Assembly: GCF_024508295.1 (NCBI RefSeq)
Contig: NZ_CP101990.1
Coordinates: forward strand, 124,001 to 188,000
Source of the DNA: Aeromicrobium duanguangcaii
Lineage (GTDB): Bacteria > Actinomycetota > Actinomycetes > Propionibacteriales > Nocardioidaceae
DNA: 64,000 nt
Direction: 5' to 3'
Below are positions 1 through 64,000 of this stretch, piece by piece. Every line of letters starts with the position of its first letter. Position 1 is the stretch's first letter. The notes below the pieces were generated by a model. That model made no database searches. It was not told the origin of the DNA and saw only the letters and a list, made by a program, of their open reading frames with translations. Both the position numbers and the translations under genes were made by a program.

Positions 1-160
1 AGAACCCGTGGACGTAGATGACGGCGGCCCGCGGCTCGCCCTCGAAGCGTCGGCGGACCAGCGTGGCGCGGATGGCGCCCTCACCGTCGGGGTCGGTGCC
101 CAGGTCCAGCGTCAGCTGCTCGTACGGGTCCTGGAGGATGTCCTCGGTCCAGCCGGTCAT
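1..160 (-). CDS. alpha/beta hydrolase, N-terminal fragment
   Basis: The ATG at 160-158 opens a frame that runs off the left edge of the window, so only about 53 N-terminal residues are present. An AGGAG Shine-Dalgarno lies about five bases upstream. The fragment ends in the strand plus turn AAVIYVHGF, the usual oxyanion-hole region of alpha/beta hydrolases of the lysophospholipase/S33 type. The nucleophile elbow and the rest of the catalytic triad lie outside the window, so the substrate cannot be judged. The gene is divergent from the secreted GH43-like gene to its right. Confidence 0.6.
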   Translation of the reverse strand, partial: MTGWTEDILQDPYEQLTLDLGTDPDGEGAIRATLVRRRFEGEPRAAVIYVHGF

Positions 161-309
161 GGTGCTCCTTGCGACGTCCGTTGGCGCCCCCAGCGTAGGC
201 CGGGAACGGCGCGTCCACGCACTGGTCCTCATAATCACTCGAACGGACGCAGCCCGTGATTAGACTCCGAATCGACCGGCCCGCCGGTCCCTGCATTCGG
301 GAGAAAGCC

Positions 310-1383
310 ATGAATCGTCCGTACCGGCGCCTCGTCCTCGCCGCCGTCTCCGCCGTGGCCGTCCTCGGGGCCGGAGCGCTCACCGCCCCCGCCGCCCAGG
401 CGGCCGGTCCGGACGCCCCGATCCTCACGAAGTGGGCCAATCCGGGCGTGGCCAAGCTGCCGTCGGGCGGCTACGTCATGACCCACACGACCTCGTGGAA
501 CAAGCCGGGCGCCTTCGCCACGGCTCCGCAGCCGAACGGTCCGTGGAAGCGAACCAGCACGACGCTGCTGACCGGCACGCCCGCGTGGGCGAAGTCGGCC
601 AAGCAGAAGCGCACGGTGTGGGCGCCGTCGATCATCCGGGGCACCAACGGCCGGTGGGTGGTCTTCTACTCCGCGCTGGTCCCCGGCCGCGGCTCGCAGC
701 GCTGCATCGGCACGGGCACCTCGACGCGTCTGACCGGGCCGTTCGTCCCCGACGCGCGCCCGCTCTCCTGCTTCAAGGGCAGCGGCACCAAGGCGAAGGA
801 CTTCATCGCGAACGAGGGCACGACGAGCCTGATCGACGCCACTCCCGCCGTGGTGAACGGCCAGACCGTGCTGACCTACAAGACGTCGCACGGGTACACC
901 AAGAAGGGCAAGAAGTACTGGCACACGACGATCCGGATGGTGGCGCTGAACCCGGCCCGGCCGAACCAGGTCATCGCCAATCCGGTCAACCGGAACGGAC
1001 GCAGCGTCCAACTGACCAGCAAGCGCCACCGGTACATCGAGGAGAACCCCTCCCTGATCCACCGCGGTGGCAAGTACGTGCTGTTCACGTCCTGGGGCTG
1101 GTACGGCACGCACGACCGGTACTGGACGCAGTCGCGCACCAACCGGAGCCTGTGGAGCGGCTGGCCCACGACCGCCCGCCGGGTGACCTTCCCGGCGGGC
1201 ACGAACACGTGGGGTCAGGGCAACGGCCAGGCGATCGCCACCTCGCCGGGCACGTGGGCGCTGTTCTGGAACGGCCAGGAGCCCGGGTTCAAGCGTGGGC
1301 AGGGGCCCAAGCACCTCTACGTGGGCAAGCTGGGCTGGAAGAACGGGCATCCGGTCGTCAGCAAGGTGCTGAAACGGCGGTGA
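310..1383 (+). CDS. secreted GH43-like five-bladed propeller protein
   Basis: I take the ATG at 310 as the start because a GGGAGAAA ribosome site precedes it and a clean Sec signal peptide follows (basic MNRPYRR, hydrophobic core, AQA cleavage near residue 31). An in-frame ATG at 256 would bury the signal peptide. The mature part, about 326 residues, has motifs of the GH43/DUF1680-type five-bladed fold: WAPSI, then IDATPAV, repeated Gly/Trp-rich blades and GPWKRTST-like turns. Family enzymes cleave arabinan or xylan side chains. Substrate and catalytic acids cannot be fixed by eye, so it may be a non-catalytic relative. A hairpin terminator follows. Confidence 0.6.
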   Translation: MNRPYRRLVLAAVSAVAVLGAGALTAPAAQAAGPDAPILTKWANPGVAKLPSGGYVMTHTTSWNKPGAFATAPQPNGPWKRTSTTLLTGTPAWAKSAKQKRTVWAPSIIRGTNGRWVVFYSALVPGRGSQRCIGTGTSTRLTGPFVPDARPLSCFKGSGTKAKDFIANEGTTSLIDATPAVVNGQTVLTYKTSHGYTKKGKKYWHTTIRMVALNPARPNQVIANPVNRNGRSVQLTSKRHRYIEENPSLIHRGGKYVLFTSWGWYGTHDRYWTQSRTNRSLWSGWPTTARRVTFPAGTNTWGQGNGQAIATSPGTWALFWNGQEPGFKRGQGPKHLYVGKLGWKNGHPVVSKVLKRR

Positions 1384-1406
1384 TCCCGGCGCGCTGAGCG
1401 TCCGCG

Positions 1407-1438
1407 ACGGCGGGCAGGGCTGAGGCCCTGTCCGCCGT
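1407..1438 (+). terminator. rho-independent terminator after the GH43-like gene
   Basis: A 14-bp stem (one G-T wobble) pairs 1407-1420 with 1425-1438 around a TGAG loop. It is followed by TCTG rather than a long T-run, as is common in high-GC actinomycetes. Confidence 0.6.
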
Positions 1439-1464
1439 TCTGCGTCGTCCGACATGGTGGACCC

Positions 1465-2772
1465 ATGAGTAGTTCGGCACCTCAGACGCTGAGGATCATG
1501 GACTTCGCCCTCCGGGTGGGCGAGATGCTGCTGTCCAACGGCGCCGGAACGGCCGACGTGTCGGCCACGATGTCGTCGATCTGCCACCACCTCGGACTGC
1601 GCGGCACCTACGTCGACGTCACCCACATCATGCTGACGATGGTCCACGACCAGGAGCTCGACGAGCCGCCGCTGCTGCTGCGTCGCAACGTCGTCCGCCG
1701 CGAGACCGACTTCGAGGACGTCACCGCCGTCGACCGGCTGGTCGCCGAGCTGCTCGCGAACGAGATCGATCTCGACGAGGCGCGGTCGCGCCTCTCGGCG
1801 ATCGCCACCAGTGGTCACGCGCGACCTCGCGCGGTCGTGATCGGGTCCTCGGGCCTGGTCGGTGCCGGCGTGGCGCTGATGCTCGGCGGCGGGTTGTTCG
1901 TCAGTCTCACCGCTTTCGTCGCGGCGGTCGCCATCGAGCTGCTCCGGCGTCCGCTGGAGGTGCGCCGCCTGCCCGACTTCTACATCCAGGTCGTCGGTGG
2001 GCTCTGTGCCTCGCTGATCGCCGTGTCGGCCGCGGCGCTCTCGCTGCCCGCGCCGCCGTCGTTGGTCATCGCGGCCAACATCGTCGTGCTGCTGGCCGGG
2101 CTGGGCCTCATGGGCGCGATCCAGGACGCGCTGACGGGCTACCACCTCACGGCCGTGGCGCGGCTGCTCGAGGTCCTGCTGGCCACCGCCGGCATCGTGG
2201 CGGGCGTCAGTGGCGGCCTGATGGTGGGCCGGATGCTCGGCGTCGACCTCGGCTCGGGGACGATCTGGCCCGACCTGTCACACCTGCCGTACGTGACCAT
2301 CGGCGCGGGCATCGCCGCCGCCGGTTTCGCGGTGGCGTCGTACGCCCCGTGGTCGTCGGTGCCCGCGATCGCCGTGATCGGAGCGGCCGCCGGCGCCCTG
2401 GCGTCGGCCCTCGTGCAGAACGGGCTCGACCGGCCCTGGGGCGCGGCGATCGCGGCCTTCGTCATCGGTGTGGTCAGCTACCCGGCGTCGCGCTGGCTGC
2501 GGGTGCCGGCCTTGGTCATGGTCGTCCCGGCGATCGTGCCGCTGCTGCCCGGTCTGACGATCTATCGCTCGCTGGCCCAGTTGGCCGAGGAGAACCTCTC
2601 GGGCATCTCCTCGGGCATCACCGCCACGGCCGTCGCGGTCGCGCTGGCGGCGGGCGTGATCCTGGGTGAGTACGCCGCCCAGCCGCTCGGGCGCGAGACC
2701 CGCCGGCTCGAGCGCCGGCTCTCCGGACCGCGGCTCGTGGGCCCGTTCCGCGCCAAGTCGAAACGGAAGTGA
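1465..2772 (+). CDS. ThrE-type threonine/serine exporter
   Basis: The 435-residue protein has the two-part ThrE layout. A soluble N-terminal stretch (about residues 1-120) begins with the family signature around ALRVGEMLLSNGAGTADV. About ten hydrophobic helices follow, ending near residue 415, with a basic tail. In Corynebacterium this family exports threonine and serine by proton motive force. Both halves (DUF1212-like and DUF3815-like) are fused here, as is usual in actinobacteria. The gene stands alone between a terminator and the acyl-CoA dehydrogenase promoter. The exact substrate is an inference from the family. Confidence 0.8.
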   Translation: MSSSAPQTLRIMDFALRVGEMLLSNGAGTADVSATMSSICHHLGLRGTYVDVTHIMLTMVHDQELDEPPLLLRRNVVRRETDFEDVTAVDRLVAELLANEIDLDEARSRLSAIATSGHARPRAVVIGSSGLVGAGVALMLGGGLFVSLTAFVAAVAIELLRRPLEVRRLPDFYIQVVGGLCASLIAVSAAALSLPAPPSLVIAANIVVLLAGLGLMGAIQDALTGYHLTAVARLLEVLLATAGIVAGVSGGLMVGRMLGVDLGSGTIWPDLSHLPYVTIGAGIAAAGFAVASYAPWSSVPAIAVIGAAAGALASALVQNGLDRPWGAAIAAFVIGVVSYPASRWLRVPALVMVVPAIVPLLPGLTIYRSLAQLAEENLSGISSGITATAVAVALAAGVILGEYAAQPLGRETRRLERRLSGPRLVGPFRAKSKRK

Positions 2773-2800
2773 CTCGCTGGTGTCAACGGGAGTTGCACAG

Positions 2801-2826
2801 TATTCTCACCGGTAAGCAAGCGCTTA
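2801..2826 (+). promoter_or_regulatory. promoter and operator of the acyl-CoA dehydrogenase pair
   Basis: A -10-like TATTCT lies at 2801-2806. Just downstream, at 2813-2826, is the inverted repeat TAAGC-N4-GCTTA, which would overlap the transcription start. CAAGCGCTT-type palindromes like this are typical TetR-family operators at fatty-acid and steroid catabolism genes. No TetR gene is adjacent. The regulator is unknown. Confidence 0.45.
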
Positions 2827-2842
2827 GTGCGAAGGGGCACTC

Positions 2843-3958
<1,116 letters not shown>

Positions 3959-3959
3959 C

Positions 3960-5060
3960 ATGGACTTCACCATCGATTCGGAGCAGAAGGCTCTCGTCAA
4001 GGCCGTCCGCGGTCTGATCACCAACGTCTACGAGTCCTCCGAGGCGCGCCGCGAGGCCACCGCGACGGACCCGGGCTTCACCGCGTGGGAGAAGCTCGCC
4101 GAGATGGGCGTGCTGAGCCTGCCGTTCGAGGCCACCCCCGTCGAGGTCTCGCTGGCCGCCGAGGAGCTGGGCAAGGTCATCGCGCCCGAGCCGTTCGTCG
4201 AGGCGATCGTCCTGGCCGGCGGCCTCATCGACGCGCTGGGCACCGACGAGCAGAAGAAGCAGTACCTCGACGCCGTGGCCGGTGGCGAGATCCTGCCGAT
4301 CCTGGCGTGGATGGAGCCCGGTCGCCGCTGGTCGGCCGACGCGTCCGCGGTGACGTTCGCCGACGGCGTGCTCAACGGCGTCAAGGCCCCGGTCGTCCAG
4401 GCCGAGCGCGCCGATCTGCTGCTCGTCACCGCCGCGCTGCCCGAGGGCGGCACGGGCGTGTTCCTGGTCGAGGGCGCCACGGCGGTCGAGACCACGATCA
4501 CCAACGACGGCGGTCGCGCGGCCACCGTGACGTTCGGCGACACCCCCGCGGTGCAGCTGGGCGAGGGCGGCGACCAGACCGCCGCGATCGAGATCGCGCT
4601 GAACCGCGCTCGCATCGCCTACGCGCACGAGGCCCTCGGCGCGATGGAGACGGCGCTGACCACGACGGTCGGCTACCTCAAGACGCGCAAGCAGTTCGGC
4701 GTCACGCTGAACACGTTCCAGGCGCTGAACCACCGCGCCGCCGACATGTACGTGGCGCTCGAGCTGGCCCGCAGCACCATCATGTGGGCCACGATCGTCG
4801 CGGCCGACGAGGACACGACGCCCGAGCAGCTGGCCACCGCGGCCTCGCACTCGGCGCTGCAGGTCAGCGTCGCGGGCAGCCACATCGGCCTGGACTCGAT
4901 CCAGCTGCACGGTGGCATCGGCATGACCGCCGAGTACTCGGTCGGCCACTACGCCAGCCGCCTCATCGCGATCCAGCACCTGATCGGCGACGCGGACTTC
5001 CACCGCGCGCGCCTTGCCGCCACCGTCGGCGACCACGACGTGTTCGACCCGATCGGCTGA
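3960..5060 (+). CDS. acyl-CoA dehydrogenase, subunit 2
   Basis: Second acyl-CoA dehydrogenase (366 residues), ATG one base after the upstream stop, so translation is almost certainly coupled. It is shorter in the middle beta domain than its partner and keeps the C-terminal LHGGIGMTAEYSVGHY and RKQFGVTLNTFQALNHRAADM segments. Such reduced paralogues usually form alpha2beta2 enzymes in which each dimer has one complete active site. I see no Glu at the usual C-terminal base position, which fits a structural or FAD-contributing subunit, but this is inference. The unit ends at a strong bidirectional hairpin shared with the opposing lipoate ligase gene. Confidence 0.82.
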   Translation: MDFTIDSEQKALVKAVRGLITNVYESSEARREATATDPGFTAWEKLAEMGVLSLPFEATPVEVSLAAEELGKVIAPEPFVEAIVLAGGLIDALGTDEQKKQYLDAVAGGEILPILAWMEPGRRWSADASAVTFADGVLNGVKAPVVQAERADLLLVTAALPEGGTGVFLVEGATAVETTITNDGGRAATVTFGDTPAVQLGEGGDQTAAIEIALNRARIAYAHEALGAMETALTTTVGYLKTRKQFGVTLNTFQALNHRAADMYVALELARSTIMWATIVAADEDTTPEQLATAASHSALQVSVAGSHIGLDSIQLHGGIGMTAEYSVGHYASRLIAIQHLIGDADFHRARLAATVGDHDVFDPIG

Positions 5061-5081
5061 GTCTCGGCTCCACCGCACGCA

Positions 5082-5120
5082 AGAACCGCCCCTGACCCTC
5101 CTCGGGTCAGGGGCGGTTCT
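5082..5120. terminator. bidirectional terminator between convergent genes
   Basis: A perfect 17-bp stem pairs 5082-5098 with 5104-5120 around a five-base TCCTC loop. It sits between the stops of the acyl-CoA dehydrogenase unit and of the lipoate ligase gene, so it can serve both strands. Confidence 0.8.
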
Positions 5121-5131
5121 GCGTCACGGGG

Positions 5132-6181
5132 TCACGGGACGCGGTGGGTCCACTCCGGCGTCGAGAACTTGGCGTCGACGAGCTCGCGCGCCTCGGCCAG
5201 CTCGGCCTCGGTGTAGTCCGACTCGTGCGTGGCGTAGCGGCGACGGAACGTCTGCAGGAACGCGTCGATGATCGCGTCGCGCGACAGGCCGGTCTGCGAG
5301 CGCATGGGGTCGACGCGCTTGTTGGCCGACCGGGTGCCCTTGTCACTCATCTTCTCGCGGCCGATCCGCAGGACCTCGGCCATCTTGTCGGCGTCGATGT
5401 CGTAGGCCATCGTGACGTGGTGCAGGACCGCGCCGGCCGCGAGCCGCTTCTGCGCCGCTCCACCGATCTTGCCCGCGTCGCTGGCGATGTCGTTGAGCGG
5501 CACGAAGTGCGCCTTCACGCCCACCTCGGCCAGCGCCTCGATCACCCAGTCGTCCAGGAACGAGTACGAGCGCTCGAAGCTCAGGCCCTCGACGAGCGAG
5601 TTCGGGACCACGAGCGAGTAGGTGATGGTGTTGCCCGGCTCCATGAACATCGCCCCGCCGCCGGACACGCGCCGCACGACGTTGATGCCGTGCTTGGCCG
5701 CACCCTCGGGATCGATCTCGTTGGCATAGCTCTGGAACGAGCCGATGACGACCAGCGGGCTGTCCCAGTCCCAGAACCGGAACGTCGGGGGACGGGTGCC
5801 CTCGGCGACCTCGCGGCCGATGACCTCGTCGAGCGCCACGTGCATCGCCGGGTCCATCGTGACCGGGCCGATGACGTCGAAGGTGTGGTCGTGCCAGCCG
5901 GTGGCCTTGCCCAGGGCGCGCCGCACGGCGATGCCGACGGCCTCGGGGGTGAACCCGATGAAGGCGGTGTGGGAGTCCACCGCGCCCTCGATGGCGGACG
6001 TGAGCTGTTCGACGGAGGCGTCCACGGACAGCCCCGTCAGGGCCGCATTGATGTCGAGGAGCGCCTCTTCGGGCTCGAGGAAGAAGTCCCCCGAGACGCT
6101 GACGTCGCTCAATCGGTCGTTGTGTACTTCCAGGTCGACCGCGACGAGCTTGCCGCCGGGGACCTTGTATTCACCACGCAT
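5132..6181 (-). CDS. lipoate-protein ligase with N-terminal accessory domain (permuted order)
   Basis: The 349-residue protein carries a BPL/LplA catalytic domain from about residue 105 on (RRVSGGGAMFMEPGN, then DAGKIGGAAQ with the lysine expected to contact lipoyl-AMP). It ligates lipoate to E2 or GcvH proteins. Residues 1-80 (YKVPGGKLVAVDLEV, SGDFFLEPEE) match the small domain that lies at the C-terminus of E. coli LplA or is the separate LplB protein in archaea. Here it is at the N-terminus. No clear Shine-Dalgarno is seen, and a hairpin ends 12 bases upstream of the ATG. The function call is firm; the exact substrate (lipoate or octanoate) is not. Confidence 0.82.
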   Translation of the reverse strand: MRGEYKVPGGKLVAVDLEVHNDRLSDVSVSGDFFLEPEEALLDINAALTGLSVDASVEQLTSAIEGAVDSHTAFIGFTPEAVGIAVRRALGKATGWHDHTFDVIGPVTMDPAMHVALDEVIGREVAEGTRPPTFRFWDWDSPLVVIGSFQSYANEIDPEGAAKHGINVVRRVSGGGAMFMEPGNTITYSLVVPNSLVEGLSFERSYSFLDDWVIEALAEVGVKAHFVPLNDIASDAGKIGGAAQKRLAAGAVLHHVTMAYDIDADKMAEVLRIGREKMSDKGTRSANKRVDPMRSQTGLSRDAIIDAFLQTFRRRYATHESDYTEAELAEARELVDAKFSTPEWTHRVP

Positions 6182-6191
6182 GTTCGCGTCA

Positions 6192-6225
6192 ACGCCCGCC
6201 GGACGCAGATGCTTCCGGCGGGCGT
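6192..6225 (-). terminator. hairpin between the DUF6458 gene and the lipoate ligase start
   Basis: An 11-bp GC-rich stem pairs 6192-6202 with 6215-6225 around a 12-base loop. It follows the DUF6458 stop by about 20 bases and ends about 12 bases before the lipoate ligase ATG. It may be a terminator for the first gene or a leader structure hiding the ribosome site of the second. Confidence 0.5.
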
Positions 6226-6245
6226 GGAGGCGCGGTGGTGACGGG

Positions 6246-6458
6246 TCAGCGTGCAGGCGGGAGGTCGTCGCGCCCGCCGTCGCGGACGCCGCGGTCGCGC
6301 TGCGAGTTGACGATGAGCGTGAGCACGATGCCCAGCGCGCCGGCGGCCATCAGGATGTAGCCGATCATGGTGAGGTCGATGCCGGAGATGGTGTCCTGCA
6401 CCGCGAACGCGAGGATCGCGCCGATGGCGATGAGAGCAATGGAGCCACCGAAGTACAT
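6246..6458 (-). CDS. DUF6458 small membrane protein
   Basis: A 70-residue protein starting MYFGGSIALIAIGAILAFAV. It has two membrane helices (about residues 5-20 and 30-50) separated by a short DISGIDL-like turn (here DTISGIDLTMIG), which matches the actinobacterial DUF6458 pattern. The C-terminus is short, charged and rich in Arg and Asp. I chose the ATG at 6458 because the family begins there; the longer in-frame extension upstream is not membrane-like. A GGGAAGGGA stretch could serve as ribosome site. Function unknown; such proteins are often single genes. Confidence 0.7.
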   Translation of the reverse strand: MYFGGSIALIAIGAILAFAVQDTISGIDLTMIGYILMAAGALGIVLTLIVNSQRDRGVRDGGRDDLPPAR

Positions 6459-6659
6459 GTCAGGGTCCCTTCCCTTGGGGACGGTCCGCGCGAGTGCGCA
6501 GGCCGTTTTGTCTCGGACGACGGTCGCACGGATCGGCGAAGTCCGCATCTGCTGGCGGCTGGACACGGCGCGAAACTGGTACCGGTACCCGGAGAGCCTC
6601 TCGGAACAGCTGAAGGGAGCGGGTCGGAAAACCGGGGGGGGGGGCATGCGGCCGTGATG
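6459..6659. other. intergenic stretch with an 11-G tract
   Basis: About 200 bases without a gene between the DUF6458 start and the stop of the DUF6308-like gene. It should hold the DUF6458 promoter, though I cannot place one with confidence. A run of eleven G lies at 6634-6644, 15 bases downstream of the DUF6308-like stop. Confidence 0.4.
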
Positions 6660-7328
6660 TCAGCTCTGTGTCCACGTCAGCATGTCGAGCAGCCGCAGGT
6701 CCGACAGTTGCTCGACTGTCTCCGCGTGATCGGGGTGGGTCGTGGCCACGTGCGTCCGGAGGGCCGCGAGCCCGGCGGTACTGGCCACGAGGTCACGGCG
6801 GATGGCTTCCCAGAAGATGCGCTTCACGGGACCGAGGTCAGGGCGAGCTGCCACTGACTCCCGCGCCGAGACGGCCGCAGCGGACCGATACAAACCCATG
6901 AGTCTGCTGTCGAGGATCGGGTACATTCGCGGCCGCATCAGGAAGAGCACTTTCGAGATCTTTGCGGTGCCGACGTACTTAGGCGCGTCGTCCGCGAAGT
7001 GCCTCCATAGGCAGAGTGCCGCGTCGTAAAGACCGTCCTCGACGATGGGATCGGCGTTCCGCAGATCGGCATCGATGGGCACCAGACGCCATGGGGCTGA
7101 GGCACCCCTTCTCGTGAACCAGGCGGATTGCTCCTCGCTGATCCGGGAACTGATCTTTCGGGTCGCCTTGACCGCCGGTGGAGTGATGGTGTCGGCAAGC
7201 GTTCCGGCGAGCACGTCGTAGTGTGCGATCGTCCCGCCGTGGCGAAGCAGATAGTTCACGATGATTTCGGCGGGGTTCTGCACCGATCGACCGGCGACCG
7301 TCACGGTGTCGGCCTTTGGCGTATCCAT
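6660..7328 (-). CDS. DUF6308-like protein of unknown function
   Basis: A 222-residue soluble protein, starting MDTPKADTVTVAG at the ATG at 7328. The frame stays open further upstream toward the tRNA but has no sensible start there. The C-terminal half has SKVLFLMRPRMYPILDSRL and ends LLDMLTWTQS, which resembles the KLLARKRPRLIPVYDS and VLDxxLW pattern of DUF6308 proteins. No catalytic motif is evident. The gene lies 155 bases downstream of tRNA-Ser(GGA) on the same strand. Its codon use and base composition look less GC-rich than the neighbours, so it may be an acquired gene beside a tRNA. The family call is moderate. Confidence 0.55.
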   Translation of the reverse strand: MDTPKADTVTVAGRSVQNPAEIIVNYLLRHGGTIAHYDVLAGTLADTITPPAVKATRKISSRISEEQSAWFTRRGASAPWRLVPIDADLRNADPIVEDGLYDAALCLWRHFADDAPKYVGTAKISKVLFLMRPRMYPILDSRLMGLYRSAAAVSARESVAARPDLGPVKRIFWEAIRRDLVASTAGLAALRTHVATTHPDHAETVEQLSDLRLLDMLTWTQS

Positions 7329-7437
7329 GACCGGAACATAGCGAGGTCGGACGCTGCGGAAGAGCTGTTCGATGAAATCCTCACTTCGGCTGGGCCGGTG
7401 GGATGCAGTGTCCACTTCGCCAAGTGCCAGAACGACG

Positions 7438-7480
7438 AAACCGGCACCCGAGATCTGCTGCGATCTCAAGGCACCGGCTT
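7438..7480 (-). terminator. imperfect hairpin downstream of tRNA-Ser(GGA)
   Basis: An imperfect inverted repeat (CCGG and GAGATC arms around a GCAGCA loop) follows the tRNA 3' end on the minus strand, and the run TTTCGTCGTT follows it. It plausibly ends the tRNA transcript before the DUF6308-like gene. Confidence 0.35.
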
Positions 7481-7483
7481 CGG

Positions 7484-7571
7484 TGGCGGAGGATAGGGGA
7501 TTCGAACCCCTGAGAGCTTTCACTCAACCCGCTTTCCAAGCGAGCGCACTAGGCCACTATGCGAATCCTCC
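7484..7571 (-). tRNA. tRNA-Ser (anticodon GGA)
   Basis: The 88-base sequence folds as a class II tRNA. The acceptor pairs GGAGGAT with ATCCTCC, followed by a G discriminator and an encoded CCA. The anticodon loop is TTGGAAA, giving GGA. There is a long variable arm and a T-loop TTCGAAT. Confidence 0.95.
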
Positions 7572-7624
7572 GCCGGAGAGTCTACGTGGGCCGCGCTGCG
7601 CGCGGCGAATCGGCCCCGTCCCGG

Positions 7625-9139
7625 TCAGTCGTCGGTCTGTCCCGGGCACGGATCGTCGTACAACGCGTTGACACTCGTGGTGACGCCCAGGGCCTCCGCG
7701 CGGCTGCGACCGAGGTTCCACTCGAGCCAGTTCCCCGGCTCGGGCCGGACCGTCGTCAGCACGCAGTCGCGGTCGGCGCCGAGGCGCGACTCGAGGGTCG
7801 GCACGGCGTCGTCGGACAGCTGCGCGAGGAAGTACCAGTCGACCTTGCCGGTGGACTCGTAGCGGTCGAGGTTGTGGTCGGCGATCCACGCGTCGGGGTT
7901 GATGGCGGCGATCCCGAGCAGCAGCGCCACGCCGCTGAGCAGTCCGAACCGCGGCAGCCAGGTGCCCCGCAACCGCCAGCCCGCCGCGAGGGTGGCCAGC
8001 ACCAGCAGGCCCAGCCAGCCCTCGAAGACGTCCACCAGCAGTCGCAGCTGGGTGAAGCCGTACGCCTCCTGGTAGAGCGACATCCGGTGGAGTGCCGACG
8101 CCACCACCAGCAGCGTCATCACGCACAGCAGGCCGAGGGCACCCCTCAGCCAGGCCCGGTCGGTCACCGTCTCGCGCGGGGCCTTGCGCGAGGCCGCCCA
8201 GACGACCAGCAAGGTCAGCGCCGTGGCGACCGTCAGCTGCCCGAAGCCCTGGTGCACGTACTCGGCGTAGGTCAGCCCCGTGGTCCGCTCGAAGTAGGCG
8301 CGACCGCCGAAGATGGCGGCGGCCTGCGCCACCAGGAACGCGATGAACACCGCGTCGATCACCAGCACCGGCACGAGCCACTCGAAGCGCTTCGCCACGG
8401 GGCGGCTGTCCCACCGCACGGTCTCGACCCGAGGGGGATTCAGTGCCAAGTAGGCGCCGGCCAGCGCGATGCCCGCGATGGCGACGGCCACGAACAGCCG
8501 GACCGCGAAGTCGGCCGAACCGAGGTCGGGCACCAGAGCGCCGAACCACTCGGCGAAGAGAGCGTCTGCCGACATGAACAGAGCGGCGAACACCACGACA
8601 CCGAGCACCGACCACAGGACCGTGCGGAGCACGGCGATGCCGTTGCCGGTCCCGGTCAGGGTCCGCAGCGTGCGGCTCAGCCACGGCAGGCCGCGCAGAC
8701 CGGCCAGGGGCCACGCCATCGCCGAGATCACGAATGCCGGCACCCGGCGTGCGCCGGTGAGGGCAACGGTCGCGAGGCCGCCGCCGGCCATCAGGCACAA
8801 GATGACGATCCACTCGGCGTCGCGGATCACCGCGACCGAGGCCAAGGCCGTGCACAGCGCCGCGCAGGCGATGGTGAACGGCTCACGGCGCCGGGGGCTC
8901 GCGAACAGCATCAGCAGCCCGGCGGCCATCAGCACCAGGAAGGTGCCCACCCCGAGGTCGTTGAACGGCAACGCGATGCCGGCCAGGACGCCCACCCCGA
9001 GCGCCCAGCCGAGCAGGCGCGGTCGTCCGGGCGTGCCGCGGTCGGGCCAGAAGCCGCCGAAGAGCGAGTCGGTCATGGACGGCAGCGGCGTCAGAGGCGG
9101 CTGCGGGGGCGGTGACGCGGGCGAGCAGGTCGAGGCCAC
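7625..9139 (-). CDS. DUF4153/DUF4173 membrane protein (alternative internal start)
   Basis: This is the same reading frame as the kinase, taken from the internal GTG at 9139. The AAGGAG at 9151-9146 sits six bases upstream, the best ribosome site in the locus. The resulting 504-residue protein would begin with a short Pro-rich segment and MTDSLFGGFWPDRG, followed by about 11 membrane helices. It carries the DUF4173 landmark RAYFERTTGLTYAEYVHQGF and a soluble C-terminal tail with two Cys. Function is unknown; family members often sit beside two-component systems. I annotate it separately because the strong internal start suggests independent translation. Confidence 0.6.
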   Translation of the reverse strand: MASTCSPASPPPQPPLTPLPSMTDSLFGGFWPDRGTPGRPRLLGWALGVGVLAGIALPFNDLGVGTFLVLMAAGLLMLFASPRRREPFTIACAALCTALASVAVIRDAEWIVILCLMAGGGLATVALTGARRVPAFVISAMAWPLAGLRGLPWLSRTLRTLTGTGNGIAVLRTVLWSVLGVVVFAALFMSADALFAEWFGALVPDLGSADFAVRLFVAVAIAGIALAGAYLALNPPRVETVRWDSRPVAKRFEWLVPVLVIDAVFIAFLVAQAAAIFGGRAYFERTTGLTYAEYVHQGFGQLTVATALTLLVVWAASRKAPRETVTDRAWLRGALGLLCVMTLLVVASALHRMSLYQEAYGFTQLRLLVDVFEGWLGLLVLATLAAGWRLRGTWLPRFGLLSGVALLLGIAAINPDAWIADHNLDRYESTGKVDWYFLAQLSDDAVPTLESRLGADRDCVLTTVRPEPGNWLEWNLGRSRAEALGVTTSVNALYDDPCPGQTDD

Positions 9140-10174
9140 GGGGATCTCCTTCGGGGTACCCGTCGGGACGGGGGACGGATGACGGGGGACGGTGACCAGC
9201 ACGCGGGCGCCCGGGCGCCCGTCCTCGGGATCGACGAAGCCGATCGAACCGCCGTGCAGGTCGGTCACCCAGCGGGCGATGGCCAGGCCCAGGCCGGTTC
9301 CACCGCCGCCCTCGGTCTCGGCGAGCGTGCCGAAGCGCTCGAACGCACGGTCGCGCGACTCGGCCGGCACGCCCGGCCCCTCGTCGGCGACCTCGAGTCG
9401 CCAGTCGTCGTCGTCCGCCGTCGCCCGCAACGAGACGGTGCCGCCCGCAGGGGAGTGCCGCAGGGCGTTGTCGACGAGGTTCGCCACCAGCTGGCGCAGC
9501 CGGGACGCGTCGGCCTCGACGGCGAGGTCCACCGGCTCGACGGTCACGGTGATCGTGACGTCGCGGTCGTCGTAGCGGAACTCGTCGGCCGCCGACTCGA
9601 GCAGGTCCGCGACCTCGACCGGCTCGGGCTCCATGGGCGCCGCGCCCGCGTCCAGCCGCGAGAGGTCGAGCAGGTCGGACACGAGGGCCGAGAGGCGCTC
9701 GGCCTGGGCCAGGGCGCTGCGCAGGGCGGTGGGGTCGGGCTCGCTCACACCATCGGCCAGGTTCTCCAGCAGGGCGCACATCGCGGTCAGCGGGGTGCGC
9801 AGCTCGTGGCTGACGTTCGCGATGAGGTCGCGGCGCTGCCGCTCGACCTGCTCCAGCTCGGCCGCCATCGCGTTGAAGGCGCGGGCCAGATCGCCGATCT
9901 CGTCGCGGGAGGTGTCGGTGATCCGGGTGCGGTGCTCGCCGCGAGCCATCCGCGATGCCGCCACCGTCATCTGCCGCAACGGCGAGGTCATCCCCGCCGC
10001 GAGCAATTGCGTGACGGCGAGCGCGAGCGTCACCGTCACCGGGCTGGTCAGCCAGATCGGGACGTCGTTGGCCGCGCCGAACGTGGCCACGACGACCGCC
10101 ACCGAGACACTGGCGGCGACCAGCAGTCCCAGCTTGAACTTGACCGACCGGATCGGGTCCAGAGGGCCGCTCAT
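7625..10174 (-). CDS. sensor histidine kinase in continuous frame with a DUF4173 membrane protein
   Basis: The ATG at 10174 overlaps the response-regulator stop (ATGA). Residues 1-345 are a complete kinase: two membrane helices (about 12-32 and 42-62), HAMP, H-box VSHELRTPLT with His123, N-box NLVDNALRHSP, then DEGPGVP and GTGLGLAIARW ATP-lid motifs. No stop codon follows. The frame continues through a Pro-rich linker into a polytopic DUF4173-type protein, 849 residues in all. An AAGGAG-N6-GTG inside the linker (GTG at 9139) could start the membrane protein on its own. So this is either a true fusion or two genes whose separating stop has been lost or mis-sequenced. Confidence 0.7.
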   Translation of the reverse strand: MSGPLDPIRSVKFKLGLLVAASVSVAVVVATFGAANDVPIWLTSPVTVTLALAVTQLLAAGMTSPLRQMTVAASRMARGEHRTRITDTSRDEIGDLARAFNAMAAELEQVERQRRDLIANVSHELRTPLTAMCALLENLADGVSEPDPTALRSALAQAERLSALVSDLLDLSRLDAGAAPMEPEPVEVADLLESAADEFRYDDRDVTITVTVEPVDLAVEADASRLRQLVANLVDNALRHSPAGGTVSLRATADDDDWRLEVADEGPGVPAESRDRAFERFGTLAETEGGGGTGLGLAIARWVTDLHGGSIGFVDPEDGRPGARVLVTVPRHPSPVPTGTPKEIPVASTCSPASPPPQPPLTPLPSMTDSLFGGFWPDRGTPGRPRLLGWALGVGVLAGIALPFNDLGVGTFLVLMAAGLLMLFASPRRREPFTIACAALCTALASVAVIRDAEWIVILCLMAGGGLATVALTGARRVPAFVISAMAWPLAGLRGLPWLSRTLRTLTGTGNGIAVLRTVLWSVLGVVVFAALFMSADALFAEWFGALVPDLGSADFAVRLFVAVAIAGIALAGAYLALNPPRVETVRWDSRPVAKRFEWLVPVLVIDAVFIAFLVAQAAAIFGGRAYFERTTGLTYAEYVHQGFGQLTVATALTLLVVWAASRKAPRETVTDRAWLRGALGLLCVMTLLVVASALHRMSLYQEAYGFTQLRLLVDVFEGWLGLLVLATLAAGWRLRGTWLPRFGLLSGVALLLGIAAINPDAWIADHNLDRYESTGKVDWYFLAQLSDDAVPTLESRLGADRDCVLTTVRPEPGNWLEWNLGRSRAEALGVTTSVNALYDDPCPGQTDD

Positions 10175-10863
10175 CGGTTCGCCTCGACGTCGAGCGCGTA
10201 TCCGACACCGTGCACCGTGCGGATCCGGTCGGCGCCGATCTTGGCGCGCAGACCCTTGACGTGACTGTCGACCGTGCGGGTGCCCGAGGCCTCGGCCCAG
10301 CCCCACACCTCGGCCAGCAGCCGCTCGCGGGACAGGACGTCGCCGGGGGTGGCGGCGAGGCACACCAGCAGGTCGAACTCGGTGGGCGTCAGGTGGATCT
10401 CGTCCTGTGCGATCCACACCCGCCGCGCGCCCACGTCGAGCCGCAGGTCGCCCCACGTGCGCACGGGCTCGGGCGCGGCCGCCAGCTCGGCGGCGCGGTC
10501 GACACGGCGCAGCAGCGCGGCCACGCGCGCCACCAGCTCGCGCATGCGGAACGGCTTGGTCAGGTAGTCGTCCGCGCCGACCGCGAGCCCGACCAGCACG
10601 TCGGCCTCGTCGTCGCGGGCGGTGAGCATCAACACCGGGACGGGGCGCACGGCCTGGATCCGGCGACACACCTCGTGCCCGTCGAAGCCGGGCAGCATCA
10701 CGTCCAGCACCACCAGGTCGGGCTCGTGCTTCTCGAACGCCGCCACCGCGCCGGGCCCGTCCCAGGCCCGCACGACCTCGTGACCGTGGGCGGTCAGCCG
10801 GTCGCTCACGGCGGCCCCGATGGTCGGCTCGTCCTCGACGAGCAGGATGCGGCGTGCGGTCAT
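10171..10863 (-). CDS. OmpR-family response regulator
   Basis: A 230-residue regulator with a receiver domain (acidic VEDEP at 9-13, phospho-acceptor Asp54 in VVLDVMLPG, Thr in LMLTARDD, Lys in YLTKPF) and a C-terminal winged helix (LTPTEFDLLVCL, SGTRTVDSHVKGLRAKIG). Its stop overlaps the kinase ATG, so the two form one unit. Upstream lies a 220-base gap holding the SRP RNA gene on the other strand. The stimulus is unknown. Confidence 0.92.
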   Translation of the reverse strand: MTARRILLVEDEPTIGAAVSDRLTAHGHEVVRAWDGPGAVAAFEKHEPDLVVLDVMLPGFDGHEVCRRIQAVRPVPVLMLTARDDEADVLVGLAVGADDYLTKPFRMRELVARVAALLRRVDRAAELAAAPEPVRTWGDLRLDVGARRVWIAQDEIHLTPTEFDLLVCLAATPGDVLSRERLLAEVWGWAEASGTRTVDSHVKGLRAKIGADRIRTVHGVGYALDVEANR

Positions 10864-10984
10864 GCCCCCAACCTAGGAGGCCCGATGGGCGGGATGCGGG
10901 GACGAATCGTGAAGATCCTGTGCAGGTCTCCACGCCGCGGGTCTCCGGGGTCCGTCACGCGGCTGGAGCCCGACCCGTATATTG

Positions 10985-11080
10985 GTGTGCAGCCCCTCGC
11001 GTGGCGGCACATCACCCAACTCCCCCAGGGCAGGAATGCAGCAAGGGTCAGTGGTCCCTGCCGGGTACGCGAGGGGTCCT
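10985..11080 (+). ncRNA. ffs: bacterial small SRP RNA (4.5S)
   Basis: The closing stem pairs 10993-11002 (CCCCTCGCGT) with 11067-11076. Inside it is the SRP core with AGGAATGCAGCAAGGGT, which gives the GGAA tetraloop and the asymmetric AGCA bulge bound by Ffh. The outer sequence CCCAACTCCCCCAGGG is the form seen in many actinobacteria. Ends are approximate by a few bases. It targets membrane and secreted proteins together with Ffh. Confidence 0.85.
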
Positions 11081-11087
11081 TGCGTTC

Positions 11088-11852
11088 CTAGGGGTGCACG
11101 CGCGCCGCACGCATGAGGCCGCGGCTGGAGCCCTTCACGAAGGCGGCGCTGGGCTTGCGGCCGTACTCGACGGTGAGCGCGGTCCCGTGCTTGCCGTGGT
11201 AACGGTTGTACCAACCGGTCAGCGTCGGCGAGGTGCCCTTGCCCTGGGCGACGCCGAAGTACTTGCGCTTGAGCTTGAGCTCCTTGGCCAGGCGCTTCTC
11301 GAAGGCGACGTCCTTGCCGGCCTTGCCGATGCCCTTCAAGGGCTGGTGCAGCGAGGTGATGTAGTCCGGCTTGTACTTCTTCAGGAACGCCATCATGGCG
11401 CGGGTCTCGCGCTCGCTGGCCTTCTTGGCGCCGCCGTACGTGCGCCCCTTCTTGCCCTTGATCCAGCCGCTCGTGGGCCAGTTGCGGTTGAGGTCGACGC
11501 CGCGCGCGTTCGTGCGGGTCTTCCTCGCGGCGCCGTCGGGGTTCATCGTGGGGATGATCCACAGCCCGGTGCCCGCCTTGGGCTTGACCCGCTTGATCGC
11601 GTGCAGCGCCGTCTTGCGTCCGGCCGGTTCGTCGCCGTGCATCTGGCCCAGGATCAGCAGGACGCGCTTGGCGTCCGGGTGGCCCCGGTAGTAGCCGACG
11701 ATCTTGCGGCCCTGGTGGCTCTTGCCGATCACGATCTTCTTCGTGACGTAGCTCGGCTCGGCCGCCTGGGCCGGGACGCTCGCCAGCGCCGGTGCGAGCA
11801 GGCCGGCCGACAGGGCCAGGCCCGTCGCGGTCCGCGAAGCCCTCATGAACAT
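11088..11852 (-). CDS. secreted M14-family zinc carboxypeptidase
   Basis: A 254-residue protein with a Sec signal peptide (cleavage after VPAQA, about residue 30) and a compact M14 domain. Zinc ligands are visible as His72 and Glu75 in QMHGDEPAG and His169 in SLHQ. The substrate Arg/Asn site is DLNRNW, the carboxylate pocket follows NPDG, and the catalytic Glu229 is in ALTVEYG. It should cleave C-terminal residues of peptides or peptidoglycan stems outside the cell. The start at 11852 lies four bases after the HerA-like stop, so co-expression is likely; an ATG two codons later is equally possible. Confidence 0.85.
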   Translation of the reverse strand: MFMRASRTATGLALSAGLLAPALASVPAQAAEPSYVTKKIVIGKSHQGRKIVGYYRGHPDAKRVLLILGQMHGDEPAGRKTALHAIKRVKPKAGTGLWIIPTMNPDGAARKTRTNARGVDLNRNWPTSGWIKGKKGRTYGGAKKASERETRAMMAFLKKYKPDYITSLHQPLKGIGKAGKDVAFEKRLAKELKLKRKYFGVAQGKGTSPTLTGWYNRYHGKHGTALTVEYGRKPSAAFVKGSSRGLMRAARVHP

Positions 11853-11856
11853 CTGA

Positions 11857-13584
11857 TCACCGCTTCTTCCTGAAGATGGCCTTGACGATCTCGCGGGCGG
11901 CCGTGCGGCTCGCCTCGCCGATCGCCCGGTCCATGGGGGACATCCGGCGCGACGTGCGGCGTCGGGTGCCCGTGCTCCTGGTTCTGGATCGGGCGAGATC
12001 CTGCTCGAGTCTCTCAGCCTCTCGCGCCGCGCGCTCGCGCTCGGCCTCCGCTGCGGCAGCCTCCGCGGCGGCGTCGGACGCCGCCTTCGTGCGCTCGCCC
12101 AGCACGCTCGCCGCGCCGTCGCTCGACGTCACGGTGGCGTACTTGGCCGTCAGCGGCGAGGCGGCCACGGCGGCCGCCATCGTCTCGGCGGGCGTCGGCT
12201 GCATCGAGCCCTGCGGCGCGCGGACCCGCGTCCACGCGACCGGCGACGGGGCGCCCTTCTCGTTCATCACGGTCACGATGGCCTCGCCGGTCGCGAGTTG
12301 CGTCAGCACCTCGCCGAGGTCGTAGTCGGAGTTCGGATAGGTCGAGACGGTGGCCTTCAGCGCCTTGGCGTCCTGAGGGGTGTGGGCGCGCAGTTGGTGC
12401 TGGATCCGCGACCCGAGCTGGGCCAGGACGTCGTCCGGCACGTCCTTCGGCGTCTGGGTGACGAAGAAGACGCCCACGCCCTTCGACCGGATCAGGCGCA
12501 CGGTCTGGACCACGATCTCGAGGAAGTCCTTCGAGGCGTCCTTGAACAGCAGGTGCGCCTCGTCGAAGAAGAAGACCAGCTTCGGCCGCTCGGTGTCGCC
12601 GACCTCGGGCAGCGTCGAGAACAGCTCGCGCAGCAGGTACATCAGGAAGGTCGAGAACAGCTCGGGACGATCCTGGACGCCCGGGACCTCGAGCAGCGAG
12701 ACGATCCCGGCGCCGGACTCCGAGGTCCGCAGGACGTCCGTGACGTCGAAGGCCGGCTCGCCGAAGAACACGTCCGCGCCGGAGTCGGCGAAGGTGATCA
12801 GCTCGCGCAGGATCACGCCGACCGTGGCGCTCGAGAGGCCGCCGACGGCCTTCAACTCGGGCTTCCCCTCGTCGCTGTCGAGGAACGCCAGGACGGCGCG
12901 CAGGTCCTCGAGCGTGACCAGTCGCAGCTCGGCCTTGCGGGCGTAGTGGAAGACCAGCGACAGCGACGACTCCTGGGTGGCGTTGAGCTCGAGCACCTTC
13001 GCCAGCAGGATCGGGCCGAACGCGTCGACGGTGGCCCGGATCGGCACGCCGGTGCCACGGCCGCCGAGCGAGTAGAACTCCGTCTGCGAGGCGGTCGGCT
13101 GCCAGTCCTGGCCGATGCCGCGGGTGCGCTCGAGGAGCGCGTCACTCGGCTCGCCCGGGGTGGCGATGCCCGACAGGTCGCCCTTGATGTCGACCGCGAA
13201 CACCGGCACGCCGCCGGCGGCCACCTGCTCCGCGAGGACCTGGAGGGTCTTCGTCTTGCCGGTGCCGGTCGCCCCCGCGACGAGGCCGTGCCGGTTCAGC
13301 ATCGCGAAGGGGATGCGCACCGGGACGTCGGCGCGGGGCTCGCCGTTCTCGACGAGGGCGCCGATCTCCAGGGCGGGACCGTCGAACGCGTAGCCCGCCC
13401 GGATGCGTGCGGCCTGCTCGCTCTCGGCGGGGTCCGCCTCGGGCGCCGACCCGGCCTCGGCGGCCTCGGCGGCGGCGGCCAGCTCGTCCGCGTGCCGCTG
13501 CGCCTCCTCGGCGGCTGCCCGGGCCGCGGCGGCCGCCTCCCTCGCTGCGGCGACGTCGTCGGCCGAGGGCTCGGTGGGGCTCAT
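11857..13584 (-). CDS. HerA-like (DUF853/YjgR) ATPase
   Basis: A 575-residue protein. Residues 1-65 are an Ala/Glu-rich coiled coil, followed by a FtsK/HerA-type P-loop ATPase core with Walker A GATGTGKT at 104-111 and Walker B LVFFFDEAHLLF near residue 350. A Gln/Thr sensor lies in VFFVTQTPKDVP. The C-terminal quarter is again Ala/Glu-rich, with a basic RSRTRSTGTRRR tail. DUF853 proteins resemble HerA translocases, but their substrate is not established. A TAGCCT -10 six bases before the ATG suggests a leaderless transcript that continues into the carboxypeptidase gene. Confidence 0.8.
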   Translation of the reverse strand: MSPTEPSADDVAAAREAAAAARAAAEEAQRHADELAAAAEAAEAGSAPEADPAESEQAARIRAGYAFDGPALEIGALVENGEPRADVPVRIPFAMLNRHGLVAGATGTGKTKTLQVLAEQVAAGGVPVFAVDIKGDLSGIATPGEPSDALLERTRGIGQDWQPTASQTEFYSLGGRGTGVPIRATVDAFGPILLAKVLELNATQESSLSLVFHYARKAELRLVTLEDLRAVLAFLDSDEGKPELKAVGGLSSATVGVILRELITFADSGADVFFGEPAFDVTDVLRTSESGAGIVSLLEVPGVQDRPELFSTFLMYLLRELFSTLPEVGDTERPKLVFFFDEAHLLFKDASKDFLEIVVQTVRLIRSKGVGVFFVTQTPKDVPDDVLAQLGSRIQHQLRAHTPQDAKALKATVSTYPNSDYDLGEVLTQLATGEAIVTVMNEKGAPSPVAWTRVRAPQGSMQPTPAETMAAAVAASPLTAKYATVTSSDGAASVLGERTKAASDAAAEAAAAEAERERAAREAERLEQDLARSRTRSTGTRRRTSRRMSPMDRAIGEASRTAAREIVKAIFRKKR

Positions 13585-13695
13585 GTGCTCAGGCTAGTTG
13601 CAGTCCGGCGCCCCGACCGGGGACGAGAATCGGGCCGGACGCACCGTGGTTCGGACAGTGGTCCCGTTTTGCGGCGGGCCCCTTAGACTGACGGC

Positions 13696-13998
13696 GTGAC
13701 CTTTCGCCGCGTGGGGGACGGGCGACCTTACCCCGATCATGGACTGACCCAGCAGGACTGGGCTGCCATCGCGCCCACCCAGGTTCGTCTCGACGACCTC
13801 ACCACCACGAAGAAGACGCTCGACCTCGAGACCCTGCTCGACAGCGACTCGACCTACTTCGGTGATCTGTTCGCGCACGTCGTGGGCTGGAAGGGCGAGC
13901 TCTTCCTCGAGGACGGTCTGCACCGCGCGCTCCGGGCGGCGCTGCAGCAGCGCACCATGGTCCACGCTCGCGTCCACACGATCGGGAAGAACACGTGA
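13696..13998 (+). CDS. VapB-like conserved actinobacterial protein
   Basis: A 100-residue protein beginning MTFRRVGDGRPYPDHGLT and containing TKKTLDLETLLDSDSTYFGDLF and LHRALRAALQQR. This family is widespread in actinobacteria and is often labelled a VapB-family antitoxin. I see no VapC or PIN gene beside it, so the antitoxin role is doubtful. A TAGACT -10 lies six bases before the GTG, so the mRNA is probably leaderless. The stop overlaps the GTG of the following LytR_C gene, so the two are coupled. Confidence 0.6.
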   Translation: MTFRRVGDGRPYPDHGLTQQDWAAIAPTQVRLDDLTTTKKTLDLETLLDSDSTYFGDLFAHVVGWKGELFLEDGLHRALRAALQQRTMVHARVHTIGKNT

Positions 13999-14510
13999 AC
14001 AAGGCCGCACAACGGCTGGTCGTCATGGCCGCCGCAGGGATCTTCGTCATGGGCACGATGCTGGGCATCAAGCTCTCGTTCGCCAGTCCCGAGTCCGTCG
14101 CCGACGAGCCCGCCTGCGAGATCAAGAAGGTCGCGCGAGGCGAGGTGCTCAGCAGCAACCTGGTGATGGTCCATGTGTACAACTCCAGCCGCCGCACCGG
14201 CGCGGCCAACCGCGTGAAGATCAACCTCGAGCGCAAGGGATTCCTCGGCGGCGTGGCCAAGAACAACCCCGGCAAGGTGCGGACCAAGAACGTCACGGTC
14301 CTCACCACCGACCCCGACGACCCCCGCGTCCGGCTCGTGGCCGCGCAGTTCGAGGGCAAGGTCGAGCGCGTCCCGGCCGACTTCGAGATGGAGGACGGCA
14401 TCTCGATCCTCATCGGCCCGAAGTACGAGGGTCTGAAGAAGGACTCGAACACCAAGATCAAGGCGGGCCGCGACGTGTCCGTCTGCGTCCCGGCCATCAC
14501 GCTGCCGTAG
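13995..14510 (+). CDS. membrane-anchored LytR C-terminal-domain protein
   Basis: A 171-residue protein with one N-terminal membrane helix (about residues 8-28) and an extracytoplasmic LytR_C domain. The domain is recognisable from LVMVHVYNSSRRTGAANRV, NLERKGFLGG and the beta strands to the end. Such domains occur in LCP cell-wall ligases and as stand-alone proteins of unknown role. The GTG start overlaps the upstream stop (GTGA), so expression follows the VapB-like gene. The end converges on the antiporter gene with one spare base. Confidence 0.75.
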   Translation: MNKAAQRLVVMAAAGIFVMGTMLGIKLSFASPESVADEPACEIKKVARGEVLSSNLVMVHVYNSSRRTGAANRVKINLERKGFLGGVAKNNPGKVRTKNVTVLTTDPDDPRVRLVAAQFEGKVERVPADFEMEDGISILIGPKYEGLKKDSNTKIKAGRDVSVCVPAITLP

Positions 14511-14511
14511 C

Positions 14512-16020
14512 TCAGTCGCTCCGGCGGGTCCGCGGATCGAGGTCCCACCCCGCTAGCCGGCCGTGGCGGGCCACCGAGCGCAGTCGTCGCTCGACTTCCT
14601 CGCGCTGGTCGCGCGTGGTGACGATGAGCAGGTCGTCGCCGACCAGGATGCGGGTCGTGCGGTGCGGCACCAGCGTCGAGTCGTCGCGGACCACCATGGT
14701 GACCGAGGCTCCGCGAGGCAGCCGCAGCTCGCCCACTTCGACCCCGGCCAGTCGCGAGGCCGAGGGCACGTGGATCTGCAGCAGGTCGGCCGAGACCCGT
14801 TCGAGGGGTGCGGCGTCGATCTCGACCTCGCGTCCCCGGTCGGTCTCCACTCCGCACCAGCGGGCCAGCCAGCCCAGCGGCCCGGCCTGGATGATCGTGT
14901 AGACGACGACCGCGACGAACGTCGTGTTGAACAGGTCGATCGAGTGCGAGACGCCGTTCGCCAGCGGGATCGTCGCCAGCACGATGGGGACCGCCCCACG
15001 GAGCCCGGCCCAGCTGATGAAGAGCTGCTCGCGCCAGCCGACGCGGAACCACGCCGCGCACGCCGCCACCGAGGCTGGCCGGGCGACGAAGGTCAGCAGC
15101 GCACCGATGCCGACGCCCACGCCGATGTGCCACGCCTCGATGTCGCTGGGATGCACGAGCAGGCCCAGCATGACGAACAGGCCGATCTGCGCCAGCCAGC
15201 CGATACCCTCGACGAACGATCGCGTGGCCGAGCGGTGGGGCAGCTCCGTGTTGCCCAGCACGACGGCCGCGACGTAGACGGCCGCGAAGCCGCTGGCGTG
15301 GATCGTCGCGGCCAGCGCGTAGGCCAGTACGGTCATGGCGAACACGACGAGCGGATAGAGACCGGCCGCGGGCAGTGCGGCTCGGCGCAGCAGCTTGGCG
15401 CCCCCGGCACCGACCAGCAGGCCGATCAACGAGCCGATGACGAGCTCGAAGACGACGAGCGCGAAGAAGCCGGCCGGGCCGTAGTGGCTGATCTCTCCGA
15501 CGCTGATCGCCGTGACCAGGACGACGATCGGGGCGTCGTTGAGTCCGGACTCGGCCTCGAGAACGCCCGAGACCCGCCGCTTCAGCGGTACCGAGCGCAG
15601 CACCGAGAAGACCGCCGCGGCGTCCGTGGGGGACAGGACCGCCGCGATGAGGACGGCCAGCTCCCACTCGAGGCCGAAGATCCAGTGCGCGCCGGCGGCC
15701 ACCATGAGGACGCTGAGCGAGGTGCCCAGGGTGGCCAGCAGCACGCCCAGCCCCAGGGATGGTCGCATCTGGGACCAGTTCGTGGTCAGGCCGCCCTCGG
15801 CCAGGATCAGGATCAGTGCCGACAGGCCCAGCATGAGCGCGAGGTTCGCGTCGGCGAACTGGACGCCGGCCCCGTCGTAGCCGATGAGGATCCCCAGGGC
15901 CAGGTACATCAGCAGGGACGGCAGGCCCACGCCGACCGAGAGGCGCACGGCGAGCACCGCGAGGATGAGGACCCCGGACCCCACCAGCAGGATGACGTCG
16001 AGGTCGTGGGCGCTCACCAC
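14512..16020 (-). CDS. potassium/proton antiporter (CPA1, NhaP2-like) with RCK_C domain
   Basis: A 502-residue protein. About 13 membrane helices fill residues 5-395, with the transport-site motif LSPTDAAAVFSVL and ESGLNDAPIVVL of cation:proton antiporters. The last 110 residues are a cytoplasmic TrkA-C/RCK_C-like domain (ADLLQIHVPSASRLAG, LIVTTRDQREEVERRLR). The family exchanges potassium (or sodium) for protons in pH and turgor control, and the C-terminal domain senses ligand. The GTG start has GAGGGAGAGG just ahead. The ion is inferred from the family. Confidence 0.82.
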   Translation of the reverse strand: MVSAHDLDVILLVGSGVLILAVLAVRLSVGVGLPSLLMYLALGILIGYDGAGVQFADANLALMLGLSALILILAEGGLTTNWSQMRPSLGLGVLLATLGTSLSVLMVAAGAHWIFGLEWELAVLIAAVLSPTDAAAVFSVLRSVPLKRRVSGVLEAESGLNDAPIVVLVTAISVGEISHYGPAGFFALVVFELVIGSLIGLLVGAGGAKLLRRAALPAAGLYPLVVFAMTVLAYALAATIHASGFAAVYVAAVVLGNTELPHRSATRSFVEGIGWLAQIGLFVMLGLLVHPSDIEAWHIGVGVGIGALLTFVARPASVAACAAWFRVGWREQLFISWAGLRGAVPIVLATIPLANGVSHSIDLFNTTFVAVVVYTIIQAGPLGWLARWCGVETDRGREVEIDAAPLERVSADLLQIHVPSASRLAGVEVGELRLPRGASVTMVVRDDSTLVPHRTTRILVGDDLLIVTTRDQREEVERRLRSVARHGRLAGWDLDPRTRRSD

Positions 16021-16050
16021 ACCCCTCTCCCTCGCATCGGTGGGGTGATC

Positions 16051-16497
16051 CTAACGGCCGTCGATGTGGTCGATGAGGCGTTCGGTGGCCTCGCGATAGC
16101 CCGGCACGCCCCGGCCCACGACGTGCACGACGGCGACGTCGGCCACGTACGAGTGGTGCCGGAAGGGCTCGCGGGCCATGACGTCGGAGATGTGGACCTC
16201 GGCCACCGGCAGGGCCACGCCCGACAGCGCGTCGCGCAGGACGACGGAGGTGTGGGTCAGCCCACCGGGGTTGATCACGATCCCGGTGCAGTCGTGGCGC
16301 GCCTCGTGGATGGCGTCGATCAGCACGCCCTCGTGGTTGCTCTGGATCGCCCGGATCTCGTACCCGCGTGCCGTGGCGGCCTCGGTGACGAGCGCTTCGA
16401 CGTCGTCGAGCGTCTCGGTGCCGTAGACGGCCGGCTCACGGGTGCCCAGCAGGTTCAGGTTGGGCCCGTTGACGAGCAGCAGCCGGCGCGTGGTCAC
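16051..16497 (-). CDS. aroQ: 3-dehydroquinate dehydratase, type II
   Basis: A 148-residue class II dehydroquinase that removes water from 3-dehydroquinate in the shikimate pathway and works as a dodecamer. Signature segments: GPNLNLLGTREP with catalytic Tyr25 in AVYG, IQSNHEG, INPGGLTHTSVVLRDAL (Asn76), EVHISDV (His102) and REPFRHHS (Arg109). The GTG start has TAGGTT six bases upstream, so the transcript is probably leaderless. No other aro gene is adjacent. Confidence 0.95.
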   Translation of the reverse strand: MTTRRLLLVNGPNLNLLGTREPAVYGTETLDDVEALVTEAATARGYEIRAIQSNHEGVLIDAIHEARHDCTGIVINPGGLTHTSVVLRDALSGVALPVAEVHISDVMAREPFRHHSYVADVAVVHVVGRGVPGYREATERLIDHIDGR

Positions 16498-16563
16498 GCG
16501 ATCAACCTACCGGGAGCAGCCGCTCTCCCCGCCGATGAACCGCGCAGGGCCTAGTCTCGAGGA

Positions 16564-17091
16564 GTGGACATCCTGGTGGTGCATGCCTCCAAGTACGGCT
16601 CCGCGCGCCGCTACGCCGAGTGGATCGCCGAGGCGCTGGACGCGCCCGTCGCGGCCTCCGACGAGGTCTCGCCCGCCCAGCTGGCCGAGCACGACCTCGT
16701 GGTCTTCTGTGCCGCGATCTACGGGCCGATGCTGCGTGACAGCGGCGTGCTCAAGGACGCGATGCAGATCGGCGGCTCGACCCGCTGGGTGCTCGTGACG
16801 GTGGGCCTGAGCGACCCGGACCTCTCCACGAAGCGCGACGAGCTGGTCGCCGCGAAGTTCGAGGCCTCGCTGCGGGACCGGCTCGAGGTCTTCCATCTGC
16901 GCGGCGCGATGGACCGCGACCGGCTCAACATGGTCGAGCGGTCGATGATGTCGGGCGTGCGCAAGGCGTTGACGGGGAAGCGTGCTCGCACGCCCGACGA
17001 CCAGGCGATGTTGGAGGTCCTGAGCGACCCCGCGGTCGACCTCACGGACCGCGCAGCGATAGCGCCGATCGTGGAGTCGTGCCTACGCTGA
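16564..17091 (+). CDS. flavodoxin-domain protein (HemG-like)
   Basis: A 175-residue protein. The N-terminal phosphate loop HASKYGSARRYAEWI and the FCAAIYGPML segment identify a long-chain flavodoxin-like fold as in HemG or Flavodoxin_5 proteins that bind FMN. The loop HASKYGSAR is a variant of T/SxTGNT. It may reduce an unknown partner or serve in protoporphyrinogen oxidation; the tail from about residue 125 is helical and not diagnostic. TAGTCT lies six bases before the GTG (leaderless). The F420-type oxidoreductase begins five bases after the stop but has its own -10 box. Confidence 0.7.
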   Translation: MDILVVHASKYGSARRYAEWIAEALDAPVAASDEVSPAQLAEHDLVVFCAAIYGPMLRDSGVLKDAMQIGGSTRWVLVTVGLSDPDLSTKRDELVAAKFEASLRDRLEVFHLRGAMDRDRLNMVERSMMSGVRKALTGKRARTPDDQAMLEVLSDPAVDLTDRAAIAPIVESCLR

Positions 17092-17095
17092 CGTC

Positions 17096-17968
17096 GTGCG
17101 ATTCAGCGTTCACGTCTACAACTTCACCCTGCCCGGTGAGCCCGACACGCTCGGGCCCACCCTGGCCGAGACCGCTCGGACGGCCGAGCAGATCGGTGCC
17201 GACGCGGTCACCCTGATGGACCACTGGTTCCAGATGGAGAACGTCGGCCGATCCGAGGACCCGATGCTCGAGGGCTACACGTCGCTGGGCTTCCTGGCCG
17301 GCGTCACCGAGCGGGTCAAGCTCGGGCTGCTCGTCACCGGCGTCACCTACCGCCATCCCGGACTGCTGGCCAAGACGGTCACGACCCTCGATGTCCTGTC
17401 GGGCGGCCGGGCGATCCTGGGCCTCGGCGCCGCGTGGTACGAGCGCGAGCACCACGCGCTCGGCGTGCCGTACCCGCCGCTGGGCGAGCGCTTCGAGCGG
17501 CTCGAGGAGACGCTGCAGATCGTCCACCAGATGTGGAGCGACGACGACGGCCCGTACGAGGGCAAGCACTATCAGCTGGCCGAGACGATCTGCCAGCCTC
17601 AGCCGATCCAGAAGCCGCATCCGCCGATCATGATCGGCGGCCAGGGTGAGAAGAAGACGCTGCGCCTGGTCGCCCAGTACGGCGATGCGTGCAACCTCTT
17701 CCCGATCGGCGTCGACGGCATCAAGCACAAGCTCGAGGTGCTCGAACGCCACTGCGAGGACGTCGGTCGTGATCCCGCCGAGATCCACCGCACGATGCTG
17801 CCGCCGGGCGACCCCGTCGCCGATCCCGACGCCTTCCTGTCCCAGATGGAGCAGTACGCCGCCCTGGGCATCGAGACGGTCTCGGTCCAGCCCGAGGGCC
17901 CCGACCCGGTCCGCTGGGTCACCGAGTTCGGCGAGAAGGTCGCCCCGCGCCTGGCCGAGATCGGCTGA
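17096..17968 (+). CDS. LLM-class F420-dependent oxidoreductase
   Basis: A 290-residue TIM-barrel enzyme of the luciferase-like family. Visible landmarks are LMDHWFQM near residue 41, LGLLVTGVTYRHP, a non-prolyl cis-peptide region, ILGLGAAWYEREH, a LGERFERLEETLQI helix and PPIMIGGQGEKKTLRLVA near residue 180. These fit the F420-dependent branch (TIGR03560-like) rather than FMN luciferases. The substrate is unknown. TACGCT six bases before the GTG suggests a leaderless mRNA, even though the flavodoxin gene ends only four bases upstream. Confidence 0.82.
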   Translation: MRFSVHVYNFTLPGEPDTLGPTLAETARTAEQIGADAVTLMDHWFQMENVGRSEDPMLEGYTSLGFLAGVTERVKLGLLVTGVTYRHPGLLAKTVTTLDVLSGGRAILGLGAAWYEREHHALGVPYPPLGERFERLEETLQIVHQMWSDDDGPYEGKHYQLAETICQPQPIQKPHPPIMIGGQGEKKTLRLVAQYGDACNLFPIGVDGIKHKLEVLERHCEDVGRDPAEIHRTMLPPGDPVADPDAFLSQMEQYAALGIETVSVQPEGPDPVRWVTEFGEKVAPRLAEIG

Positions 17969-18030
17969 AACCCGGCCCGACGCGCCCGCACGCCGGTACG
18001 CTCCAGCGAATCGAGCTGGACGGGACGGAC

Positions 18031-19269
18031 GTGACGATGCGGGTGCGTGGGGTGGGGGCCGTCGTGACGGGCCTGGTCGTCGCGGCGGTGCTGTCCGCCT
18101 GTGCACCCGTGGCGGGCGGGCTCAGCGTCGCCGACGGTCCGCCCGGCGTCGGCGCGAACCCGATCACGTGGCAGGACGTCCAGCGAGACGGCCTGGGCGG
18201 TGCCCGGCTGGTGCTGCTGGTCTCGCCCTACGACGCCAAGGCCGGGCATCCCGCTCGGCTGGGAATCGTCGACGAGGACGGCACGACGCGATTCCTCGAT
18301 CTCGACGCCGATCCGGAGGCCGAGCTGGGCGGTCGTCGCGGGATCCTGTGCGCCCAGACCGCGGACGCGGCACTCAGGATCGACGGCCGTGGTGCCGAGC
18401 GACAGGCCCTTCCCGGGCCGGGCGGCTACGGACATGCGACCACGGTGCGAGCCGACGGATCGTGCGTCCGGGTGATGTCGGGCGGCGTGGCGTGGGAGCA
18501 GGACGGACGAGGCATGACGACCGGCGCATGGCCAGCGCTTCCCGAGGCGACGGCCGTGTCGGAGGACGCGGTGTGGGTGGCCACGACCGACGGTGACGAG
18601 CCCGGCACCACCGTCACCCTCCTCCGCACCGACCTCACGACCGGGCGGACCGAGACCGTCAGTCAGTGGCCGACCCTGCTGCGCCGCGAGCCGGACGGTC
18701 GGCGCCTGAGCGGCGACCTCCTCGTCAGCGAGCTGTTCCGCCACGACGGCCGGCTGCACCACCTGGTGGAGGTGAGTGCGCGCAGCGGCGATGACGAGCC
18801 CGCCACCATCCGTCCGGGCGTCAAGAGCGAGGTTCACCTCGTGTCGATCGATCCCCGGACGGGACGGCGCGAGTCCACGGCCCTCTTCGTGACTCGCGCT
18901 GGGGTGGAGGAGCCGTCGGAGGCGGGTGCCCACGTGCCCCAGGGTGCCCACGCCCTGTTCGCAGGACACCTCCACGACGGGTCGATCTTCGCCGTGGATG
19001 CCGATGGCGAGATCCTGGCGATCGATCTGGGGAGTCGGTCGGTGCGCGTCACCGGGCGACTCAGCCCTCGTGCCCGCGCCGCCAGTGACCTCGTCGCCAC
19101 GTGGGCTGCCGGGTCGCTGACCGTGGTGCTGCGTGGAGAGTCCGGCAGGGTCGCGGTGGAGGACTACGACCTCGCGACCGGCCGACTGCGGAACTCCACG
19201 ACGCTGAGCGGGCTCAGGGGAGTCCTGAGCACCCGGACGTTCGTCTCCAGCCTCGCCGTCGTGGGCTGA
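18031..19269 (+). CDS. lipoprotein of unknown function, probable beta-propeller
   Basis: A 412-residue protein with a lipoprotein signal peptide ending LSAC (lipid-modified Cys24). The mature part is mostly beta-strand, with repeated Asp/Gly turns and phrases such as LVSIDPRTGRRES and IFAVDADGEILAIDLGS, which resemble propeller blades. I do not recognise a named family. GTG at 18031 and ATG at 18037 are both possible starts. A TACGCT box lies some 28 bases upstream of the GTG. It is followed on the other strand by the DUF6629 gene. Confidence 0.6.
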   Translation: MTMRVRGVGAVVTGLVVAAVLSACAPVAGGLSVADGPPGVGANPITWQDVQRDGLGGARLVLLVSPYDAKAGHPARLGIVDEDGTTRFLDLDADPEAELGGRRGILCAQTADAALRIDGRGAERQALPGPGGYGHATTVRADGSCVRVMSGGVAWEQDGRGMTTGAWPALPEATAVSEDAVWVATTDGDEPGTTVTLLRTDLTTGRTETVSQWPTLLRREPDGRRLSGDLLVSELFRHDGRLHHLVEVSARSGDDEPATIRPGVKSEVHLVSIDPRTGRRESTALFVTRAGVEEPSEAGAHVPQGAHALFAGHLHDGSIFAVDADGEILAIDLGSRSVRVTGRLSPRARAASDLVATWAAGSLTVVLRGESGRVAVEDYDLATGRLRNSTTLSGLRGVLSTRTFVSSLAVVG

Positions 19270-19300
19270 GGGGCCTGCTCCTCGGCGCTCACGCCGGGCT

Positions 19301-19978
19301 TCAGTGGACAGGCTCCAGCGGCTGTCCGTGGAGCCGGTGCTGGTCGGGCAGGCGCCGCCGGCGATACATGTGCAGCAGCACCATCACCGACAGGAGAGCC
19401 GCGAGGACGCACCAGAGCGAGGCGAAGGCCTCGCGGTAGATGAGGGCGACCAGTGACAGCCCCACCAGGTTGAGCGCACCGAAGGCCACGATGGACGGGT
19501 AGCCCGACAACAACGCCGGCCCGACCGTGGCAACGACGTAGAGCACGGCCCAGAACATGCCGTGCTGGAGATCGACCCCGTACAGCACGGCATGGGCACG
19601 CTCCGTGACGGTGAGCGGCCCGCTGAGCACGAAGTACATCAGCTGGGCAGAGACCACCAGACCGAGGGCGACGAACGGTGCCACCCGCAGGCGTGCACCC
19701 TTCGGCTCGAGGAGCAGTACGGCGGTCGGTACCAGGGTCGGCAGCACCGGGAAGGCGAAGAGCACGTAGACCAGTGCCGCTGCCTGCTCGACATTCGCCG
19801 AGACGTGACCGTCCAGCCCGGCCCAGACGAGCGCCTCGGTGAGCTGGTGGAGGGCGAACAGGAGCGGAAGCGCAGCGAACGGCACCTCCCGCACGTGCCG
19901 AACCTCGCGAAGAGACAGGGCTGCGACGGGGAGAAGGGCCACGCCCGCGACCACGTCGGCCTCGATCGAGAAGCACAT
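19301..19978 (-). CDS. DUF6629 family membrane protein
   Basis: A 225-residue polytopic protein beginning MCFSIEADVVAG and containing REVPFAALPLLFALHQLTEALVW. This start and the HQLxEAxVW segment are characteristic of DUF6629 proteins. About seven membrane helices can be counted, with a basic C-terminus (YRRRRLPDQH). Function is unknown. A GGGAGAGG ribosome site lies upstream of the ATG, and a TAGGCT -10-like box about 30 bases before it. Confidence is good for the family and nil for the role. Confidence 0.7.
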   Translation of the reverse strand: MCFSIEADVVAGVALLPVAALSLREVRHVREVPFAALPLLFALHQLTEALVWAGLDGHVSANVEQAAALVYVLFAFPVLPTLVPTAVLLLEPKGARLRVAPFVALGLVVSAQLMYFVLSGPLTVTERAHAVLYGVDLQHGMFWAVLYVVATVGPALLSGYPSIVAFGALNLVGLSLVALIYREAFASLWCVLAALLSVMVLLHMYRRRRLPDQHRLHGQPLEPVH

Positions 19979-20054
19979 GCGAGACCGCCTCTCCCGGTGG
20001 AATGCTCAGCCTACGACGTTCTGTCGGCCACAGCGGCGAGCGTTTGAACGGAGC

Positions 20055-20630
20055 TCACAGGAACGGGACGCGGGGCTCCTCGTACCGGTAGGCCCACGCG
20101 CTTCCCGTCCAGAGCTCCAGCTGGCCCGGCCGGTTCGGGGAGGGATAGCGCCCGGGCGGCAGCACTGATCGGTCGGGCTCGACGACGACGGAGCCGTCGT
20201 CGGCCAGGCGCCACAGCCCGCGAAGGTCCCACGGCGCACCCCGCATGCGGTTGGCCGGGAACCGGTACTCGGGGTCACGGCTGAACAGGGCGACCATGTA
20301 GTCGGTGCGGCAGTAGCCGGCCATGATCTCGTCCCACATGATCCGACGGAGCCGGACGAACATGGCGACGACGACCGCGAACACGACGGCCGAGACGACC
20401 CCCAGGAGCCACGGGGGCGCCTGCGTGCCGTTCGCGAGCAGGAGCACCACGAGGAGCAGGCCGAATGACGTGCCGGCGATGGCGAGCAGGAGGTGGCGCG
20501 AGTTCGACGTCACGGGCGTCGGGGGCTCGGCCGGGATCTGAGGAGTCAGCCCGAGCTCGACGGCGCGCGTGAAGCCGGGGACGGTGCGCGGGTCGCGCCT
20601 GACCGCCTCACGGAGATAGTCCTCGGCCAC
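20055..20630 (-). CDS. DUF2510-domain membrane protein
   Basis: A 191-residue protein. I start it at the GTG at 20630, five bases after an AGGAGG Shine-Dalgarno. Two membrane helices (about residues 47-66 and 73-92) are followed by a soluble part that ends in LPPGRYPSPNRPGQLELW and AWAYRYEE. This is a close variant of the DUF2510 module (WYPDPxGxxxxRYWDGxxW) found in actinobacterial membrane proteins. It lies about 20 bases after the stop of the large secreted protein, so the two may be co-transcribed. Role unknown. Confidence 0.6.
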   Translation of the reverse strand: MAEDYLREAVRRDPRTVPGFTRAVELGLTPQIPAEPPTPVTSNSRHLLLAIAGTSFGLLLVVLLLANGTQAPPWLLGVVSAVVFAVVVAMFVRLRRIMWDEIMAGYCRTDYMVALFSRDPEYRFPANRMRGAPWDLRGLWRLADDGSVVVEPDRSVLPPGRYPSPNRPGQLELWTGSAWAYRYEEPRVPFL

Positions 20631-20652
20631 GCGCACCTCCTCCCCGCCGCGC

Positions 20653-23247
20653 TCAACCGCGCGGCGCGACCTCGAACGAGTAGGTCTGGCTCGAGCCGGC
20701 ACCCGACTCGAACAGGACCCGCCGTCCCTTGACGTAGACCTCGAGCGACCACGTGCGCGATCCTGTGCCGCAGCCCGCGTACTCGTCGACACGCACATGG
20801 TAGGTGCCCGAGGGCGCTTCCCCGTCGTCCCAGTTGATGTTCTCGATGTAGCTGCCGTCTGCGGTCTCCTGCGAGCAGCCCGGGATGATGTCGTGGTCGA
20901 GCTCGCCGCCCGAGGCCGACGTCGGTGCCCGGTAGTAGACGGTCTCCCCGGCTGGATCGGTCACGTGCAGGTCGTAGTCCGTGCCGTTGCTCCACCGCAG
21001 CGTCGCACGTATGTCGCCGTCGCCGAGCTCGGAGTCCATGATGCAGCGCTCGGGCCACCGCAGCGGGTCGATGTAGTCCCACTCGCCACCCAGGACCTCC
21101 CATGAGGCGCTCGCCTCCAGCGGGCCGAGCCACGCCGAGGCGTCCAGGCTCACCGCGCCCTCGCCCCCGAGCGTGAACTCCAGGCAGCGCTCCTGGCCCC
21201 GCGCCGGATCGCCGAACTGCCCGGACACGGCACCCTTCAGGAGGGCGAGCCGACCGCCGGCCCCCGCGATGACGCCGGCATCGGCGGTTCCCGCAGCCGG
21301 GCCGAGGGTGAACTCACCGACGACCGCGACCTCGAGGCCGATCTCACCCGCGACGTCGGGCGCGTACATGTTTCCCTCGTGGATGGGCTCGGAGCCGAAG
21401 TCCGGCTCCGTGCCGATGCGGGCGTGAGCCTTGAAGCCTGCAGTCGCGTCGAAGCCCCAGTCGTGGAGCGAGAGCTTGCCCTGGGCCGAGATCTCGAGGC
21501 CGCCGGAGTACTTGATCCCCATCGGGACCGGGTAGGCGACGATCTGGCGGTAGAAGTCGTCCATGCCGAGCAGGCACGAGAGCTCCTTGGCCACGTCGAC
21601 GTCCACCAGGCCGCCGACGGTGAGGGCTGAGGAGACGTCGATGGAGGCTGCGTGCGGGACGTCGACGGCCAGGTCCCACAGGCCGACGGTCTTGCTGTGC
21701 ACGTCCACGTCGAAGTCGCCGGTGGCGTCGAAGGTCGGGGTGATGCCGACCTTGAGGTCCAAGGCGTTGTAGCTGATGCAGTCCTTCAGGTCGCTGCTCG
21801 GCATGGCTGCCGGGCGGACCGGGGACGTGCGCTTCACCGCTGCCGGAGGCTTGAGGTCGCGGTGCGACGGCCCGGGAGCCTTGCGAGCGGACGGGGCCCG
21901 CAGGGCGGCTGCCGGCCCCTCGCCGGGCGGCTCGGCCGGTGCCGGGGCGGGCTCCTCGCCGGGCTCGGGCGCCGGCGGCACGTAGTCGCCGTACGTGATC
22001 TCCTCCATGGACACCGGGTCGGATGCGTAGCTGCCCTCGGCGCTGTAGTGGCTGAACACGTCGGCGAGGCCTGCGGGAGCCAGGCGCACGGTGCGGCCGT
22101 CGGGATCGATCTCGGCGATCGTGCCGAGATAGCCGCCGGGGACGGCGGCGGAGGCGGGCAGACCCACACCGGCACCGAGGACGGGCGCGGGACGCGAGGC
22201 GGCGAACCGGACCCAGACCTGCCCGGAGCGCAGCGTGACCACGTCGCCGGCGTCACCGAGCACGGCGCGCGGCGCCAGTGCGAAGCCCGCGGCGGAGTCG
22301 GCGCCCGTACCCGCGCGGGTGGTGCCCGCCGTGACCGAGACCGGGCCCTGCCAGGCGCCGTCGACGAGGGTGAAGAGGCTGTAGCTGTAGTCGGTGCCCG
22401 ATGCCAGGCCGCCATCGGTCACGGACCGATCGGTGCCGGAGTACACGGCCGTGCCGGCGTCGCGAGTGGCCGGGGCGCGGTCGCCGGCGCTGCGGCGGAG
22501 CACGTACTCGGTCTCGTCCTTCGAGGCCCAGGCCAGCGAGACCGAATCGGCCGTCGTGTCCGTGACCTCGAGGCCGGCGACCGGAGGGGCCACCTTCCAG
22601 GCGAACGCAGAGGCGGCGGTGGCGCCGCGCGGCACGGTGAGCTTGGTGGTGGTCCGGGTGGGGCGGTGGTCACGGCCCTCGCGGAGGGAGGACACCGCAG
22701 TGAGCGTGTAGGTGCCGGGCTTGACGTCGAGCGTGCGCGTGGTCGAGGTGCCGACGGCGGGCTTGACGGCCCGCGTCGTCGTCGGTCCCTTGACGAGCAC
22801 CTGCGCGGGCAGGCCGTCGGGCGTCGTCAAGGTGATGCGCAGGCGCGTGGGCGGTCCGGTGCGCACGGTGAGCTTGACGGTGCGCGACTTCGCCGCCTTG
22901 AGGCGCTTCGACTTCTTCTTCAGCACACGGTAGCTGTGGGTGCCGGTGGCGGGTTTGAACTTCACTCGGTAGACGCCGCGGGCGTTCGTGCGCACCGACT
23001 TCACGGCGCGCCACTTCTTGCCGACCTTGCGCTGGACGTACACGCGCTCGCGCTTCTTCGCCTTCGCGACCTTGCCCGAGAGCGTGACCACAGCGCCGGG
23101 CGCCAGGGTGCGGGCGCTCGTCTTCACCGAGACCTTCGTCGAGACGGGCGCAGCGGACGCCGACGTCATGGCGAGCATCTGGGTGGGCAGGACGAACGCG
23201 ACGACCAACGCCAGCAGGGTGGTGAGTCGGCGGGTGGGGCTGCGCAT
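20653..23247 (-). CDS. large secreted multi-domain protein (Ig-like, Fn3-like, DUF2135-like)
   Basis: An 864-residue exported protein with a signal peptide (residues 1-33, ending ASAAP). Next come a Lys/Arg-rich Ig-like domain (SGKVAKAKKRERVYVQRKVG), a carboxypeptidase-regulatory-like segment, and an Fn3-like domain (SVSLAWASKDETEYVLRR). A Pro/Ala/Glu-rich linker (near residues 400-450), a long beta-rich middle region with few Cys, and a C-terminal domain with DYDLHVTDPAGETVYYR and WDDGEAPSGTYHVRVDEY, like YfaP/DUF2135, follow. The ATG at 23247 has GGAG ahead; a longer frame reading back through the tRNA is rejected. It is probably a cell-surface or adhesion protein. Confidence 0.65.
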   Translation of the reverse strand: MRSPTRRLTTLLALVVAFVLPTQMLAMTSASAAPVSTKVSVKTSARTLAPGAVVTLSGKVAKAKKRERVYVQRKVGKKWRAVKSVRTNARGVYRVKFKPATGTHSYRVLKKKSKRLKAAKSRTVKLTVRTGPPTRLRITLTTPDGLPAQVLVKGPTTTRAVKPAVGTSTTRTLDVKPGTYTLTAVSSLREGRDHRPTRTTTKLTVPRGATAASAFAWKVAPPVAGLEVTDTTADSVSLAWASKDETEYVLRRSAGDRAPATRDAGTAVYSGTDRSVTDGGLASGTDYSYSLFTLVDGAWQGPVSVTAGTTRAGTGADSAAGFALAPRAVLGDAGDVVTLRSGQVWVRFAASRPAPVLGAGVGLPASAAVPGGYLGTIAEIDPDGRTVRLAPAGLADVFSHYSAEGSYASDPVSMEEITYGDYVPPAPEPGEEPAPAPAEPPGEGPAAALRAPSARKAPGPSHRDLKPPAAVKRTSPVRPAAMPSSDLKDCISYNALDLKVGITPTFDATGDFDVDVHSKTVGLWDLAVDVPHAASIDVSSALTVGGLVDVDVAKELSCLLGMDDFYRQIVAYPVPMGIKYSGGLEISAQGKLSLHDWGFDATAGFKAHARIGTEPDFGSEPIHEGNMYAPDVAGEIGLEVAVVGEFTLGPAAGTADAGVIAGAGGRLALLKGAVSGQFGDPARGQERCLEFTLGGEGAVSLDASAWLGPLEASASWEVLGGEWDYIDPLRWPERCIMDSELGDGDIRATLRWSNGTDYDLHVTDPAGETVYYRAPTSASGGELDHDIIPGCSQETADGSYIENINWDDGEAPSGTYHVRVDEYAGCGTGSRTWSLEVYVKGRRVLFESGAGSSQTYSFEVAPRG

Positions 23248-23392
23248 GAGAGCTCCGTCTCGAGAGGGCTTGAAGTTCGCGGAAGTCAAGCACGCCCCGT
23301 GTGGTCGCGGAGGCGTTTTTCCCAGAGCGGAGGTGCCCGTCCCACGGACGCTGTGACTGGTGGGACTCAGGCGACGCAGGAGTGAGAATGAC
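23248..23392. other. intergenic stretch upstream of the large secreted protein
   Basis: About 145 bases with no gene between the start of the secreted protein and the tRNA-Ser(CGA) terminator repeat. It must hold the promoter of the secreted-protein gene; I cannot place a box with confidence. Confidence 0.3.
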
Positions 23393-23428
23393 AGAACCCC
23401 CGCCGGGCTCGCGCTCGACGGGGGCTCT
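23393..23428 (-). terminator. tRNA-Ser(CGA) terminator, copy A of a repeated hairpin
   Basis: Reading the minus strand, AGCCCCCG pairs with CGGGGGTT around a GTCGAGC-type loop, just after the tRNA 3' end. Almost the same 34 bases occur after tRNA-Ser(GCT) at 52740-52774. Confidence 0.6.
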
Positions 23429-23436
23429 GGTGCTGC

Positions 23437-23526
23437 TGGCGGTGGCGGTGGGATTTGAACCCACGGTGGGCGTGAACCCACACACGCTTTCGAGGCGTGC
23501 TCCTTAGGCCGCTCGGACACGCCACC
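23437..23526 (-). tRNA. tRNA-Ser (anticodon CGA)
   Basis: A 90-base class II tRNA. The acceptor pairs GGTGGCG with CGCCACC, followed by a G discriminator and an encoded CCA. The anticodon loop CTCGAAA gives CGA. There is a long variable arm and a T-loop TTCAAAT. Confidence 0.95.
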
Positions 23527-23602
23527 GCCGAGGAGTTTACGGCAGTCACCCCGCTGCGACCCAATCGGGGCGGAACGGGCGACTCGGCCCTAGGGTCAGG
23601 GC

Positions 23603-24571
23603 GTGATCTGGACGCTCGTGGCGCTGCTCGTGGTGGCAACCGCGGTGGCGGCATGGCGTGAGCCGCGGAGCCTCTCGGTCGGCGTCCTCGCGCTGCTCGC
23701 CGGGGGCGTCGCGGTGGTGGCGCTCGCGGGTCTGGACGGCCTGATCGTGGTGCTCGTCCTCGCGCTCCTGGCCCTGGCGATGTTCGCGATCCTCGGCGGG
23801 TTGACGATGCGGCGCCAGCCGGGCCGTTCCCGCGTCGGAGGCGTCGCCGTCGCGCTCGGAGCCGTCGCGCTCGGCTACTGCGCGGCTCTCGAGTGGGTCC
23901 GGGCCGAACAGGCCGAGGACCTGGCCGGGTGGCTGCTCGTGCTGGGCACGCCGGCGTTCTACGTCGCCTCCCTGTTCGTGGCCTTCGTCGGCTACGGCGC
24001 CGTGTACGGCCGCGTCGTGCGCCGCTGGGTCCCGCCAGTCGACGTCGTCATCGTGTTGGGCGCAGGGCTGCACGGCGACCGGGTCAGCCAGGTGCTGGCG
24101 TCACGGCTCGATCGAGCGCTGGTCGCGCTGGGCCGCTCGCGGTCCCGAGGTCGCGACACCCACGTGATCTGCTCCGGGGGGCAGGGGCCGGACGAGACGG
24201 TGCCCGAGGCCGTGGCGATGGCTCGGTACCTGCTGGGTCGTGGTGTCGACGATTCGCTCGTCTGGCGCGAGGACCGGTCGACCTCGACGGACGAGAACCT
24301 GAGGTTCAGCGCCGAGATCGCCGCCGAGCACGGGATCGAGCACGGTCGGTTCGCCGTCGTGACGAACGACTTCCATGCCTTCCGGGCGGCCATGCTGATG
24401 CGCGACGTCGGGCTGGCCGGTTACGGCCTCGGCGCCTCGACCCGCCCGCGGCTGTGGGCGGCTGCGGTGCTGCGCGAGTTCACCGCCGTGCTCTGGGAGC
24501 AGCGGCTCCTCCACGCCCTCGTCGCCGTCGTGCTCACAGGTGCCGCGGTCGTGACGGCCGCGGCACCGTGA
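23603..24571 (+). CDS. YdcF-family (DUF218) membrane protein
   Basis: A 322-residue protein. About four to five N-terminal membrane helices (residues 1-145) precede a DUF218 domain with VVIVLGAGLHGDRVSQVLASR, VICSGGQGPDE, STSTDENLRFS and FAVVTNDFHAFRA. This matches the YdcF/SanA/ElyC group, which is tied to envelope barrier function and possibly to nucleotide-type substrates. A last hydrophobic helix closes the C-terminus. TAGGGT lies six bases before the GTG, so the transcript is likely leaderless. Confidence 0.78.
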   Translation: MIWTLVALLVVATAVAAWREPRSLSVGVLALLAGGVAVVALAGLDGLIVVLVLALLALAMFAILGGLTMRRQPGRSRVGGVAVALGAVALGYCAALEWVRAEQAEDLAGWLLVLGTPAFYVASLFVAFVGYGAVYGRVVRRWVPPVDVVIVLGAGLHGDRVSQVLASRLDRALVALGRSRSRGRDTHVICSGGQGPDETVPEAVAMARYLLGRGVDDSLVWREDRSTSTDENLRFSAEIAAEHGIEHGRFAVVTNDFHAFRAAMLMRDVGLAGYGLGASTRPRLWAAAVLREFTAVLWEQRLLHALVAVVLTGAAVVTAAAP

Positions 24572-24589
24572 ACAGACGGATCGAACCGG

Positions 24590-25189
24590 TCAGTCGGGCT
24601 GGCTGATCGAGAGCATCGTCTCGCTGAAGAGATCGATCCCGTCGTCCTTCGACCGACCCGATCCCTGACCGCCGAGCAGGCTCGCCATCTCGCCGGCGGC
24701 GCGCTCGATCCGGCTCTGCAGCGTGCCCTCGCCCGCGGAGCCCCAGTCGTGCGGGCTCGCGAACACCCCGGTCGGCACGACGACCGACTGCAAGTACGCG
24801 AACAGCGGACGCAGCGCGAAGTCGATCACCATCGAGTGACGCGCCGTGCCGCCCGTCGCCGCGAGCAGCACGACCTTGCCGATCAGCGCGTCGTTGTCGA
24901 GGGCGTCGACGAACGACTTGAACAGGCCGGGGTACGAGGCCTTGAACGTCGGGACGACGATGATCAACGCGTCGGCCTCGCCGACCTGGTCGTAGACGTG
25001 CTGCAGCCGAGGCGCGGCGAACCCGGTGAGGGCCGCGTCGGTGATCTCGTGCGCGAGCTCGCGCAGGTTGACGACCTCGATGCTCGCGCCACCGAGCGCG
25101 GTGCCGGCGGCCGCGGCGAGCCGGTCGGCCAACAGGCGCGTGGTCGACGGCTCGCCGACGCCCGCGGACAGGGCGACGATCCTGGTCAT
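24590..25189 (-). CDS. FMN reductase, CE1759 family (partner of LLM monooxygenase)
   Basis: A 199-residue NAD(P)H-dependent FMN reductase with a flavodoxin fold: SAGVGEPSTTRLLADRL phosphate loop, VPTFKASYPGLFKSFVDAL, and LLAATGGTARHS. It matches the CE1759-type reductase that is found next to a CE1758-type monooxygenase, and that gene is here too. The ATG overlaps the monooxygenase stop (ATGA), so the pair is translated together. It should supply reduced FMN to the monooxygenase. Substrate chemistry is unknown. Confidence 0.85.
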   Translation of the reverse strand: MTRIVALSAGVGEPSTTRLLADRLAAAAGTALGGASIEVVNLRELAHEITDAALTGFAAPRLQHVYDQVGEADALIIVVPTFKASYPGLFKSFVDALDNDALIGKVVLLAATGGTARHSMVIDFALRPLFAYLQSVVVPTGVFASPHDWGSAGEGTLQSRIERAAGEMASLLGGQGSGRSKDDGIDLFSETMLSISQPD

Positions 25190-26292
25190 ACCGAGACCTC
25201 CTCGGTCAGGGCGGCGTCGCGCGCGGCAACGCGCGCGGCGTGGGTGGGAGCGTCCGGCACGTTCGTCGGACGCCGCGCATCGAACTCGGCGCGCATGGTG
25301 GGCAGGATCTCGCCGAGCAGGTCGAGCTGCTCGAGGACCGTCTTGAGCGGCAGGCCCGCGTGATCGACGAGGAACAGCTGGCGCTGGTAGTCGCCGAAGT
25401 AGTCCGCGAACGCCAGCGTGCGCTCCAGGACCTGCTGCGGGCTGCCGACCGTGAGCGGCGTCTGCTCGGTGAAGTCCTCCATGCTCGGACCGTGGCCGTA
25501 GACCGGCGCGTTGTCGAAGTACGGCCGGAACTCGTTGACCGCGTCCTGGCTGTTCTTGCGCATGAAGAACTGGCCGCCGAGACCGACGATCGCCTGCTCC
25601 GCAGTGCCGTGCCCGTAGTGGGCGTAGCGCTGCCGGTAGAAGTTGATCAGCCGGATGTAGTGCTCCTTCGGCCAGAAGATGTTGTTGGCGAAGTAGCCGT
25701 CACCGTAGAACGCGGCCAGCTCGGCCACCTCGGGCGTGCGGATCGTGCCGTGCCACACGAACGGCGCGACGCCGTCGAGCGGCGCCGGCGTCGAGGTGTA
25801 GCCCTGCAGCGGCGTGCGGAACTTGCCCTCCCAGTTGACGACCGGCTCGGACCAGAGCTTGCGCAGCAGCTGGTAGTTCTCGATCGTCAGCTCGACGGCC
25901 TTGCTGATGTCCTTGCCGAACCACGGGTACACCGGAGCGGTGTTGCCGCGGCCGAGCATGAGGTCCATGCGGCCGTCGACGAGGTGCTGCAGCGCGGCGT
26001 AGTCCTCGGCGATCTTCACCGGGTCGTTCGTGGTGATGAGCGTGGTCGAGGTCGACAGGATGATGCGCTCGGTCTGCGCGCCGATGTACGCGAGCGTCGT
26101 GGTCGGGCTCGAGGGAACGAAGGGCGGGTTGTGGTGCTCGCCCGTGGCGAACACGTCCAGGCCCACCTCCTCGGCCTTCTTCGCGATCGCGACGGTGTTC
26201 TTGATGCGCTCGTGCTCGCTCGGCGTCGTGCCGTTGGTGGGGTCGGTCGTGACGTCGCCGACGGTGAAGATGCCGATCTGCATGCTGCTCAT
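25186..26292 (-). CDS. FMN-dependent luciferase-like monooxygenase, CE1758 family
   Basis: A 368-residue TIM-barrel oxygenase that begins MSSMQIGIFTVGDVTTD. FATGEHHNPPF at about residue 48, TTTLAYIGAQTERI, LMLGRGNTAP and VDGRMDL identify the FMN-dependent luciferase-like family, and its coupling to the CE1759-type reductase identifies the subfamily. It should oxidise an unknown organic substrate with O2 and FMNH2. The ATG at 26292 is chosen (GGGAG upstream), with a second ATG three codons in. An AT-rich inverted repeat about 20 bases upstream is a likely operator. Confidence 0.85.
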   Translation of the reverse strand: MSSMQIGIFTVGDVTTDPTNGTTPSEHERIKNTVAIAKKAEEVGLDVFATGEHHNPPFVPSSPTTTLAYIGAQTERIILSTSTTLITTNDPVKIAEDYAALQHLVDGRMDLMLGRGNTAPVYPWFGKDISKAVELTIENYQLLRKLWSEPVVNWEGKFRTPLQGYTSTPAPLDGVAPFVWHGTIRTPEVAELAAFYGDGYFANNIFWPKEHYIRLINFYRQRYAHYGHGTAEQAIVGLGGQFFMRKNSQDAVNEFRPYFDNAPVYGHGPSMEDFTEQTPLTVGSPQQVLERTLAFADYFGDYQRQLFLVDHAGLPLKTVLEQLDLLGEILPTMRAEFDARRPTNVPDAPTHAARVAARDAALTEEVSV

Positions 26293-26310
26293 GGGTCCAG
26301 TCTCCCAGCA

Positions 26311-26332
26311 TATAGTTAAAGATTCAACTAAT
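26311..26332 (-). promoter_or_regulatory. AT-rich inverted repeat upstream of the flavin monooxygenase pair
   Basis: TAGTT-N8-AACTA (26313-26330) stands out in the GC-rich surroundings and lies about 20 bases before the monooxygenase ATG, overlapping TAACTATA, which could be the -10 region. Repeats of this type are usual MarR-family operators. No MarR gene is adjacent. Confidence 0.5.
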
Positions 26333-26368
26333 GAACGCACGGCGGCGCTGGATATTCCGACCGGTCCG

Positions 26369-26809
26369 TCAGCGGCCGAAGAACGAACGGAGCAGCACGG
26401 AGGACTCGGGGGCGAGCACCTCGGGCAGGACCTCGGGGCGGTGGTTGAGGCGCCGGTCGCGCACGACGTCCCAGAGGGACCCGACGGCCCCGGCCTTGTC
26501 GTCCCAGGCGCCGAACACGAGGCGGTCGACCCGGGCGGCCACGAGCGCGCCGGCGCACATCGTGCACGGCTCGAGCGATACGACGAGCGTGCAGCCGTCG
26601 AGCCGCCAGCGGCCCAGGTGGCGGGCGGCCTCGCGCAGCGCCACGACCTCGGCGTGACCGGTGGGGTCGGCGTCGCGCTCGCGCACGTTGCGGCCCTCGC
26701 CGATGATCGTGCCGTCGTGCACCACGACCGCACCCACGGGGACGTCGCCGCCGGCCGCGGCTTCGCGGGCCAGCTCGAGCGCCCGCTGCATGAACGGGAC
26801 CCAGGTCAC
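26369..26809 (-). CDS. tadA: tRNA adenosine(34) deaminase
   Basis: A 146-residue zinc deaminase that converts A34 to inosine in the ACG anticodon of tRNA-Arg. Motifs: TGHAEVVAL (His52, proton-shuttling Glu54) and PCTMCAGA (Cys82, Cys85). The GTG at 26809 overlaps the stop of the upstream gene (GTGA). The longer frame further upstream only shadows that gene. The substrate tRNA-Arg(ACG) itself lies in this window at 51770-51845. The tail after the second motif, about 55 residues, is standard in length. Confidence 0.93.
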   Translation of the reverse strand: MTWVPFMQRALELAREAAAGGDVPVGAVVVHDGTIIGEGRNVRERDADPTGHAEVVALREAARHLGRWRLDGCTLVVSLEPCTMCAGALVAARVDRLVFGAWDDKAGAVGSLWDVVRDRRLNHRPEVLPEVLAPESSVLLRSFFGR

Positions 26810-27267
26810 CCGACGATCGCCTCGAACTGGTCGCCGAAGCCGAGCTTGTCGGCCAGGTAGGCGAGCGCCTCGTCGGGGAACAGGTCGTCGTCGTCGCACA
26901 GCAGCCCCAGCTCGACCGACGCCAGGCCCAGGTCGCTGACGATCTCGAGATCGCCGACGGGCACGGGCTCCTCGTCACCGTCGGGCGCGTCGACCAGCTC
27001 GGCCAGGTCCACGGCGATCGACCAGTCCCACGCCGCGGTGGCGTCCGAGAGCAGGGCGCGCACGTGGTCGCCGCTGCGGCGCACGATCACGAAGAAGTCG
27101 TCGTTGACCGACGCCATGCCGAGTACGCCGACGTCGGAGGGGAACCGGTTGAGGGCGTCGGAGAAGGCCTCGAAGTCCTCGCCCAGTCGGGCCGGGAGTT
27201 CGACCACGGTCCACGCCCCGTCGTCGCGGTACGCGGCGATCACGAAGTCCACATCGTCCTCGGCCAC
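26806..27267 (-). CDS. tRNA adenosine deaminase-associated protein
   Basis: A 153-residue acidic protein (MAEDDVDFVIAAYRDDG, with DDDDLFPDEALAYLADKLGFGD near the C-terminus). It is the usual upstream partner of actinobacterial tadA and is named for that position only; no catalytic role is known. The stop overlaps the tadA GTG. The GTG at 27267 lies 46 bases from the divergent upp start, so the two operons share a promoter region. Confidence 0.82.
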   Translation of the reverse strand: MAEDDVDFVIAAYRDDGAWTVVELPARLGEDFEAFSDALNRFPSDVGVLGMASVNDDFFVIVRRSGDHVRALLSDATAAWDWSIAVDLAELVDAPDGDEEPVPVGDLEIVSDLGLASVELGLLCDDDDLFPDEALAYLADKLGFGDQFEAIVG

Positions 27268-27313
27268 CCTGCGATGGTGACAGACGTCCGCACGCGGCCG
27301 CTACCCTCGACCC

Positions 27314-27955
27314 ATGCGTGTCCATGTCGCCGACCACCCCCTCATCTCCCACAAGCTCTCGGTCCTGCGCGATGCGCGAACCGACTCCCCGACCTTCCGT
27401 CGCCTCACCGAGGAGCTCGTCACGCTGCTGGCGTACGAGGCCACGCGCGAGGTCAGCGTCGAGCCGATCGAGGTCACCACGCCGCTCGTCACGACCGAGG
27501 GTGTGCGCCTCACCAGCCCCGGTCCGCTGGTCGTGCCGATCCTGCGCGCCGGGCTGGGCATGCTCGAGGGCATGCAGCGGCTGCTGCCCACCGCCGAGGT
27601 CGGCTTCCTGGGCATGATCCGCAACGAGGAGACGCTGCAGGCCGAGACCTACACCGAGCGTCTGCCCGATCGCCTCGACGGCCGCCAGTGCTACGTCCTG
27701 GATCCCATGCTGGCCACCGGCGGCACCCTGGCGATGGCGTTCGACTTCCTCGTGCAGCGCGGCGCCAAGGAGATCATCGCGATCACCCTGCTGTCCGCTC
27801 CCGAGGGCATCGAGCGGCTCGAGCGGGATACGGCGCACATCGACGTGCCGATCCAGCTCTTCAGCGCCGGCCTGGACGAGCGCCTCGACGAGAACGGCTA
27901 CATCGTGCCGGGGCTGGGCGACGCCGGGGATCGGCTGTACGGCATCGTCGACTGA
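27314..27955 (+). CDS. upp: uracil phosphoribosyltransferase
   Basis: A 213-residue enzyme of uracil salvage that makes UMP from uracil and PRPP. Signature segments: [30 protein letters not shown], the PRPP loop [10 protein letters not shown], and the C-terminal uracil site [18 protein letters not shown] lies six bases before the ATG (probably leaderless). The deaminase gene starts inside the TGATG at the stop, so the two are coupled as a nucleoside/base salvage pair. Confidence 0.95.
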
Positions 27956-28956
27956 TGCAGGACTTCGTCGCGTCGCTGCCCAAGGCCGAGCTGCACGTCC
28001 ACCACGTGGGCTCAGCCGCACCGGACACCGTGGCGCGGCTGGCGGCGCGGCACCCGGACTCGCCCGTGCCGGCCGATCCCGAGGCGCTGGCCGAGTACTT
28101 CACGTTCACGGACTTCGCGCACTTCATCGAGGTCTACCTCTCGGTCGTCGACCTGCTGCGCACGCCCGAGGACATCTGGATCCTCACCCACGAGGTCGGT
28201 CGTGACCTCGCGGCCCAGAACGTGCGGTACGCCGAGCTGACGATGACGCCGTACACGTCGATCGCGCGGGGGATCGCCGCCGAGGCCTACGTCGAGGCCA
28301 TCGAGGACGCCCGGCGCGCCGTCGAGCGTGACTTCGGCACCGCCCTGCAGTGGATCTTCGACATCCCCGGCGAGTCCGGGCTGCCGGCGGCCGACGTCAC
28401 CCTCGACACGGCGCTGCGCCTGCAGCCCGACGCCCTGGTGGGCTTCGGGCTGGGCGGACCCGAGATCGGCGTGCCCCGGCCGCAGTTCGCGCCGCACTTC
28501 GCGGCCGCCCGCGCTGCCGGGCTGCACAGCGTGCCGCACGCCGGCGAGTCGACCGGCCCGCAGTCGATCTGGGACAGCATCGACGGCCTCGGCGCCGAGC
28601 GCATCGGTCACGGCATCGCGGCCGCGCAGGACCCCGCGTTGATGAAGCGCCTCGTCGCCGACGGGATCGTGCTGGAGGTGTGCCCCACGTCGAACGTGCG
28701 CACGCGCTCGGTGGCCTCGCTGGAGGAGCACCCGCTGCCGACGCTCGTCGAGGCCGGGGTGACCGTCACGATCAACTCCGACGACCCGCCGATGTTCGGC
28801 ACCACGCTCAACGCCGAGTACGAGATCGCCGCCGAGCTGCTCGGGCTCGATGAGGCAGGACTCCGGGCGCTGGCGACGGCCGCGGTCGACGCCAGCTTCG
28901 CTCCCGACGACCTGAAGTCCTGGCTGCGCGCCGAGATCGAGTCCGTCAGCAGCTGA
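27955..28956 (+). CDS. adenosine deaminase family protein
   Basis: A 333-residue amidohydrolase-fold deaminase. Metal and active-site motifs: AELHVHHVGS (His14, His16), VPHAGES, RIGHG, CPTSNV and NSDDPPMF. It is coupled to upp (ATG overlaps the TGA), which fits purine and pyrimidine salvage. The HVHHVGS form differs from the HVHLDG form of classical Add and is common in actinobacteria. Some such enzymes deaminate aminodeoxyfutalosine in menaquinone synthesis, so the substrate should be treated as adenosine-like and unproven. It ends at a strong bidirectional terminator. Confidence 0.8.
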   Translation: MQDFVASLPKAELHVHHVGSAAPDTVARLAARHPDSPVPADPEALAEYFTFTDFAHFIEVYLSVVDLLRTPEDIWILTHEVGRDLAAQNVRYAELTMTPYTSIARGIAAEAYVEAIEDARRAVERDFGTALQWIFDIPGESGLPAADVTLDTALRLQPDALVGFGLGGPEIGVPRPQFAPHFAAARAAGLHSVPHAGESTGPQSIWDSIDGLGAERIGHGIAAAQDPALMKRLVADGIVLEVCPTSNVRTRSVASLEEHPLPTLVEAGVTVTINSDDPPMFGTTLNAEYEIAAELLGLDEAGLRALATAAVDASFAPDDLKSWLRAEIESVSS

Positions 28957-28961
28957 AATGC

Positions 28962-29003
28962 AGCGATGCGCACCTTTTCCGCTCGGAAAGGGTGCGCATC
29001 GCT
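28962..29003. terminator. bidirectional terminator
   Basis: A 13-bp perfect stem (28962-28974 with 28991-29003) is extended by a T/A-rich inner stem to 19 pairs around a GCTC loop. It lies between the convergent stops of the deaminase and pntB. Confidence 0.85.
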
Positions 29004-29034
29004 ACACATCTCGCCCGCCGGGGGCGGGCCGTTC

Positions 29035-30423
29035 TCAGAGGGCCTTGATGATGTCCTCGACCCGGTCCTTCGCGTCGCCGAACAGCATCTGGCTGTTCTC
29101 GCGGAAGAACAGCGGGTTCTGGACGCCCGCGTAGCCGGCGGCCATCGAGCGCTTGAACACGATGACGTTCTTGGCCTCCCAGACGTGCAGGACCGGCATG
29201 CCCGCGATGGGCGAGGTCGGGTCCTCCGAGGCGGCCGGGTTGACCGTGTCGTTCGCGCCGATGACCAGCACGACGTCGGTGTCGGCGAGGTCGTCGTTGA
29301 TCTCGTCCATCTCCAGGACGATGTCGTACGGGACCTTGGCCTCGGCCAGCAGCACGTTCATGTGCCCGGGCAGGCGACCGGCGACGGGGTGGATGCCGAA
29401 GCGGACGTCGACGCCCTTCTCGCGCAGGCGGCTCGTCAGGTCCGCGACCGGGTACTGCGCCTGGGCGACGGCCATGCCGTAGCCGGGCGTGATGACGACG
29501 GACTTGGCGTCCGACAGCATCTCGGCGACGGCCTCGGCGGTGGTCTCGCGGTGCTCGCCGTAGTCGGTGTCGTCCGACGGTCCGGCCTCGATGCCGAAGC
29601 CGCCCGCGATCACGGAGATGAACGAGCGGTTCATCGCCTTGCACATGATGTACGACAGGTAGGCGCCCGAGGAGCCCACGAGGGCGCCGGTGATGATCAG
29701 CAGGTCGTTGCCGAGCAGGAAGCCCGACGCGGCCGCGGCCCAACCGGAGTAGCTGTTCAGCATCGACACGACGACCGGCATGTCGCCGCCGCCGATCGAG
29801 GCCACGAGGTGCCAGCCCAGGGCGAGCGCGACGATCGTGACGGCGATCAGCAGCCACAGGGACGGGTTGATGACGAACGCGATCGTCAGGATGACGAACA
29901 GCACCAGCGCGCCGAGGTTGATCCAGTTCTTGCCCGGCAGCACCAGCGGGGCGCTCTTCATGCGGGCGCTCAGCTTGAGGAAGGCCACGATCGATCCGGT
30001 GAGCGTCACCGCGCCGATGAACACGCCGATGAAGATCTCGGCGTTGTGGATGTCCTCGAGGGACTGGGTCGCGAAGTCGCCGTGCGCGAGGTAGCCGTTC
30101 CAGCCCACCAGCACGGCGGCCAGGCCGACGAACGAGTGCAGCAGGGCGATCAGCTCGGGCATGCCGGTCATCTCGACGAGCCGGGCGCGCCACAGGCCGA
30201 TCGCGGCGCCGATGACCATGGCGACGATCAGCAGCACGAGGCCGATGCCGGGCTCACCGTCGACGACCAGGATGAACGTCGCGATGAGCGCGATCGCCAT
30301 GCCCGAGATGCCGAACGCGACACCGCGGCGGGCCGTCTCGTGCTTGCTCAGGCCGGCGAGGCTGAGGATGAACAGCAGCGCCGCGACGAGGTACGCGGCA
30401 TTGGCCAGGGAGGAGGCAGTCAC
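29035..30423 (-). CDS. pntB: NAD(P) transhydrogenase subunit beta
   Basis: A 462-residue subunit of the proton-pumping transhydrogenase. About nine membrane helices (to residue 260) are followed by the NADP-binding domain III ([54 protein letters not shown]). It moves hydride between NADH and NADP with proton flow. The GTG start lies 12 bases after the pntA stop; the two form one operon. Confidence 0.95.
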
Positions 30424-30434
30424 GGATCAGCCCT

Positions 30435-32003
30435 TCACTTCGAGAACATGCTGAGCATGCGTCGGGTCACGGCGAAACCGCCGAAGACGTTGATGCTGGC
30501 GACGAGCACGGCGACGAAGGCCAGGGCGCGGATCACCGCGTCGGAATCGCCGATCTGGAGCATGGCCCCGACCACGATGATGCCGCTGATCGCGTTGGTG
30601 ACGCTCATCAACGGCGTGTGCAGCGCGTGGTGGACGTTGCCGATCACGTAATAGCCGATCACGATCGACAGCGCGAGCACGGTGAAGTGCTGCGGCAGCT
30701 GCCCGGGCGCGTTGGCCAGGATCCACAGGAACGCGAGCACGCCGACGGCGATCGCGCCGACCTTGACCGCCGGGTTGACGGGCTTCTTGGGCTCGGGAGC
30801 CGGAGCCGGCTCGGCGGCGGCCACGGGGGCCGGCGCGGCCGACACCTGGACCGGCGGCGGGGGCCACGTCTTCTCGCCGTCGCGCACGACGGTGACGCCG
30901 CGCTGGACGACGTCGTCGAAGTCCAGGACGATCTGGCCGTCCTTACCCGGGGTCAGCAGCTTCATCAGGTTCACCAGGTTGGTGCCGTAGAGCTGCGAGG
31001 CCTGGGTGGGCAGGCGCCCGGCCAGGTCGGTGTAGCCCAGGATCGTGACGCCGTTGTCGGTGACGACCTTCTGGCCGGCGACCGAGCCCTCGACGTTGCC
31101 ACCCTGTGCGGCCGCCATGTCGACGATGACGCTGCCGGCCTTCATGGTGGCCACGTCTGCGGCGGTGATCAGGCGGGGCGCGGGGCGGCCCGGGATCAGC
31201 GCGGTCGTGACGATGATGTCGACGTCGGCGGCCTGCTCGGAGTAGATCTCGGCGGCGCGCTTGTCGTAGGCCTCGCTGGTGGCCTTGGCATAGCCGTCGG
31301 AGGAGACCTCCTTGTCCTCGTCGGGCACGACGACCTCGAGGTACTCGCCACCGATCGACTTGACCTGGTCGGCGACCTCGGGACGCGGGTCCGTGGCGCG
31401 CACGATGGCGCCGAGGCTGGAGGCGGCGCCGATCGCGGCGAGGCCGGCGACGCCGGCGCCCGCGACCAGGACCTTGGCCGGCGGGACCTTGCCCGCGGCG
31501 GTGACCTGGCCGGTGAAGAAGCGGCCGAACTCGTGCGCAGCCTCGATGACGGCGCGGTAGCCGGCGATGTTGGCCATCGAGGACAGGACGTCCATCGACT
31601 GGGCACGGGAGATGCGCGGGACCGCGTCCATCGCCATGACCGTGATGGGTCGCGAGGCCAGCGTGTCGACCAGCTTCGGGTTCAGGCCCGGGCTGATCAT
31701 GCTGATGAGCGTCGCGCCGTCGAGCATGAGGGCGATCTCGATCTCGGTGGGGGCGTTGACCTTGAAGATCACGTCGCTGGCCCACGTGTCGGGCTTGTCG
31801 CTGATCGTCGCGCCGGCGGCCTCGTAGGCGGCGTCGGTGAAGCTCGATGCCTCGCCGGCGCCGTGCTCGACGGTGACGAGATAACCGAGGTCGATCAGCT
31901 GCTTCACGGTCGCCGGCGTCGCGGCGACACGAGTCTCACCGGGGGCGGATTCCTTGACGACGCCGATCCGCATCGAGCCGAGCTCGGGTGGAGGGGTGCT
32001 CAT
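30435..32003 (-). CDS. pntA: NAD(P) transhydrogenase subunit alpha
   Basis: A 522-residue full-length alpha subunit: NAD-binding domain I ([20 protein letters not shown], dinucleotide fold with [31 protein letters not shown]) plus a Pro/Ala linker and a C-terminal membrane part with three to four helices. The fused form is like E. coli PntA, not the split PntAA/PntAB form. I use the ATG at 32003, with TATCCT seven bases ahead (leaderless); MRIG twelve codons in (31974) is the alternative. It is divergent from the SDR gene with shared control sequences. Confidence 0.93.
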
Positions 32004-32093
32004 CTCGCAGAGGATAGCCCGCCCGGATTCCCCCTTGACCATGAGGTACGTCACGTGAGCACCGGGCTCCGTGATCCGCGTGGGAACGGCACC

Positions 32094-32139
32094 GAATGTG
32101 ACATCGCGGGTGACACATTCCACATACCGGCGGTATCTT
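32094..32139 (+). promoter_or_regulatory. inverted repeats and -10 box of the SDR gene
   Basis: GAATGTG-N13-CACATTC (32094-32100 with 32114-32120) and the smaller palindrome ATACC-GGC-GGTAT (32124-32136) lie in the 141-base gap between pntA and the SDR gene. The second overlaps the -10 TATCTT (32134-32139), which is six bases from the ATG. Both look like repressor sites; the protein is not known. Confidence 0.5.
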
Positions 32140-32145
32140 GACGCC

Positions 32146-33036
32146 ATGTCCTCTCTGAAGCCCCAGCACTTCGCCGGCAAGGTCGCCCTCATCACCGGGG
32201 CGGCTCGCGGCATCGGTGCAGCCGTCGCCCGCGCCTACGTGTCCCATGGCGGGCGCGTCGCGCTCGTCGGCCTCGAGCCCGATCTGCTGGCCTCGCTCAG
32301 CGACGAGCTGGGCGAGTCGGCCGCCTGGTGGGAGGCCGACGTCCGCAGCAGCGAGGAGGTCAAGGCCGCGATCGACGCCGCGGCCACGTACTTCGGCCGC
32401 CTCGACCACGTCGTCGCGAACGCCGGCATCGCGTCGTACGGCACGGTGCGTCAGATCGAGGACGCCGCCTTCGAGCGCGTCATCGACGTCAACCTCAACG
32501 GGGTCTTCCGCACGGCCAAGTACGCCATCCCGCACCTGGAGCGCACGAAGGGCTACCTCCTGGTGGTCTCGTCGCTGGCGGCGTTCTCCAACATCGCCGG
32601 CCTGAGCGCCTACGCGGCCAGCAAGGCCGGCAACGAGGCGCTGGGCATCGCCATGCGGCAGGAGGTCGCGCACCTGGGCATCAAGGTCGGCCTGTGCCAT
32701 CCCTCGTGGATCGACACCGACATCGTTCGCAACGCCGAGGCCGACCTGCCGTCCTTCAAGGCGATCCGGACCAAGCTGCCCTACCCGGCCAACACGACTA
32801 CCGACGTTGAGACCTGTGCGGAGAAGATCCTCATCGGCCTGGCGAAGCGCAAGAGCCGGGTCTACGTGCCGAAGGCCGTGCTGCTGGCGAACTGGACCAA
32901 GGCGTTCGTGAACTCGCCGGCCACCACGCCCTACGTGCGGCTGCTGACCCGCAAGACGGTGCCGGCCATGGAGGCCGAGGTGGACGCGCTGGGCCGTTTC
33001 CACCACGCCCACACGCCGGTCACCGACCAGAAATAG
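32146..33036 (+). CDS. short-chain dehydrogenase/reductase
   Basis: A 296-residue classical SDR. Cofactor loop TGAARGIG (about residue 17), NAG at about 90, catalytic Ser in VVSSLAAF and YAASK with Tyr and Lys, then [10 protein letters not shown] longer C-terminus than usual (from about residue 250) may act in membrane or dimer contacts. Such extended SDRs act on sterols, fatty acyls or similar hydrophobic alcohols, but the substrate is not evident. It is probably leaderless and under the inverted repeats just upstream. Confidence 0.85.
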
Positions 33037-33037
33037 G

Positions 33038-33697
33038 TCAGTCGCCGTCGGTCTGGACCGACGCGGCCAGCGACACCATGTGGCCGATCCGGGCGATCTC
33101 CGAGGGGAGGAACTCGGGTCCGCCGTGGCGACCCACGGCCACGAAGAACCGGGCGCCCGAGCGCGTCACGGCCGGCGACCCCGCCAGGACCGTGGAGTCC
33201 CAGGCGGCTACGTCCGGCAGCGGGCTCGCGTGCTCGACGGACAGCCACGCGTCGCAGTCGGGAAGGATCATCGGGGCGGCGGACGAACCGTGCAGCAGCT
33301 GCGCGCCGTCCTCTCCAGGAGTGATCGCGAGCGCCCAGTCGGTGCGGAACGTCGACGGGATGACCTCGATCAGGCGGGCGATGGCCTGATCGGGCTCGTT
33401 CGTGAACGCCTCGACGGCCTCGAGGTCCATGCTGAGGTTGGCCCCCGCGTTGTACCGGCTGATCCAGTGGACGTGGACCCCCTCGAGGCCCTGACACGCC
33501 GTGATGAGCGCATCCGGCATGACCGTGTGGGGCAGTTCGAGGAGCACGTCATCGACCGCGACGCCGTCGGGTCGGTGCTCGACGATCTCGATCGCCTCGA
33601 TGTCGGCTCCGGCGCCACCGAGAGCCGTCGCGAGTGCGCCGAGGGAGCCCGGGACGTCAGGAAGCTCGACGCGCAGCAGAAACGCCATGGCCGTCAT
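33038..33697 (-). CDS. ACT-domain amino-acid-binding regulator
   Basis: A protein of about 219 residues with an N-terminal ACT domain (LLRVELPDVPGSLGALATALGGAGADIEAIEIVEHRPDG split over residues 6-45) and a second part with no family I can name (GEDGAQLLHGSSAAPMILPD). ACT domains bind amino acids to control enzymes or transport. Starts at 33697 (MTAMAF) and 33688 (MAF) are both possible; no clear ribosome site is seen. It converges tail to tail with the SDR gene, one base apart. Confidence 0.7.
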   Translation of the reverse strand: MTAMAFLLRVELPDVPGSLGALATALGGAGADIEAIEIVEHRPDGVAVDDVLLELPHTVMPDALITACQGLEGVHVHWISRYNAGANLSMDLEAVEAFTNEPDQAIARLIEVIPSTFRTDWALAITPGEDGAQLLHGSSAAPMILPDCDAWLSVEHASPLPDVAAWDSTVLAGSPAVTRSGARFFVAVGRHGGPEFLPSEIARIGHMVSLAASVQTDGD

Positions 33698-33776
33698 TGT
33701 TCCGTGTCCGGATTGCGAGGAGGTAACGCGGTCCACCGACGCGTCGCCGGCCCACCGACGCCCTAGGCTGGCGCAC

Positions 33777-34499
33777 GTGGTCGAGCACGCGCGCGGAACC
33801 GAGGGATTGCGAGTCGTCGGGTCGTCCCAGCTGCTGGCTGAGCCGCCCATCCGGATGCTGGGCGATCTGCTGGTCCGCGGTGGCGTCACCCGGGTCGGCG
33901 CGTTCACGAGCCTGGCCCACGGCATCGAGTCACAGTCGGCCACGATCGGTCGCTACTGCGAGTTCGCGCCCGACGTCCTGATCGGGGCGACCGGACATCC
34001 GCTGACCTGGCTGGGGGTGAACTCCTTCCAGTACAAGGCGGCGACCTGGGGGTGGCACCCGTCGGCCGACCGCTCCGAGGTGATCGACCCCGAGGCCGGC
34101 GGCCGGCCGTCGTTCCGCGGCGAGCCGTCCGTCGTCGGCAACGACGTGTGGATCGGTGCCAAGGTCGTGATCCTGCGCGGTGTCACGATCGGCGACGGTG
34201 CCGTCGTGGCGGCCGGAGCGGTGGTGGCCGACGACGTCGCCCCGTACTCGATCGTGGGTGGAGTGCCCGCCCGCCCGATCCGCGACCGGGTCGATCCGCA
34301 GACCCGCGAGCGGCTGCAGGAGCTGGCCTGGTGGCGGTTCTCACCGAACCAGCTGGCCGGGGTGGCGTTCGACGACCTGCCCCGCGCGCTGGACCAGTTG
34401 GACGAGCGCGTTCCGGACCTGGAGCCCTACGCGCCGGGCTACGTCCCCATCGAACGACCGGTGGCCGACGGGTCCAAGCGCTCGCGCTGGCGCCGCTGA
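33777..34499 (+). CDS. CatB-type hexapeptide O-acetyltransferase
   Basis: A 240-residue left-handed beta-helix acetyltransferase. The repeats include LGDLLVRGGVTRVGAF, SATIGRYCEFAPDVLIGATGHPLTWL (split here), and VVGNDVWIGAKVVILRGVTIGDGAVVAAGAVV with the loop VVGGVPARPI-like end (IVGGVPARPIRD). The His in GHPLTWL is the candidate catalytic base. Relatives acetylate sugars, chloramphenicol or streptogramins. Here the length and neighbours give no substrate. TAGGCT lies seven bases before the GTG (leaderless). Confidence 0.78.
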   Translation: MVEHARGTEGLRVVGSSQLLAEPPIRMLGDLLVRGGVTRVGAFTSLAHGIESQSATIGRYCEFAPDVLIGATGHPLTWLGVNSFQYKAATWGWHPSADRSEVIDPEAGGRPSFRGEPSVVGNDVWIGAKVVILRGVTIGDGAVVAAGAVVADDVAPYSIVGGVPARPIRDRVDPQTRERLQELAWWRFSPNQLAGVAFDDLPRALDQLDERVPDLEPYAPGYVPIERPVADGSKRSRWRR

Positions 34500-34516
34500 G
34501 GACCGATACTGGCCAG

Positions 34517-35344
34517 ATGCGAGCCATCTGGAAGGGCGCGATCAGTTTCGGGCTGGTCCACGTGCCGGTGAAGGTCTACTCCGCCACCGAGAGCCACGAC
34601 GTGTCGCTGCATCAGGTCCACGACGAGGACGGCGGACGCATCCGCTACGAGCGCCGGTGCGAGATCTGCAAGGAGATCGTGCCCTACAAGCACATCGACA
34701 AGGCCTTCGACGACGGTGAGAAGACGATCGTCCTGACCGACGAGGACCTCAAGTCGCTGCCGGCCGAGCGCAGCCACGAGATCGACGTCGTCGAGTTCGT
34801 GCCCGACGACCAGATCGACGTCCTGCGGCTGGGCAACCCGTACTTCCTCGAGCCGGAGGAGAAGGCGCTCAAGCCGTACTCGCTGCTGCGGCAGGCGCTC
34901 GAGGAGACCGAGCGCACGGCCGTCGTCACCTTCGCCCTGCGCCAGCGCACCCGGCTCGGGGCCCTGCGGGTGCGCGACAACGTGCTCGTCCTGCAGACGC
35001 TGCTGTGGGACGACGAGGTCCGCACCGCCGACTTCCCGGTCCTGGAGAACACCGCGAAGGTGACGCAGAAGGAGCTCGCGATGGCCGGCCAGCTGATCGA
35101 GTCGCTCGCCGGCGACTTCGACGCGAGCCAGTTCACCGACGACTACCAGGAGCAGCTGAAGACGTTGATCGAGGCCAAGCAGAAGGCCGGCGAGGGCATC
35201 GACAGCGAGGCCACCTTCGGCGAGCAGGAGGACGAGGGCGGCGAGGTCGTCGACCTCATGGAGGCCCTCCGGCGCAGCGTCGAGGCCCGCAAGGGCGACG
35301 AGAAGCCGAAGAAGAAGGCGGCGAAGAAGAAGTCCTCGGCCTGA
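34517..35344 (+). CDS. ku: non-homologous end joining protein Ku
   Basis: A 275-residue bacterial Ku. It starts MRAIWKGAISFGLVHVPVKVYSA as in the family and has the ring core (HQVHDEDGGRIRYER, KGYEY-type segment replaced by VPYKHIDKAFDDG) and a Lys-rich C-terminal tail (EKPKKKAAKKKSSA), which binds DNA in other bacteria. It holds broken DNA ends and recruits LigD. GATACT lies six bases before the ATG. LigD is found 790 bases on, with an ANTAR regulator gene between them in opposite orientation. Confidence 0.95.
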   Translation: MRAIWKGAISFGLVHVPVKVYSATESHDVSLHQVHDEDGGRIRYERRCEICKEIVPYKHIDKAFDDGEKTIVLTDEDLKSLPAERSHEIDVVEFVPDDQIDVLRLGNPYFLEPEEKALKPYSLLRQALEETERTAVVTFALRQRTRLGALRVRDNVLVLQTLLWDDEVRTADFPVLENTAKVTQKELAMAGQLIESLAGDFDASQFTDDYQEQLKTLIEAKQKAGEGIDSEATFGEQEDEGGEVVDLMEALRRSVEARKGDEKPKKKAAKKKSSA

Positions 35345-35345
35345 C

Positions 35346-36083
35346 TCAGATCGTCTGGATGTCGCCGTTGGGCATGGCCGGCAGCTCGACCTTGACGGTG
35401 TGCGGGAAGTCGGTCACCGGCAGCTTGCGGTTCTCGACGACCCAGTTCGCGACGGAGTGCAGCTTCTGGTTGTGGTTCTGCGAGTAGCGGCGCAGCACGT
35501 CGAACGCCCGGTCCGCCTCGATGTCGAATCGCTCCATCAAGATGCCCTGCGCCTGGCCGATCACCTTGCGGGCGTCGATGGCGGTGAGCAGTCCTGCCTC
35601 CTGGTGGGCGTTCGCCAGCGCGACCGACGCATGGCGCGCGAAGATCATCGCGGTGGCGAGGTCGTTGCCATCGAAGGCGTTCCGTCGATTCGCGTACAGG
35701 TTCAACGATCCGTAGCGGCGCTCCCGGGTCTCCAGCAGGACGCTCATCGCGCTGTGGATGCCGAGCTCGGCCACGGAGGGACCCCACTGGGGCCACCGGT
35801 CGTCGTTCTCGACGTCGGACGAGAGGAAGCTGCCACCGGACTCGATGGCGTCGAGGCACGGACCCTCGTCGAGCTCGAACTGCAGCTCGTGGGAGCGCGC
35901 GACCCGCGATGAGGTCGACGCCGCGGTCTCGATGCGAGCGCGGCTGTGGACGAGCATGATTCCCGCGTCATTGCAGTCCGCAGCGGTCTTCGCGTACTCG
36001 GTGATGAGATCGACGGTCTTCTCCGTCGTCGGCTGCTGGTGCAGATCGAGAGCGACCTCGGAGAAGAAATCGGGCACGTTCAT
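35346..36083 (-). CDS. GAF-ANTAR RNA-binding regulator
   Basis: A 245-residue protein with an N-terminal GAF domain (residues 20-160: HELQFELDEGPCLDAIESG, SAMSVLLETRERRYGSLNLYA) and a C-terminal ANTAR domain (IDARKVIGQAQGILMERFDI, RAFDVLRRYSQ, about residues 170-230). ANTAR domains bind paired hairpins in mRNA leaders to stop termination, and the GAF domain may bind a small signal molecule. AAGGAG lies seven bases before the ATG. It sits convergent with Ku and divergent from LigD, with the two starts 54 bases apart. I did not find an obvious ANTAR hairpin target here. Confidence 0.85.
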   Translation of the reverse strand: MNVPDFFSEVALDLHQQPTTEKTVDLITEYAKTAADCNDAGIMLVHSRARIETAASTSSRVARSHELQFELDEGPCLDAIESGGSFLSSDVENDDRWPQWGPSVAELGIHSAMSVLLETRERRYGSLNLYANRRNAFDGNDLATAMIFARHASVALANAHQEAGLLTAIDARKVIGQAQGILMERFDIEADRAFDVLRRYSQNHNQKLHSVANWVVENRKLPVTDFPHTVKVELPAMPNGDIQTI

Positions 36084-36137
36084 GCTCGCTCCTTCAGAAT
36101 GTGGAAAGTCAAGCGTACGACGCAGGGGGTGCAGGTC

Positions 36138-38540
36138 ATGGCGGGGTCGGCTCCTCAGACGGTCACGGTCGACGGGCGTCTGCTGCGGCTCACGAACAGC
36201 GACAAGCTCATCTATCCCGCGACCGGGACGACGAAGGCCGAGGTGATCGCCTACTACGTCGAGGTCGCCCCGTGGCTGCTGCCGCACCTGGCCGGCCGTC
36301 CGGTCACCCGCAAGCGCTGGGTCGACGGGACCGGCCACGACGCCCAGGTCTTCTTCGAGAAGAACCTGCCCGACTCGGCGCCGTCCTGGATCCGCCGGGT
36401 CACGATCAAGCACAAGTCGCACACGAACACCTATCCGATCTTCGAATCGGTCGCCGATCTCGCGTGGGCGGGCCAGGTGGCCGCGCTCGAGCTGCACGTG
36501 CCGCAGTGGCGGGTCGACGCCACCGGGGTGGCCCAGAACCCGGACCGCCTCGTGATCGATCTCGACCCCGGACCGGGGGTCGGCCTGCCCGAGTGTGTCG
36601 AGGTCGCCCACGCAGCCCGTGAGCTGCTCGCCGACGTCGGTCTCGAGTGCGTGCCCGTCACCAGCGGCAGCAAGGGCATCCATCTGTACGCGCCGTTGGA
36701 CGGCCAGCACGACTCCGACTACGTCAACGCCTTCGCCAAGCAGGTCGCGCAGGCGCTCGAGGGGGTCATGCCCGAGCTCGTCGTCAGCGACATGTCCAAG
36801 GCCAAGCGCCAGGGCAAGGTGCTGGTCGACTGGAGCCAGAACAACGGCGCCAAGACGACCATCTCGCCGTACTCGCTGCGCGGACGGGACGAGCCCACCG
36901 TCGCCGTGCCCCGCGAGTGGGACGAGCTCGATGAGAACCTGCGCCACCTGACGATCGACGAGGTGCCCGCGCGGCTGGCCGAGCGCGGCGACCCGATGGC
37001 CGCGCTGGCGGCGCCGGTGACCGATCGGCTGGCGACCTACCGCTCGATGCGTGACGCCGCGAAGACGCCCGAGCCGGTGCCGGACTCCGTCGTCGTCGGG
37101 CGCACGGGTGACCCGATCTTCGTCATCCAGGAGCACCACGCCAGCCGCCTGCACTGGGACTTCCGGCTGGAGCGCGAGGGCGTCCTGGTGTCGTGGGCGC
37201 TGCCCAAGGGCGTGCCCGAGTCGTCCTCGGGCAACCACCTGGCGGTGCAGACCGAGGACCATCCACTGGAGTACGCCACGTTCGCCGGGGACATCCCGAA
37301 GGGCGAGTACGGCGCCGGGCACGTCACGATCTGGGACCACGGTCACTACGACCTGGAGAAGTGGAACGACCACGAGGTCATCGCGACGCTGCACGGCAGC
37401 CGCGACGGCGGGCTCGGCGGATCGAAGCGGCTCGCGCTGATCAAGACCGGTGAGAACTGGCTGATCCACCTCATGAAGGAGCAGAACGAGCCCACGCCGA
37501 AGAAGGCGAAGACGGCCTCGAAGCAGGGGAGGGCGCCGAAGAAGTCCGAGGAGACCGCGCGCGCGGGGTTCGTGTCGCCGATGCTGGCGGTGCTGGCGGG
37601 CACCCGTGACGCCGCGGGCGACGACTGGGCCTACGAGCTGAAGTGGGACGGCATCCGGTGCGTCGCCGTCGTCAACGGCGAGAAGGTGCGGCTGTTCTCG
37701 CGCAACCACAACGACGTCAGCGCCAGCTATCCCGAGCTCGTGGAGGAGCTCTCGCAGCTGGGGCTCGACGCCGTGCTCGACGGCGAGATCGTGGCGCTCG
37801 ACGCGTCGGGCGTGCCGAGCTTCGGACGGCTGCAACAGCGCATGGGCGTCACCAAGGCCGCCGATGTCGAGCGGCTGCGGCGCACCGTGCCCCCGCGGCT
37901 GCTCGTGTTCGACCTCGTCGAGCACGACGGGACGTCCCTGCGCGACCGGTCCTACGACGACCGCCGCGAGGCCCTGGAGAATCTCGACCTCGACGGCGAC
38001 CTGGTCCAGGTCCCGCCCGCGCACGGCGGCTCACTCGACGAGGCGGTCGCGCTCAGCCGCCGCCACAAGCTGGAGGGTGTCGTCGCCAAGCGGCGCAAGG
38101 CTCCCTACGAGACCGGGGCCCGGTCGACGGACTGGCTGAAGATCAAGAACCAGGACGCCCAGGAGGTCGTCATCGGCGGCTGGCGTCCCAGCAAGGGCGG
38201 CCGCGGCATCGGCTCCCTGCTGCTCGGCGTCCCCGTCGAGGGCGGACTGCAGTACCTGGGCCGGGTGGGGACCGGCTTCACCGAGGCCGAGCGGTTGCGG
38301 CTGCGCCAGCTGCTGGACCCGCTGACCCGCAAGACCTCGCCGTTCGTCGACGAGGTCGAGTCGGCCGCCGCGCGCGACGCGACCTGGGTGACCCCGAAGG
38401 TCGTGGGCGAGGTCGTCTACGGCGACTGGTCGCCCGCCGGGCACCTGCGCCACGCCAGCTGGCGGGGGCTGCGGCCCGACAAGGACGCCGCCGAGGTCGT
38501 GCTCGAAGGTTCTTCCGAGGTGCGTACGACTCCGTCGTGA
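36138..38540 (+). CDS. ligD: ATP-dependent DNA ligase LigD, polymerase-phosphoesterase-ligase
   Basis: An 800-residue multifunctional repair enzyme. The order is polymerase (catalytic Asp pair in LVIDLDPGPG, about residue 141), 3'-phosphoesterase (HHASRLHWDFRLERE, about 335) and ligase (active-site Lys in YELKWDGIR, about 500; EGVVAKRRKAPYE; SPFVDEV at the C-terminal OB-fold). This is the order of the mycobacterial enzyme. With Ku it fills and seals double-strand breaks. I use the ATG at 36138 (GGGGGTG upstream); earlier in-frame starts at 36099 and 36129 remain possible. Confidence 0.93.
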   Translation: MAGSAPQTVTVDGRLLRLTNSDKLIYPATGTTKAEVIAYYVEVAPWLLPHLAGRPVTRKRWVDGTGHDAQVFFEKNLPDSAPSWIRRVTIKHKSHTNTYPIFESVADLAWAGQVAALELHVPQWRVDATGVAQNPDRLVIDLDPGPGVGLPECVEVAHAARELLADVGLECVPVTSGSKGIHLYAPLDGQHDSDYVNAFAKQVAQALEGVMPELVVSDMSKAKRQGKVLVDWSQNNGAKTTISPYSLRGRDEPTVAVPREWDELDENLRHLTIDEVPARLAERGDPMAALAAPVTDRLATYRSMRDAAKTPEPVPDSVVVGRTGDPIFVIQEHHASRLHWDFRLEREGVLVSWALPKGVPESSSGNHLAVQTEDHPLEYATFAGDIPKGEYGAGHVTIWDHGHYDLEKWNDHEVIATLHGSRDGGLGGSKRLALIKTGENWLIHLMKEQNEPTPKKAKTASKQGRAPKKSEETARAGFVSPMLAVLAGTRDAAGDDWAYELKWDGIRCVAVVNGEKVRLFSRNHNDVSASYPELVEELSQLGLDAVLDGEIVALDASGVPSFGRLQQRMGVTKAADVERLRRTVPPRLLVFDLVEHDGTSLRDRSYDDRREALENLDLDGDLVQVPPAHGGSLDEAVALSRRHKLEGVVAKRRKAPYETGARSTDWLKIKNQDAQEVVIGGWRPSKGGRGIGSLLLGVPVEGGLQYLGRVGTGFTEAERLRLRQLLDPLTRKTSPFVDEVESAAARDATWVTPKVVGEVVYGDWSPAGHLRHASWRGLRPDKDAAEVVLEGSSEVRTTPS

Positions 38541-38582
38541 GCAACGATGGGGGTCCGACGACATCTGTGCGAAGGAGCCATT

Positions 38583-39029
38583 GTGGGCAAGGGCAAGAAG
38601 AGCGTGAAGGACACCGTCGTGGAGCAGCTGCCGGACGGCGCTGACCTGCGGGACCTGAAGGACCAGCTGATCGATCGACTCCCCGACCGGGCCGAATGGC
38701 TGGCCCTGCGCGACGACCTGCTCGAGAAGCTGCCGGAGAAGTCCGAGCTGCTCGACCTGCGCGACGGTCTCGTGGACAAGCTGCCGGACGAGGTCAGCGA
38801 CAAGCTGCCCATCAAGAAGAAGCAGCGCTTCGCCGGTGTGAAGAAGGTGGCCTTCGTCGGGCTCCTCACCGCCGGGATCGCGGGCATCGCCGCGTTCGTC
38901 AAGGCCAAGATGGCTGACGAGCCGACGTACACCGCGTCCACCTACACGACGCCGGGACAGCCGACGACCGGCACCACGTACCCGACGGGCGAGGCCGGAG
39001 CCACCGGAACGGTGCCGCCGACCATCTGA
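38583..39029 (+). CDS. membrane protein with 17-residue LPD repeats, unknown function
   Basis: A 148-residue protein. The GTG at 38583 follows AAGGAG by six bases. Residues 16-80 hold near-identical repeats of 17 residues that begin LPD at 16, 33, 50 (LPE) and 67, each of the form LPDxxxLxxLRDxLxDK, strongly amphipathic and charged. A basic stretch (PIKKKQR) and one membrane helix (about residues 88-107) follow, then a Thr/Pro/Gly-rich tail of 40 residues. I do not recognise a family. It starts 42 bases after ligD on the same strand, so it may belong to that operon, and ends at a strong hairpin. Confidence 0.6.
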   Translation: MGKGKKSVKDTVVEQLPDGADLRDLKDQLIDRLPDRAEWLALRDDLLEKLPEKSELLDLRDGLVDKLPDEVSDKLPIKKKQRFAGVKKVAFVGLLTAGIAGIAAFVKAKMADEPTYTASTYTTPGQPTTGTTYPTGEAGATGTVPPTI

Positions 39030-39046
39030 GCGCACCAGCGCCACGT

Positions 39047-39086
39047 ACGAGGGCCCCGGGAATCTGATGATTCCCGGGGCCCTCGT
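39047..39086. terminator. bidirectional terminator
   Basis: A perfect 18-bp stem pairs 39047-39064 with 39069-39086 around a TGAT loop, between the repeat-protein gene and the opposing csbD gene. Confidence 0.85.
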
Positions 39087-39099
39087 CATTGGTCTGTGC

Positions 39100-39273
39100 T
39101 CAGTGCTTGAACGCGTCCTTCACGTTCTCGCCGGCCTGCTTGAGGTCGGACTTGGCCTGGTCGCCCTTGCCCTCGGCTTCGAGGCTCTTGTCGTCACTGG
39201 CCTTGCCAGTGGCTTCCTTGCCCTTGCCCTTGAGGTCCTCAGCGGTGTTCTTCAACTTGTCATCAAGTCCCAT
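39100..39273 (-). CDS. CsbD-family stress protein
   Basis: A 57-residue very hydrophilic protein, MGLDDKLKNTAEDLKGKGKE followed by GKGDQAKSDLKQAGENVKDAF, the usual pattern of two short KxxGxxKEaxG-type helices of the CsbD family. These proteins accumulate under general stress in many bacteria, and in Bacillus under SigB control. GAGGAAGG lies ahead of the ATG. No clear SigB-type promoter is visible by eye. Confidence 0.88.
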   Translation of the reverse strand: MGLDDKLKNTAEDLKGKGKEATGKASDDKSLEAEGKGDQAKSDLKQAGENVKDAFKH

Positions 39274-39458
39274 GACTTCAGCCTTCCTCTTGATTCTGCG
39301 TCCCTCCATGCCAACACGAATGGGGTCTTCTCGCATCTCAGGCAGGGGCGTCCGGCCGCCTCGGATATTGCGAACTCGTGAAACTTGTCGACATTCGTGG
39401 CGCGCGGGTCGGGAGTTGGACAGGATGAGCGCACCTCTCCTCCCACGAAAGAGTTGTG
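39274..39458. other. intergenic region between csbD and the M1 peptidase gene
   Basis: About 185 bases with divergent starts on both sides, so it must carry both promoters. It is less GC-rich than its surroundings (GGATATTGCGAACTCGTG and similar). I could not fix a -10/-35 pair for either gene. Confidence 0.35.
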
Positions 39459-42212
39459 ATGTCCCTCTCACCACCCTCCCTGCGTCCGGCCCGAGCGTTC
39501 GCCGCCGTCGTCCTCAGCGGCGCCCTGTGCGTCGGCGCCCTCGGCACGACCACCGCCACGGCCTCCGCTGCCGATCCCGTCCCGGGTGCTCGCACGTCCG
39601 GCGACTCGTTGTTCCCCCACGTCGGCAACGGCGGCTACGACGTCCTGCACTACGACCTCGACATCGCGTGGACGCCGGGCGCGTCCGTCGCCACCGACAG
39701 CACGATCGACGCGACGGCGAAGATCACCGCCGAGGCGAAGACGCCGCTGTCGGAGTTCTCGCTGGACTTCGAAGGGCTGACCGTCGACTCGATCACCGTC
39801 GACGGCGTCCCGGCGACCTGGGAGCGCGACATCGACCCCGCCGTGACGAAGTACAAGCTCATCGTGACGCCGGCCGAGCCGGTCGAGGGCGACTTCACCA
39901 CGGTCGTGGAGTACTCCGGAACCCCGGTCAAGCACATCGATCCGGACGGCTCGCCCGAGGGCTGGATCGCCGGTGACGACGGCGCCACCGCCGTGAACGA
40001 GCCGGTCGGCGCCATGACCTGGTACCCGGTCAACAACTCGCTCAAGGACAAGGCGAAGTACGACATCAAGCTGACGATCCCGCGTCAGATGGACGGCGAG
40101 TCCATGGCTGCGGCCAGCAACGGCACGCTGCACGCCAAGACCCGCAACGGCGCTCTCGAGACCTGGCACTGGAAGCAGCCGAACCAGATGGTGCCGTACC
40201 TGTCGATGGTCTCCATCGGCAAGTACGAGGTGCGCGAGTCCGTGATCGAGCTCGAGAGCGGTACGTACCGCGACTGGACCTTCCTCGACGCGGCCATGAC
40301 GACGAGCCAGCGCAACACCACGCTGGCGAGCCTGGCGCAGACGCAGGACATCATGCGGTGGATGGAGTCGAACTTCGGCCCGTACCCGGGTGTCGCGACC
40401 GGCGCCGTGGTCGACCGGATCAACGTCGGCTACGCGCTGGAGACGCAGGACCGGTCGTTCTACCAGAACTCGGTCAGCAAGAACACGCTCATCCACGAGA
40501 TCGCCCACCAGTGGTTCGGCAACGCCGTCTCGCCCACCGACTGGAGCGACCTGTGGCTGAACGAGGGCGCGGGCGATCTGGCGCCGCGGTACTACAACTA
40601 CGAGACGGGCGCGGCGACGGCGGTGCCCGAGACGACGTCCTTCAACTCGTGGAACACCAGCTCGGCGACGGCCGCACAGTGGCGCTATCCGCTGGCCGGC
40701 TTCACGGACCCGACGATCCTGTTCAACTACGTCTACTCGCGCGGCGGCATGACGTACGAGGTGCTGCGCACGATCGTCGGTGACGAGACGTGGCGCGAGA
40801 TCCTGCGGACGTGGGTGGCCGAGAACAACGGCTCGAACGCCTCGACGGCCGACTTCATGGAGCTGGCCCAGCGCATCGCAGGCAAGGACCTCACCTCGGT
40901 GATGAACCCGTGGCTGTACGCGACGAGCAAGCCGGCGTGGCCGTCGAAGTGGAACCTCTCGGTCACCTCGGACTCCGAGGGGCCCGTGGCCGTCGGCGAG
41001 ACCGTCGTCCACACGGTGACCGCGCAGAACACCGGCAAGGTCGCCCTCGGTGGCCAGACCGTCACGATCGACGTCGCCGACCTGCTCGACGACGCTCGAC
41101 TCGGTGAACTCCCGGAGGGCGTGAAGAACCTCGGCGGAAAGCTCGCGTGGACGATTCCGGCGACGCCGGCCGGCCAAAGCGCGACGATCGCGATCCCCGC
41201 CGTGGTCAAGCAGAGCTCGTCCGGCGGCTCGATCGCCATCACGACGAGCACGACCGCGCTGGGTTCGTTCTGTGGCACGTGCAGCGTCTCGACCGCCACG
41301 GCCGAGCAGCCCGACGCCTGGGCCGTGGGCCTGTCCTCGGACCCGGTGCCCGGGAGCGTCGACACGGGTGACGCGATCACCTACACCGTCTCGGCGACGA
41401 ACCGCGCGGTCCACGCGCTGAGCGGCGCGAAGGCGACGATCGACCTGTCCGATGTCCTGGACGACGCGTCGATCGTCACCCTCGGCGACGGTCTCGAGCT
41501 CGACGGCACCACGCTGACGTGGTCCGTGCCGCGGGTCCTGAGCGAGAAGACGGCGCGTGCATCGTTCACGGTCGAGGTCGACGCCGTGTCCGGCGCAACG
41601 CTCGCGCTCTCGGCGGCCCCGGCCACGGCCGGCGGCACGGGAGAGCCGACGCTCACCCACGCGGTCGCGCTGAAGCCCCTCACCCCGGCGCCCGTCCCGA
41701 CGGTCACCGGAGCGGGCCGGGTCGGCACGGTTCTGACGGCGCAGACCGGCACGTGGCCGGCCGGCACCGCGCTGGCGTACCAGTGGTCGGTCGGCGGCAA
41801 GGTCGTCGCCGGTGCCACGCAGCCGTCCTACCGCCTCGCCGCGAAGGACGTCGGCAAGGTCGTCACCGTCGCCGTGACGGGCACGAAGTCCGGCTGGGCG
41901 CCGGTCGCGAAGGTCAGCAAGGCGGTCAAGGCCGCTCCGGGCCGGATGACGCGCTCGCCGCGTCCGTTCCAGGTCGGGCTGCCGAAGGTCGGCCGCACGC
42001 TCAAGGTCGACGCGGGCACCTGGGACCCGGGCACCAAGCTGACCTACCGCTGGTACCGCGGCGGCAAGCCCATCGCGGGTGCGACGAAGAAGTCGTACAA
42101 GGTCAAGAAGGCCGACGCCGGCAAGCGTCTCCGCGTGAAGGTCACGGCCAAGAAGCCGGGCTACACGACGGTCGTGAAGTACACGCCGCGCTCGGTGCGG
42201 GTCCTGCGCTAG
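39459..42212 (+). CDS. secreted M1-family metallopeptidase with Ig-like tail
   Basis: A 917-residue protein. Signal peptide (residues 1-38, ending ASAA), M1 N-terminal beta domain and catalytic domain with HEIAHQWFGN (His346, Glu347, His350) and the third zinc ligand Glu369 in WLNEG. The usual GAMEN exopeptidase loop is replaced by GYALETQ near residue 325. From about residue 510 come two DUF11-like beta domains. The last 180 residues are two Ig-like repeats (ALAYQWSVGGKVVAGAT, KLTYRWYRGGKPIAGAT), each near 80 residues. It is likely an extracellular aminopeptidase held by cell-wall contacts. Start: ATG 39459 with GAAAGAG upstream. Confidence 0.83.
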   Translation: MSLSPPSLRPARAFAAVVLSGALCVGALGTTTATASAADPVPGARTSGDSLFPHVGNGGYDVLHYDLDIAWTPGASVATDSTIDATAKITAEAKTPLSEFSLDFEGLTVDSITVDGVPATWERDIDPAVTKYKLIVTPAEPVEGDFTTVVEYSGTPVKHIDPDGSPEGWIAGDDGATAVNEPVGAMTWYPVNNSLKDKAKYDIKLTIPRQMDGESMAAASNGTLHAKTRNGALETWHWKQPNQMVPYLSMVSIGKYEVRESVIELESGTYRDWTFLDAAMTTSQRNTTLASLAQTQDIMRWMESNFGPYPGVATGAVVDRINVGYALETQDRSFYQNSVSKNTLIHEIAHQWFGNAVSPTDWSDLWLNEGAGDLAPRYYNYETGAATAVPETTSFNSWNTSSATAAQWRYPLAGFTDPTILFNYVYSRGGMTYEVLRTIVGDETWREILRTWVAENNGSNASTADFMELAQRIAGKDLTSVMNPWLYATSKPAWPSKWNLSVTSDSEGPVAVGETVVHTVTAQNTGKVALGGQTVTIDVADLLDDARLGELPEGVKNLGGKLAWTIPATPAGQSATIAIPAVVKQSSSGGSIAITTSTTALGSFCGTCSVSTATAEQPDAWAVGLSSDPVPGSVDTGDAITYTVSATNRAVHALSGAKATIDLSDVLDDASIVTLGDGLELDGTTLTWSVPRVLSEKTARASFTVEVDAVSGATLALSAAPATAGGTGEPTLTHAVALKPLTPAPVPTVTGAGRVGTVLTAQTGTWPAGTALAYQWSVGGKVVAGATQPSYRLAAKDVGKVVTVAVTGTKSGWAPVAKVSKAVKAAPGRMTRSPRPFQVGLPKVGRTLKVDAGTWDPGTKLTYRWYRGGKPIAGATKKSYKVKKADAGKRLRVKVTAKKPGYTTVVKYTPRSVRVLR

Positions 42213-42227
42213 TCGCCGGTCCCCAGG

Positions 42228-42257
42228 ACGCCCCGGTCGCCTCGGCGACCGGGGCGT
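42228..42257 (+). terminator. terminator after the M1 peptidase gene
   Basis: A GC-rich stem pairs ACGCCCCGGTCGCC (42228-42241) with 42244-42257 and is followed by TTCCC. It serves the plus-strand peptidase gene. Confidence 0.7.
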
Positions 42258-42297
42258 TTCCCGTGGGTGGGCCCGCTCGATCCCGTCCCCGGACATG

Positions 42298-42334
42298 ACG
42301 AGGCCCCGGCAGCTGATCGCTGCCGGGGCCTCGT
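42298..42334 (-). terminator. terminator after the secreted hydrolase gene
   Basis: A 16-bp stem pairs 42298-42313 with 42319-42334 around a TGATC loop, ten bases past the stop of the minus-strand hydrolase gene. Confidence 0.75.
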
Positions 42335-42343
42335 CGTGAGGGA

Positions 42344-45300
42344 TCAGCGCACGCGCACCGCCTTGACGGTGGAGTTGCTGGACCCGTAGTTGACGTCACC
42401 GGAGTAGACGACCTTGACCCGCAGGCTCTGGCGCTTCTTGGGCGCCTTCACCGAGTAGGACACCTTGCCCGAGGCCGGGACGCGGACCGTCCTGGCCAGC
42501 TTGTAGCCGCCCTTGGCCTTCGCGACGTAGACCTTGGCGGTGCCCGTGGGGGCCACGCCGGCCACACCGCCGCGGACGGCGATCTTGCCGCGCAGGGCCT
42601 TGCCGGGCTTGACCGACTTCGGTGCCGAGACGGACGCCGAGGTGCCCTTCTTGGCCACGACCAGCGACGTCGAGATGCTCGCGCTGGCCTCGGTGCGGTC
42701 CGTGCCGTCGTACGCGGCCGAGACCGTGTGGCGACCGGGCTTCAGGGTGGCCGGCAGCGTCAGGGCGGCCGAGCCGTCCTTGGCCACGGGGACCACCTTG
42801 GTGACCGAGCCGTAGCGGAAGGTGACCGTGCCACCGTCCGCGTCGCCGACCCGCGCCGACAACTTCGCGGCCTTCCCGAAGACGGTCGAGGCGCTCGAGA
42901 GCGACATGACCATCGTGGGCTTGCCCTTCACCAGGGTGAAGGCGACCGGGTTGGAGGCCGAAGCCGCGGTGACGCCGGTCTCGACGAAGCGCGCCACGAG
43001 GGTGTGCGCACCCGCCTTGAAGCCGGGCACCTCGAGCGTGGCCGAACCGTCCACGACCTCGGCGGTGCCGAGCGACGTGTCGCCGTCCAGGAACTCCACG
43101 GTGCCCGTGGTGTCCCCGCCGGTGACGGTCGCCGTCAGGGTGACGGCCTCGTTGATCGCCGGGGCCTCGGGCGAGATCGACAGGCTCGTCGCGCTCGCGT
43201 CCAGGATCGAGACCGAGGTCTCGCCCGTGCGACCGGTGCCGCTGGCCGTGACCGAGACGGTCGCGGCGCCGCGGGTCGCGGTGTCGGGGATGGCGATCGC
43301 GGCGGTCACGACGCCGGTGGCGTCGGCGGCCGTGACGACCGGGTCGAGGCCGTCGACCGTGATCGTCACGCCCTCGCCGGAGCGGAACCCGCCGGCGGTC
43401 ACCGTGAGGCTCTCGCCGGGCTGCGGCGTGCTGTCGCCGACCGAGACCTCGACGGCCTCGTCCTTGGCGGCCAGCTCGGCGCACGCGTCGCCCTGGACGC
43501 CCGCCGACGGCAGCGCCGTCGCCGAGCCCGTGACGCCGTCGTCCTCCTGGACGATCATCCAGTCGAGGGCGTTGGTCCCCATGACGGCGCCCTGCGTGTT
43601 GATGACCGAGGTCTTCACCGACGCGGAGTTGGCCGTGCTGGTCGCGGTGTCGCCGAGGATCGGCGCCGTGACGACCTTGCAGGTCTCGCCGGGGGCGAAG
43701 GTGACCTTCTCCATGGCGATGCCGGCGCGACCCGTGGCCGAGCCGAGGACCGACACGTAGCCCGTGACCCGGACGGACGCCTCACGGTCGAGGTAGACCG
43801 CGACGTCCGCGGTGCCCGGCGCGTTGCCCTCATCGACGACGGGGGCGTCGACGTTGATCGTCGGCATCGTCTTGCTGCCGAGGGTGCCGAGCGCCGACTT
43901 CTCGAATGCGAGGTCGGACAGGAACACGCCACCGGCGGCGAGGGCGTCCGGACCGGCGAGGGCGCCGAAGCGGACCTCACGCAGGTCCGACACGTTCAGG
44001 CCGGCGTCCTTCAGTGTGGCGACCGGGAGGTCGACCTGCTGCAGGACGATCTTCTTCAGCAGCGCGCTGGTCGAGGCGGGCAGGCGGGTGGTCGCGAGCG
44101 GGTTGAGCTCGTCGACCGGGGCCGTGTACGTCTTGCCCGAGCCGTCGACGACGGTGATCGACAGAGCAGTGCGCGAGGCCACCGTGTCGTCGGCGGCCAT
44201 CTTGACCGACAGACGCTCCAGGTCGGAGGCGTTGCGCGCCGAAGCCGGCACGTTCACGCGGACCTCGCTGGGCGTCGAGGCGGTGCCCAGGCCCGTCCAC
44301 GAGAACTTCGTGACCGGGGTGGCCGGGACGTTCCCACCGTTGGACGCGGGCGTCCAGTGCGGCAGGGCGCTCGTGCCGATCGAGGTCGACGGGCAGGCCG
44401 GGAGGGTCTGCGTCGTCGTGCGGCCGGCGGCGCTGGCGCAGACGGTGGCCGTGGCCGCCCCCTGGACCTTGACCAGCGAGCTGGCCTTCTCGAACGTCGC
44501 GATCGTCTTGCGCGCCGAGGCCGGAGCCGTGGAGACGCTGCGGATGTCGGCCGAGCCGAGCACCTCGGGGACCGAGGCGGAGCCGTCGAACATCGGCAGG
44601 AACTGCTTCTCGTCACCCATGGTCAGGCGGAACCAGCCGGCCATGTAGGCCGTGCCCGCGTCGTACTGCTCGTCGGCGCTCAGGCGGATGTTCGTGCTCG
44701 AGCGGGGACCACAGACGGCGTCGGTGGAGGTCGCGCCCCAGTCGTCGGAGACCGAGTAGGCGTACTTCCCGGGCGTCCAGACGGTGTTGTAGAAGTTGTG
44801 GTTCGCACCCATCATCCACACGCCGCTGCGCAGCACGTCGTCGTCGAACGCGTAGCGCGAGTCGTCGAGCATGTGCTGGCCCTGCTGGTTGGAGACGTCA
44901 CCGTCGCAGTAGGGCAGGATCACGTTCATCGCGACGTCCGGCACCGTCATGCGGGCGAAGTCGACCGGCGCCAACGGCAGGATCGACGTGATGTTCCACG
45001 GGTTCTCCAGCCCCTGGTTCAGGGTCGCGGCCGAGGTGACGCCCTCACCGCCGCGGGAGTGGCCCATCATGCCGATGTTCGAGAAGTCGAAGCGACCCAC
45101 GAGGTCGGCCGGGGCCAGGCCCTCGGTGCCCTCGGAGAGGCCCGGCAGCGGGCTCTGGTCGGCGAGCGCCTGCGCGAGGGTGACGTCGGCTTCCTTCTGC
45201 GCGTCGTAGTAGCTCACCGCCGCACCCTCGTTGGCCTTCTTGAGCATCGAGAGGGTGTCGAGCAGCAGCTGACCACGGGCCTGGGCACCCTGGTCCAGCG

Positions 45301-46036
45301 CGAGCTGGTTGTCGTTGGAGTTGATCGCGTTGGCCGAGATCGACACGACGGCGTAGCCGTGGCTGGCCAGCGCGCGGCCCGTGTCGTCGTAGCCGGCGAA
45401 GCTCGGGATGTTGATCTGGTTCGGTCCACAGGGCCAGCGGTTCGGGTTGGCCGTGCCGGTGGAGCAGGAGGTGTGGCGGCCGTGCAGCAGCAGCACGACG
45501 GGGCGGGGGCCGCCGGTCTTGGGCAGGTAGACCTTGCCCTGCAGCTCGCCGCGGATGCCGCCGATGCCCGCGAGCGGGATCGACTGCGCGCCGAAGTTGT
45601 AGACGGCCTCGGTGTGCGCGTAGCTGCCGAGCGAGGCGGGGTTCGCGTCGAGCGCCTCAGGATCGGCCTGGGCGATCTCGTCGACGGTGGCCATCTTCAC
45701 GCGGGCGTTCGACGGCTTGCTGAACCAGCCGGCCTCGACGTCGTCCGCGTCGACCACGGAGGCGTCCGCGGTGAAGACCGACAGGCTCTTGCCGTCGGCG
45801 GACTCGGTGGCGATGCCGATCGGTTCACCGTCGACCTCGATGGTGGGCGCGTCCGAGACCATCGGCAGGCGCTTCGGCAGGTCGACCGTGACCAGGTAGC
45901 CACCGGCGGTGCGGGAGACGCTCCAGTCGGAGCCGGACGCGAGCTCTCCGTCGGCCGCCTGGGCCGGCACGGCCGCCAGCGGCACCGCCATCAGCGCTGC
46001 CACGGTGGCCAGGCGCCATCCTCGTTGCTTGATCAT
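42344..46036 (-). CDS. very large secreted alpha/beta hydrolase with Calx-beta-like and Ig-like domains
   Basis: A 1230-residue exported protein. Signal peptide (1-28, AQA cleavage), an alpha/beta hydrolase module with VVLLLHGRHTS and nucleophile GHSRGGEG (Ser327), and a candidate His in GANHNFYN near 445. After about residue 560 come a carbohydrate-binding-like beta region, a Calx-beta-like domain (INVDAPVVDEGNAPGTADVAV), and several Ig-like Big_3-type domains (SISPEAPAINEAVTLTATVT, TGTVEFLDGDTSLG) ending with a Lys-rich module. GAGAGGGATC lies ahead of the ATG at 46036. The substrate is unknown; a cell-surface esterase or PHB-type depolymerase is possible. Confidence 0.68.
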   Translation of the reverse strand: MIKQRGWRLATVAALMAVPLAAVPAQAADGELASGSDWSVSRTAGGYLVTVDLPKRLPMVSDAPTIEVDGEPIGIATESADGKSLSVFTADASVVDADDVEAGWFSKPSNARVKMATVDEIAQADPEALDANPASLGSYAHTEAVYNFGAQSIPLAGIGGIRGELQGKVYLPKTGGPRPVVLLLHGRHTSCSTGTANPNRWPCGPNQINIPSFAGYDDTGRALASHGYAVVSISANAINSNDNQLALDQGAQARGQLLLDTLSMLKKANEGAAVSYYDAQKEADVTLAQALADQSPLPGLSEGTEGLAPADLVGRFDFSNIGMMGHSRGGEGVTSAATLNQGLENPWNITSILPLAPVDFARMTVPDVAMNVILPYCDGDVSNQQGQHMLDDSRYAFDDDVLRSGVWMMGANHNFYNTVWTPGKYAYSVSDDWGATSTDAVCGPRSSTNIRLSADEQYDAGTAYMAGWFRLTMGDEKQFLPMFDGSASVPEVLGSADIRSVSTAPASARKTIATFEKASSLVKVQGAATATVCASAAGRTTTQTLPACPSTSIGTSALPHWTPASNGGNVPATPVTKFSWTGLGTASTPSEVRVNVPASARNASDLERLSVKMAADDTVASRTALSITVVDGSGKTYTAPVDELNPLATTRLPASTSALLKKIVLQQVDLPVATLKDAGLNVSDLREVRFGALAGPDALAAGGVFLSDLAFEKSALGTLGSKTMPTINVDAPVVDEGNAPGTADVAVYLDREASVRVTGYVSVLGSATGRAGIAMEKVTFAPGETCKVVTAPILGDTATSTANSASVKTSVINTQGAVMGTNALDWMIVQEDDGVTGSATALPSAGVQGDACAELAAKDEAVEVSVGDSTPQPGESLTVTAGGFRSGEGVTITVDGLDPVVTAADATGVVTAAIAIPDTATRGAATVSVTASGTGRTGETSVSILDASATSLSISPEAPAINEAVTLTATVTGGDTTGTVEFLDGDTSLGTAEVVDGSATLEVPGFKAGAHTLVARFVETGVTAASASNPVAFTLVKGKPTMVMSLSSASTVFGKAAKLSARVGDADGGTVTFRYGSVTKVVPVAKDGSAALTLPATLKPGRHTVSAAYDGTDRTEASASISTSLVVAKKGTSASVSAPKSVKPGKALRGKIAVRGGVAGVAPTGTAKVYVAKAKGGYKLARTVRVPASGKVSYSVKAPKKRQSLRVKVVYSGDVNYGSSNSTVKAVRVR

Positions 46037-46307
46037 CTGATCCCTCTCAGGTGGGGGAAGCTCCGCCGGGGACGCGGAGCAGGGACGGGACGAGTCTCCG
46101 GAGGGATGGTTACGCGGTGGTTTCGGCCGGCGCTCATCGGAGCGCATCGATGTAACAAATTCGTGGACCTCGGGTCCCTGCCGGAGACCCGACGGCGCGC
46201 CCGCGGCCTGAAACGCCAGGTCTTCCTGAGCGTCTGACGAGCGGGGCTCGTGTTACGCGCCTGCTCGTCGGCGCACCATGCAGGCCGCGGACGCGCACAC
46301 TGGAGAC
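46037..46307. other. intergenic region between two divergent genes
   Basis: About 270 bases with divergent starts on both sides: the large hydrolase (minus) and the metallo-hydrolase (plus). It must hold both promoters. A patch at 46150-46165 (ATGTAACAAATTCGTG) is AT-rich for this DNA and may belong to one. I see no gene here. Confidence 0.35.
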
Positions 46308-47084
46308 ATGACCGCGGTCACGTGGTGGGGCCACGCCTTCGTGACGGTCGAGCTGCCCGGAGCGATCGTCGCGACCGACCCGCTGATGGCGCGCCGGCTG
46401 TTCCACCTGCGTCGCGTCGGGGCGCTGCCGGCGGCGCGTGCCACGCGGGCCGACCTCGTCCTGATCTCGCACCTGCACCACGACCACCTGCACCTGCCGA
46501 CCCTGCGCCGGTTCGACGACGCGGTGCCGATCGTCGTGCCGCGCGGGGCGGTGCGTGCCGTCCGCTCGCTGGAGCGGATGAACGCGATCGAGGTCGTGCC
46601 GGGCGACCGGCTCACCGTCGCGGGGGTCGACGTCGAGGTCCTGCCCGCCCGGCACGACGGACGGCGGGACCGCCGGCCGGCAGCCGCGGTCGCGCCCGCG
46701 CTGGGCTTCCGGTTCGCCAACGCGGGCGTGACCTGCTGGTATCCGGGGGACACCGGGCCGATGGACTTCACGAGCGTGGCCGCCGTCGACCTCGCGCTCG
46801 TGCCGATCGGCGGGTGGGGTCCGTCCCTGGGGGACGAGCACCTCGACCCGGGGCAGGCGGCGACTGCCGTCCGGGACGTCGGGGCCCGCTGGGTGGTCCC
46901 CGTGCATCACGGCACCTACTGGCCCGTGGTCCTGCGCTCGACGGGCCCTACCCACGACCACTGGTTCGCCTCACCCGGCGATCGGTTCCGCACGGCGATG
47001 GCCGCGCAGGCGCCGGCGACCCGCATCGTCGGGACCTCGATGGGAGTCCGCACGGAGCTCACTCGTGGAACGATGACCATGTGA
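46308..47084 (+). CDS. MBL-fold metallo-hydrolase
   Basis: A 258-residue beta-lactamase-fold protein. It begins TAVTWWGHAFVTVEL and has the metal-site motif SHLHHDHLHLPT (about residues 60-71), with further ligands in ARHDGRRDRR, GDTGPMDF and HHGTYWP. UlaG or ComA-like members hydrolyse lactones or phosphoesters in the cytoplasm; no signal peptide is visible. GGAG lies four bases before the ATG. The stop overlaps the GTG of the next gene (GTGA). Confidence 0.8.
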   Translation: MTAVTWWGHAFVTVELPGAIVATDPLMARRLFHLRRVGALPAARATRADLVLISHLHHDHLHLPTLRRFDDAVPIVVPRGAVRAVRSLERMNAIEVVPGDRLTVAGVDVEVLPARHDGRRDRRPAAAVAPALGFRFANAGVTCWYPGDTGPMDFTSVAAVDLALVPIGGWGPSLGDEHLDPGQAATAVRDVGARWVVPVHHGTYWPVVLRSTGPTHDHWFASPGDRFRTAMAAQAPATRIVGTSMGVRTELTRGTMTM

Positions 47085-49189
47085 GCCACGCCACGGAGCG
47101 AGGGTGGGCCTCACCGGCACCCGAGGGGACCCGAGCGAGCTGGGTGCCGGGGGTCGCCGACGTCCTGCAGGCGGTGTGGACCGTCGTGGTGGCGGCGGTC
47201 GCGTTGACGCTGGGCCTGGCGGCCGTGGGGGTGAGCGTCACCGATGAGCTGCTCCTCGTCGTCGTGGTGTTCGTCGCGATGTTCGTGCTCGACGCGATCG
47301 TGTCGCGACCCCTGCGGCTGCTGGCGTCGGGAGGGAGCGTCCTGACGGCGCTGGTGCTGGGCCTCACAGCCCAGGTGCTCGTGCTCGGTGCGGCGATCGA
47401 CCTGGCGGCGCACGCGGACCTGGGCATCGGCGACACCCTGGTGGTCCTACTGGTCGCCGGGGCGGTCATGGCCTGCGGGAGGTGGCTCTCCGGCGCCACG
47501 GACAGCCACTACGTCGTCGGGGCCGCCACGGGCGGTGGTCTGCGCCAGAGGTGGGCACGCGCCGGCGTCGGCCGGGAGGATCGACCGCGCGGCCTGCTGG
47601 TGGTACAGATCGACGGGGTGGCGCTGCCGGTCCTGCGGCGGGCCCTGGCCGGCGGTCAGGCGCCGAACATCGCTCGCTGGGTGCGCTCCAGCCACACGCT
47701 GACCGGCTGGTGGGCGACCATCCCGTGCACGACCCCCGCCAGCATGGCCGGATTCCTGCACGGGAGCGACCAGGTGCCCGCCTACCGCTGGTGGGACCGC
47801 CGCTCCGGCCGCCTGCTCGTCGCGGGGAACCCGGCCGACGCCCGCGTGATCGAGGCACGCTTCCCGACGGATTCGGGGCTCCTGCGCGACGGCACGGCGA
47901 TCAGCACGACCTTCACCGGCGGCGCGGCACGCTCGTACCTCACGGTGAGCCGCTCGACCCGCTTGCGCGACCTGGGCTCGGGATCGACCTACCTGTCGTT
48001 CTTCATCCGACCGTTCCTGCTCCCCGGTGCGCTCGTCCTGACCGTGGGCGAGGTGATCAAGGAGTTCCGCCAGGGTCACCGCCAGCGCGTGCGCGACGTC
48101 CGGCCCCGGATCCCGCGCAAGGCCGACTACGCCGTGCTGCGCGGCCTGACCAACGTGCTGCTGCGCAAGCTCGACCTGTCGCTGATCGCCGACGAGATGA
48201 CGCGGGGGTCACCCATCATCTTCGTGGACTTCGTCGACTACGACGAGATCGCGCACCATGCCGGTCCGGAGCGGCCCGAGTCGATGGCGGCGATCGAAGG
48301 TCTCGACGGCGCACTCGCGGCACTGGAGGACGTCGCCCGGTCGGTCGCGACCCGCTACGACCTCGTGGTGGTGTCGGACCACGGACAGAGCCTGGGCGCA
48401 CCGTTCTCGCAGCTCGCCGGTTGCTCCTTCGCCGATCGCGTGGTCGAGCTGATGAGGTCGGGAGGGTCGGAGGCCACCGTTCTCACCACGACGGAGGAGG
48501 GCGAGCAGCGCGGCCCCATCCACACGCTGACCTCCGCCGTGGTCGGCGAGGACCGGTCGCCTCCCGAGGCCATCGTGTCGGGGTCCGACGACCCGGACGT
48601 CGCCGTCACCGGGGGCGGCAACCTCGGCATGATCTGGTTCCGCCGGCTGGCTGTGCGGCCCACGCTCGCCGAGATCGACGCCGCGTGGCCCGAGCTCGTC
48701 CCGGGTCTGCTGGGCAGCCCCGGCGTGGGCCTGGTGATGTCGACGGACGACGCCGGCGATCCCCTCGTGATCGGCCCCGACGGGGTTCGCGGCCTGGGGG
48801 ACGCGCCGATCACCGACGGAGAGGACCCGTTGCTGGGCTACCCCTCACGCGCGGCCGCCGACCTTGCCAGGCTGCACGCGTTGAGCGATGCCGGCGACCT
48901 GGTCGTCCTCTCGACCGTCGACGAGCTCGACAGGGTGCACGCCTTCGAGGAACAGGTCGGCTCGCACGGAGGCATCGGCGGGCCTCAGAACGAGGCGCTC
49001 TTCATCCATCCGCGCGACTGGCCCCTGGACCCCGACCTCACCGAGGTCGTCCCGGAGTTGGGTGACACGCCCGTGCTCGTCGGCGCGTGGAACGTCCATC
49101 GTCAGCTGATGGCGTGGCGCCGCGACCACGGGGCGACTCCCCTCAGCGGAAGGCGCACCCGCTGGTCAGGCCGAACCGCCGCAGGATGA
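47081..49189 (+). CDS. membrane alkaline-phosphatase-superfamily protein
   Basis: A 702-residue protein. Four membrane helices (residues 20-150, phage_holin-like) are followed by a phosphodiesterase/phosphatase core: metal and nucleophile region LLVVQIDGVALPVLRRAL and TIPCTTPASMAGFLHG, then IIFVDFVDYDEIAHHAGP, VVVSDHGQSLG and GSHGGIGG. Such proteins are placed in nucleotide pyrophosphatase/sulfatase or GPI-type phosphoethanolamine groups. The substrate is not evident. It is coupled by GTGA overlap to the metallo-hydrolase upstream, so a joint phosphoester role is possible. Confidence 0.75.
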   Translation: MSHATERGWASPAPEGTRASWVPGVADVLQAVWTVVVAAVALTLGLAAVGVSVTDELLLVVVVFVAMFVLDAIVSRPLRLLASGGSVLTALVLGLTAQVLVLGAAIDLAAHADLGIGDTLVVLLVAGAVMACGRWLSGATDSHYVVGAATGGGLRQRWARAGVGREDRPRGLLVVQIDGVALPVLRRALAGGQAPNIARWVRSSHTLTGWWATIPCTTPASMAGFLHGSDQVPAYRWWDRRSGRLLVAGNPADARVIEARFPTDSGLLRDGTAISTTFTGGAARSYLTVSRSTRLRDLGSGSTYLSFFIRPFLLPGALVLTVGEVIKEFRQGHRQRVRDVRPRIPRKADYAVLRGLTNVLLRKLDLSLIADEMTRGSPIIFVDFVDYDEIAHHAGPERPESMAAIEGLDGALAALEDVARSVATRYDLVVVSDHGQSLGAPFSQLAGCSFADRVVELMRSGGSEATVLTTTEEGEQRGPIHTLTSAVVGEDRSPPEAIVSGSDDPDVAVTGGGNLGMIWFRRLAVRPTLAEIDAAWPELVPGLLGSPGVGLVMSTDDAGDPLVIGPDGVRGLGDAPITDGEDPLLGYPSRAAADLARLHALSDAGDLVVLSTVDELDRVHAFEEQVGSHGGIGGPQNEALFIHPRDWPLDPDLTEVVPELGDTPVLVGAWNVHRQLMAWRRDHGATPLSGRRTRWSGRTAAG

Positions 49190-49346
49190 CGGCCGCCGGG
49201 CAGAACCCGGTCAGACTCGCCTGCAGCAGATTCGCTCCGACGAACGCGGTCAGGATCAGCCACCAGGTCGAGACGACGGCGGTGAGCACCACGCTGACCA
49301 GGATGAGGGTGCCGGCCATCAGCATGACGGCGCGATCGATGTTCAT
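49143..49346 (-). CDS. DUF2892 (YgaP-like) membrane protein
   Basis: A 67-residue protein, MNIDRAVMLMAGTLILVSVV, with two membrane helices and the tail LTGFCPAAVILRRFGLTSGC that is diagnostic for the DUF2892/YgaP membrane module, including the two Cys. In other proteins this module is fused to rhodanese domains in sulfur chemistry. Here it stands alone. AAGGAG lies seven bases before the ATG. It lies 41 bases downstream of the MMPL gene on the same strand, so it is probably in that operon. Its 3' end overlaps the phosphatase-superfamily gene by 47 bases, tail to tail. Confidence 0.8.
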   Translation of the reverse strand: MNIDRAVMLMAGTLILVSVVLTAVVSTWWLILTAFVGANLLQASLTGFCPAAVILRRFGLTSGCAFR

Positions 49347-49387
49347 GAGATCTCCTTGGGGGACGGTGTCGAGGGACGAGGCACGGG

Positions 49388-51580
49388 TCAGTCGTGCGCG
49401 AAGGTGATGTTCGGCAGGACCCTCGTGAGCCACGCCGGTGCGTACCAAGCGGCCTTGCCGGTGAGCCGCAGCATGACCGGCAGCAGCACGAGCCGGACCA
49501 GGAACGCGTCCAGCAGCACGGCGATGCCCAGGACCACGCCCATCTCCTTGGGCGGGATGGGACCGGACAGGGCGAAGGTGAAGAACACCGCCACCATGAC
49601 CGCGCCGGCCGCGAAGATGACGCGTCCGGAATGGGCCAGGGAGCCGACCATCGCGTCCTTCGGGTCACCGCTGCGCTCGTAGTGCTCCTTGGCGGAGGCG
49701 AGCAGGAAGACCGTGTAGTCCATCGCGATGGCGAAGATCATCGCGAAGAAGAACACCGGCGCCCAGGCGTCCAGGAAGCCCTGCGACTCGAAGCCCAGCA
49801 GGCTCGATCCGTGTCCCTCCTGGAAGATCAGCCGGGCCACGCCGAACGCCGCGCCGGTCGACAACAGGCTGGCGAGAGTGCCGAGCAGGGAGATCAGCGG
49901 CGCCTGCAGGGCGAACAGCAGCAGCAGGAAGCCCAGCACCAGGACGACGCCGATGACCAGCGGCGTGGACTCGTCGAGCTGTGCCTTGAGGTCGAGGTTC
50001 TCGACCGGGGCACCTCCGACGAGGGCCGAGGAGGGCAGGTCGTCGCGCAGCCGGTCGACCGTCGAGGCGAGCTCGGGGTCGGACGGGTCGACGGTCGGCA
50101 CGGCCTGGAACATCACCAGGGCGCTGTCGTCCGTGGCGAGCGCGGGCGGCATCGCCGCGGCCAGGCCCGGATCGGAGGCCAGCACGGAGGCGACTGCCGC
50201 CGCCTCGTCGTCGTTCACGACGATCTGCAGCGTTCCGGGGGCGCCGTCGCCGAAGGACTCCTTGACCTGGTCGTAGCCGACCCGCGCCGAGGCGTCCTCG
50301 GGCAGGACCTTGATCGACGGCATCGCGGTGGTCAGGCCCACGACGGGGGCGGCCAGGGCCACCAGGATCACCAGTGCACCGGAGCCCCAGACGAGGGGTC
50401 GCTTCCACAGCCGCTCACCCCACTTCTCGAAGCGGACCGAACGGTGCTCACCCGAGCGCGACCACGGCAGGGCGAACCTGTTGATGCGGTCGTCGAGCGT
50501 GAACAGCACCAGTGGCAGCAACGTGAGCGTCGCGCCGAGGATGAACACGACCGAGAGCATGATGCCGCCGGCCATCGACCGGAAGGACGGCGAGGGCACG
50601 AGCATCACGGCCGAAAGCGAGATCAGTACGGTCAGGCCCGAGAGCAGGACCGCCTTGCCGGCGGTGTCCATCGTCTCGGCGATCGCGCGCTGCCGGGCGA
50701 GCCGTGGCTCGACCCCCTCCTCGCGTCGGGCGGCCCGGGCGGCGCGATAGCGCACGACCATGAACAGCGCGTAGTCGATGCCCAGGGCCAAGGCGAACAT
50801 CATCGCGAAGTTCATCGCCCAGATCGAGACGGGAACCAGTTCGTTGATCAGCACCAGCGAGCCGGCGGACGCGACCAGGCCGGCCAGGGTCAGCAGCAGC
50901 GGCAGACCCGCGGCCACGAGGGCGCCGAAGGCCAGGACGAGGATCGCCAGGGTCACGGGCCACGACATGAACTCGGACGTGAGCATCGCATCGAGGTTGG
51001 CCTCGTTGAAGTCGCTCCACAGCAGCGAGGAGCCGGTCGGGTTGACCGTCACGGTGTCGGTGGACAGCGCCCCGAGCTCCTCCTTCAGGTCGGTGGCGAC
51101 CCGGACCATCTCGTTGGTGTCCGCGCCGGCGCCGCCCATGACGATGGCCGTCGTGCCGTCCTGGGACAGGGTGGCGCCGGGCATCGGATCGACGACGTCG
51201 GCGATCCGGGGCTCGCGCTCGAGCACGTCGGTGACGGCGGCGATGACCTCGGCGCCGTCACCCTCGGTGACCGGTCCGTCCTCGGAGCGGACGACCACCT
51301 GGATCGACGAGGAGGCGTTCCCGCCGAAGTGCTCCTGGGCGAGCTCACGGGCCTCGACCGACTCCGAGCCGTTCGCCTGCCAGCCGGCGCCGGACAGGTT
51401 CTTCTCGACCATCGGCGCGAACGCGCCGAGTCCGATCACGGCGAGCAGCCAGATGCCGGTGACCAGGCGCACGTGGCCGGTGACCCAGACGCCGAGGCGC
51501 CCGAGGGGACCGGCCGGGACATCGGGCTGGGCGGCGCGTGCGCGCCGGCCCGGTCGTCTGCGGGTGGGGGTGGAGCTCAT
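49388..51580 (-). CDS. MMPL-family RND-type transporter
   Basis: A 730-residue inner-membrane transporter with two six-helix halves. An extracellular loop domain lies after helix 1 and another after helix 7, and ALGIDYALFMVVRYR and AIAMDYTVFLLASAKEHYE mark the two halves (Asp residues on helices 4 and 10 that carry the proton relay). MMPL proteins export lipids, siderophores or drugs. I use the ATG at 51580 (GGAAG upstream) since the longer frame ahead has no signal and would cross the promoter. The two palindromes upstream suggest metal- or sulfur-responsive control. Confidence 0.87.
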   Translation of the reverse strand: MSSTPTRRRPGRRARAAQPDVPAGPLGRLGVWVTGHVRLVTGIWLLAVIGLGAFAPMVEKNLSGAGWQANGSESVEARELAQEHFGGNASSSIQVVVRSEDGPVTEGDGAEVIAAVTDVLEREPRIADVVDPMPGATLSQDGTTAIVMGGAGADTNEMVRVATDLKEELGALSTDTVTVNPTGSSLLWSDFNEANLDAMLTSEFMSWPVTLAILVLAFGALVAAGLPLLLTLAGLVASAGSLVLINELVPVSIWAMNFAMMFALALGIDYALFMVVRYRAARAARREEGVEPRLARQRAIAETMDTAGKAVLLSGLTVLISLSAVMLVPSPSFRSMAGGIMLSVVFILGATLTLLPLVLFTLDDRINRFALPWSRSGEHRSVRFEKWGERLWKRPLVWGSGALVILVALAAPVVGLTTAMPSIKVLPEDASARVGYDQVKESFGDGAPGTLQIVVNDDEAAAVASVLASDPGLAAAMPPALATDDSALVMFQAVPTVDPSDPELASTVDRLRDDLPSSALVGGAPVENLDLKAQLDESTPLVIGVVLVLGFLLLLFALQAPLISLLGTLASLLSTGAAFGVARLIFQEGHGSSLLGFESQGFLDAWAPVFFFAMIFAIAMDYTVFLLASAKEHYERSGDPKDAMVGSLAHSGRVIFAAGAVMVAVFFTFALSGPIPPKEMGVVLGIAVLLDAFLVRLVLLPVMLRLTGKAAWYAPAWLTRVLPNITFAHD

Positions 51581-51617
51581 GGAACTTCCTTCGTCGTTCG
51601 CCTCAATGACTGAATGC

Positions 51618-51668
51618 ATCCCCCAGGGGGGATGGCGTCTGGCGAGCATAACATCCCCCAGGGGGGAT
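51618..51668 (-). promoter_or_regulatory. tandem identical palindromes around the MMPL gene -10 box
   Basis: The same 16-mer ATCCCCCAGGGGGGAT occurs at 51618-51633 and 51653-51668, centres 35 bases apart. Each is ATCCCCC-AG-GGGGGAT, two-fold symmetric except for the middle pair. Between them on the minus strand lies TATGCT (51650-51645), a good -10. G/C-tract palindromes of this form are typical operators of CsoR/RcnR/CstR-type repressors. No such regulator gene is in the window. Confidence 0.65.
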
Positions 51669-51729
51669 ACCGAAGGTGGTGTTCGGCGAGGAAGGACGCG
51701 GAGTCGACGGGTCGCCGTGGCAAAAGAGA

Positions 51730-51761
51730 ACCGCCCCCCAGTGAGATCACTGAGGGGCGGT
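51730..51761 (-). terminator. tRNA-Arg terminator
   Basis: On the minus strand CCGCCCCTCAGTGA pairs with TCACTGGGGGGCGG and is followed by TTCTCTTTT, just past the tRNA-Arg 3' end. The shape is a good rho-independent terminator. Confidence 0.75.
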
Positions 51762-51769
51762 ATTCGCTC

Positions 51770-51845
51770 TGGTGCGCCCGAAGGGATTCGAACCCCTAAC
51801 CTTCTGATCCGTAGTCAGATGCTCTATCCGTTGAGCTACGGGCGC
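51770..51845 (-). tRNA. tRNA-Arg (anticodon ACG)
   Basis: A 76-base class I tRNA. The acceptor pairs GCGCCCG with CGGGCGC, followed by A and an encoded CCA. Anticodon ACG in the loop CTACGGA is the TadA substrate (A34 to I34). T-loop TTCGAAT. Confidence 0.95.
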
Positions 51846-51944
51846 TCACCCTTGCGGGCCTCGACGAGTCTACCTTGGACCCTCCCGGGGTGTGAAATCG
51901 GGTGTGGGGACGCCTTCTGCCCCAGATCGCGTAAATTGGATGCG

Positions 51945-52592
51945 ATGTCCGAAACGCCCCGTGTTCCCATGCGCCGTGACGCTGTGGCGAACCGTGAACG
52001 CATCATCGACACCGCCGAGGTCTACTTCGCCGAGAACGGCCTCGACGCGCCGATGCATGCCCTGGCGTCCGCCGCGAAGGTCGGCACCGGAACCCTCTAT
52101 CGCAACTTCGCCTCGCAGGAGGAGCTGTGGCGCGCCCTCTACGAGCGCCACATCGCGCTCTTCGACGAGATCGCCGAGCGCGCGTTGGAGATCGAGTCGG
52201 GCTGGGAGGCGATCCAGGTCATCGTGGACGGGACCGCCCAGATCATGATCGACCGGCGGATCGTCGCCGAGGTGATGCGCCGCCTCGCGAAGGTCGACCC
52301 GGACTACCGCCCGACGGATCGGTGGGTCAGCACGTTGCAGACCGTGGCCCAGCGGGCCGTCGAGGAGGGCATGGCGCGTCCGGACCTGACGGTGGCCGAT
52401 CTGAGCGCCGCCCCGCTGATGCTCAGCGCCGTGCAGACGGCCGCGCCGGAGAATCGCGGCTGGCTCGCCCGTCGGATGCGCACGCTGTTGCTGGACGGGA
52501 TGCGCGCGCACCCTCACGAGCCCTCACCGCTGGCGGATCTGCCCCCGGACTTCTACGAGCGCGGCGCGTCGATCGTCAAATCACTGCCCTGA
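51945..52592 (+). CDS. TetR-family transcriptional regulator
   Basis: A 215-residue TetR regulator with an N-terminal helix-turn-helix (ANRERIIDTAEVYFAENG, KVGTGTLYRNFASQEELWRAL, residues 15-60) and a ligand-binding helical part typical of SbtR-type TetR_C_33 proteins. The ATG at 51945 has TAAATT seven bases ahead (leaderless), though an inner ATG at 51969 is possible. It lies between two tRNA genes with no other protein gene nearby, so its target is not suggested by context. Confidence 0.85.
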   Translation: MSETPRVPMRRDAVANRERIIDTAEVYFAENGLDAPMHALASAAKVGTGTLYRNFASQEELWRALYERHIALFDEIAERALEIESGWEAIQVIVDGTAQIMIDRRIVAEVMRRLAKVDPDYRPTDRWVSTLQTVAQRAVEEGMARPDLTVADLSAAPLMLSAVQTAAPENRGWLARRMRTLLLDGMRAHPHEPSPLADLPPDFYERGASIVKSLP

Positions 52593-52636
52593 TTCGGTGA
52601 CCGCCGGTCCGGGTGGGTATCCTGATCCGGTTGCCT

Positions 52637-52726
52637 GGAGATGTCGCATAGTGGCCTAGTGCGCCCGCCTGCTAAGCGGGTTGAGGTTTAAACCTCTCGA
52701 GGGTTCAAATCCCTCCATCTCCGCCA
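52637..52726 (+). tRNA. tRNA-Ser (anticodon GCT)
   Basis: A 90-base class II tRNA. The acceptor pairs GGAGATG with CATCTCC, followed by a G discriminator and an encoded CCA. The anticodon GCT sits in the loop CTGCTAA. The variable arm is long. Confidence 0.95.
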
Positions 52727-52739
52727 ATCAGTCACGTAG

Positions 52740-52774
52740 GAGCCCCCGTCGAGCGAGAGCCCGGCGGGGGCTCT
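52740..52774 (+). terminator. tRNA-Ser(GCT) terminator, copy B of the repeated hairpin
   Basis: The stem GAGCCCCCG pairs with CGGGGGCTC and is followed by TCTCGTTCC, just after the tRNA. Its 34 bases match the tRNA-Ser(CGA) terminator at 23393-23428 with only about three changes. Confidence 0.65.
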
Positions 52775-52873
52775 CTCGTTCCCTGCCATCGAGACGGGCG
52801 AAAACGGCATCGGCTGCGCCGTGGACTGGTGTACTGGTCGTCGCAATCGACACCGGAGGTGCGGAGGCCGCCG

Positions 52874-53317
52874 ATGACCAACGAAGCCGAGGGTGCGCCC
52901 GGGCCGGGATTCACCGTGGCGGACCTGCTGTCCGTGCTCGATGGCGTGCCCGAGTACTCCGACGACGGGGCGCGGATGGTCATCCGGAAGTCCTCGTGGG
53001 CTGGACGGACCTTCGACGTCGAGATCGATGGCGCCGTCGCGTACCTCAATGACGAGTTCTTCCCCACGAGCGCCCATCCCGGCCGGAAGGCCATCGCGGA
53101 CGGCCTGTCCTACTTCGACCTGGAGGTCCAGGAGCTCACCGGCACCACCCCTCCCGCCGGCGATCCCGTCATCATCGACCGGGACGGGCCGAGACTCACG
53201 CACGACGTCTCGTGGTGGGACATCCTCCCGGAGCTGGCCGACCCCGCCGGTCAGTGGTTCGCGCGTGCCGACGACGGGACCGGCGAGGCTGAGGGGAAGG
53301 ACCGGCCCGCCTGCTGA
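52874..53317 (+). CDS. unknown protein next to the tRNA-Ser genes
   Basis: A 147-residue soluble, acidic protein with no signal peptide or membrane helix. GGAGG lies seven bases before the ATG, which decides the start at 52874 over an earlier in-frame ATG. Recognisable stretches are FTVADLLSVLDGVPEYSDDGAR and HPGRKAIADGLSYFDLEVQEL; I know no family for them. It lies between tRNA-Ser(GCT) and tRNA-Ser(TGA), converges on the next gene with an 19-base gap, and may be an acquired gene. Confidence 0.5.
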   Translation: MTNEAEGAPGPGFTVADLLSVLDGVPEYSDDGARMVIRKSSWAGRTFDVEIDGAVAYLNDEFFPTSAHPGRKAIADGLSYFDLEVQELTGTTPPAGDPVIIDRDGPRLTHDVSWWDILPELADPAGQWFARADDGTGEAEGKDRPAC

Positions 53318-53336
53318 GTCGCGGCTCCTCGTCGGG

Positions 53337-53780
53337 TCAGCCGGCGTCGGTCGGATCGAAGCGCCGGTACCCGTGCGCGGTGTTGAGCCGGTCGTAGACC
53401 TCGCGGATCAGCTCGGCGCGACGGCGGCGGTCGACGAGGCTCAGCGGGAACGCCGTGATGGCGCCCGCGCCGTCGGTGAAGCGCAACAGGCCGTCGTCGA
53501 CCTCGACCGACTCCACGCCCTTCCAGGTCCCCTCGCCGTGGCGTCCCCGCGCCCGGTAGCCGGCGGGGTCGAGCGTGAGGACGACGGGCGGTCGCAGGTT
53601 GGCGATGGCGGCCACGAGCAGCGCCACCACCGCGACGACACCGGCGACGATGGCCACGCCGTTGGCGAGATCACCGCCTCCTGCGGTCAGGAAGGCGACG
53701 AGGACGCCCACGGCGGCCACGATGAAGCAGACACCGGCGAGCACCATCAGGTGCGCCCGGTCGAGTCGATAACGAGTCAC
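53337..53780 (-). CDS. small two-helix membrane protein behind tRNA-Ser(TGA)
   Basis: A 147-residue protein with two N-terminal membrane helices (about residues 10-30 and 35-60) and a cytoplasmic beta-rich part (VVLTLDPAGYRARGRHGEGTW, VESVEVDDGLLRFTDGAG) like a PH-type or bacterial membrane-flanked domain. I do not recognise a named family. The GTG at 53780 is the only start that gives the first helix and has no Shine-Dalgarno; it lies two bases past the last tRNA-Ser base. The gene is probably read through from the tRNA promoter. Confidence 0.55.
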   Translation of the reverse strand: MTRYRLDRAHLMVLAGVCFIVAAVGVLVAFLTAGGGDLANGVAIVAGVVAVVALLVAAIANLRPPVVLTLDPAGYRARGRHGEGTWKGVESVEVDDGLLRFTDGAGAITAFPLSLVDRRRRAELIREVYDRLNTAHGYRRFDPTDAG

Positions 53781-53781
53781 G

Positions 53782-53870
53782 CAGAGGGGGCGGGATTCGA
53801 ACCCGCGGCTGACATCTCTGCCAGCGACCGCTTTCAAGGCGGTTCCGATCGGCCACTCCGGCACCCCTCC
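53782..53870 (-). tRNA. tRNA-Ser (anticodon TGA)
   Basis: An 89-base class II tRNA with anticodon TGA in the loop CTTGAAA, a long variable arm and T-loop TTCGAAT. The acceptor pairs GGAGGGG with CCCCTCT, leaving a G1-U72 wobble at the end. CCA is not encoded, unlike the other tRNAs in this window. Confidence 0.9.
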
Positions 53871-53949
53871 AGGGCCGCCACCGGGGCGACGACACCTGCA
53901 CCGATTCTGGCATTGCTCCGGTCGCGGCGTCGGGAGCGGGGCGCAGCCC

Positions 53950-55002
53950 TCACCGCAGGGGCGAGAAACGCTCCGGCTCGGAGCGCAGGGACTGCTGCAC
54001 CGCACGGGCGGCGCGGGCGGTCCGGGGCCGCAGGAAGACCGCCCGGACCACGAGGCCCAGCGCCAGGCCCAGGATGGCGCTGTAGAGCGTCGAGAGGGCG
54101 AAGTACGACGGGTAGGCGCGCGGGTCGATCAGCGAGTTGGCCACGATGACGGTGCCGACGACGGCGAAGACGCAGACCCACCAGCCCTCGCGGTACCGCG
54201 AGCGCATCGACGTGCCCACGACGAGCGCGGGGAAGCCGATCAGGAACTCGTAGGGCCGGGGGACGCCGCCGATGTTCTGGCGCAGCCACACGATGGCGTC
54301 GTCCAGCAGGTTCTTCAGGGCCGGCGAGCCCGCCGTCCGCACGAAGCTGCCGTAGTAGAACAGGCCGACGGCCACGACCGCGATGACGATCAGCAGCTTG
54401 AGGTGCCGGCGGCCCAGGCCGTGCAGACCCGAGCCGAGTCGCCAGACGATCGCGAGCACGAGGGTCACGGCGACGGCCATGACGATGAGGCCGAACGGCC
54501 GCACGACCACCGAGGCGTTCCAGGCCGCGACGCCGACGGCGCCGCTGAGGGCCAGCGCGAGCATGACGACGTACTCGCGCAGCACCTCCACGGTGGTGTT
54601 CGCCGGCCGCGTGAAGACGACGGCGGACACGGCCGAGAGGATGGCGGTGGCGCCCGCGGCGGCCGCGAGCAGCAGGTTGAGGTCGGTGATCAGGGCGGCC
54701 CCGGACAACAGCAGGGTGAGCGTCACCCAGATGCGCATGTAGCCGCCGACGCGGTGCGTGAGGATCACCGAGAACACGACGAGCAGCACGGCGGCACTGG
54801 GTCGCCAGAGCCACTGGGGCGCGCCCACGTCCACGATCGCGGTGGCCGCGCCGAGGGTGCTGAGCACCCACAGGACGAACGTCCCGAGCATGAGCACGCG
54901 GGACCAGCGCGCGGACGCGACGCGCGGCTCGCGCGTCGCGACCTCGTACGGAGTGGGGACCGATGTGTCGAGACGACGTCGGCCGGGCTGAACGGTGGTC
55001 AC
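53950..55002 (-). CDS. polytopic membrane protein, unknown function
   Basis: A 350-residue integral membrane protein with about ten helices. The N-terminal 40 residues are cytoplasmic and basic. Phrases such as LNLLLAAAAGATAILSAVSA, FYYGSFVRTAG and RPYEFLIGFPALVVGTSM are not enough for a family call. The GTG overlaps the nitrilase-type stop (GTGA), so the two are coupled, which may hint at a membrane step linked to that hydrolase. The C-terminal RPRTARAARAVQQS is basic and cytoplasmic. Confidence 0.6.
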   Translation of the reverse strand: MTTVQPGRRRLDTSVPTPYEVATREPRVASARWSRVLMLGTFVLWVLSTLGAATAIVDVGAPQWLWRPSAAVLLVVFSVILTHRVGGYMRIWVTLTLLLSGAALITDLNLLLAAAAGATAILSAVSAVVFTRPANTTVEVLREYVVMLALALSGAVGVAAWNASVVVRPFGLIVMAVAVTLVLAIVWRLGSGLHGLGRRHLKLLIVIAVVAVGLFYYGSFVRTAGSPALKNLLDDAIVWLRQNIGGVPRPYEFLIGFPALVVGTSMRSRYREGWWVCVFAVVGTVIVANSLIDPRAYPSYFALSTLYSAILGLALGLVVRAVFLRPRTARAARAVQQSLRSEPERFSPLR

Positions 55003-55772
55003 AGGGTCTGCATCCTCCGGTTGGCGAGCGAGGGGTTGATCTCGCGGGACCGCCGCACGGCGTCCACCGCGATGTCTGCGGTGATCAGCTCGTTCCCCCC
55101 GGCGGCTTCCTCCACGATAGTTCCCCACGGATCGGCCACCAAGGAATGACCGCTGTATCGCGATCCGCCCTGCGCGGCGGCCGCCACCCAGACGGTGTTC
55201 TCGATCGCCCGCGCCTGCAGCAGCGTGCGCCAGTGGTCGACCTTGTGCTCGCCGGCGACCCAGGCGGCCGGGACGACGAACGCCTCGGCGCCCGCGTCGA
55301 CCAGGGCGCGTCCCAGCTCGGGGAAGCGCAGGTCGTAGCAGGTCATCAGTCCCACGGTCAGGTCCCCGACGGGCAGGACGACGGGCTCGACGGCGCCGGC
55401 GCGCAGCCGCTCGGACTCGCGGTACCCGAAGGAGTCGTAGAGATGGATCTTGCGATAGGTCGCGGCCAGGTCGCCGTCGGGCGCCACCGCGACGAGGGTG
55501 TTGAACGGCAGATCCTCGGTGCGCTCGAACATGCCGGCCACGATCGTCGCGCCCAGTCGGCGGGCCTCACGGCTCAGCAGGTCGACGAACGGTCCGTCGA
55601 GCGGCTCGGCGACGGCGGCCAGATCGTGGTCGGCGGGACCGAAGTCGTGCATCACCGCCTCCGGCAGCACCACGAGATCCTGGCCCTCGAGAGGTCGGAG
55701 CTCCTCCTCGATCCGGGCGCGGTTCGCGGCCGAGTCGAGGGCGGCGGCCATCTGCACGAGCGTCACCTGCAT
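54999..55772 (-). CDS. carbon-nitrogen hydrolase (nitrilase superfamily)
   Basis: A 257-residue Nit/amidase-like enzyme. The catalytic triad is visible as Glu in VLPEAVMHD, Lys in YRKIHLYDSFG and Cys in LMTCYDLRFPE, followed by VVPAAWVAG and HWRTLLQARAIENT. This is closest to omega-amidase or Nit1/Nit2-type enzymes that split linear amides; the substrate is open. A GTG two codons upstream is an alternative start. It is divergent from the quinone oxidoreductase with 34 bases between starts. Confidence 0.85.
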   Translation of the reverse strand: MQVTLVQMAAALDSAANRARIEEELRPLEGQDLVVLPEAVMHDFGPADHDLAAVAEPLDGPFVDLLSREARRLGATIVAGMFERTEDLPFNTLVAVAPDGDLAATYRKIHLYDSFGYRESERLRAGAVEPVVLPVGDLTVGLMTCYDLRFPELGRALVDAGAEAFVVPAAWVAGEHKVDHWRTLLQARAIENTVWVAAAAQGGSRYSGHSLVADPWGTIVEEAAGGNELITADIAVDAVRRSREINPSLANRRMQTL

Positions 55773-55806
55773 GGACACCAGTGTGCCGGTCACTACGGTG
55801 GTGGGC

Positions 55807-56781
55807 ATGCGAGCCGTGATCGTCGAAGAGCCCGGAGGCCCCGAGAGCCTCGTCATCGCCGAGTTGCCCGATCCTGCACCCGGGCCGGGCGAGGTGGCCG
55901 TCACGGTCGCCGCGGCGGGCGTCAATCGCGCCGATCTGCTGCAGCGGCAGGGTCACTACCCGCCGCCGCCGGGGATCACCGACGTCCTCGGGCTGGAGTG
56001 CTCCGGCATCGTCGAGTCGGTGGGCGAGGGCGTCACCGGCCACGCGCCCGGCGACGAGGTCTGCGTCCTGCTGAGCGGTGGCGGCTACGCCGAGCGGGTC
56101 GTCGCCCCGGCGGGCCAGGCCGTCCGCGTCCCTCAGGGGACGACGCTGCTCGAGGCGGCCGCCATCCCCGAGACCTACGCCACGGTGTGGTCCAACGTCT
56201 TCATGCTGGCCGGCCTGAGCGAGGGCGAGAAGCTGCTCGTACACGGTGGCGCCAGCGGCATCGGCACCACCGCGATCCAGCTGGCCAAGGCGTTCGGCGC
56301 CACCGTCGTCACGACGGTCGGCAGCGAGGCGAAGGCGCAGACCGTCCGCGAGCTCGGCGCCGACGTGGTCGTGAACTACAACGAGGACGACTTCGTGGAG
56401 GCCTGCCAGGACCTCGGCGGGGTCGACGTCGTGCTGGACATCATCGGCGGCAAGTACCTCGCCCAGAACGTCGCCTCGCTGGCGCGCGGCGGCCGGATCG
56501 TCGTCATCGGCATGCAGGGCGGCCGCAAGGGCGAGCTGAACCTGGGCGCGCTGCTGGCCAAGCAGGGCACCATCGCCGCGACGTCCCTGCGGTTCCGCCC
56601 GGTCGAGGAGAAGGCCGAGATCATGGCCGACCTCGTCGAGAAGGTCTGGCCGCTCATCGAGGAGGGCCGGCTGGGTCCGATCGTGCACGAGACCGTGCCG
56701 CTCGCGCGCGTGGCCGACGCCCACCGGATCCTCGAGGAGTCGTCGCACATCGGCAAGGTCGTGCTCGACGTCGGTCTCTGA
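55807..56781 (+). CDS. NAD(P)H-quinone oxidoreductase (zinc-free MDR family)
   Basis: A 324-residue medium-chain reductase of the QOR type. It opens MRAVIVEEPGGPESL and has AGVNRADLLQRQGHYPPPPG, LGLECSGIV, the NADP site LLVHGGASGIGTTAIQLAK and GADVVVNYNEDDF. The catalytic zinc ligands of alcohol dehydrogenases are absent, as in QOR/PIG3 proteins. It reduces quinones or enones with NADPH. TACGGT lies seven bases before the ATG (leaderless). Confidence 0.88.
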   Translation: MRAVIVEEPGGPESLVIAELPDPAPGPGEVAVTVAAAGVNRADLLQRQGHYPPPPGITDVLGLECSGIVESVGEGVTGHAPGDEVCVLLSGGGYAERVVAPAGQAVRVPQGTTLLEAAAIPETYATVWSNVFMLAGLSEGEKLLVHGGASGIGTTAIQLAKAFGATVVTTVGSEAKAQTVRELGADVVVNYNEDDFVEACQDLGGVDVVLDIIGGKYLAQNVASLARGGRIVVIGMQGGRKGELNLGALLAKQGTIAATSLRFRPVEEKAEIMADLVEKVWPLIEEGRLGPIVHETVPLARVADAHRILEESSHIGKVVLDVGL

Positions 56782-56823
56782 GGTCGAGCGGCGATCCCAC
56801 TGCGGCATGCCTAGGCTGAGGCC

Positions 56824-57330
56824 ATGACCGACGACCGGATCATCGACCCGCACGGCCAGCCGGTGCCCGCCCCGCAGGACAAGTCCCGCACGGCGCTCAC
56901 GGATCTCGTCGAGCAGCCCGCCAAGGTGATGCGCATCGGTGGCATGATCCGCCAGCTGCTCGAAGAGGTGAAGGCGGCGCCCCTCGACGACGCCAGCCGA
57001 GCCCGCCTGCGCGAGATCCACCACCAGTCCATCGACGAGCTCAAGGACGGCCTCGCCCCCGAGCTCGTCGAGGAGCTCGAGCGGCTCAGCCTCCCGTTCG
57101 ACGCCGAGGCGCCCAGCGATGCCGAGCTGCGGGTCGCCCAAGCCCAGCTGGTGGGCTGGCTCGAGGGACTCTTCCACGGGATCCAGGCGGCGTTGTACGC
57201 CCAGCAGGTGCAGGCGCAGAGCCAGTTGCACAACATGCGGCTGGCGCTTCCGGGCGGCGCGAACCGGGGTGAGGGCGGCGAGGAAGAGAGACCCGTCACC
57301 CCCGGCGAGGCCGGCGGAATGTACCTCTAG
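56824..57330 (+). CDS. bpa: bacterial proteasome activator (Bpa/PafE)
   Basis: A 168-residue helical protein that fits the ring-forming proteasome activator: DLVEQPAKVMRIGGMIRQLLEEVKAAPLD and LDDASRARLREIHHQSIDELKDGLAPELVEEL (cut here) and AQLVGWLEGLFHGIQAALYAQQ. It ends in GGMYL, a variant of the GQYL tail that docks into the 20S proteasome pocket and opens the gate. TAGGCT lies six bases before the ATG (leaderless). It lets the proteasome degrade unfolded or Pup-independent substrates. The 20S genes are not in this window. Confidence 0.88.
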   Translation: MTDDRIIDPHGQPVPAPQDKSRTALTDLVEQPAKVMRIGGMIRQLLEEVKAAPLDDASRARLREIHHQSIDELKDGLAPELVEELERLSLPFDAEAPSDAELRVAQAQLVGWLEGLFHGIQAALYAQQVQAQSQLHNMRLALPGGANRGEGGEEERPVTPGEAGGMYL

Positions 57331-57363
57331 ACTGGAGGCACCCGCAACTCCAGGAGATGGGCA

Positions 57364-57903
57364 ATGAGGCCGACCCTCCCGCCGTGCGCCATGGCGCCGG
57401 CGATGTACCAGGACGAGATCCTGTTGTCCCCGCCGTCCCGTCGCGACGTCACCGCCCAGCAGTGGCGCGACTACCAGGGCAAGAAGGCCGCCGCGCACCG
57501 CCGCTGCGCCGGTTGCTCGGTGCTCGACGACTGCCTCTACCGGGCCGTGGTCGAGGTCGACGTCTCGGGCTTCCTCGCGTGCACCAGCGAGGCCGACCGT
57601 CGCGCGATGCGCCGCGAGTTGGGCATCGAGGTCCGCATCGACTCCGGCACGTACGGCACCGCACGCGTCGGCGGCGGTCCCGTCGACCACAGCGAGGTCA
57701 TGGGCGCCCGTCGGGCCCACCCCGACGAGACCTGCCGCGAGCTGGCCGAGCGGCTGGGCTGCTCCACCTCCACGGTCAAGCGGCACCTGCGCCAGGAGCG
57801 CGAGGGACTCGTCGAGTCCTCCGTCGCCACCGCCACGCAGAAGCCCACGATGGAACAGGTGCTCGACGCGTTCGATCGTCTCGACACCTCGCGCAGCGTC
57901 TGA
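57364..57903 (+). CDS. WhiB-like iron-sulfur protein fused to a helix-turn-helix
   Basis: A 179-residue protein. Residues 8, 48, 51 and 57 give the Wbl cysteine pattern C-x39-C-x2-C-x5-C (RRCAGCSVLDDC), which binds a 4Fe-4S cluster. The usual GVWGG turn is replaced by SGFLACTS. A second part (about 118-150: DETCRELAERLGCSTSTVKRHLRQ) is a helix-turn-helix, which Wbl proteins normally lack. CCAGGAG lies ahead of the ATG. It follows bpa by 33 bases. The DNA target is not known. Confidence 0.7.
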   Translation: MRPTLPPCAMAPAMYQDEILLSPPSRRDVTAQQWRDYQGKKAAAHRRCAGCSVLDDCLYRAVVEVDVSGFLACTSEADRRAMRRELGIEVRIDSGTYGTARVGGGPVDHSEVMGARRAHPDETCRELAERLGCSTSTVKRHLRQEREGLVESSVATATQKPTMEQVLDAFDRLDTSRSV

Positions 57904-57904
57904 C

Positions 57905-59410
57905 TCAGAACCGCCGGTCGACCTGCACGCGCTCCGGCGTGTGCAGGCGCACCATCGTGCGCCCGACCGTGGCGGGGACGGTGCCTCGCGTCGCGAGTGA
58001 GACGCCCACCATCAGGCCGAACCCCACGGGCACCGACCACACGGCCGGCTGGCTCAGCACCGTGTTCCACCACCCGTCGGTGTCGAGCGCGAGCGACACG
58101 AACGGGGCGACGCCGGCGCACACGCCACCCCCGATGAGCCCGGCGATCGCTCCGGCCGAGGTCAGCCCGCGCCACCAGATGCCCAGCACCAGCAGCGGGC
58201 AGAAGGTCGAGGCCGCCAGGGCGAAGGCGAAGACAACGGAGCTGGCCACGGGGACCGGCTCGGTCACGAACGCCAGGCCGAGGGGCACGGTCACGCACAA
58301 CGCGGCCGCGACGCGCAGCCCGGCGATGGAGGACAGCCGGCCCCGCCAGGGTCCGTGTCCGCTCAGCCCTTGACCGACCACACCCGCCAGGGCCATCGTC
58401 ACGCCCGACGAGGTCGACAGGAACGCCGCGAAGGCGCCGGCGGTCACCAGTGCCGTGAGGAACTCGCCGGCCGTCCCGGCGATCAGGCGGCTCGGCAGTT
58501 CCAGCACGACCGCGTCGGCCCGCCCGGACGCCACGAGGTCGGAGGCGTAGACCCGGCCCAGCACGCCGTAGAACGTCGGCAGCAGGTAGAACGCCGAGAC
58601 CAGGACCAGGACGACCAGGGTCGTCCGGCGCGCGGCGTGGCCGTCGGGGTTGGTGTAGAAGCGCACGACGACGTGCGGCAGTCCCATGGTGCCCAGGAAC
58701 GTCGCGACGATGACGGCGTACGTCGAGTAGACGGCCTCCGGTCCGGCGTTCCCCAGCGGGACCCACCAGTCCACCGGTGCCTGGGTGCCGGGCCGGCCGT
58801 CGCGCGACCACGCCATCAGCAGGAACATCACCGGCACGAGCAGGGCCGTCAGCTTCAGCCAGTACTGGAACGCCTGGACGAAGGTGATCGCTCGCATGCC
58901 GCCCAGGACCACGCTCAGGGTCACGATGGCGGCGACCAGGACCGTGCCGAACCAGCGCGGGGCGTCCAGGACCGTCTGCAGCGTCAGCCCGGCGCCCTGG
59001 AACTGCGGGATCAGGTAGAGCCAGCCGACCGCCACCACGAGGGCCGTCGACACCCGCCGCACGGCCAGCGACTGCAGCCTGACCTGGGCGAAGTCGGGGA
59101 TCGTGTAGGCGCCCGAGCGGCGCAGCGGGGCCGCGACGAAGACCAGCAGCAGCAGGTACCCGACGGTCCAGCCGATCGGGTACCAGAGCATGTCGGCGCC
59201 GTGGGTCAGCACGAGCCCGGCGATGCCCAGGTACGACGCCGCCGACAGGTACTCCCCGCTGATCGCCGAGCCGTTCAGCGAGGGTGAGACCGATCGCGAG
59301 GCGACGTAGAAGTCGCTGCTCGTGCGGCTGATCCGCAGTCCGAAGCTGCCGATCGCCAGGGTCGCGATCGAGACCAGCGCGACCGCGACGATGCCCCAGG
59401 TGGGACTCAC
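57905..59410 (-). CDS. sodium/solute symporter (SSF family)
   Basis: A 501-residue transporter with about 13 membrane helices. Landmarks: RTSSDFYVASRSVSPSLNGSAISGEYLSAASYLGIAG (split over residues 29-65), the helix-5 region VVLGGMRAITFVQAFQYWLKL and TMGLPHVVVRFYTNP. It fits the acetate/monocarboxylate branch of SSF (ActP/MctC-like). The GTG overlaps the DUF485-type stop (GTGA); DUF485 genes often accompany such symporters. The neighbouring LytTR regulator is probably the controller. Confidence 0.85.
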   Translation of the reverse strand: MSPTWGIVAVALVSIATLAIGSFGLRISRTSSDFYVASRSVSPSLNGSAISGEYLSAASYLGIAGLVLTHGADMLWYPIGWTVGYLLLLVFVAAPLRRSGAYTIPDFAQVRLQSLAVRRVSTALVVAVGWLYLIPQFQGAGLTLQTVLDAPRWFGTVLVAAIVTLSVVLGGMRAITFVQAFQYWLKLTALLVPVMFLLMAWSRDGRPGTQAPVDWWVPLGNAGPEAVYSTYAVIVATFLGTMGLPHVVVRFYTNPDGHAARRTTLVVLVLVSAFYLLPTFYGVLGRVYASDLVASGRADAVVLELPSRLIAGTAGEFLTALVTAGAFAAFLSTSSGVTMALAGVVGQGLSGHGPWRGRLSSIAGLRVAAALCVTVPLGLAFVTEPVPVASSVVFAFALAASTFCPLLVLGIWWRGLTSAGAIAGLIGGGVCAGVAPFVSLALDTDGWWNTVLSQPAVWSVPVGFGLMVGVSLATRGTVPATVGRTMVRLHTPERVQVDRRF

Positions 59411-59811
59411 GGGCGCGGGTCGTTCGGCTCGACCAGCTGGGTGAACAGGCGCTCGGCGCGCTCGACGTGGCGCACGTACAGCCAGCCCAGGACGATGACG
59501 CCGGCGTGGACGCCCCCGCCGAGGACGATCCACGGCAGCGGGAGGCCCAGGACGCTCGCGCCGCCCAGCCCGGGCACCCACAGGAACACCAGGGGCAGGC
59601 TGACGACGGTCAGCAGCAGCGTGATGGCCACCGTGGCCGCGGCCCGCAGCTGCGAGCGGATGAGCGACTGCATGTAGACCTCGCCGATGCCCGTCGCCTC
59701 GTCGATCTCCTGTCCGACGGTGCTGCGCACGTGCGGCGAGGCGGTCGACAGCGGGTTCGTGACGCGGACCCGCTCGGTGGGCTGCGGCGGGGGAGGGACG
59801 GCGTCCGTCAC
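59407..59811 (-). CDS. DUF485-type membrane protein
   Basis: A 134-residue protein with a soluble N-terminus (residues 1-60, Pro-rich) and two membrane helices (AVAITLLLTVVSLPLVFLWV-like, and ILGGGVHAGVIVLGWLYV). The layout and its place before an SSF symporter match the DUF485 partner of acetate permeases, although the N-terminal part is longer. It overlaps both neighbours by GTGA, so the three genes form one translational unit. Role unknown. Confidence 0.65.
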   Translation of the reverse strand: MTDAVPPPPQPTERVRVTNPLSTASPHVRSTVGQEIDEATGIGEVYMQSLIRSQLRAAATVAITLLLTVVSLPLVFLWVPGLGGASVLGLPLPWIVLGGGVHAGVIVLGWLYVRHVERAERLFTQLVEPNDPRP

Positions 59812-60545
59812 GGCGTGTGCTCGCCGATCAGCTCGCGCAGGGAGCGGGTGTGCCGGCGGGCCACCTGCAGCTCGGTCGTCGTGCCGCCGGGGGCCGAGAC
59901 GACGACGCTGGCCCGGCCGGAGCTCATCCGGACCTCGATGATGTGCGCGCGGTTCACGACCATGCTGCGGTGGATGCGCAGGAAGCCGGCGTCGGCCCAC
60001 TCCTCGGCCAGGGAGCCCAGCGGGGTGCGGATCAGGTGGCTCGACCCGTCGAGCGTGTGCAGCCGGACGTAGTCGCCCTGGGCCTCGGCGTGGGTGACCT
60101 TCGAGCGCGAGACGAAGCGGGTCACGCCCGCCAGCTCGACGGCGATCGTGTCGTCGGAGTCCGACGCGCCCGCGTCCGCGTCGGCGACCGCGCGCCGGAC
60201 GCTCTCGCGCAGGCGCTCCTCGCGGATCGGCTTGAGCAGGTAGTCGACCGCGTTGAGCTCGAACGCCTCGACGGCGTGGGCCTCGTGCGCGGTGACGAAG
60301 ATGATCTTCGGCGGAGAGGAGAACCGACCCAGCAGACGGGCGATGTCGATGCCCGTGAGGCCCGGCATCGCGATGTCGAGGAACAGCAGGTCGATGTCGC
60401 CGGAGTCCAGGCGGCGCAGCGCCTCGGTGCCCGAGCGTGCGGTGGCGATGGTGCCGATACGGTCGTCCCGGCCCAGCAGCCACACGAGCTCGTCCAGCAC
60501 GGGCTGCTCGTCGTCGACGACCAGTGTCCGCAGCGGGCGAGCCAT
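59808..60545 (-). CDS. LytTR-family response regulator
   Basis: A 245-residue regulator with a receiver domain (VVDDEQPVLDELVWLL, phospho-acceptor Asp57 in LLFLDIAMPG, FVTAHE, YLLKPI) and a C-terminal LytTR DNA-binding domain (GDYVRLHTLDGSSHLIRTPL, FLRIHRSMVVNRAHI). TAGGCT lies seven bases before the ATG, so it is probably leaderless and the first gene of a unit with the DUF485 and symporter genes. No histidine kinase gene is next to it, which is unusual for this class. Confidence 0.88.
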   Translation of the reverse strand: MARPLRTLVVDDEQPVLDELVWLLGRDDRIGTIATARSGTEALRRLDSGDIDLLFLDIAMPGLTGIDIARLLGRFSSPPKIIFVTAHEAHAVEAFELNAVDYLLKPIREERLRESVRRAVADADAGASDSDDTIAVELAGVTRFVSRSKVTHAEAQGDYVRLHTLDGSSHLIRTPLGSLAEEWADAGFLRIHRSMVVNRAHIIEVRMSSGRASVVVSAPGGTTTELQVARRHTRSLRELIGEHTP

Positions 60546-60555
60546 GGTAGTGAGC

Positions 60556-61185
60556 CTAGTCACACTCGTCCGGGTCATCGAGGATCCCGCGCGCATGGAG
60601 CGCATCGCCGGTGGCGTACGCGTGCGCGACGACGCGGATCGCCGCGGGCGTCAGCGTCGCCTTCGGGCTCCGGCCGAGGCCGCGGGCGTTGGCGGCGTCG
60701 CGGGTCTCGCCGAAGATCGTGAACAGGGTGGGGATCGAGGTCATCACCAGCGAGAACGCCAGCGCGACGACCTCGGGGTTCACGCCGAAGCGCCGGAACG
60801 GCCCGAGCCACCGCACGATCGAGTCGAGCATCTCGTCGGTCGGCGTCGTCGCCGTGAGGATCGCCGCGGCGACGACGAGTGCGAGCACGGTGGCGAAGAC
60901 CTCCAGGGCCAGCTGCCAGCCGTTCATCCACCACTGGAAGCCGACGGCGACCACCATGACGATCGCGACCGGACGCAAGGCCGCGGCGAGGGTCCGCGGC
61001 GACATCCCGACCCACCGGGCGGTCGCGATCGCGACGACGAAGACGCCGACCGGCAGCCACGGACCTCGGGCGGCGACGACGCCGATGCTCAGGACGAGCA
61101 GGCCGAGCAGCTTGGGGCCGGGCGACAGGCGGTGCAGGACGGTGTCGCCCGGCACGTACAGGCCCAGGCCCAGCGAGCGCCTCAT
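60556..61185 (-). CDS. ECF transporter T component
   Basis: A 209-residue integral protein with about five helices and the coupling-helix motif ARGLGRSPKATLTP (about residues 167-180) typical of EcfT/BioN. It links the biotin-binding BioY and the ATPase. The ATG overlaps the ATPase stop (ATGA). It is the last gene of bioY-ecfA-ecfT and ends ten bases before the start of the LytTR regulator gene. Confidence 0.85.
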   Translation of the reverse strand: MRRSLGLGLYVPGDTVLHRLSPGPKLLGLLVLSIGVVAARGPWLPVGVFVVAIATARWVGMSPRTLAAALRPVAIVMVVAVGFQWWMNGWQLALEVFATVLALVVAAAILTATTPTDEMLDSIVRWLGPFRRFGVNPEVVALAFSLVMTSIPTLFTIFGETRDAANARGLGRSPKATLTPAAIRVVAHAYATGDALHARGILDDPDECD

Positions 61186-61871
61186 GCCGGCACGCTGGCG
61201 CGGTAGTGCTCGACGGCCTCCGGAGCCGGTCCGTCGAAGGCGATCCGTCCGGACTCGACGACGAGGGCCCGATCGCAGCGCGCGGCCAGCTCGAGGTCGT
61301 GCGTGACCAGGACGAGCTGCTGTTCGAGCGCGAAGAGCCGGTCGGCGACGAGGCGCGAGTTGCGCAGGTCGAGCAGGGTGGTGGGCTCGTCGGCCACGAC
61401 GACCGACGGCTCGCAGGCCAGCACCCCGGCCAGGGCGAGGAGCTGCTGCTGGCCGCCCGACAGCGCGTGCACGCTCGTGTCGGCGCGATGTGCCAGGCCG
61501 AACTCCTCCAGGATCTCGAGCGCGCGCGCGGTGCGTCGGCGTCGGTCCTTGATCGTGCGCCGCAGCGACAGGGCGACATCCTCCGCCACGGTGGGCATGA
61601 CCAGCTGCGAGGTCGGGTTGGTGAAGACGAAGCCGACCCGGCGACGCACGGCCGACGCGTCCTTCGCGACGTCCAGCCCGTCGACGGTCACGCTCCCGGA
61701 GCTGGCCTCGACCAGGCCGTTGATCAACCGGACGAGGGTCGACTTGCCGCCACCGTTGCCGCCGATCACGGCCACGCGCCGCTCGTCGAGCTCGGCGGAG
61801 ACGCCCTCGAGCAGCGTGATGTCGTCCTCGGGTCCGGGGACCCGGACGGTGACGTCGTCGAACCGGATCAT
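61182..61871 (-). CDS. ECF transporter ATPase component
   Basis: A 229-residue ABC ATPase. Walker A GGNGGGKST (variant of GxNGxGKST), Q-loop VFTNPTSQLVM with Gln, ABC signature LSGGQQQLLALAG, Walker B SVVVADEPT and His in LVTHD. It drives biotin uptake with BioY and the T component. The ATG follows the bioY stop by two bases. Confidence 0.88.
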   Translation of the reverse strand: MIRFDDVTVRVPGPEDDITLLEGVSAELDERRVAVIGGNGGGKSTLVRLINGLVEASSGSVTVDGLDVAKDASAVRRRVGFVFTNPTSQLVMPTVAEDVALSLRRTIKDRRRRTARALEILEEFGLAHRADTSVHALSGGQQQLLALAGVLACEPSVVVADEPTTLLDLRNSRLVADRLFALEQQLVLVTHDLELAARCDRALVVESGRIAFDGPAPEAVEHYRASVPA

Positions 61872-61873
61872 CG

Positions 61874-62446
61874 TCAGCGGCGTCCCAGCAGCTGGGGGAA
61901 GGCCCGATGCACGGCCGTCGCGACGGCGGCGGCGATCACGAGCTTGACGAAGTCGGCGGGCAGGAAGACGGCGAGCGTCTTGGCGGCCGTGCTGTACGGC
62001 AGGTTGGCCACCAGGCTCACGCTCAGGGCGCCGGCGAGCCAGTTCAACACGATGCCGATCGCGCCACCGATGACGATGGCCAGCGGACGCCGCGGACCGC
62101 GGAACCACTGGGCGGCGAGCCCCGCGGCCAGGGCCACGAGCGGGAAGGTCAGCAGGTAGCCGCCGGTCGCTCCGACGAACTGGCCCGCGCCGCTGGCACC
62201 TTGGACGAAGACCGGCAGGCCCGCGGCCCCGAGCGCGAGGTAGAGCACGACGGCGAGGAAGCCGCGCCGCGCACCGAGCACCGCACCGCACAGCAGGACC
62301 GCGAAGGGCTGCAGGCTGAACTCGACCCCGTTGACCGAGGGCAGGGCGAACTGCGCGCAGACGGCGATGAAGGCCGCGAAGGTGGCGACGAGCGCGACGT
62401 CGGTGGCGACGTGGCTGCGACCCGGGCGGGTGGTGGTGCCGGTCAT
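61874..62446 (-). CDS. bioY: biotin transporter BioY (S component)
   Basis: A 190-residue six-helix substrate-binding protein of the ECF system: SVNGVEFSLQPFAVLLCGAVLGARRG, GAAGLPVFVQGASGAGQFVGATGGYLL (split), and a PADFVKL-type last helix. AGGGAG lies ahead of the ATG. It takes up biotin with the ATPase and T protein in the same operon. Two palindromic BioQ-type operators precede it. Confidence 0.92.
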   Translation of the reverse strand: MTGTTTRPGRSHVATDVALVATFAAFIAVCAQFALPSVNGVEFSLQPFAVLLCGAVLGARRGFLAVVLYLALGAAGLPVFVQGASGAGQFVGATGGYLLTFPLVALAAGLAAQWFRGPRRPLAIVIGGAIGIVLNWLAGALSVSLVANLPYSTAAKTLAVFLPADFVKLVIAAAVATAVHRAFPQLLGRR

Positions 62447-62468
62447 GAGGGCTCCCTGCGTGGCGGAC

Positions 62469-62512
62469 TGAACGGTGTTCACCTGAACGGCGTTCAGGCT
62501 AGCCGATACAGT
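62469..62512. promoter_or_regulatory. tandem BioQ-type operators and bioQ -10 box
   Basis: TGAACGGTGTTCA (62469-62481) and TGAACGGCGTTCA (62484-62496) are near-identical 13-bp palindromes, centres 15 bases apart, in the 72-base gap between bioY and the TetR gene. TGAAC-N3-GTTCA resembles the BioQ site of actinobacteria. TACAGT (62507-62512) is the -10 of the TetR gene, six bases before its GTG. Confidence 0.7.
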
Positions 62513-62518
62513 GGTCCC

Positions 62519-63001
62519 GTGGCCAACTCCCTCGATGACGTCGTCTCCGGGGCGTTGCGCGTGCTCGACCAGTACGGGCTCGAGTTCTGCTCGATGCGCC
62601 GCGTCGCCGGCGAGCTCGGCGTCCAGCCCAGCGCGCTCTACCACCACGTCCCGGACAAGCAGACCCTGCTGGCGCTCATGGCCGATCGCATCGTCGCGGG
62701 CGTCGAGGTCGGCTCGGATCCGCAGAAGGCCGCCCTCGCCCTGCGCGAGGCGATGCTCTCCATCCGCGACGGGGCCGACGTGGTGGCGACGGCGTCGGCG
62801 TTCCGGCTGGGCGACTCGCGGATCGAGAACGAGCTCGCCACGATCACCTCGCCCGACGTGGCGCGCACGCTGCTGCTCTACGTCTTCGGGCACACCCAGG
62901 CCACGCAGATGCATCGCCAGGCCGCCCACGTCGGCATCGTGGCCGAGGACCCCGACCTCGACGCGTCCTTCGCCCGCGGGCTCGCCCTCATCCTGCGCTG
63001 A
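62519..63001 (+). CDS. TetR-family regulator, probable biotin repressor BioQ
   Basis: A 160-residue TetR protein with a helix-turn-helix near the N-terminus (SMRRVAGELGVQPSALYHHVPDKQTLLALM, read in two parts) and a short ligand-binding part. It is divergent from bioY with two TGAAC-N3-GTTCA palindromes between them, the classical arrangement for actinobacterial BioQ. It is short for the family (usually 180-200 residues). GTG start, leaderless. The name rests on position and operators, so gene identity is likely but not proven. Confidence 0.75.
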   Translation: MANSLDDVVSGALRVLDQYGLEFCSMRRVAGELGVQPSALYHHVPDKQTLLALMADRIVAGVEVGSDPQKAALALREAMLSIRDGADVVATASAFRLGDSRIENELATITSPDVARTLLLYVFGHTQATQMHRQAAHVGIVAEDPDLDASFARGLALILR

Positions 63002-63491
63002 GCGGCACCAGCGGCAGGTGCATCACGTGCAGGCCGACGAGGCCGTGCGCGCGCGAGTCGAACGCCTCCGGCACGGTGCCGATGATCTCGAAGCCCAGCG
63101 ACCGCCACAGCGCGACGGCGGCCGTGTTGGTCTCGACCACGGCGTTGAACTGGATGGCGCGGAAGCCGGAGTCGCGGTGCCACTGGACGACGTGCTCGCC
63201 CAGCCGGCGGCCGACCCCGCGACCGCGCGCCTGCGGCGAGACCATGAACGACGCGGTGCCCACGTGACTGCCGCGACCGGGCCGGTTGGGCCCCATGATC
63301 GCGCTGCCCAGGACCGTCCCGTCCTCCTCGAGGACGACCGTGCGTCCGGGCGCCGGCTTCGTCCACAGCTCGCGCGCCTGCTCCGAGGTGAGGTCCAGCG
63401 GATAGGCGTAGGTCTCGCCCGCCTGGACGATCTCCTGGAAGAACGGCCACACCTGCGGCCAGTCGGACTCGGTCATCTCCCGGATCTGCAC
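62988..63491 (-). CDS. GNAT-family N-acetyltransferase
   Basis: A 167-residue acetyltransferase with the acetyl-CoA loop SPQARGRGVGRRLGEHV (about residues 85-101) and the later NAVVETNTAAVALWRSLGFE segment. This type is close to the L-amino-acid (methionine/phosphinothricin) acetyltransferase group, but the substrate is not evident. GTG start. Its last 14 bases overlap the end of the TetR gene, tail to tail. Confidence 0.82.
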   Translation of the reverse strand: MQIREMTESDWPQVWPFFQEIVQAGETYAYPLDLTSEQARELWTKPAPGRTVVLEEDGTVLGSAIMGPNRPGRGSHVGTASFMVSPQARGRGVGRRLGEHVVQWHRDSGFRAIQFNAVVETNTAAVALWRSLGFEIIGTVPEAFDSRAHGLVGLHVMHLPLVPLSAG

Positions 63492-63521
63492 GGCCTCATC
63501 CCATCACGGCCGCTCGCGCGA

Positions 63522-64000
<479 letters not shown>

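Follow-up and report, generated by a model that had tools for sequence, protein, structure and literature searches.

The window, i.e., the whole 64-kb stretch analyzed here, spans C1:124001-188000 of a genome made up of one contig of 3.13 Mb. Its minus strand carries an exporter gene and a small transmembrane gene, preceded by a pair of palindromes that flank a promoter element. The genes and regulatory features, the latter assigned mainly from sequence and from their position in relatives, are as follows:

49143..49346, minus strand: DUF2892/YgaP-like transmembrane gene, 41 bp behind the exporter gene (Pfam YgaP-like_TM, 42.7 bits)
49388..51580, minus strand: gene for an MMPL/RND-type exporter of 730 aa, at the head of the operon (Pfam MMPL, 213 bits; cut-off 20.5)
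51618..51633, no strand: putative downstream operator copy, identical to the upstream copy (sequence, genome search, position conserved in relatives)
51645..51653, minus strand: extended -10 element TGTTATGCT, with hexamer TATGCT at 51650-51645 (sequence; same element type in related promoters)
51653..51668, no strand: putative upstream operator copy ATCCCCCAGGGGGGAT, as seen from MMPL (sequence, position conserved in relatives)
51669..51674, minus strand: putative weak -35 element TTCGGT, with an 18-bp spacer (suggested by the sequence)

The exporter is an MMPL-domain protein whose closest solved structures are those of MmpL3. At 269 and 621, it has Asp-Tyr pairs of the kind that form the proton relay of MmpL3. 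The DUF2892 gene, with its start set at an ATG internal to the listed open reading frame, is presumed to share the operon with MMPL. Upstream and on the same strand, a tRNA-Arg gene is closed off by a terminator-like hairpin at 51761-51730; therefore, MMPL is probably transcribed from a promoter of its own. A TetR-family regulator gene (51945-52592, plus strand) lies divergent from MMPL across this tRNA gene, and the DUF2892 gene is adjoined on its other side by a convergent gene (47012-49189) whose product has a type I phosphodiesterase domain. The window also holds four tRNA-Ser genes (7484-7571, 23437-23526, 52637-52726, and 53781-53870) whose anticodons are all different (gga, cga, gct, and tga).

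The 16-bp palindrome ATCCCCCAGGGGGGAT, with perfect arms ATCCCCC/GGGGGAT and two bases at the centre, is present twice without change, as originally noted; the 35 bp between the copies is the start-to-start (centre) distance, and the gap separating them is 19 bp. Allowing three or fewer mismatches, the window contains five strand-counted matches, four of which are the two palindromes read on both strands, compared with a mean of 0.60 and a maximum of 3 in 100 shuffled windows. The hexamer TATGCT had been placed exactly midway between the copies; it is, instead, 2 bp from the upstream copy, on the minus strand. The extended -10 element to which it belongs runs from 51653 to 51645, and its first T is the final base of the upstream palindrome. 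The upstream copy fills the spacer between -35 and -10 in the MMPL promoter, and the downstream copy is expected to lie just past the transcription start. A plain sigma-70 scan gave no hit here.

A genome-wide search found the palindrome to be confined to two promoters. The form AWCCCCCNNGGGGGWT occurs at four places with no mismatch, at none with one, and at 18 with two (reversed control, 1), and the four exact places form two pairs, each 35 bp centre to centre. Similarly, ATCCCCCNNGGGGGAT at one mismatch or fewer is found at four places in the whole genome, again two pairs (reversed control, 0). The second pair is 2.1 Mb further along the contig from the window pair, or ~1.0 Mb the other way if the chromosome is circular, in the following setting:

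C1:2276318-2276575 (L007 8316-8576 including the stop codon), minus strand: csoR2, a CsoR-family gene of 86 aa (PF02583)
L007 8604-8619 and 8639-8654: second putative operator pair, between csoR2 and the CMD/AhpD-like gene
L007 8677-9066, plus strand: CMD/AhpD-like gene, divergent from csoR2 (family models)

The palindrome is thus not scattered, and its sole other pair stands 27 bp upstream of a CsoR-family gene. The original prediction of an operator for a CsoR/CstR-type regulator encoded elsewhere withstood these genomic searches, and relatives have the double site between MMPL and the regulator itself. The cysteines C68 and C71 of CMD are invariant (39/39). About 330 bp downstream of csoR2, on the same strand, a large open reading frame looks catalase-like by eye (L007 5710-7986). 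The 18 two-mismatch sites were considered as further weak operators and treated as chance. Four of them had their neighbourhoods inspected by eye: one (L216 1501-1516, C1:579651-579666) is just upstream of groES-groEL-like genes, and no sulfur gene was seen at the other three.

CsoR2 belongs to the CsoR (DUF156) family, matching PF02583 with 65.5 bits against a cut-off of 22.8. Among homologues of at least 55% identity, those below 55% being left out, Cys35 is kept in 92/92 and Cys64 in 93/93, i.e., two cysteines 29 residues apart, and the position of the copper-binding histidine, four residues before the second cysteine, is glycine in 92 and alanine in one of 93. Neither specialized NCBIfam model recognizes the protein: it reaches 32.6 of 175 bits for RicR, lacking the Cys-His-Cys copper ligands, and 32.3 of 133 bits for the formaldehyde-responsive FrmR. 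Raw similarity places CsoR2 no nearer to 7mq1, a CstR-like protein (30.5 bits), than to Mycobacterium tuberculosis CsoR 2hh7 (33.5 bits), and therefore its assignment to the CstR/ScCsoR type is based on the cysteine signature and gene neighbourhood, not on a tree.

The double site recurs in two sets of relatives, which are not independent because some genomes are common to both. The first set comprises 196 genomes of the order, of which 30 have it (reversed control, 0), with a CsoR2 homologue within 1.5 kb in 28 of the 30 loci; the two loci without one are that of MMPL in the window and L032, where a dioxygenase-rhodanese gene stands at the sites. The second set is one genome-collection scan that gave 117 public contigs with a double site; the genera among the matches listed include Nocardioides, Aeromicrobium, Kribbella, Gordonia, Tsukamurella, Nocardia, and Streptomyces, and a contig of Aeromicrobium sp. 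IC_218 also holds the site. Here, a CsoR2 homologue is found within 700 bp in 92/117 loci and none within 1.5 kb in 25, 12 of which have less than 1.5 kb of DNA on one side; in 111/117 loci, one or more reference genes lie within 1.5 kb.

The genes within 300 bp of the sites and reading away from them are DUF302 (63 of the 117 loci), MMPL (50), rhodanese (26), CMD (25), and dioxygenase-rhodanese (9). DUF302 next to the sites usually leads on to CsoR2, and its cysteines C59 (67/67) and C80 (65/65) are invariant. Within 3.5 kb, MMPL is present in 63/117 loci, followed on the same side by DUF2892 in 18/117, and DUF2892 has one invariant cysteine, C83 (22/22), and a second, C98, in 17/21. Rhodanese (27/117) and dioxygenase-rhodanese genes (34/117, both within 3.5 kb) are seen at the sites in relatives only. 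CsoR2 is divergent in 42 of the 50 loci with MMPL within 300 bp, the remaining eight being L054, L070, L071, L101, L117, L119, L145, and L152. The commonest layouts are MMPL opposite DUF302-CsoR2 (19 loci), CMD opposite CsoR2 (12), and MMPL-CMD-DUF2892 opposite DUF302-CsoR2 (10). In 12/117 loci, a rhodanese and/or dioxygenase-rhodanese gene is followed on the same side by MMPL; in L048, the one locus checked, TauE is the gene in between. These layouts suggest that the MMPL-DUF2892 and CMD/csoR2 loci of our genome, both with a double site, are parts of a single ancestral locus. Six scan loci (L058, L078, L087, L098, L116, and L128) have no reference gene and are probably chance or other regulons; scanning one open reading frame each from L058, L078, and L098 found no sulfur link. 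Three of the six (L058, L087, and L116) are on contigs labelled Bacillota/Clostridia, and their double sites are probably chance.

At the genus level, MMPL is present in 18/49 genomes, CsoR2 in 25/49, and both in 17 (Fisher p 3e-6, uncorrected for phylogeny), using thresholds of E ≤ 1e-100 for MMPL and E ≤ 1e-12 for CsoR2, the latter of which lets in homologues down to 45% identity. A strict pair is upstream of 11 of the 19 MMPL matches in the genus. The eight without it comprise two with one strict copy, of which L175 begins at the contig end; two (L166 and L172) that have no pair and neighbour a dioxygenase-rhodanese gene of the same orientation; one that is truncated; and three that are more distant (62% identity). 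On a Tsukamurella plasmid (L211 4000-4050), an ATCCCCC-type pair ~34 bp apart sits between CMD and a divergent DUF302-CsoR2. A Nocardia farcinica plasmid stretch (L212), with a regulator of 78% identity, was rejected as a further case: its 9.3 kb hold one strict palindrome only, upstream of the regulator.

The promoter geometry is conserved along with the sites. For 108 of the 117 loci, the promoter could be oriented to a target gene, and the extended -10 pattern TGnTAnnnT, chosen after inspection of these same promoters, directly follows the upstream site in 93/108, compared with one on the opposite strand and a mean of 1.6 (maximum 7) in 500 spacer shuffles. The sites are 31-39 bp apart centre to centre, most commonly 35 (33/108), and the MMPL promoter of the window has the same TGnTAnnnT element. 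In front of the CMD gene beside csoR2, too, the pair encloses an extended -10. The pair is very probably a set of docking sites for a small cysteine-based repressor. More specifically, it is likely, with good confidence, that the two palindromes serve as a double operator for CsoR2, which would be a persulfide-responsive repressor of the CstR/ScCsoR type controlling MMPL-DUF2892 here and CMD together with csoR2 elsewhere in the genome.

The closest known parallel is in Streptomyces coelicolor, where a CsoR-like repressor with two cysteines, ScCsoR (SCO0620), binds two 16-bp palindromes in the promoter of a persulfide dioxygenase and is released by sulfane sulfur, both cysteines being required for the response (PMC7533328). 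Its two cysteines, Cys37 and Cys66, are 29 residues apart, as in CsoR2; the operator consensus is ATACCn6GGTAT; the regulator gene is autoregulated, which the site upstream of csoR2 suggests here as well; and the regulon includes persulfide dioxygenase, rhodanese, and TauE, whose counterparts we see in relatives (PMC7533328). The switch is of a known kind, with an operator variant that differs from the ScCsoR consensus (PMC7533328): it reads A(T/A)CCCCCNNGGGGG(A/T)T, the third base being C and not A. The targets also differ, being MMPL-DUF2892 and CMD, with no dioxygenase fusion found in this genome. CstR/YrkD of Firmicutes is likewise a two-cysteine repressor of sulfur-detoxification genes (PMC9918477), and CstR-like 7mq1 has no histidine at the copper position when aligned with CsoR2, but the sequence similarity is distant (the 30.5 bits given above) and the targets are others. 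In the SUL module of Arthrobacter plasmids, likewise, sulfur dioxygenase, rhodaneses, TauE, and DUF302 go together with a regulator of the CsoR family; the accessible part of its description gives an MFS transporter and no MMPL (PMC6305408).

This shared anatomy with the S. coelicolor circuit supports a mechanism of repression and persulfide release for CsoR2, which would run as follows. Reduced CsoR2 would occupy both sites and block RNA polymerase. A persulfide or polysulfide would modify Cys35, which would then couple to Cys64 of the neighbouring subunit, and the modified CsoR2 would leave the DNA, allowing expression of MMPL-DUF2892, CMD, and csoR2 itself. Sulfane sulfur could then be handled by CMD and DUF2892, both with invariant cysteines, and the proton-driven MMPL might export a sulfur-bearing or sulfur-damaged lipophilic product. 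Both the binding of CsoR2 and this direction of regulation, as well as the inducer and the cargo, are what we infer. Judged from its relatives, the repressor would sense reactive sulfur, which would tie the MMPL exporter to sulfur-stress defence in actinobacteria. Our genome has no match to DUF302, and a relative's dioxygenase-rhodanese fusion finds three partial matches in it (30-41%) but none over the full length, and therefore the sulfur link rests on relatives; the rhodanese genes that it does have carry no double site. The CMD and MMPL branches, on the one hand, and the dioxygenase branch, on the other, need not all respond to the same signal molecule.

Cysteine sensors often respond to several electrophiles. 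CsoR2 could be the regulator and its signal another thiol-reactive species, such as an aldehyde, quinone, peroxide, or hypochlorite, against which the AhpD-like CMD and the MMPL would be the defence. The membership of CMD in the AhpD-like family and the missing DUF302 and dioxygenase fusion would fit such a role, which we nonetheless regard as unlikely: in relatives, this operator, with a regulator of this family, is found at genes for rhodanese and persulfide dioxygenase-like proteins, some of them in line with MMPL, and CsoR2 falls far short of the FrmR model.

A copper-responsive CsoR acting on the palindromes, with MMPL as a copper-stress exporter, is quite improbable. The genome does encode one other CsoR-family protein, which is copper-type; it scores 139 bits against the RicR model, short of the 175-bit cut-off. 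Its separate locus (L008 7173-9909) contains this gene, a copper-chaperone-like small open reading frame, and a P-type ATPase that looks like a copper ATPase, the last two labelled by eye. G/C-tract palindromes are described as typical of CsoR operators (PMC10318464), and CsoR2 shares the PF02583 family with copper CsoR/RicR. However, the copper-type CsoR has its own, different palindrome, ATACCCCTCGGGGGTAT, two mismatches from the operator motif and directly before its start, and is never the best match in the 117 loci, whereas the site-linked CsoR2 lacks the copper histidine in 93/93. The original prediction had left copper, sulfide, or another electrophile as the signal; the neighbourhood and the cysteine signature favour persulfide or sulfide, and the absent copper histidine disfavours copper.

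TetR genes often control neighbouring exporters, and the adjacent TetR-family gene is divergent from MMPL, but its control of MMPL through the palindromes is very improbable, given that TetR is not conserved at the sites (one weak match in 117 loci, 26% identity and 2.8 kb away, in L109) and that the genome's second pair stands between csoR2 and CMD. The palindromes are short inverted repeats, rich in G/C, that precede a gene, but that they act as RNA hairpins or terminators is scarcely credible, since the upstream copy precedes the predicted transcription start, the pair brackets a -10 element in 93/108 promoters, no T run follows either copy, and between 51400 and 52000 the sole flagged terminator is that of the tRNA (51761-51730), with the tRNA as the sole Rfam match.

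With CsoR2 as the persulfide-responsive repressor, the orphan MMPL exporter family, the AhpD-like protein, DUF2892, and DUF302 come under one regulator and into a likely chemical setting, and the disposal of excess sulfane sulfur in actinobacteria by routes other than oxidation becomes directly testable. The two pairs also show that operators can be retained in a regulon even when the regulator gene and its target are far apart on the chromosome. Our searches of open-access literature found neither an account of an MMPL in such a regulon, although a mention may exist there, nor one of the operator variant and the MMPL-CMD-DUF2892 branch. A more far-reaching idea, which we put forward as a tentative possibility, is that the MMPL proteins of this subfamily are RND-type exporters whose cargo is sulfane sulfur (e.g., mycothiol or lipid polysulfide, or elemental sulfur) and form the missing export arm of the actinobacterial persulfide-stress regulon, with CMD as a persulfide reductase.

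The complete lack of cysteine in the window MMPL (0 of 730 residues) was considered as a mark of a thiol-reactive cargo and dropped, because it is not special to this protein: four other MMPL proteins of the same genome have 0, 0, 2, and 2 cysteines. Six cysteines are present in a fifth protein, a weaker match within a frame of 870 aa. Of 55 distinct near-full-length MMPL sequences with 65% identity or more, 49 are free of cysteine and six have a single one. Rv1766 and Rv1767 were considered as mycobacterial counterparts and set aside, as the accessible part of PMC4916473 gives only hypoxia-linked expression. Finally, palindromes of the ATACCC type, not the ATCCCCC type, are found beside more distant CsoR2-like regulators on two plasmids: at L225 612-671, on a Streptomyces plasmid (61% identity), with two rhodaneses and an MBL-fold gene adjacent, and at L213 4421-4436 (55% identity), with rhodanese, MBL-fold, and TauE genes adjacent.
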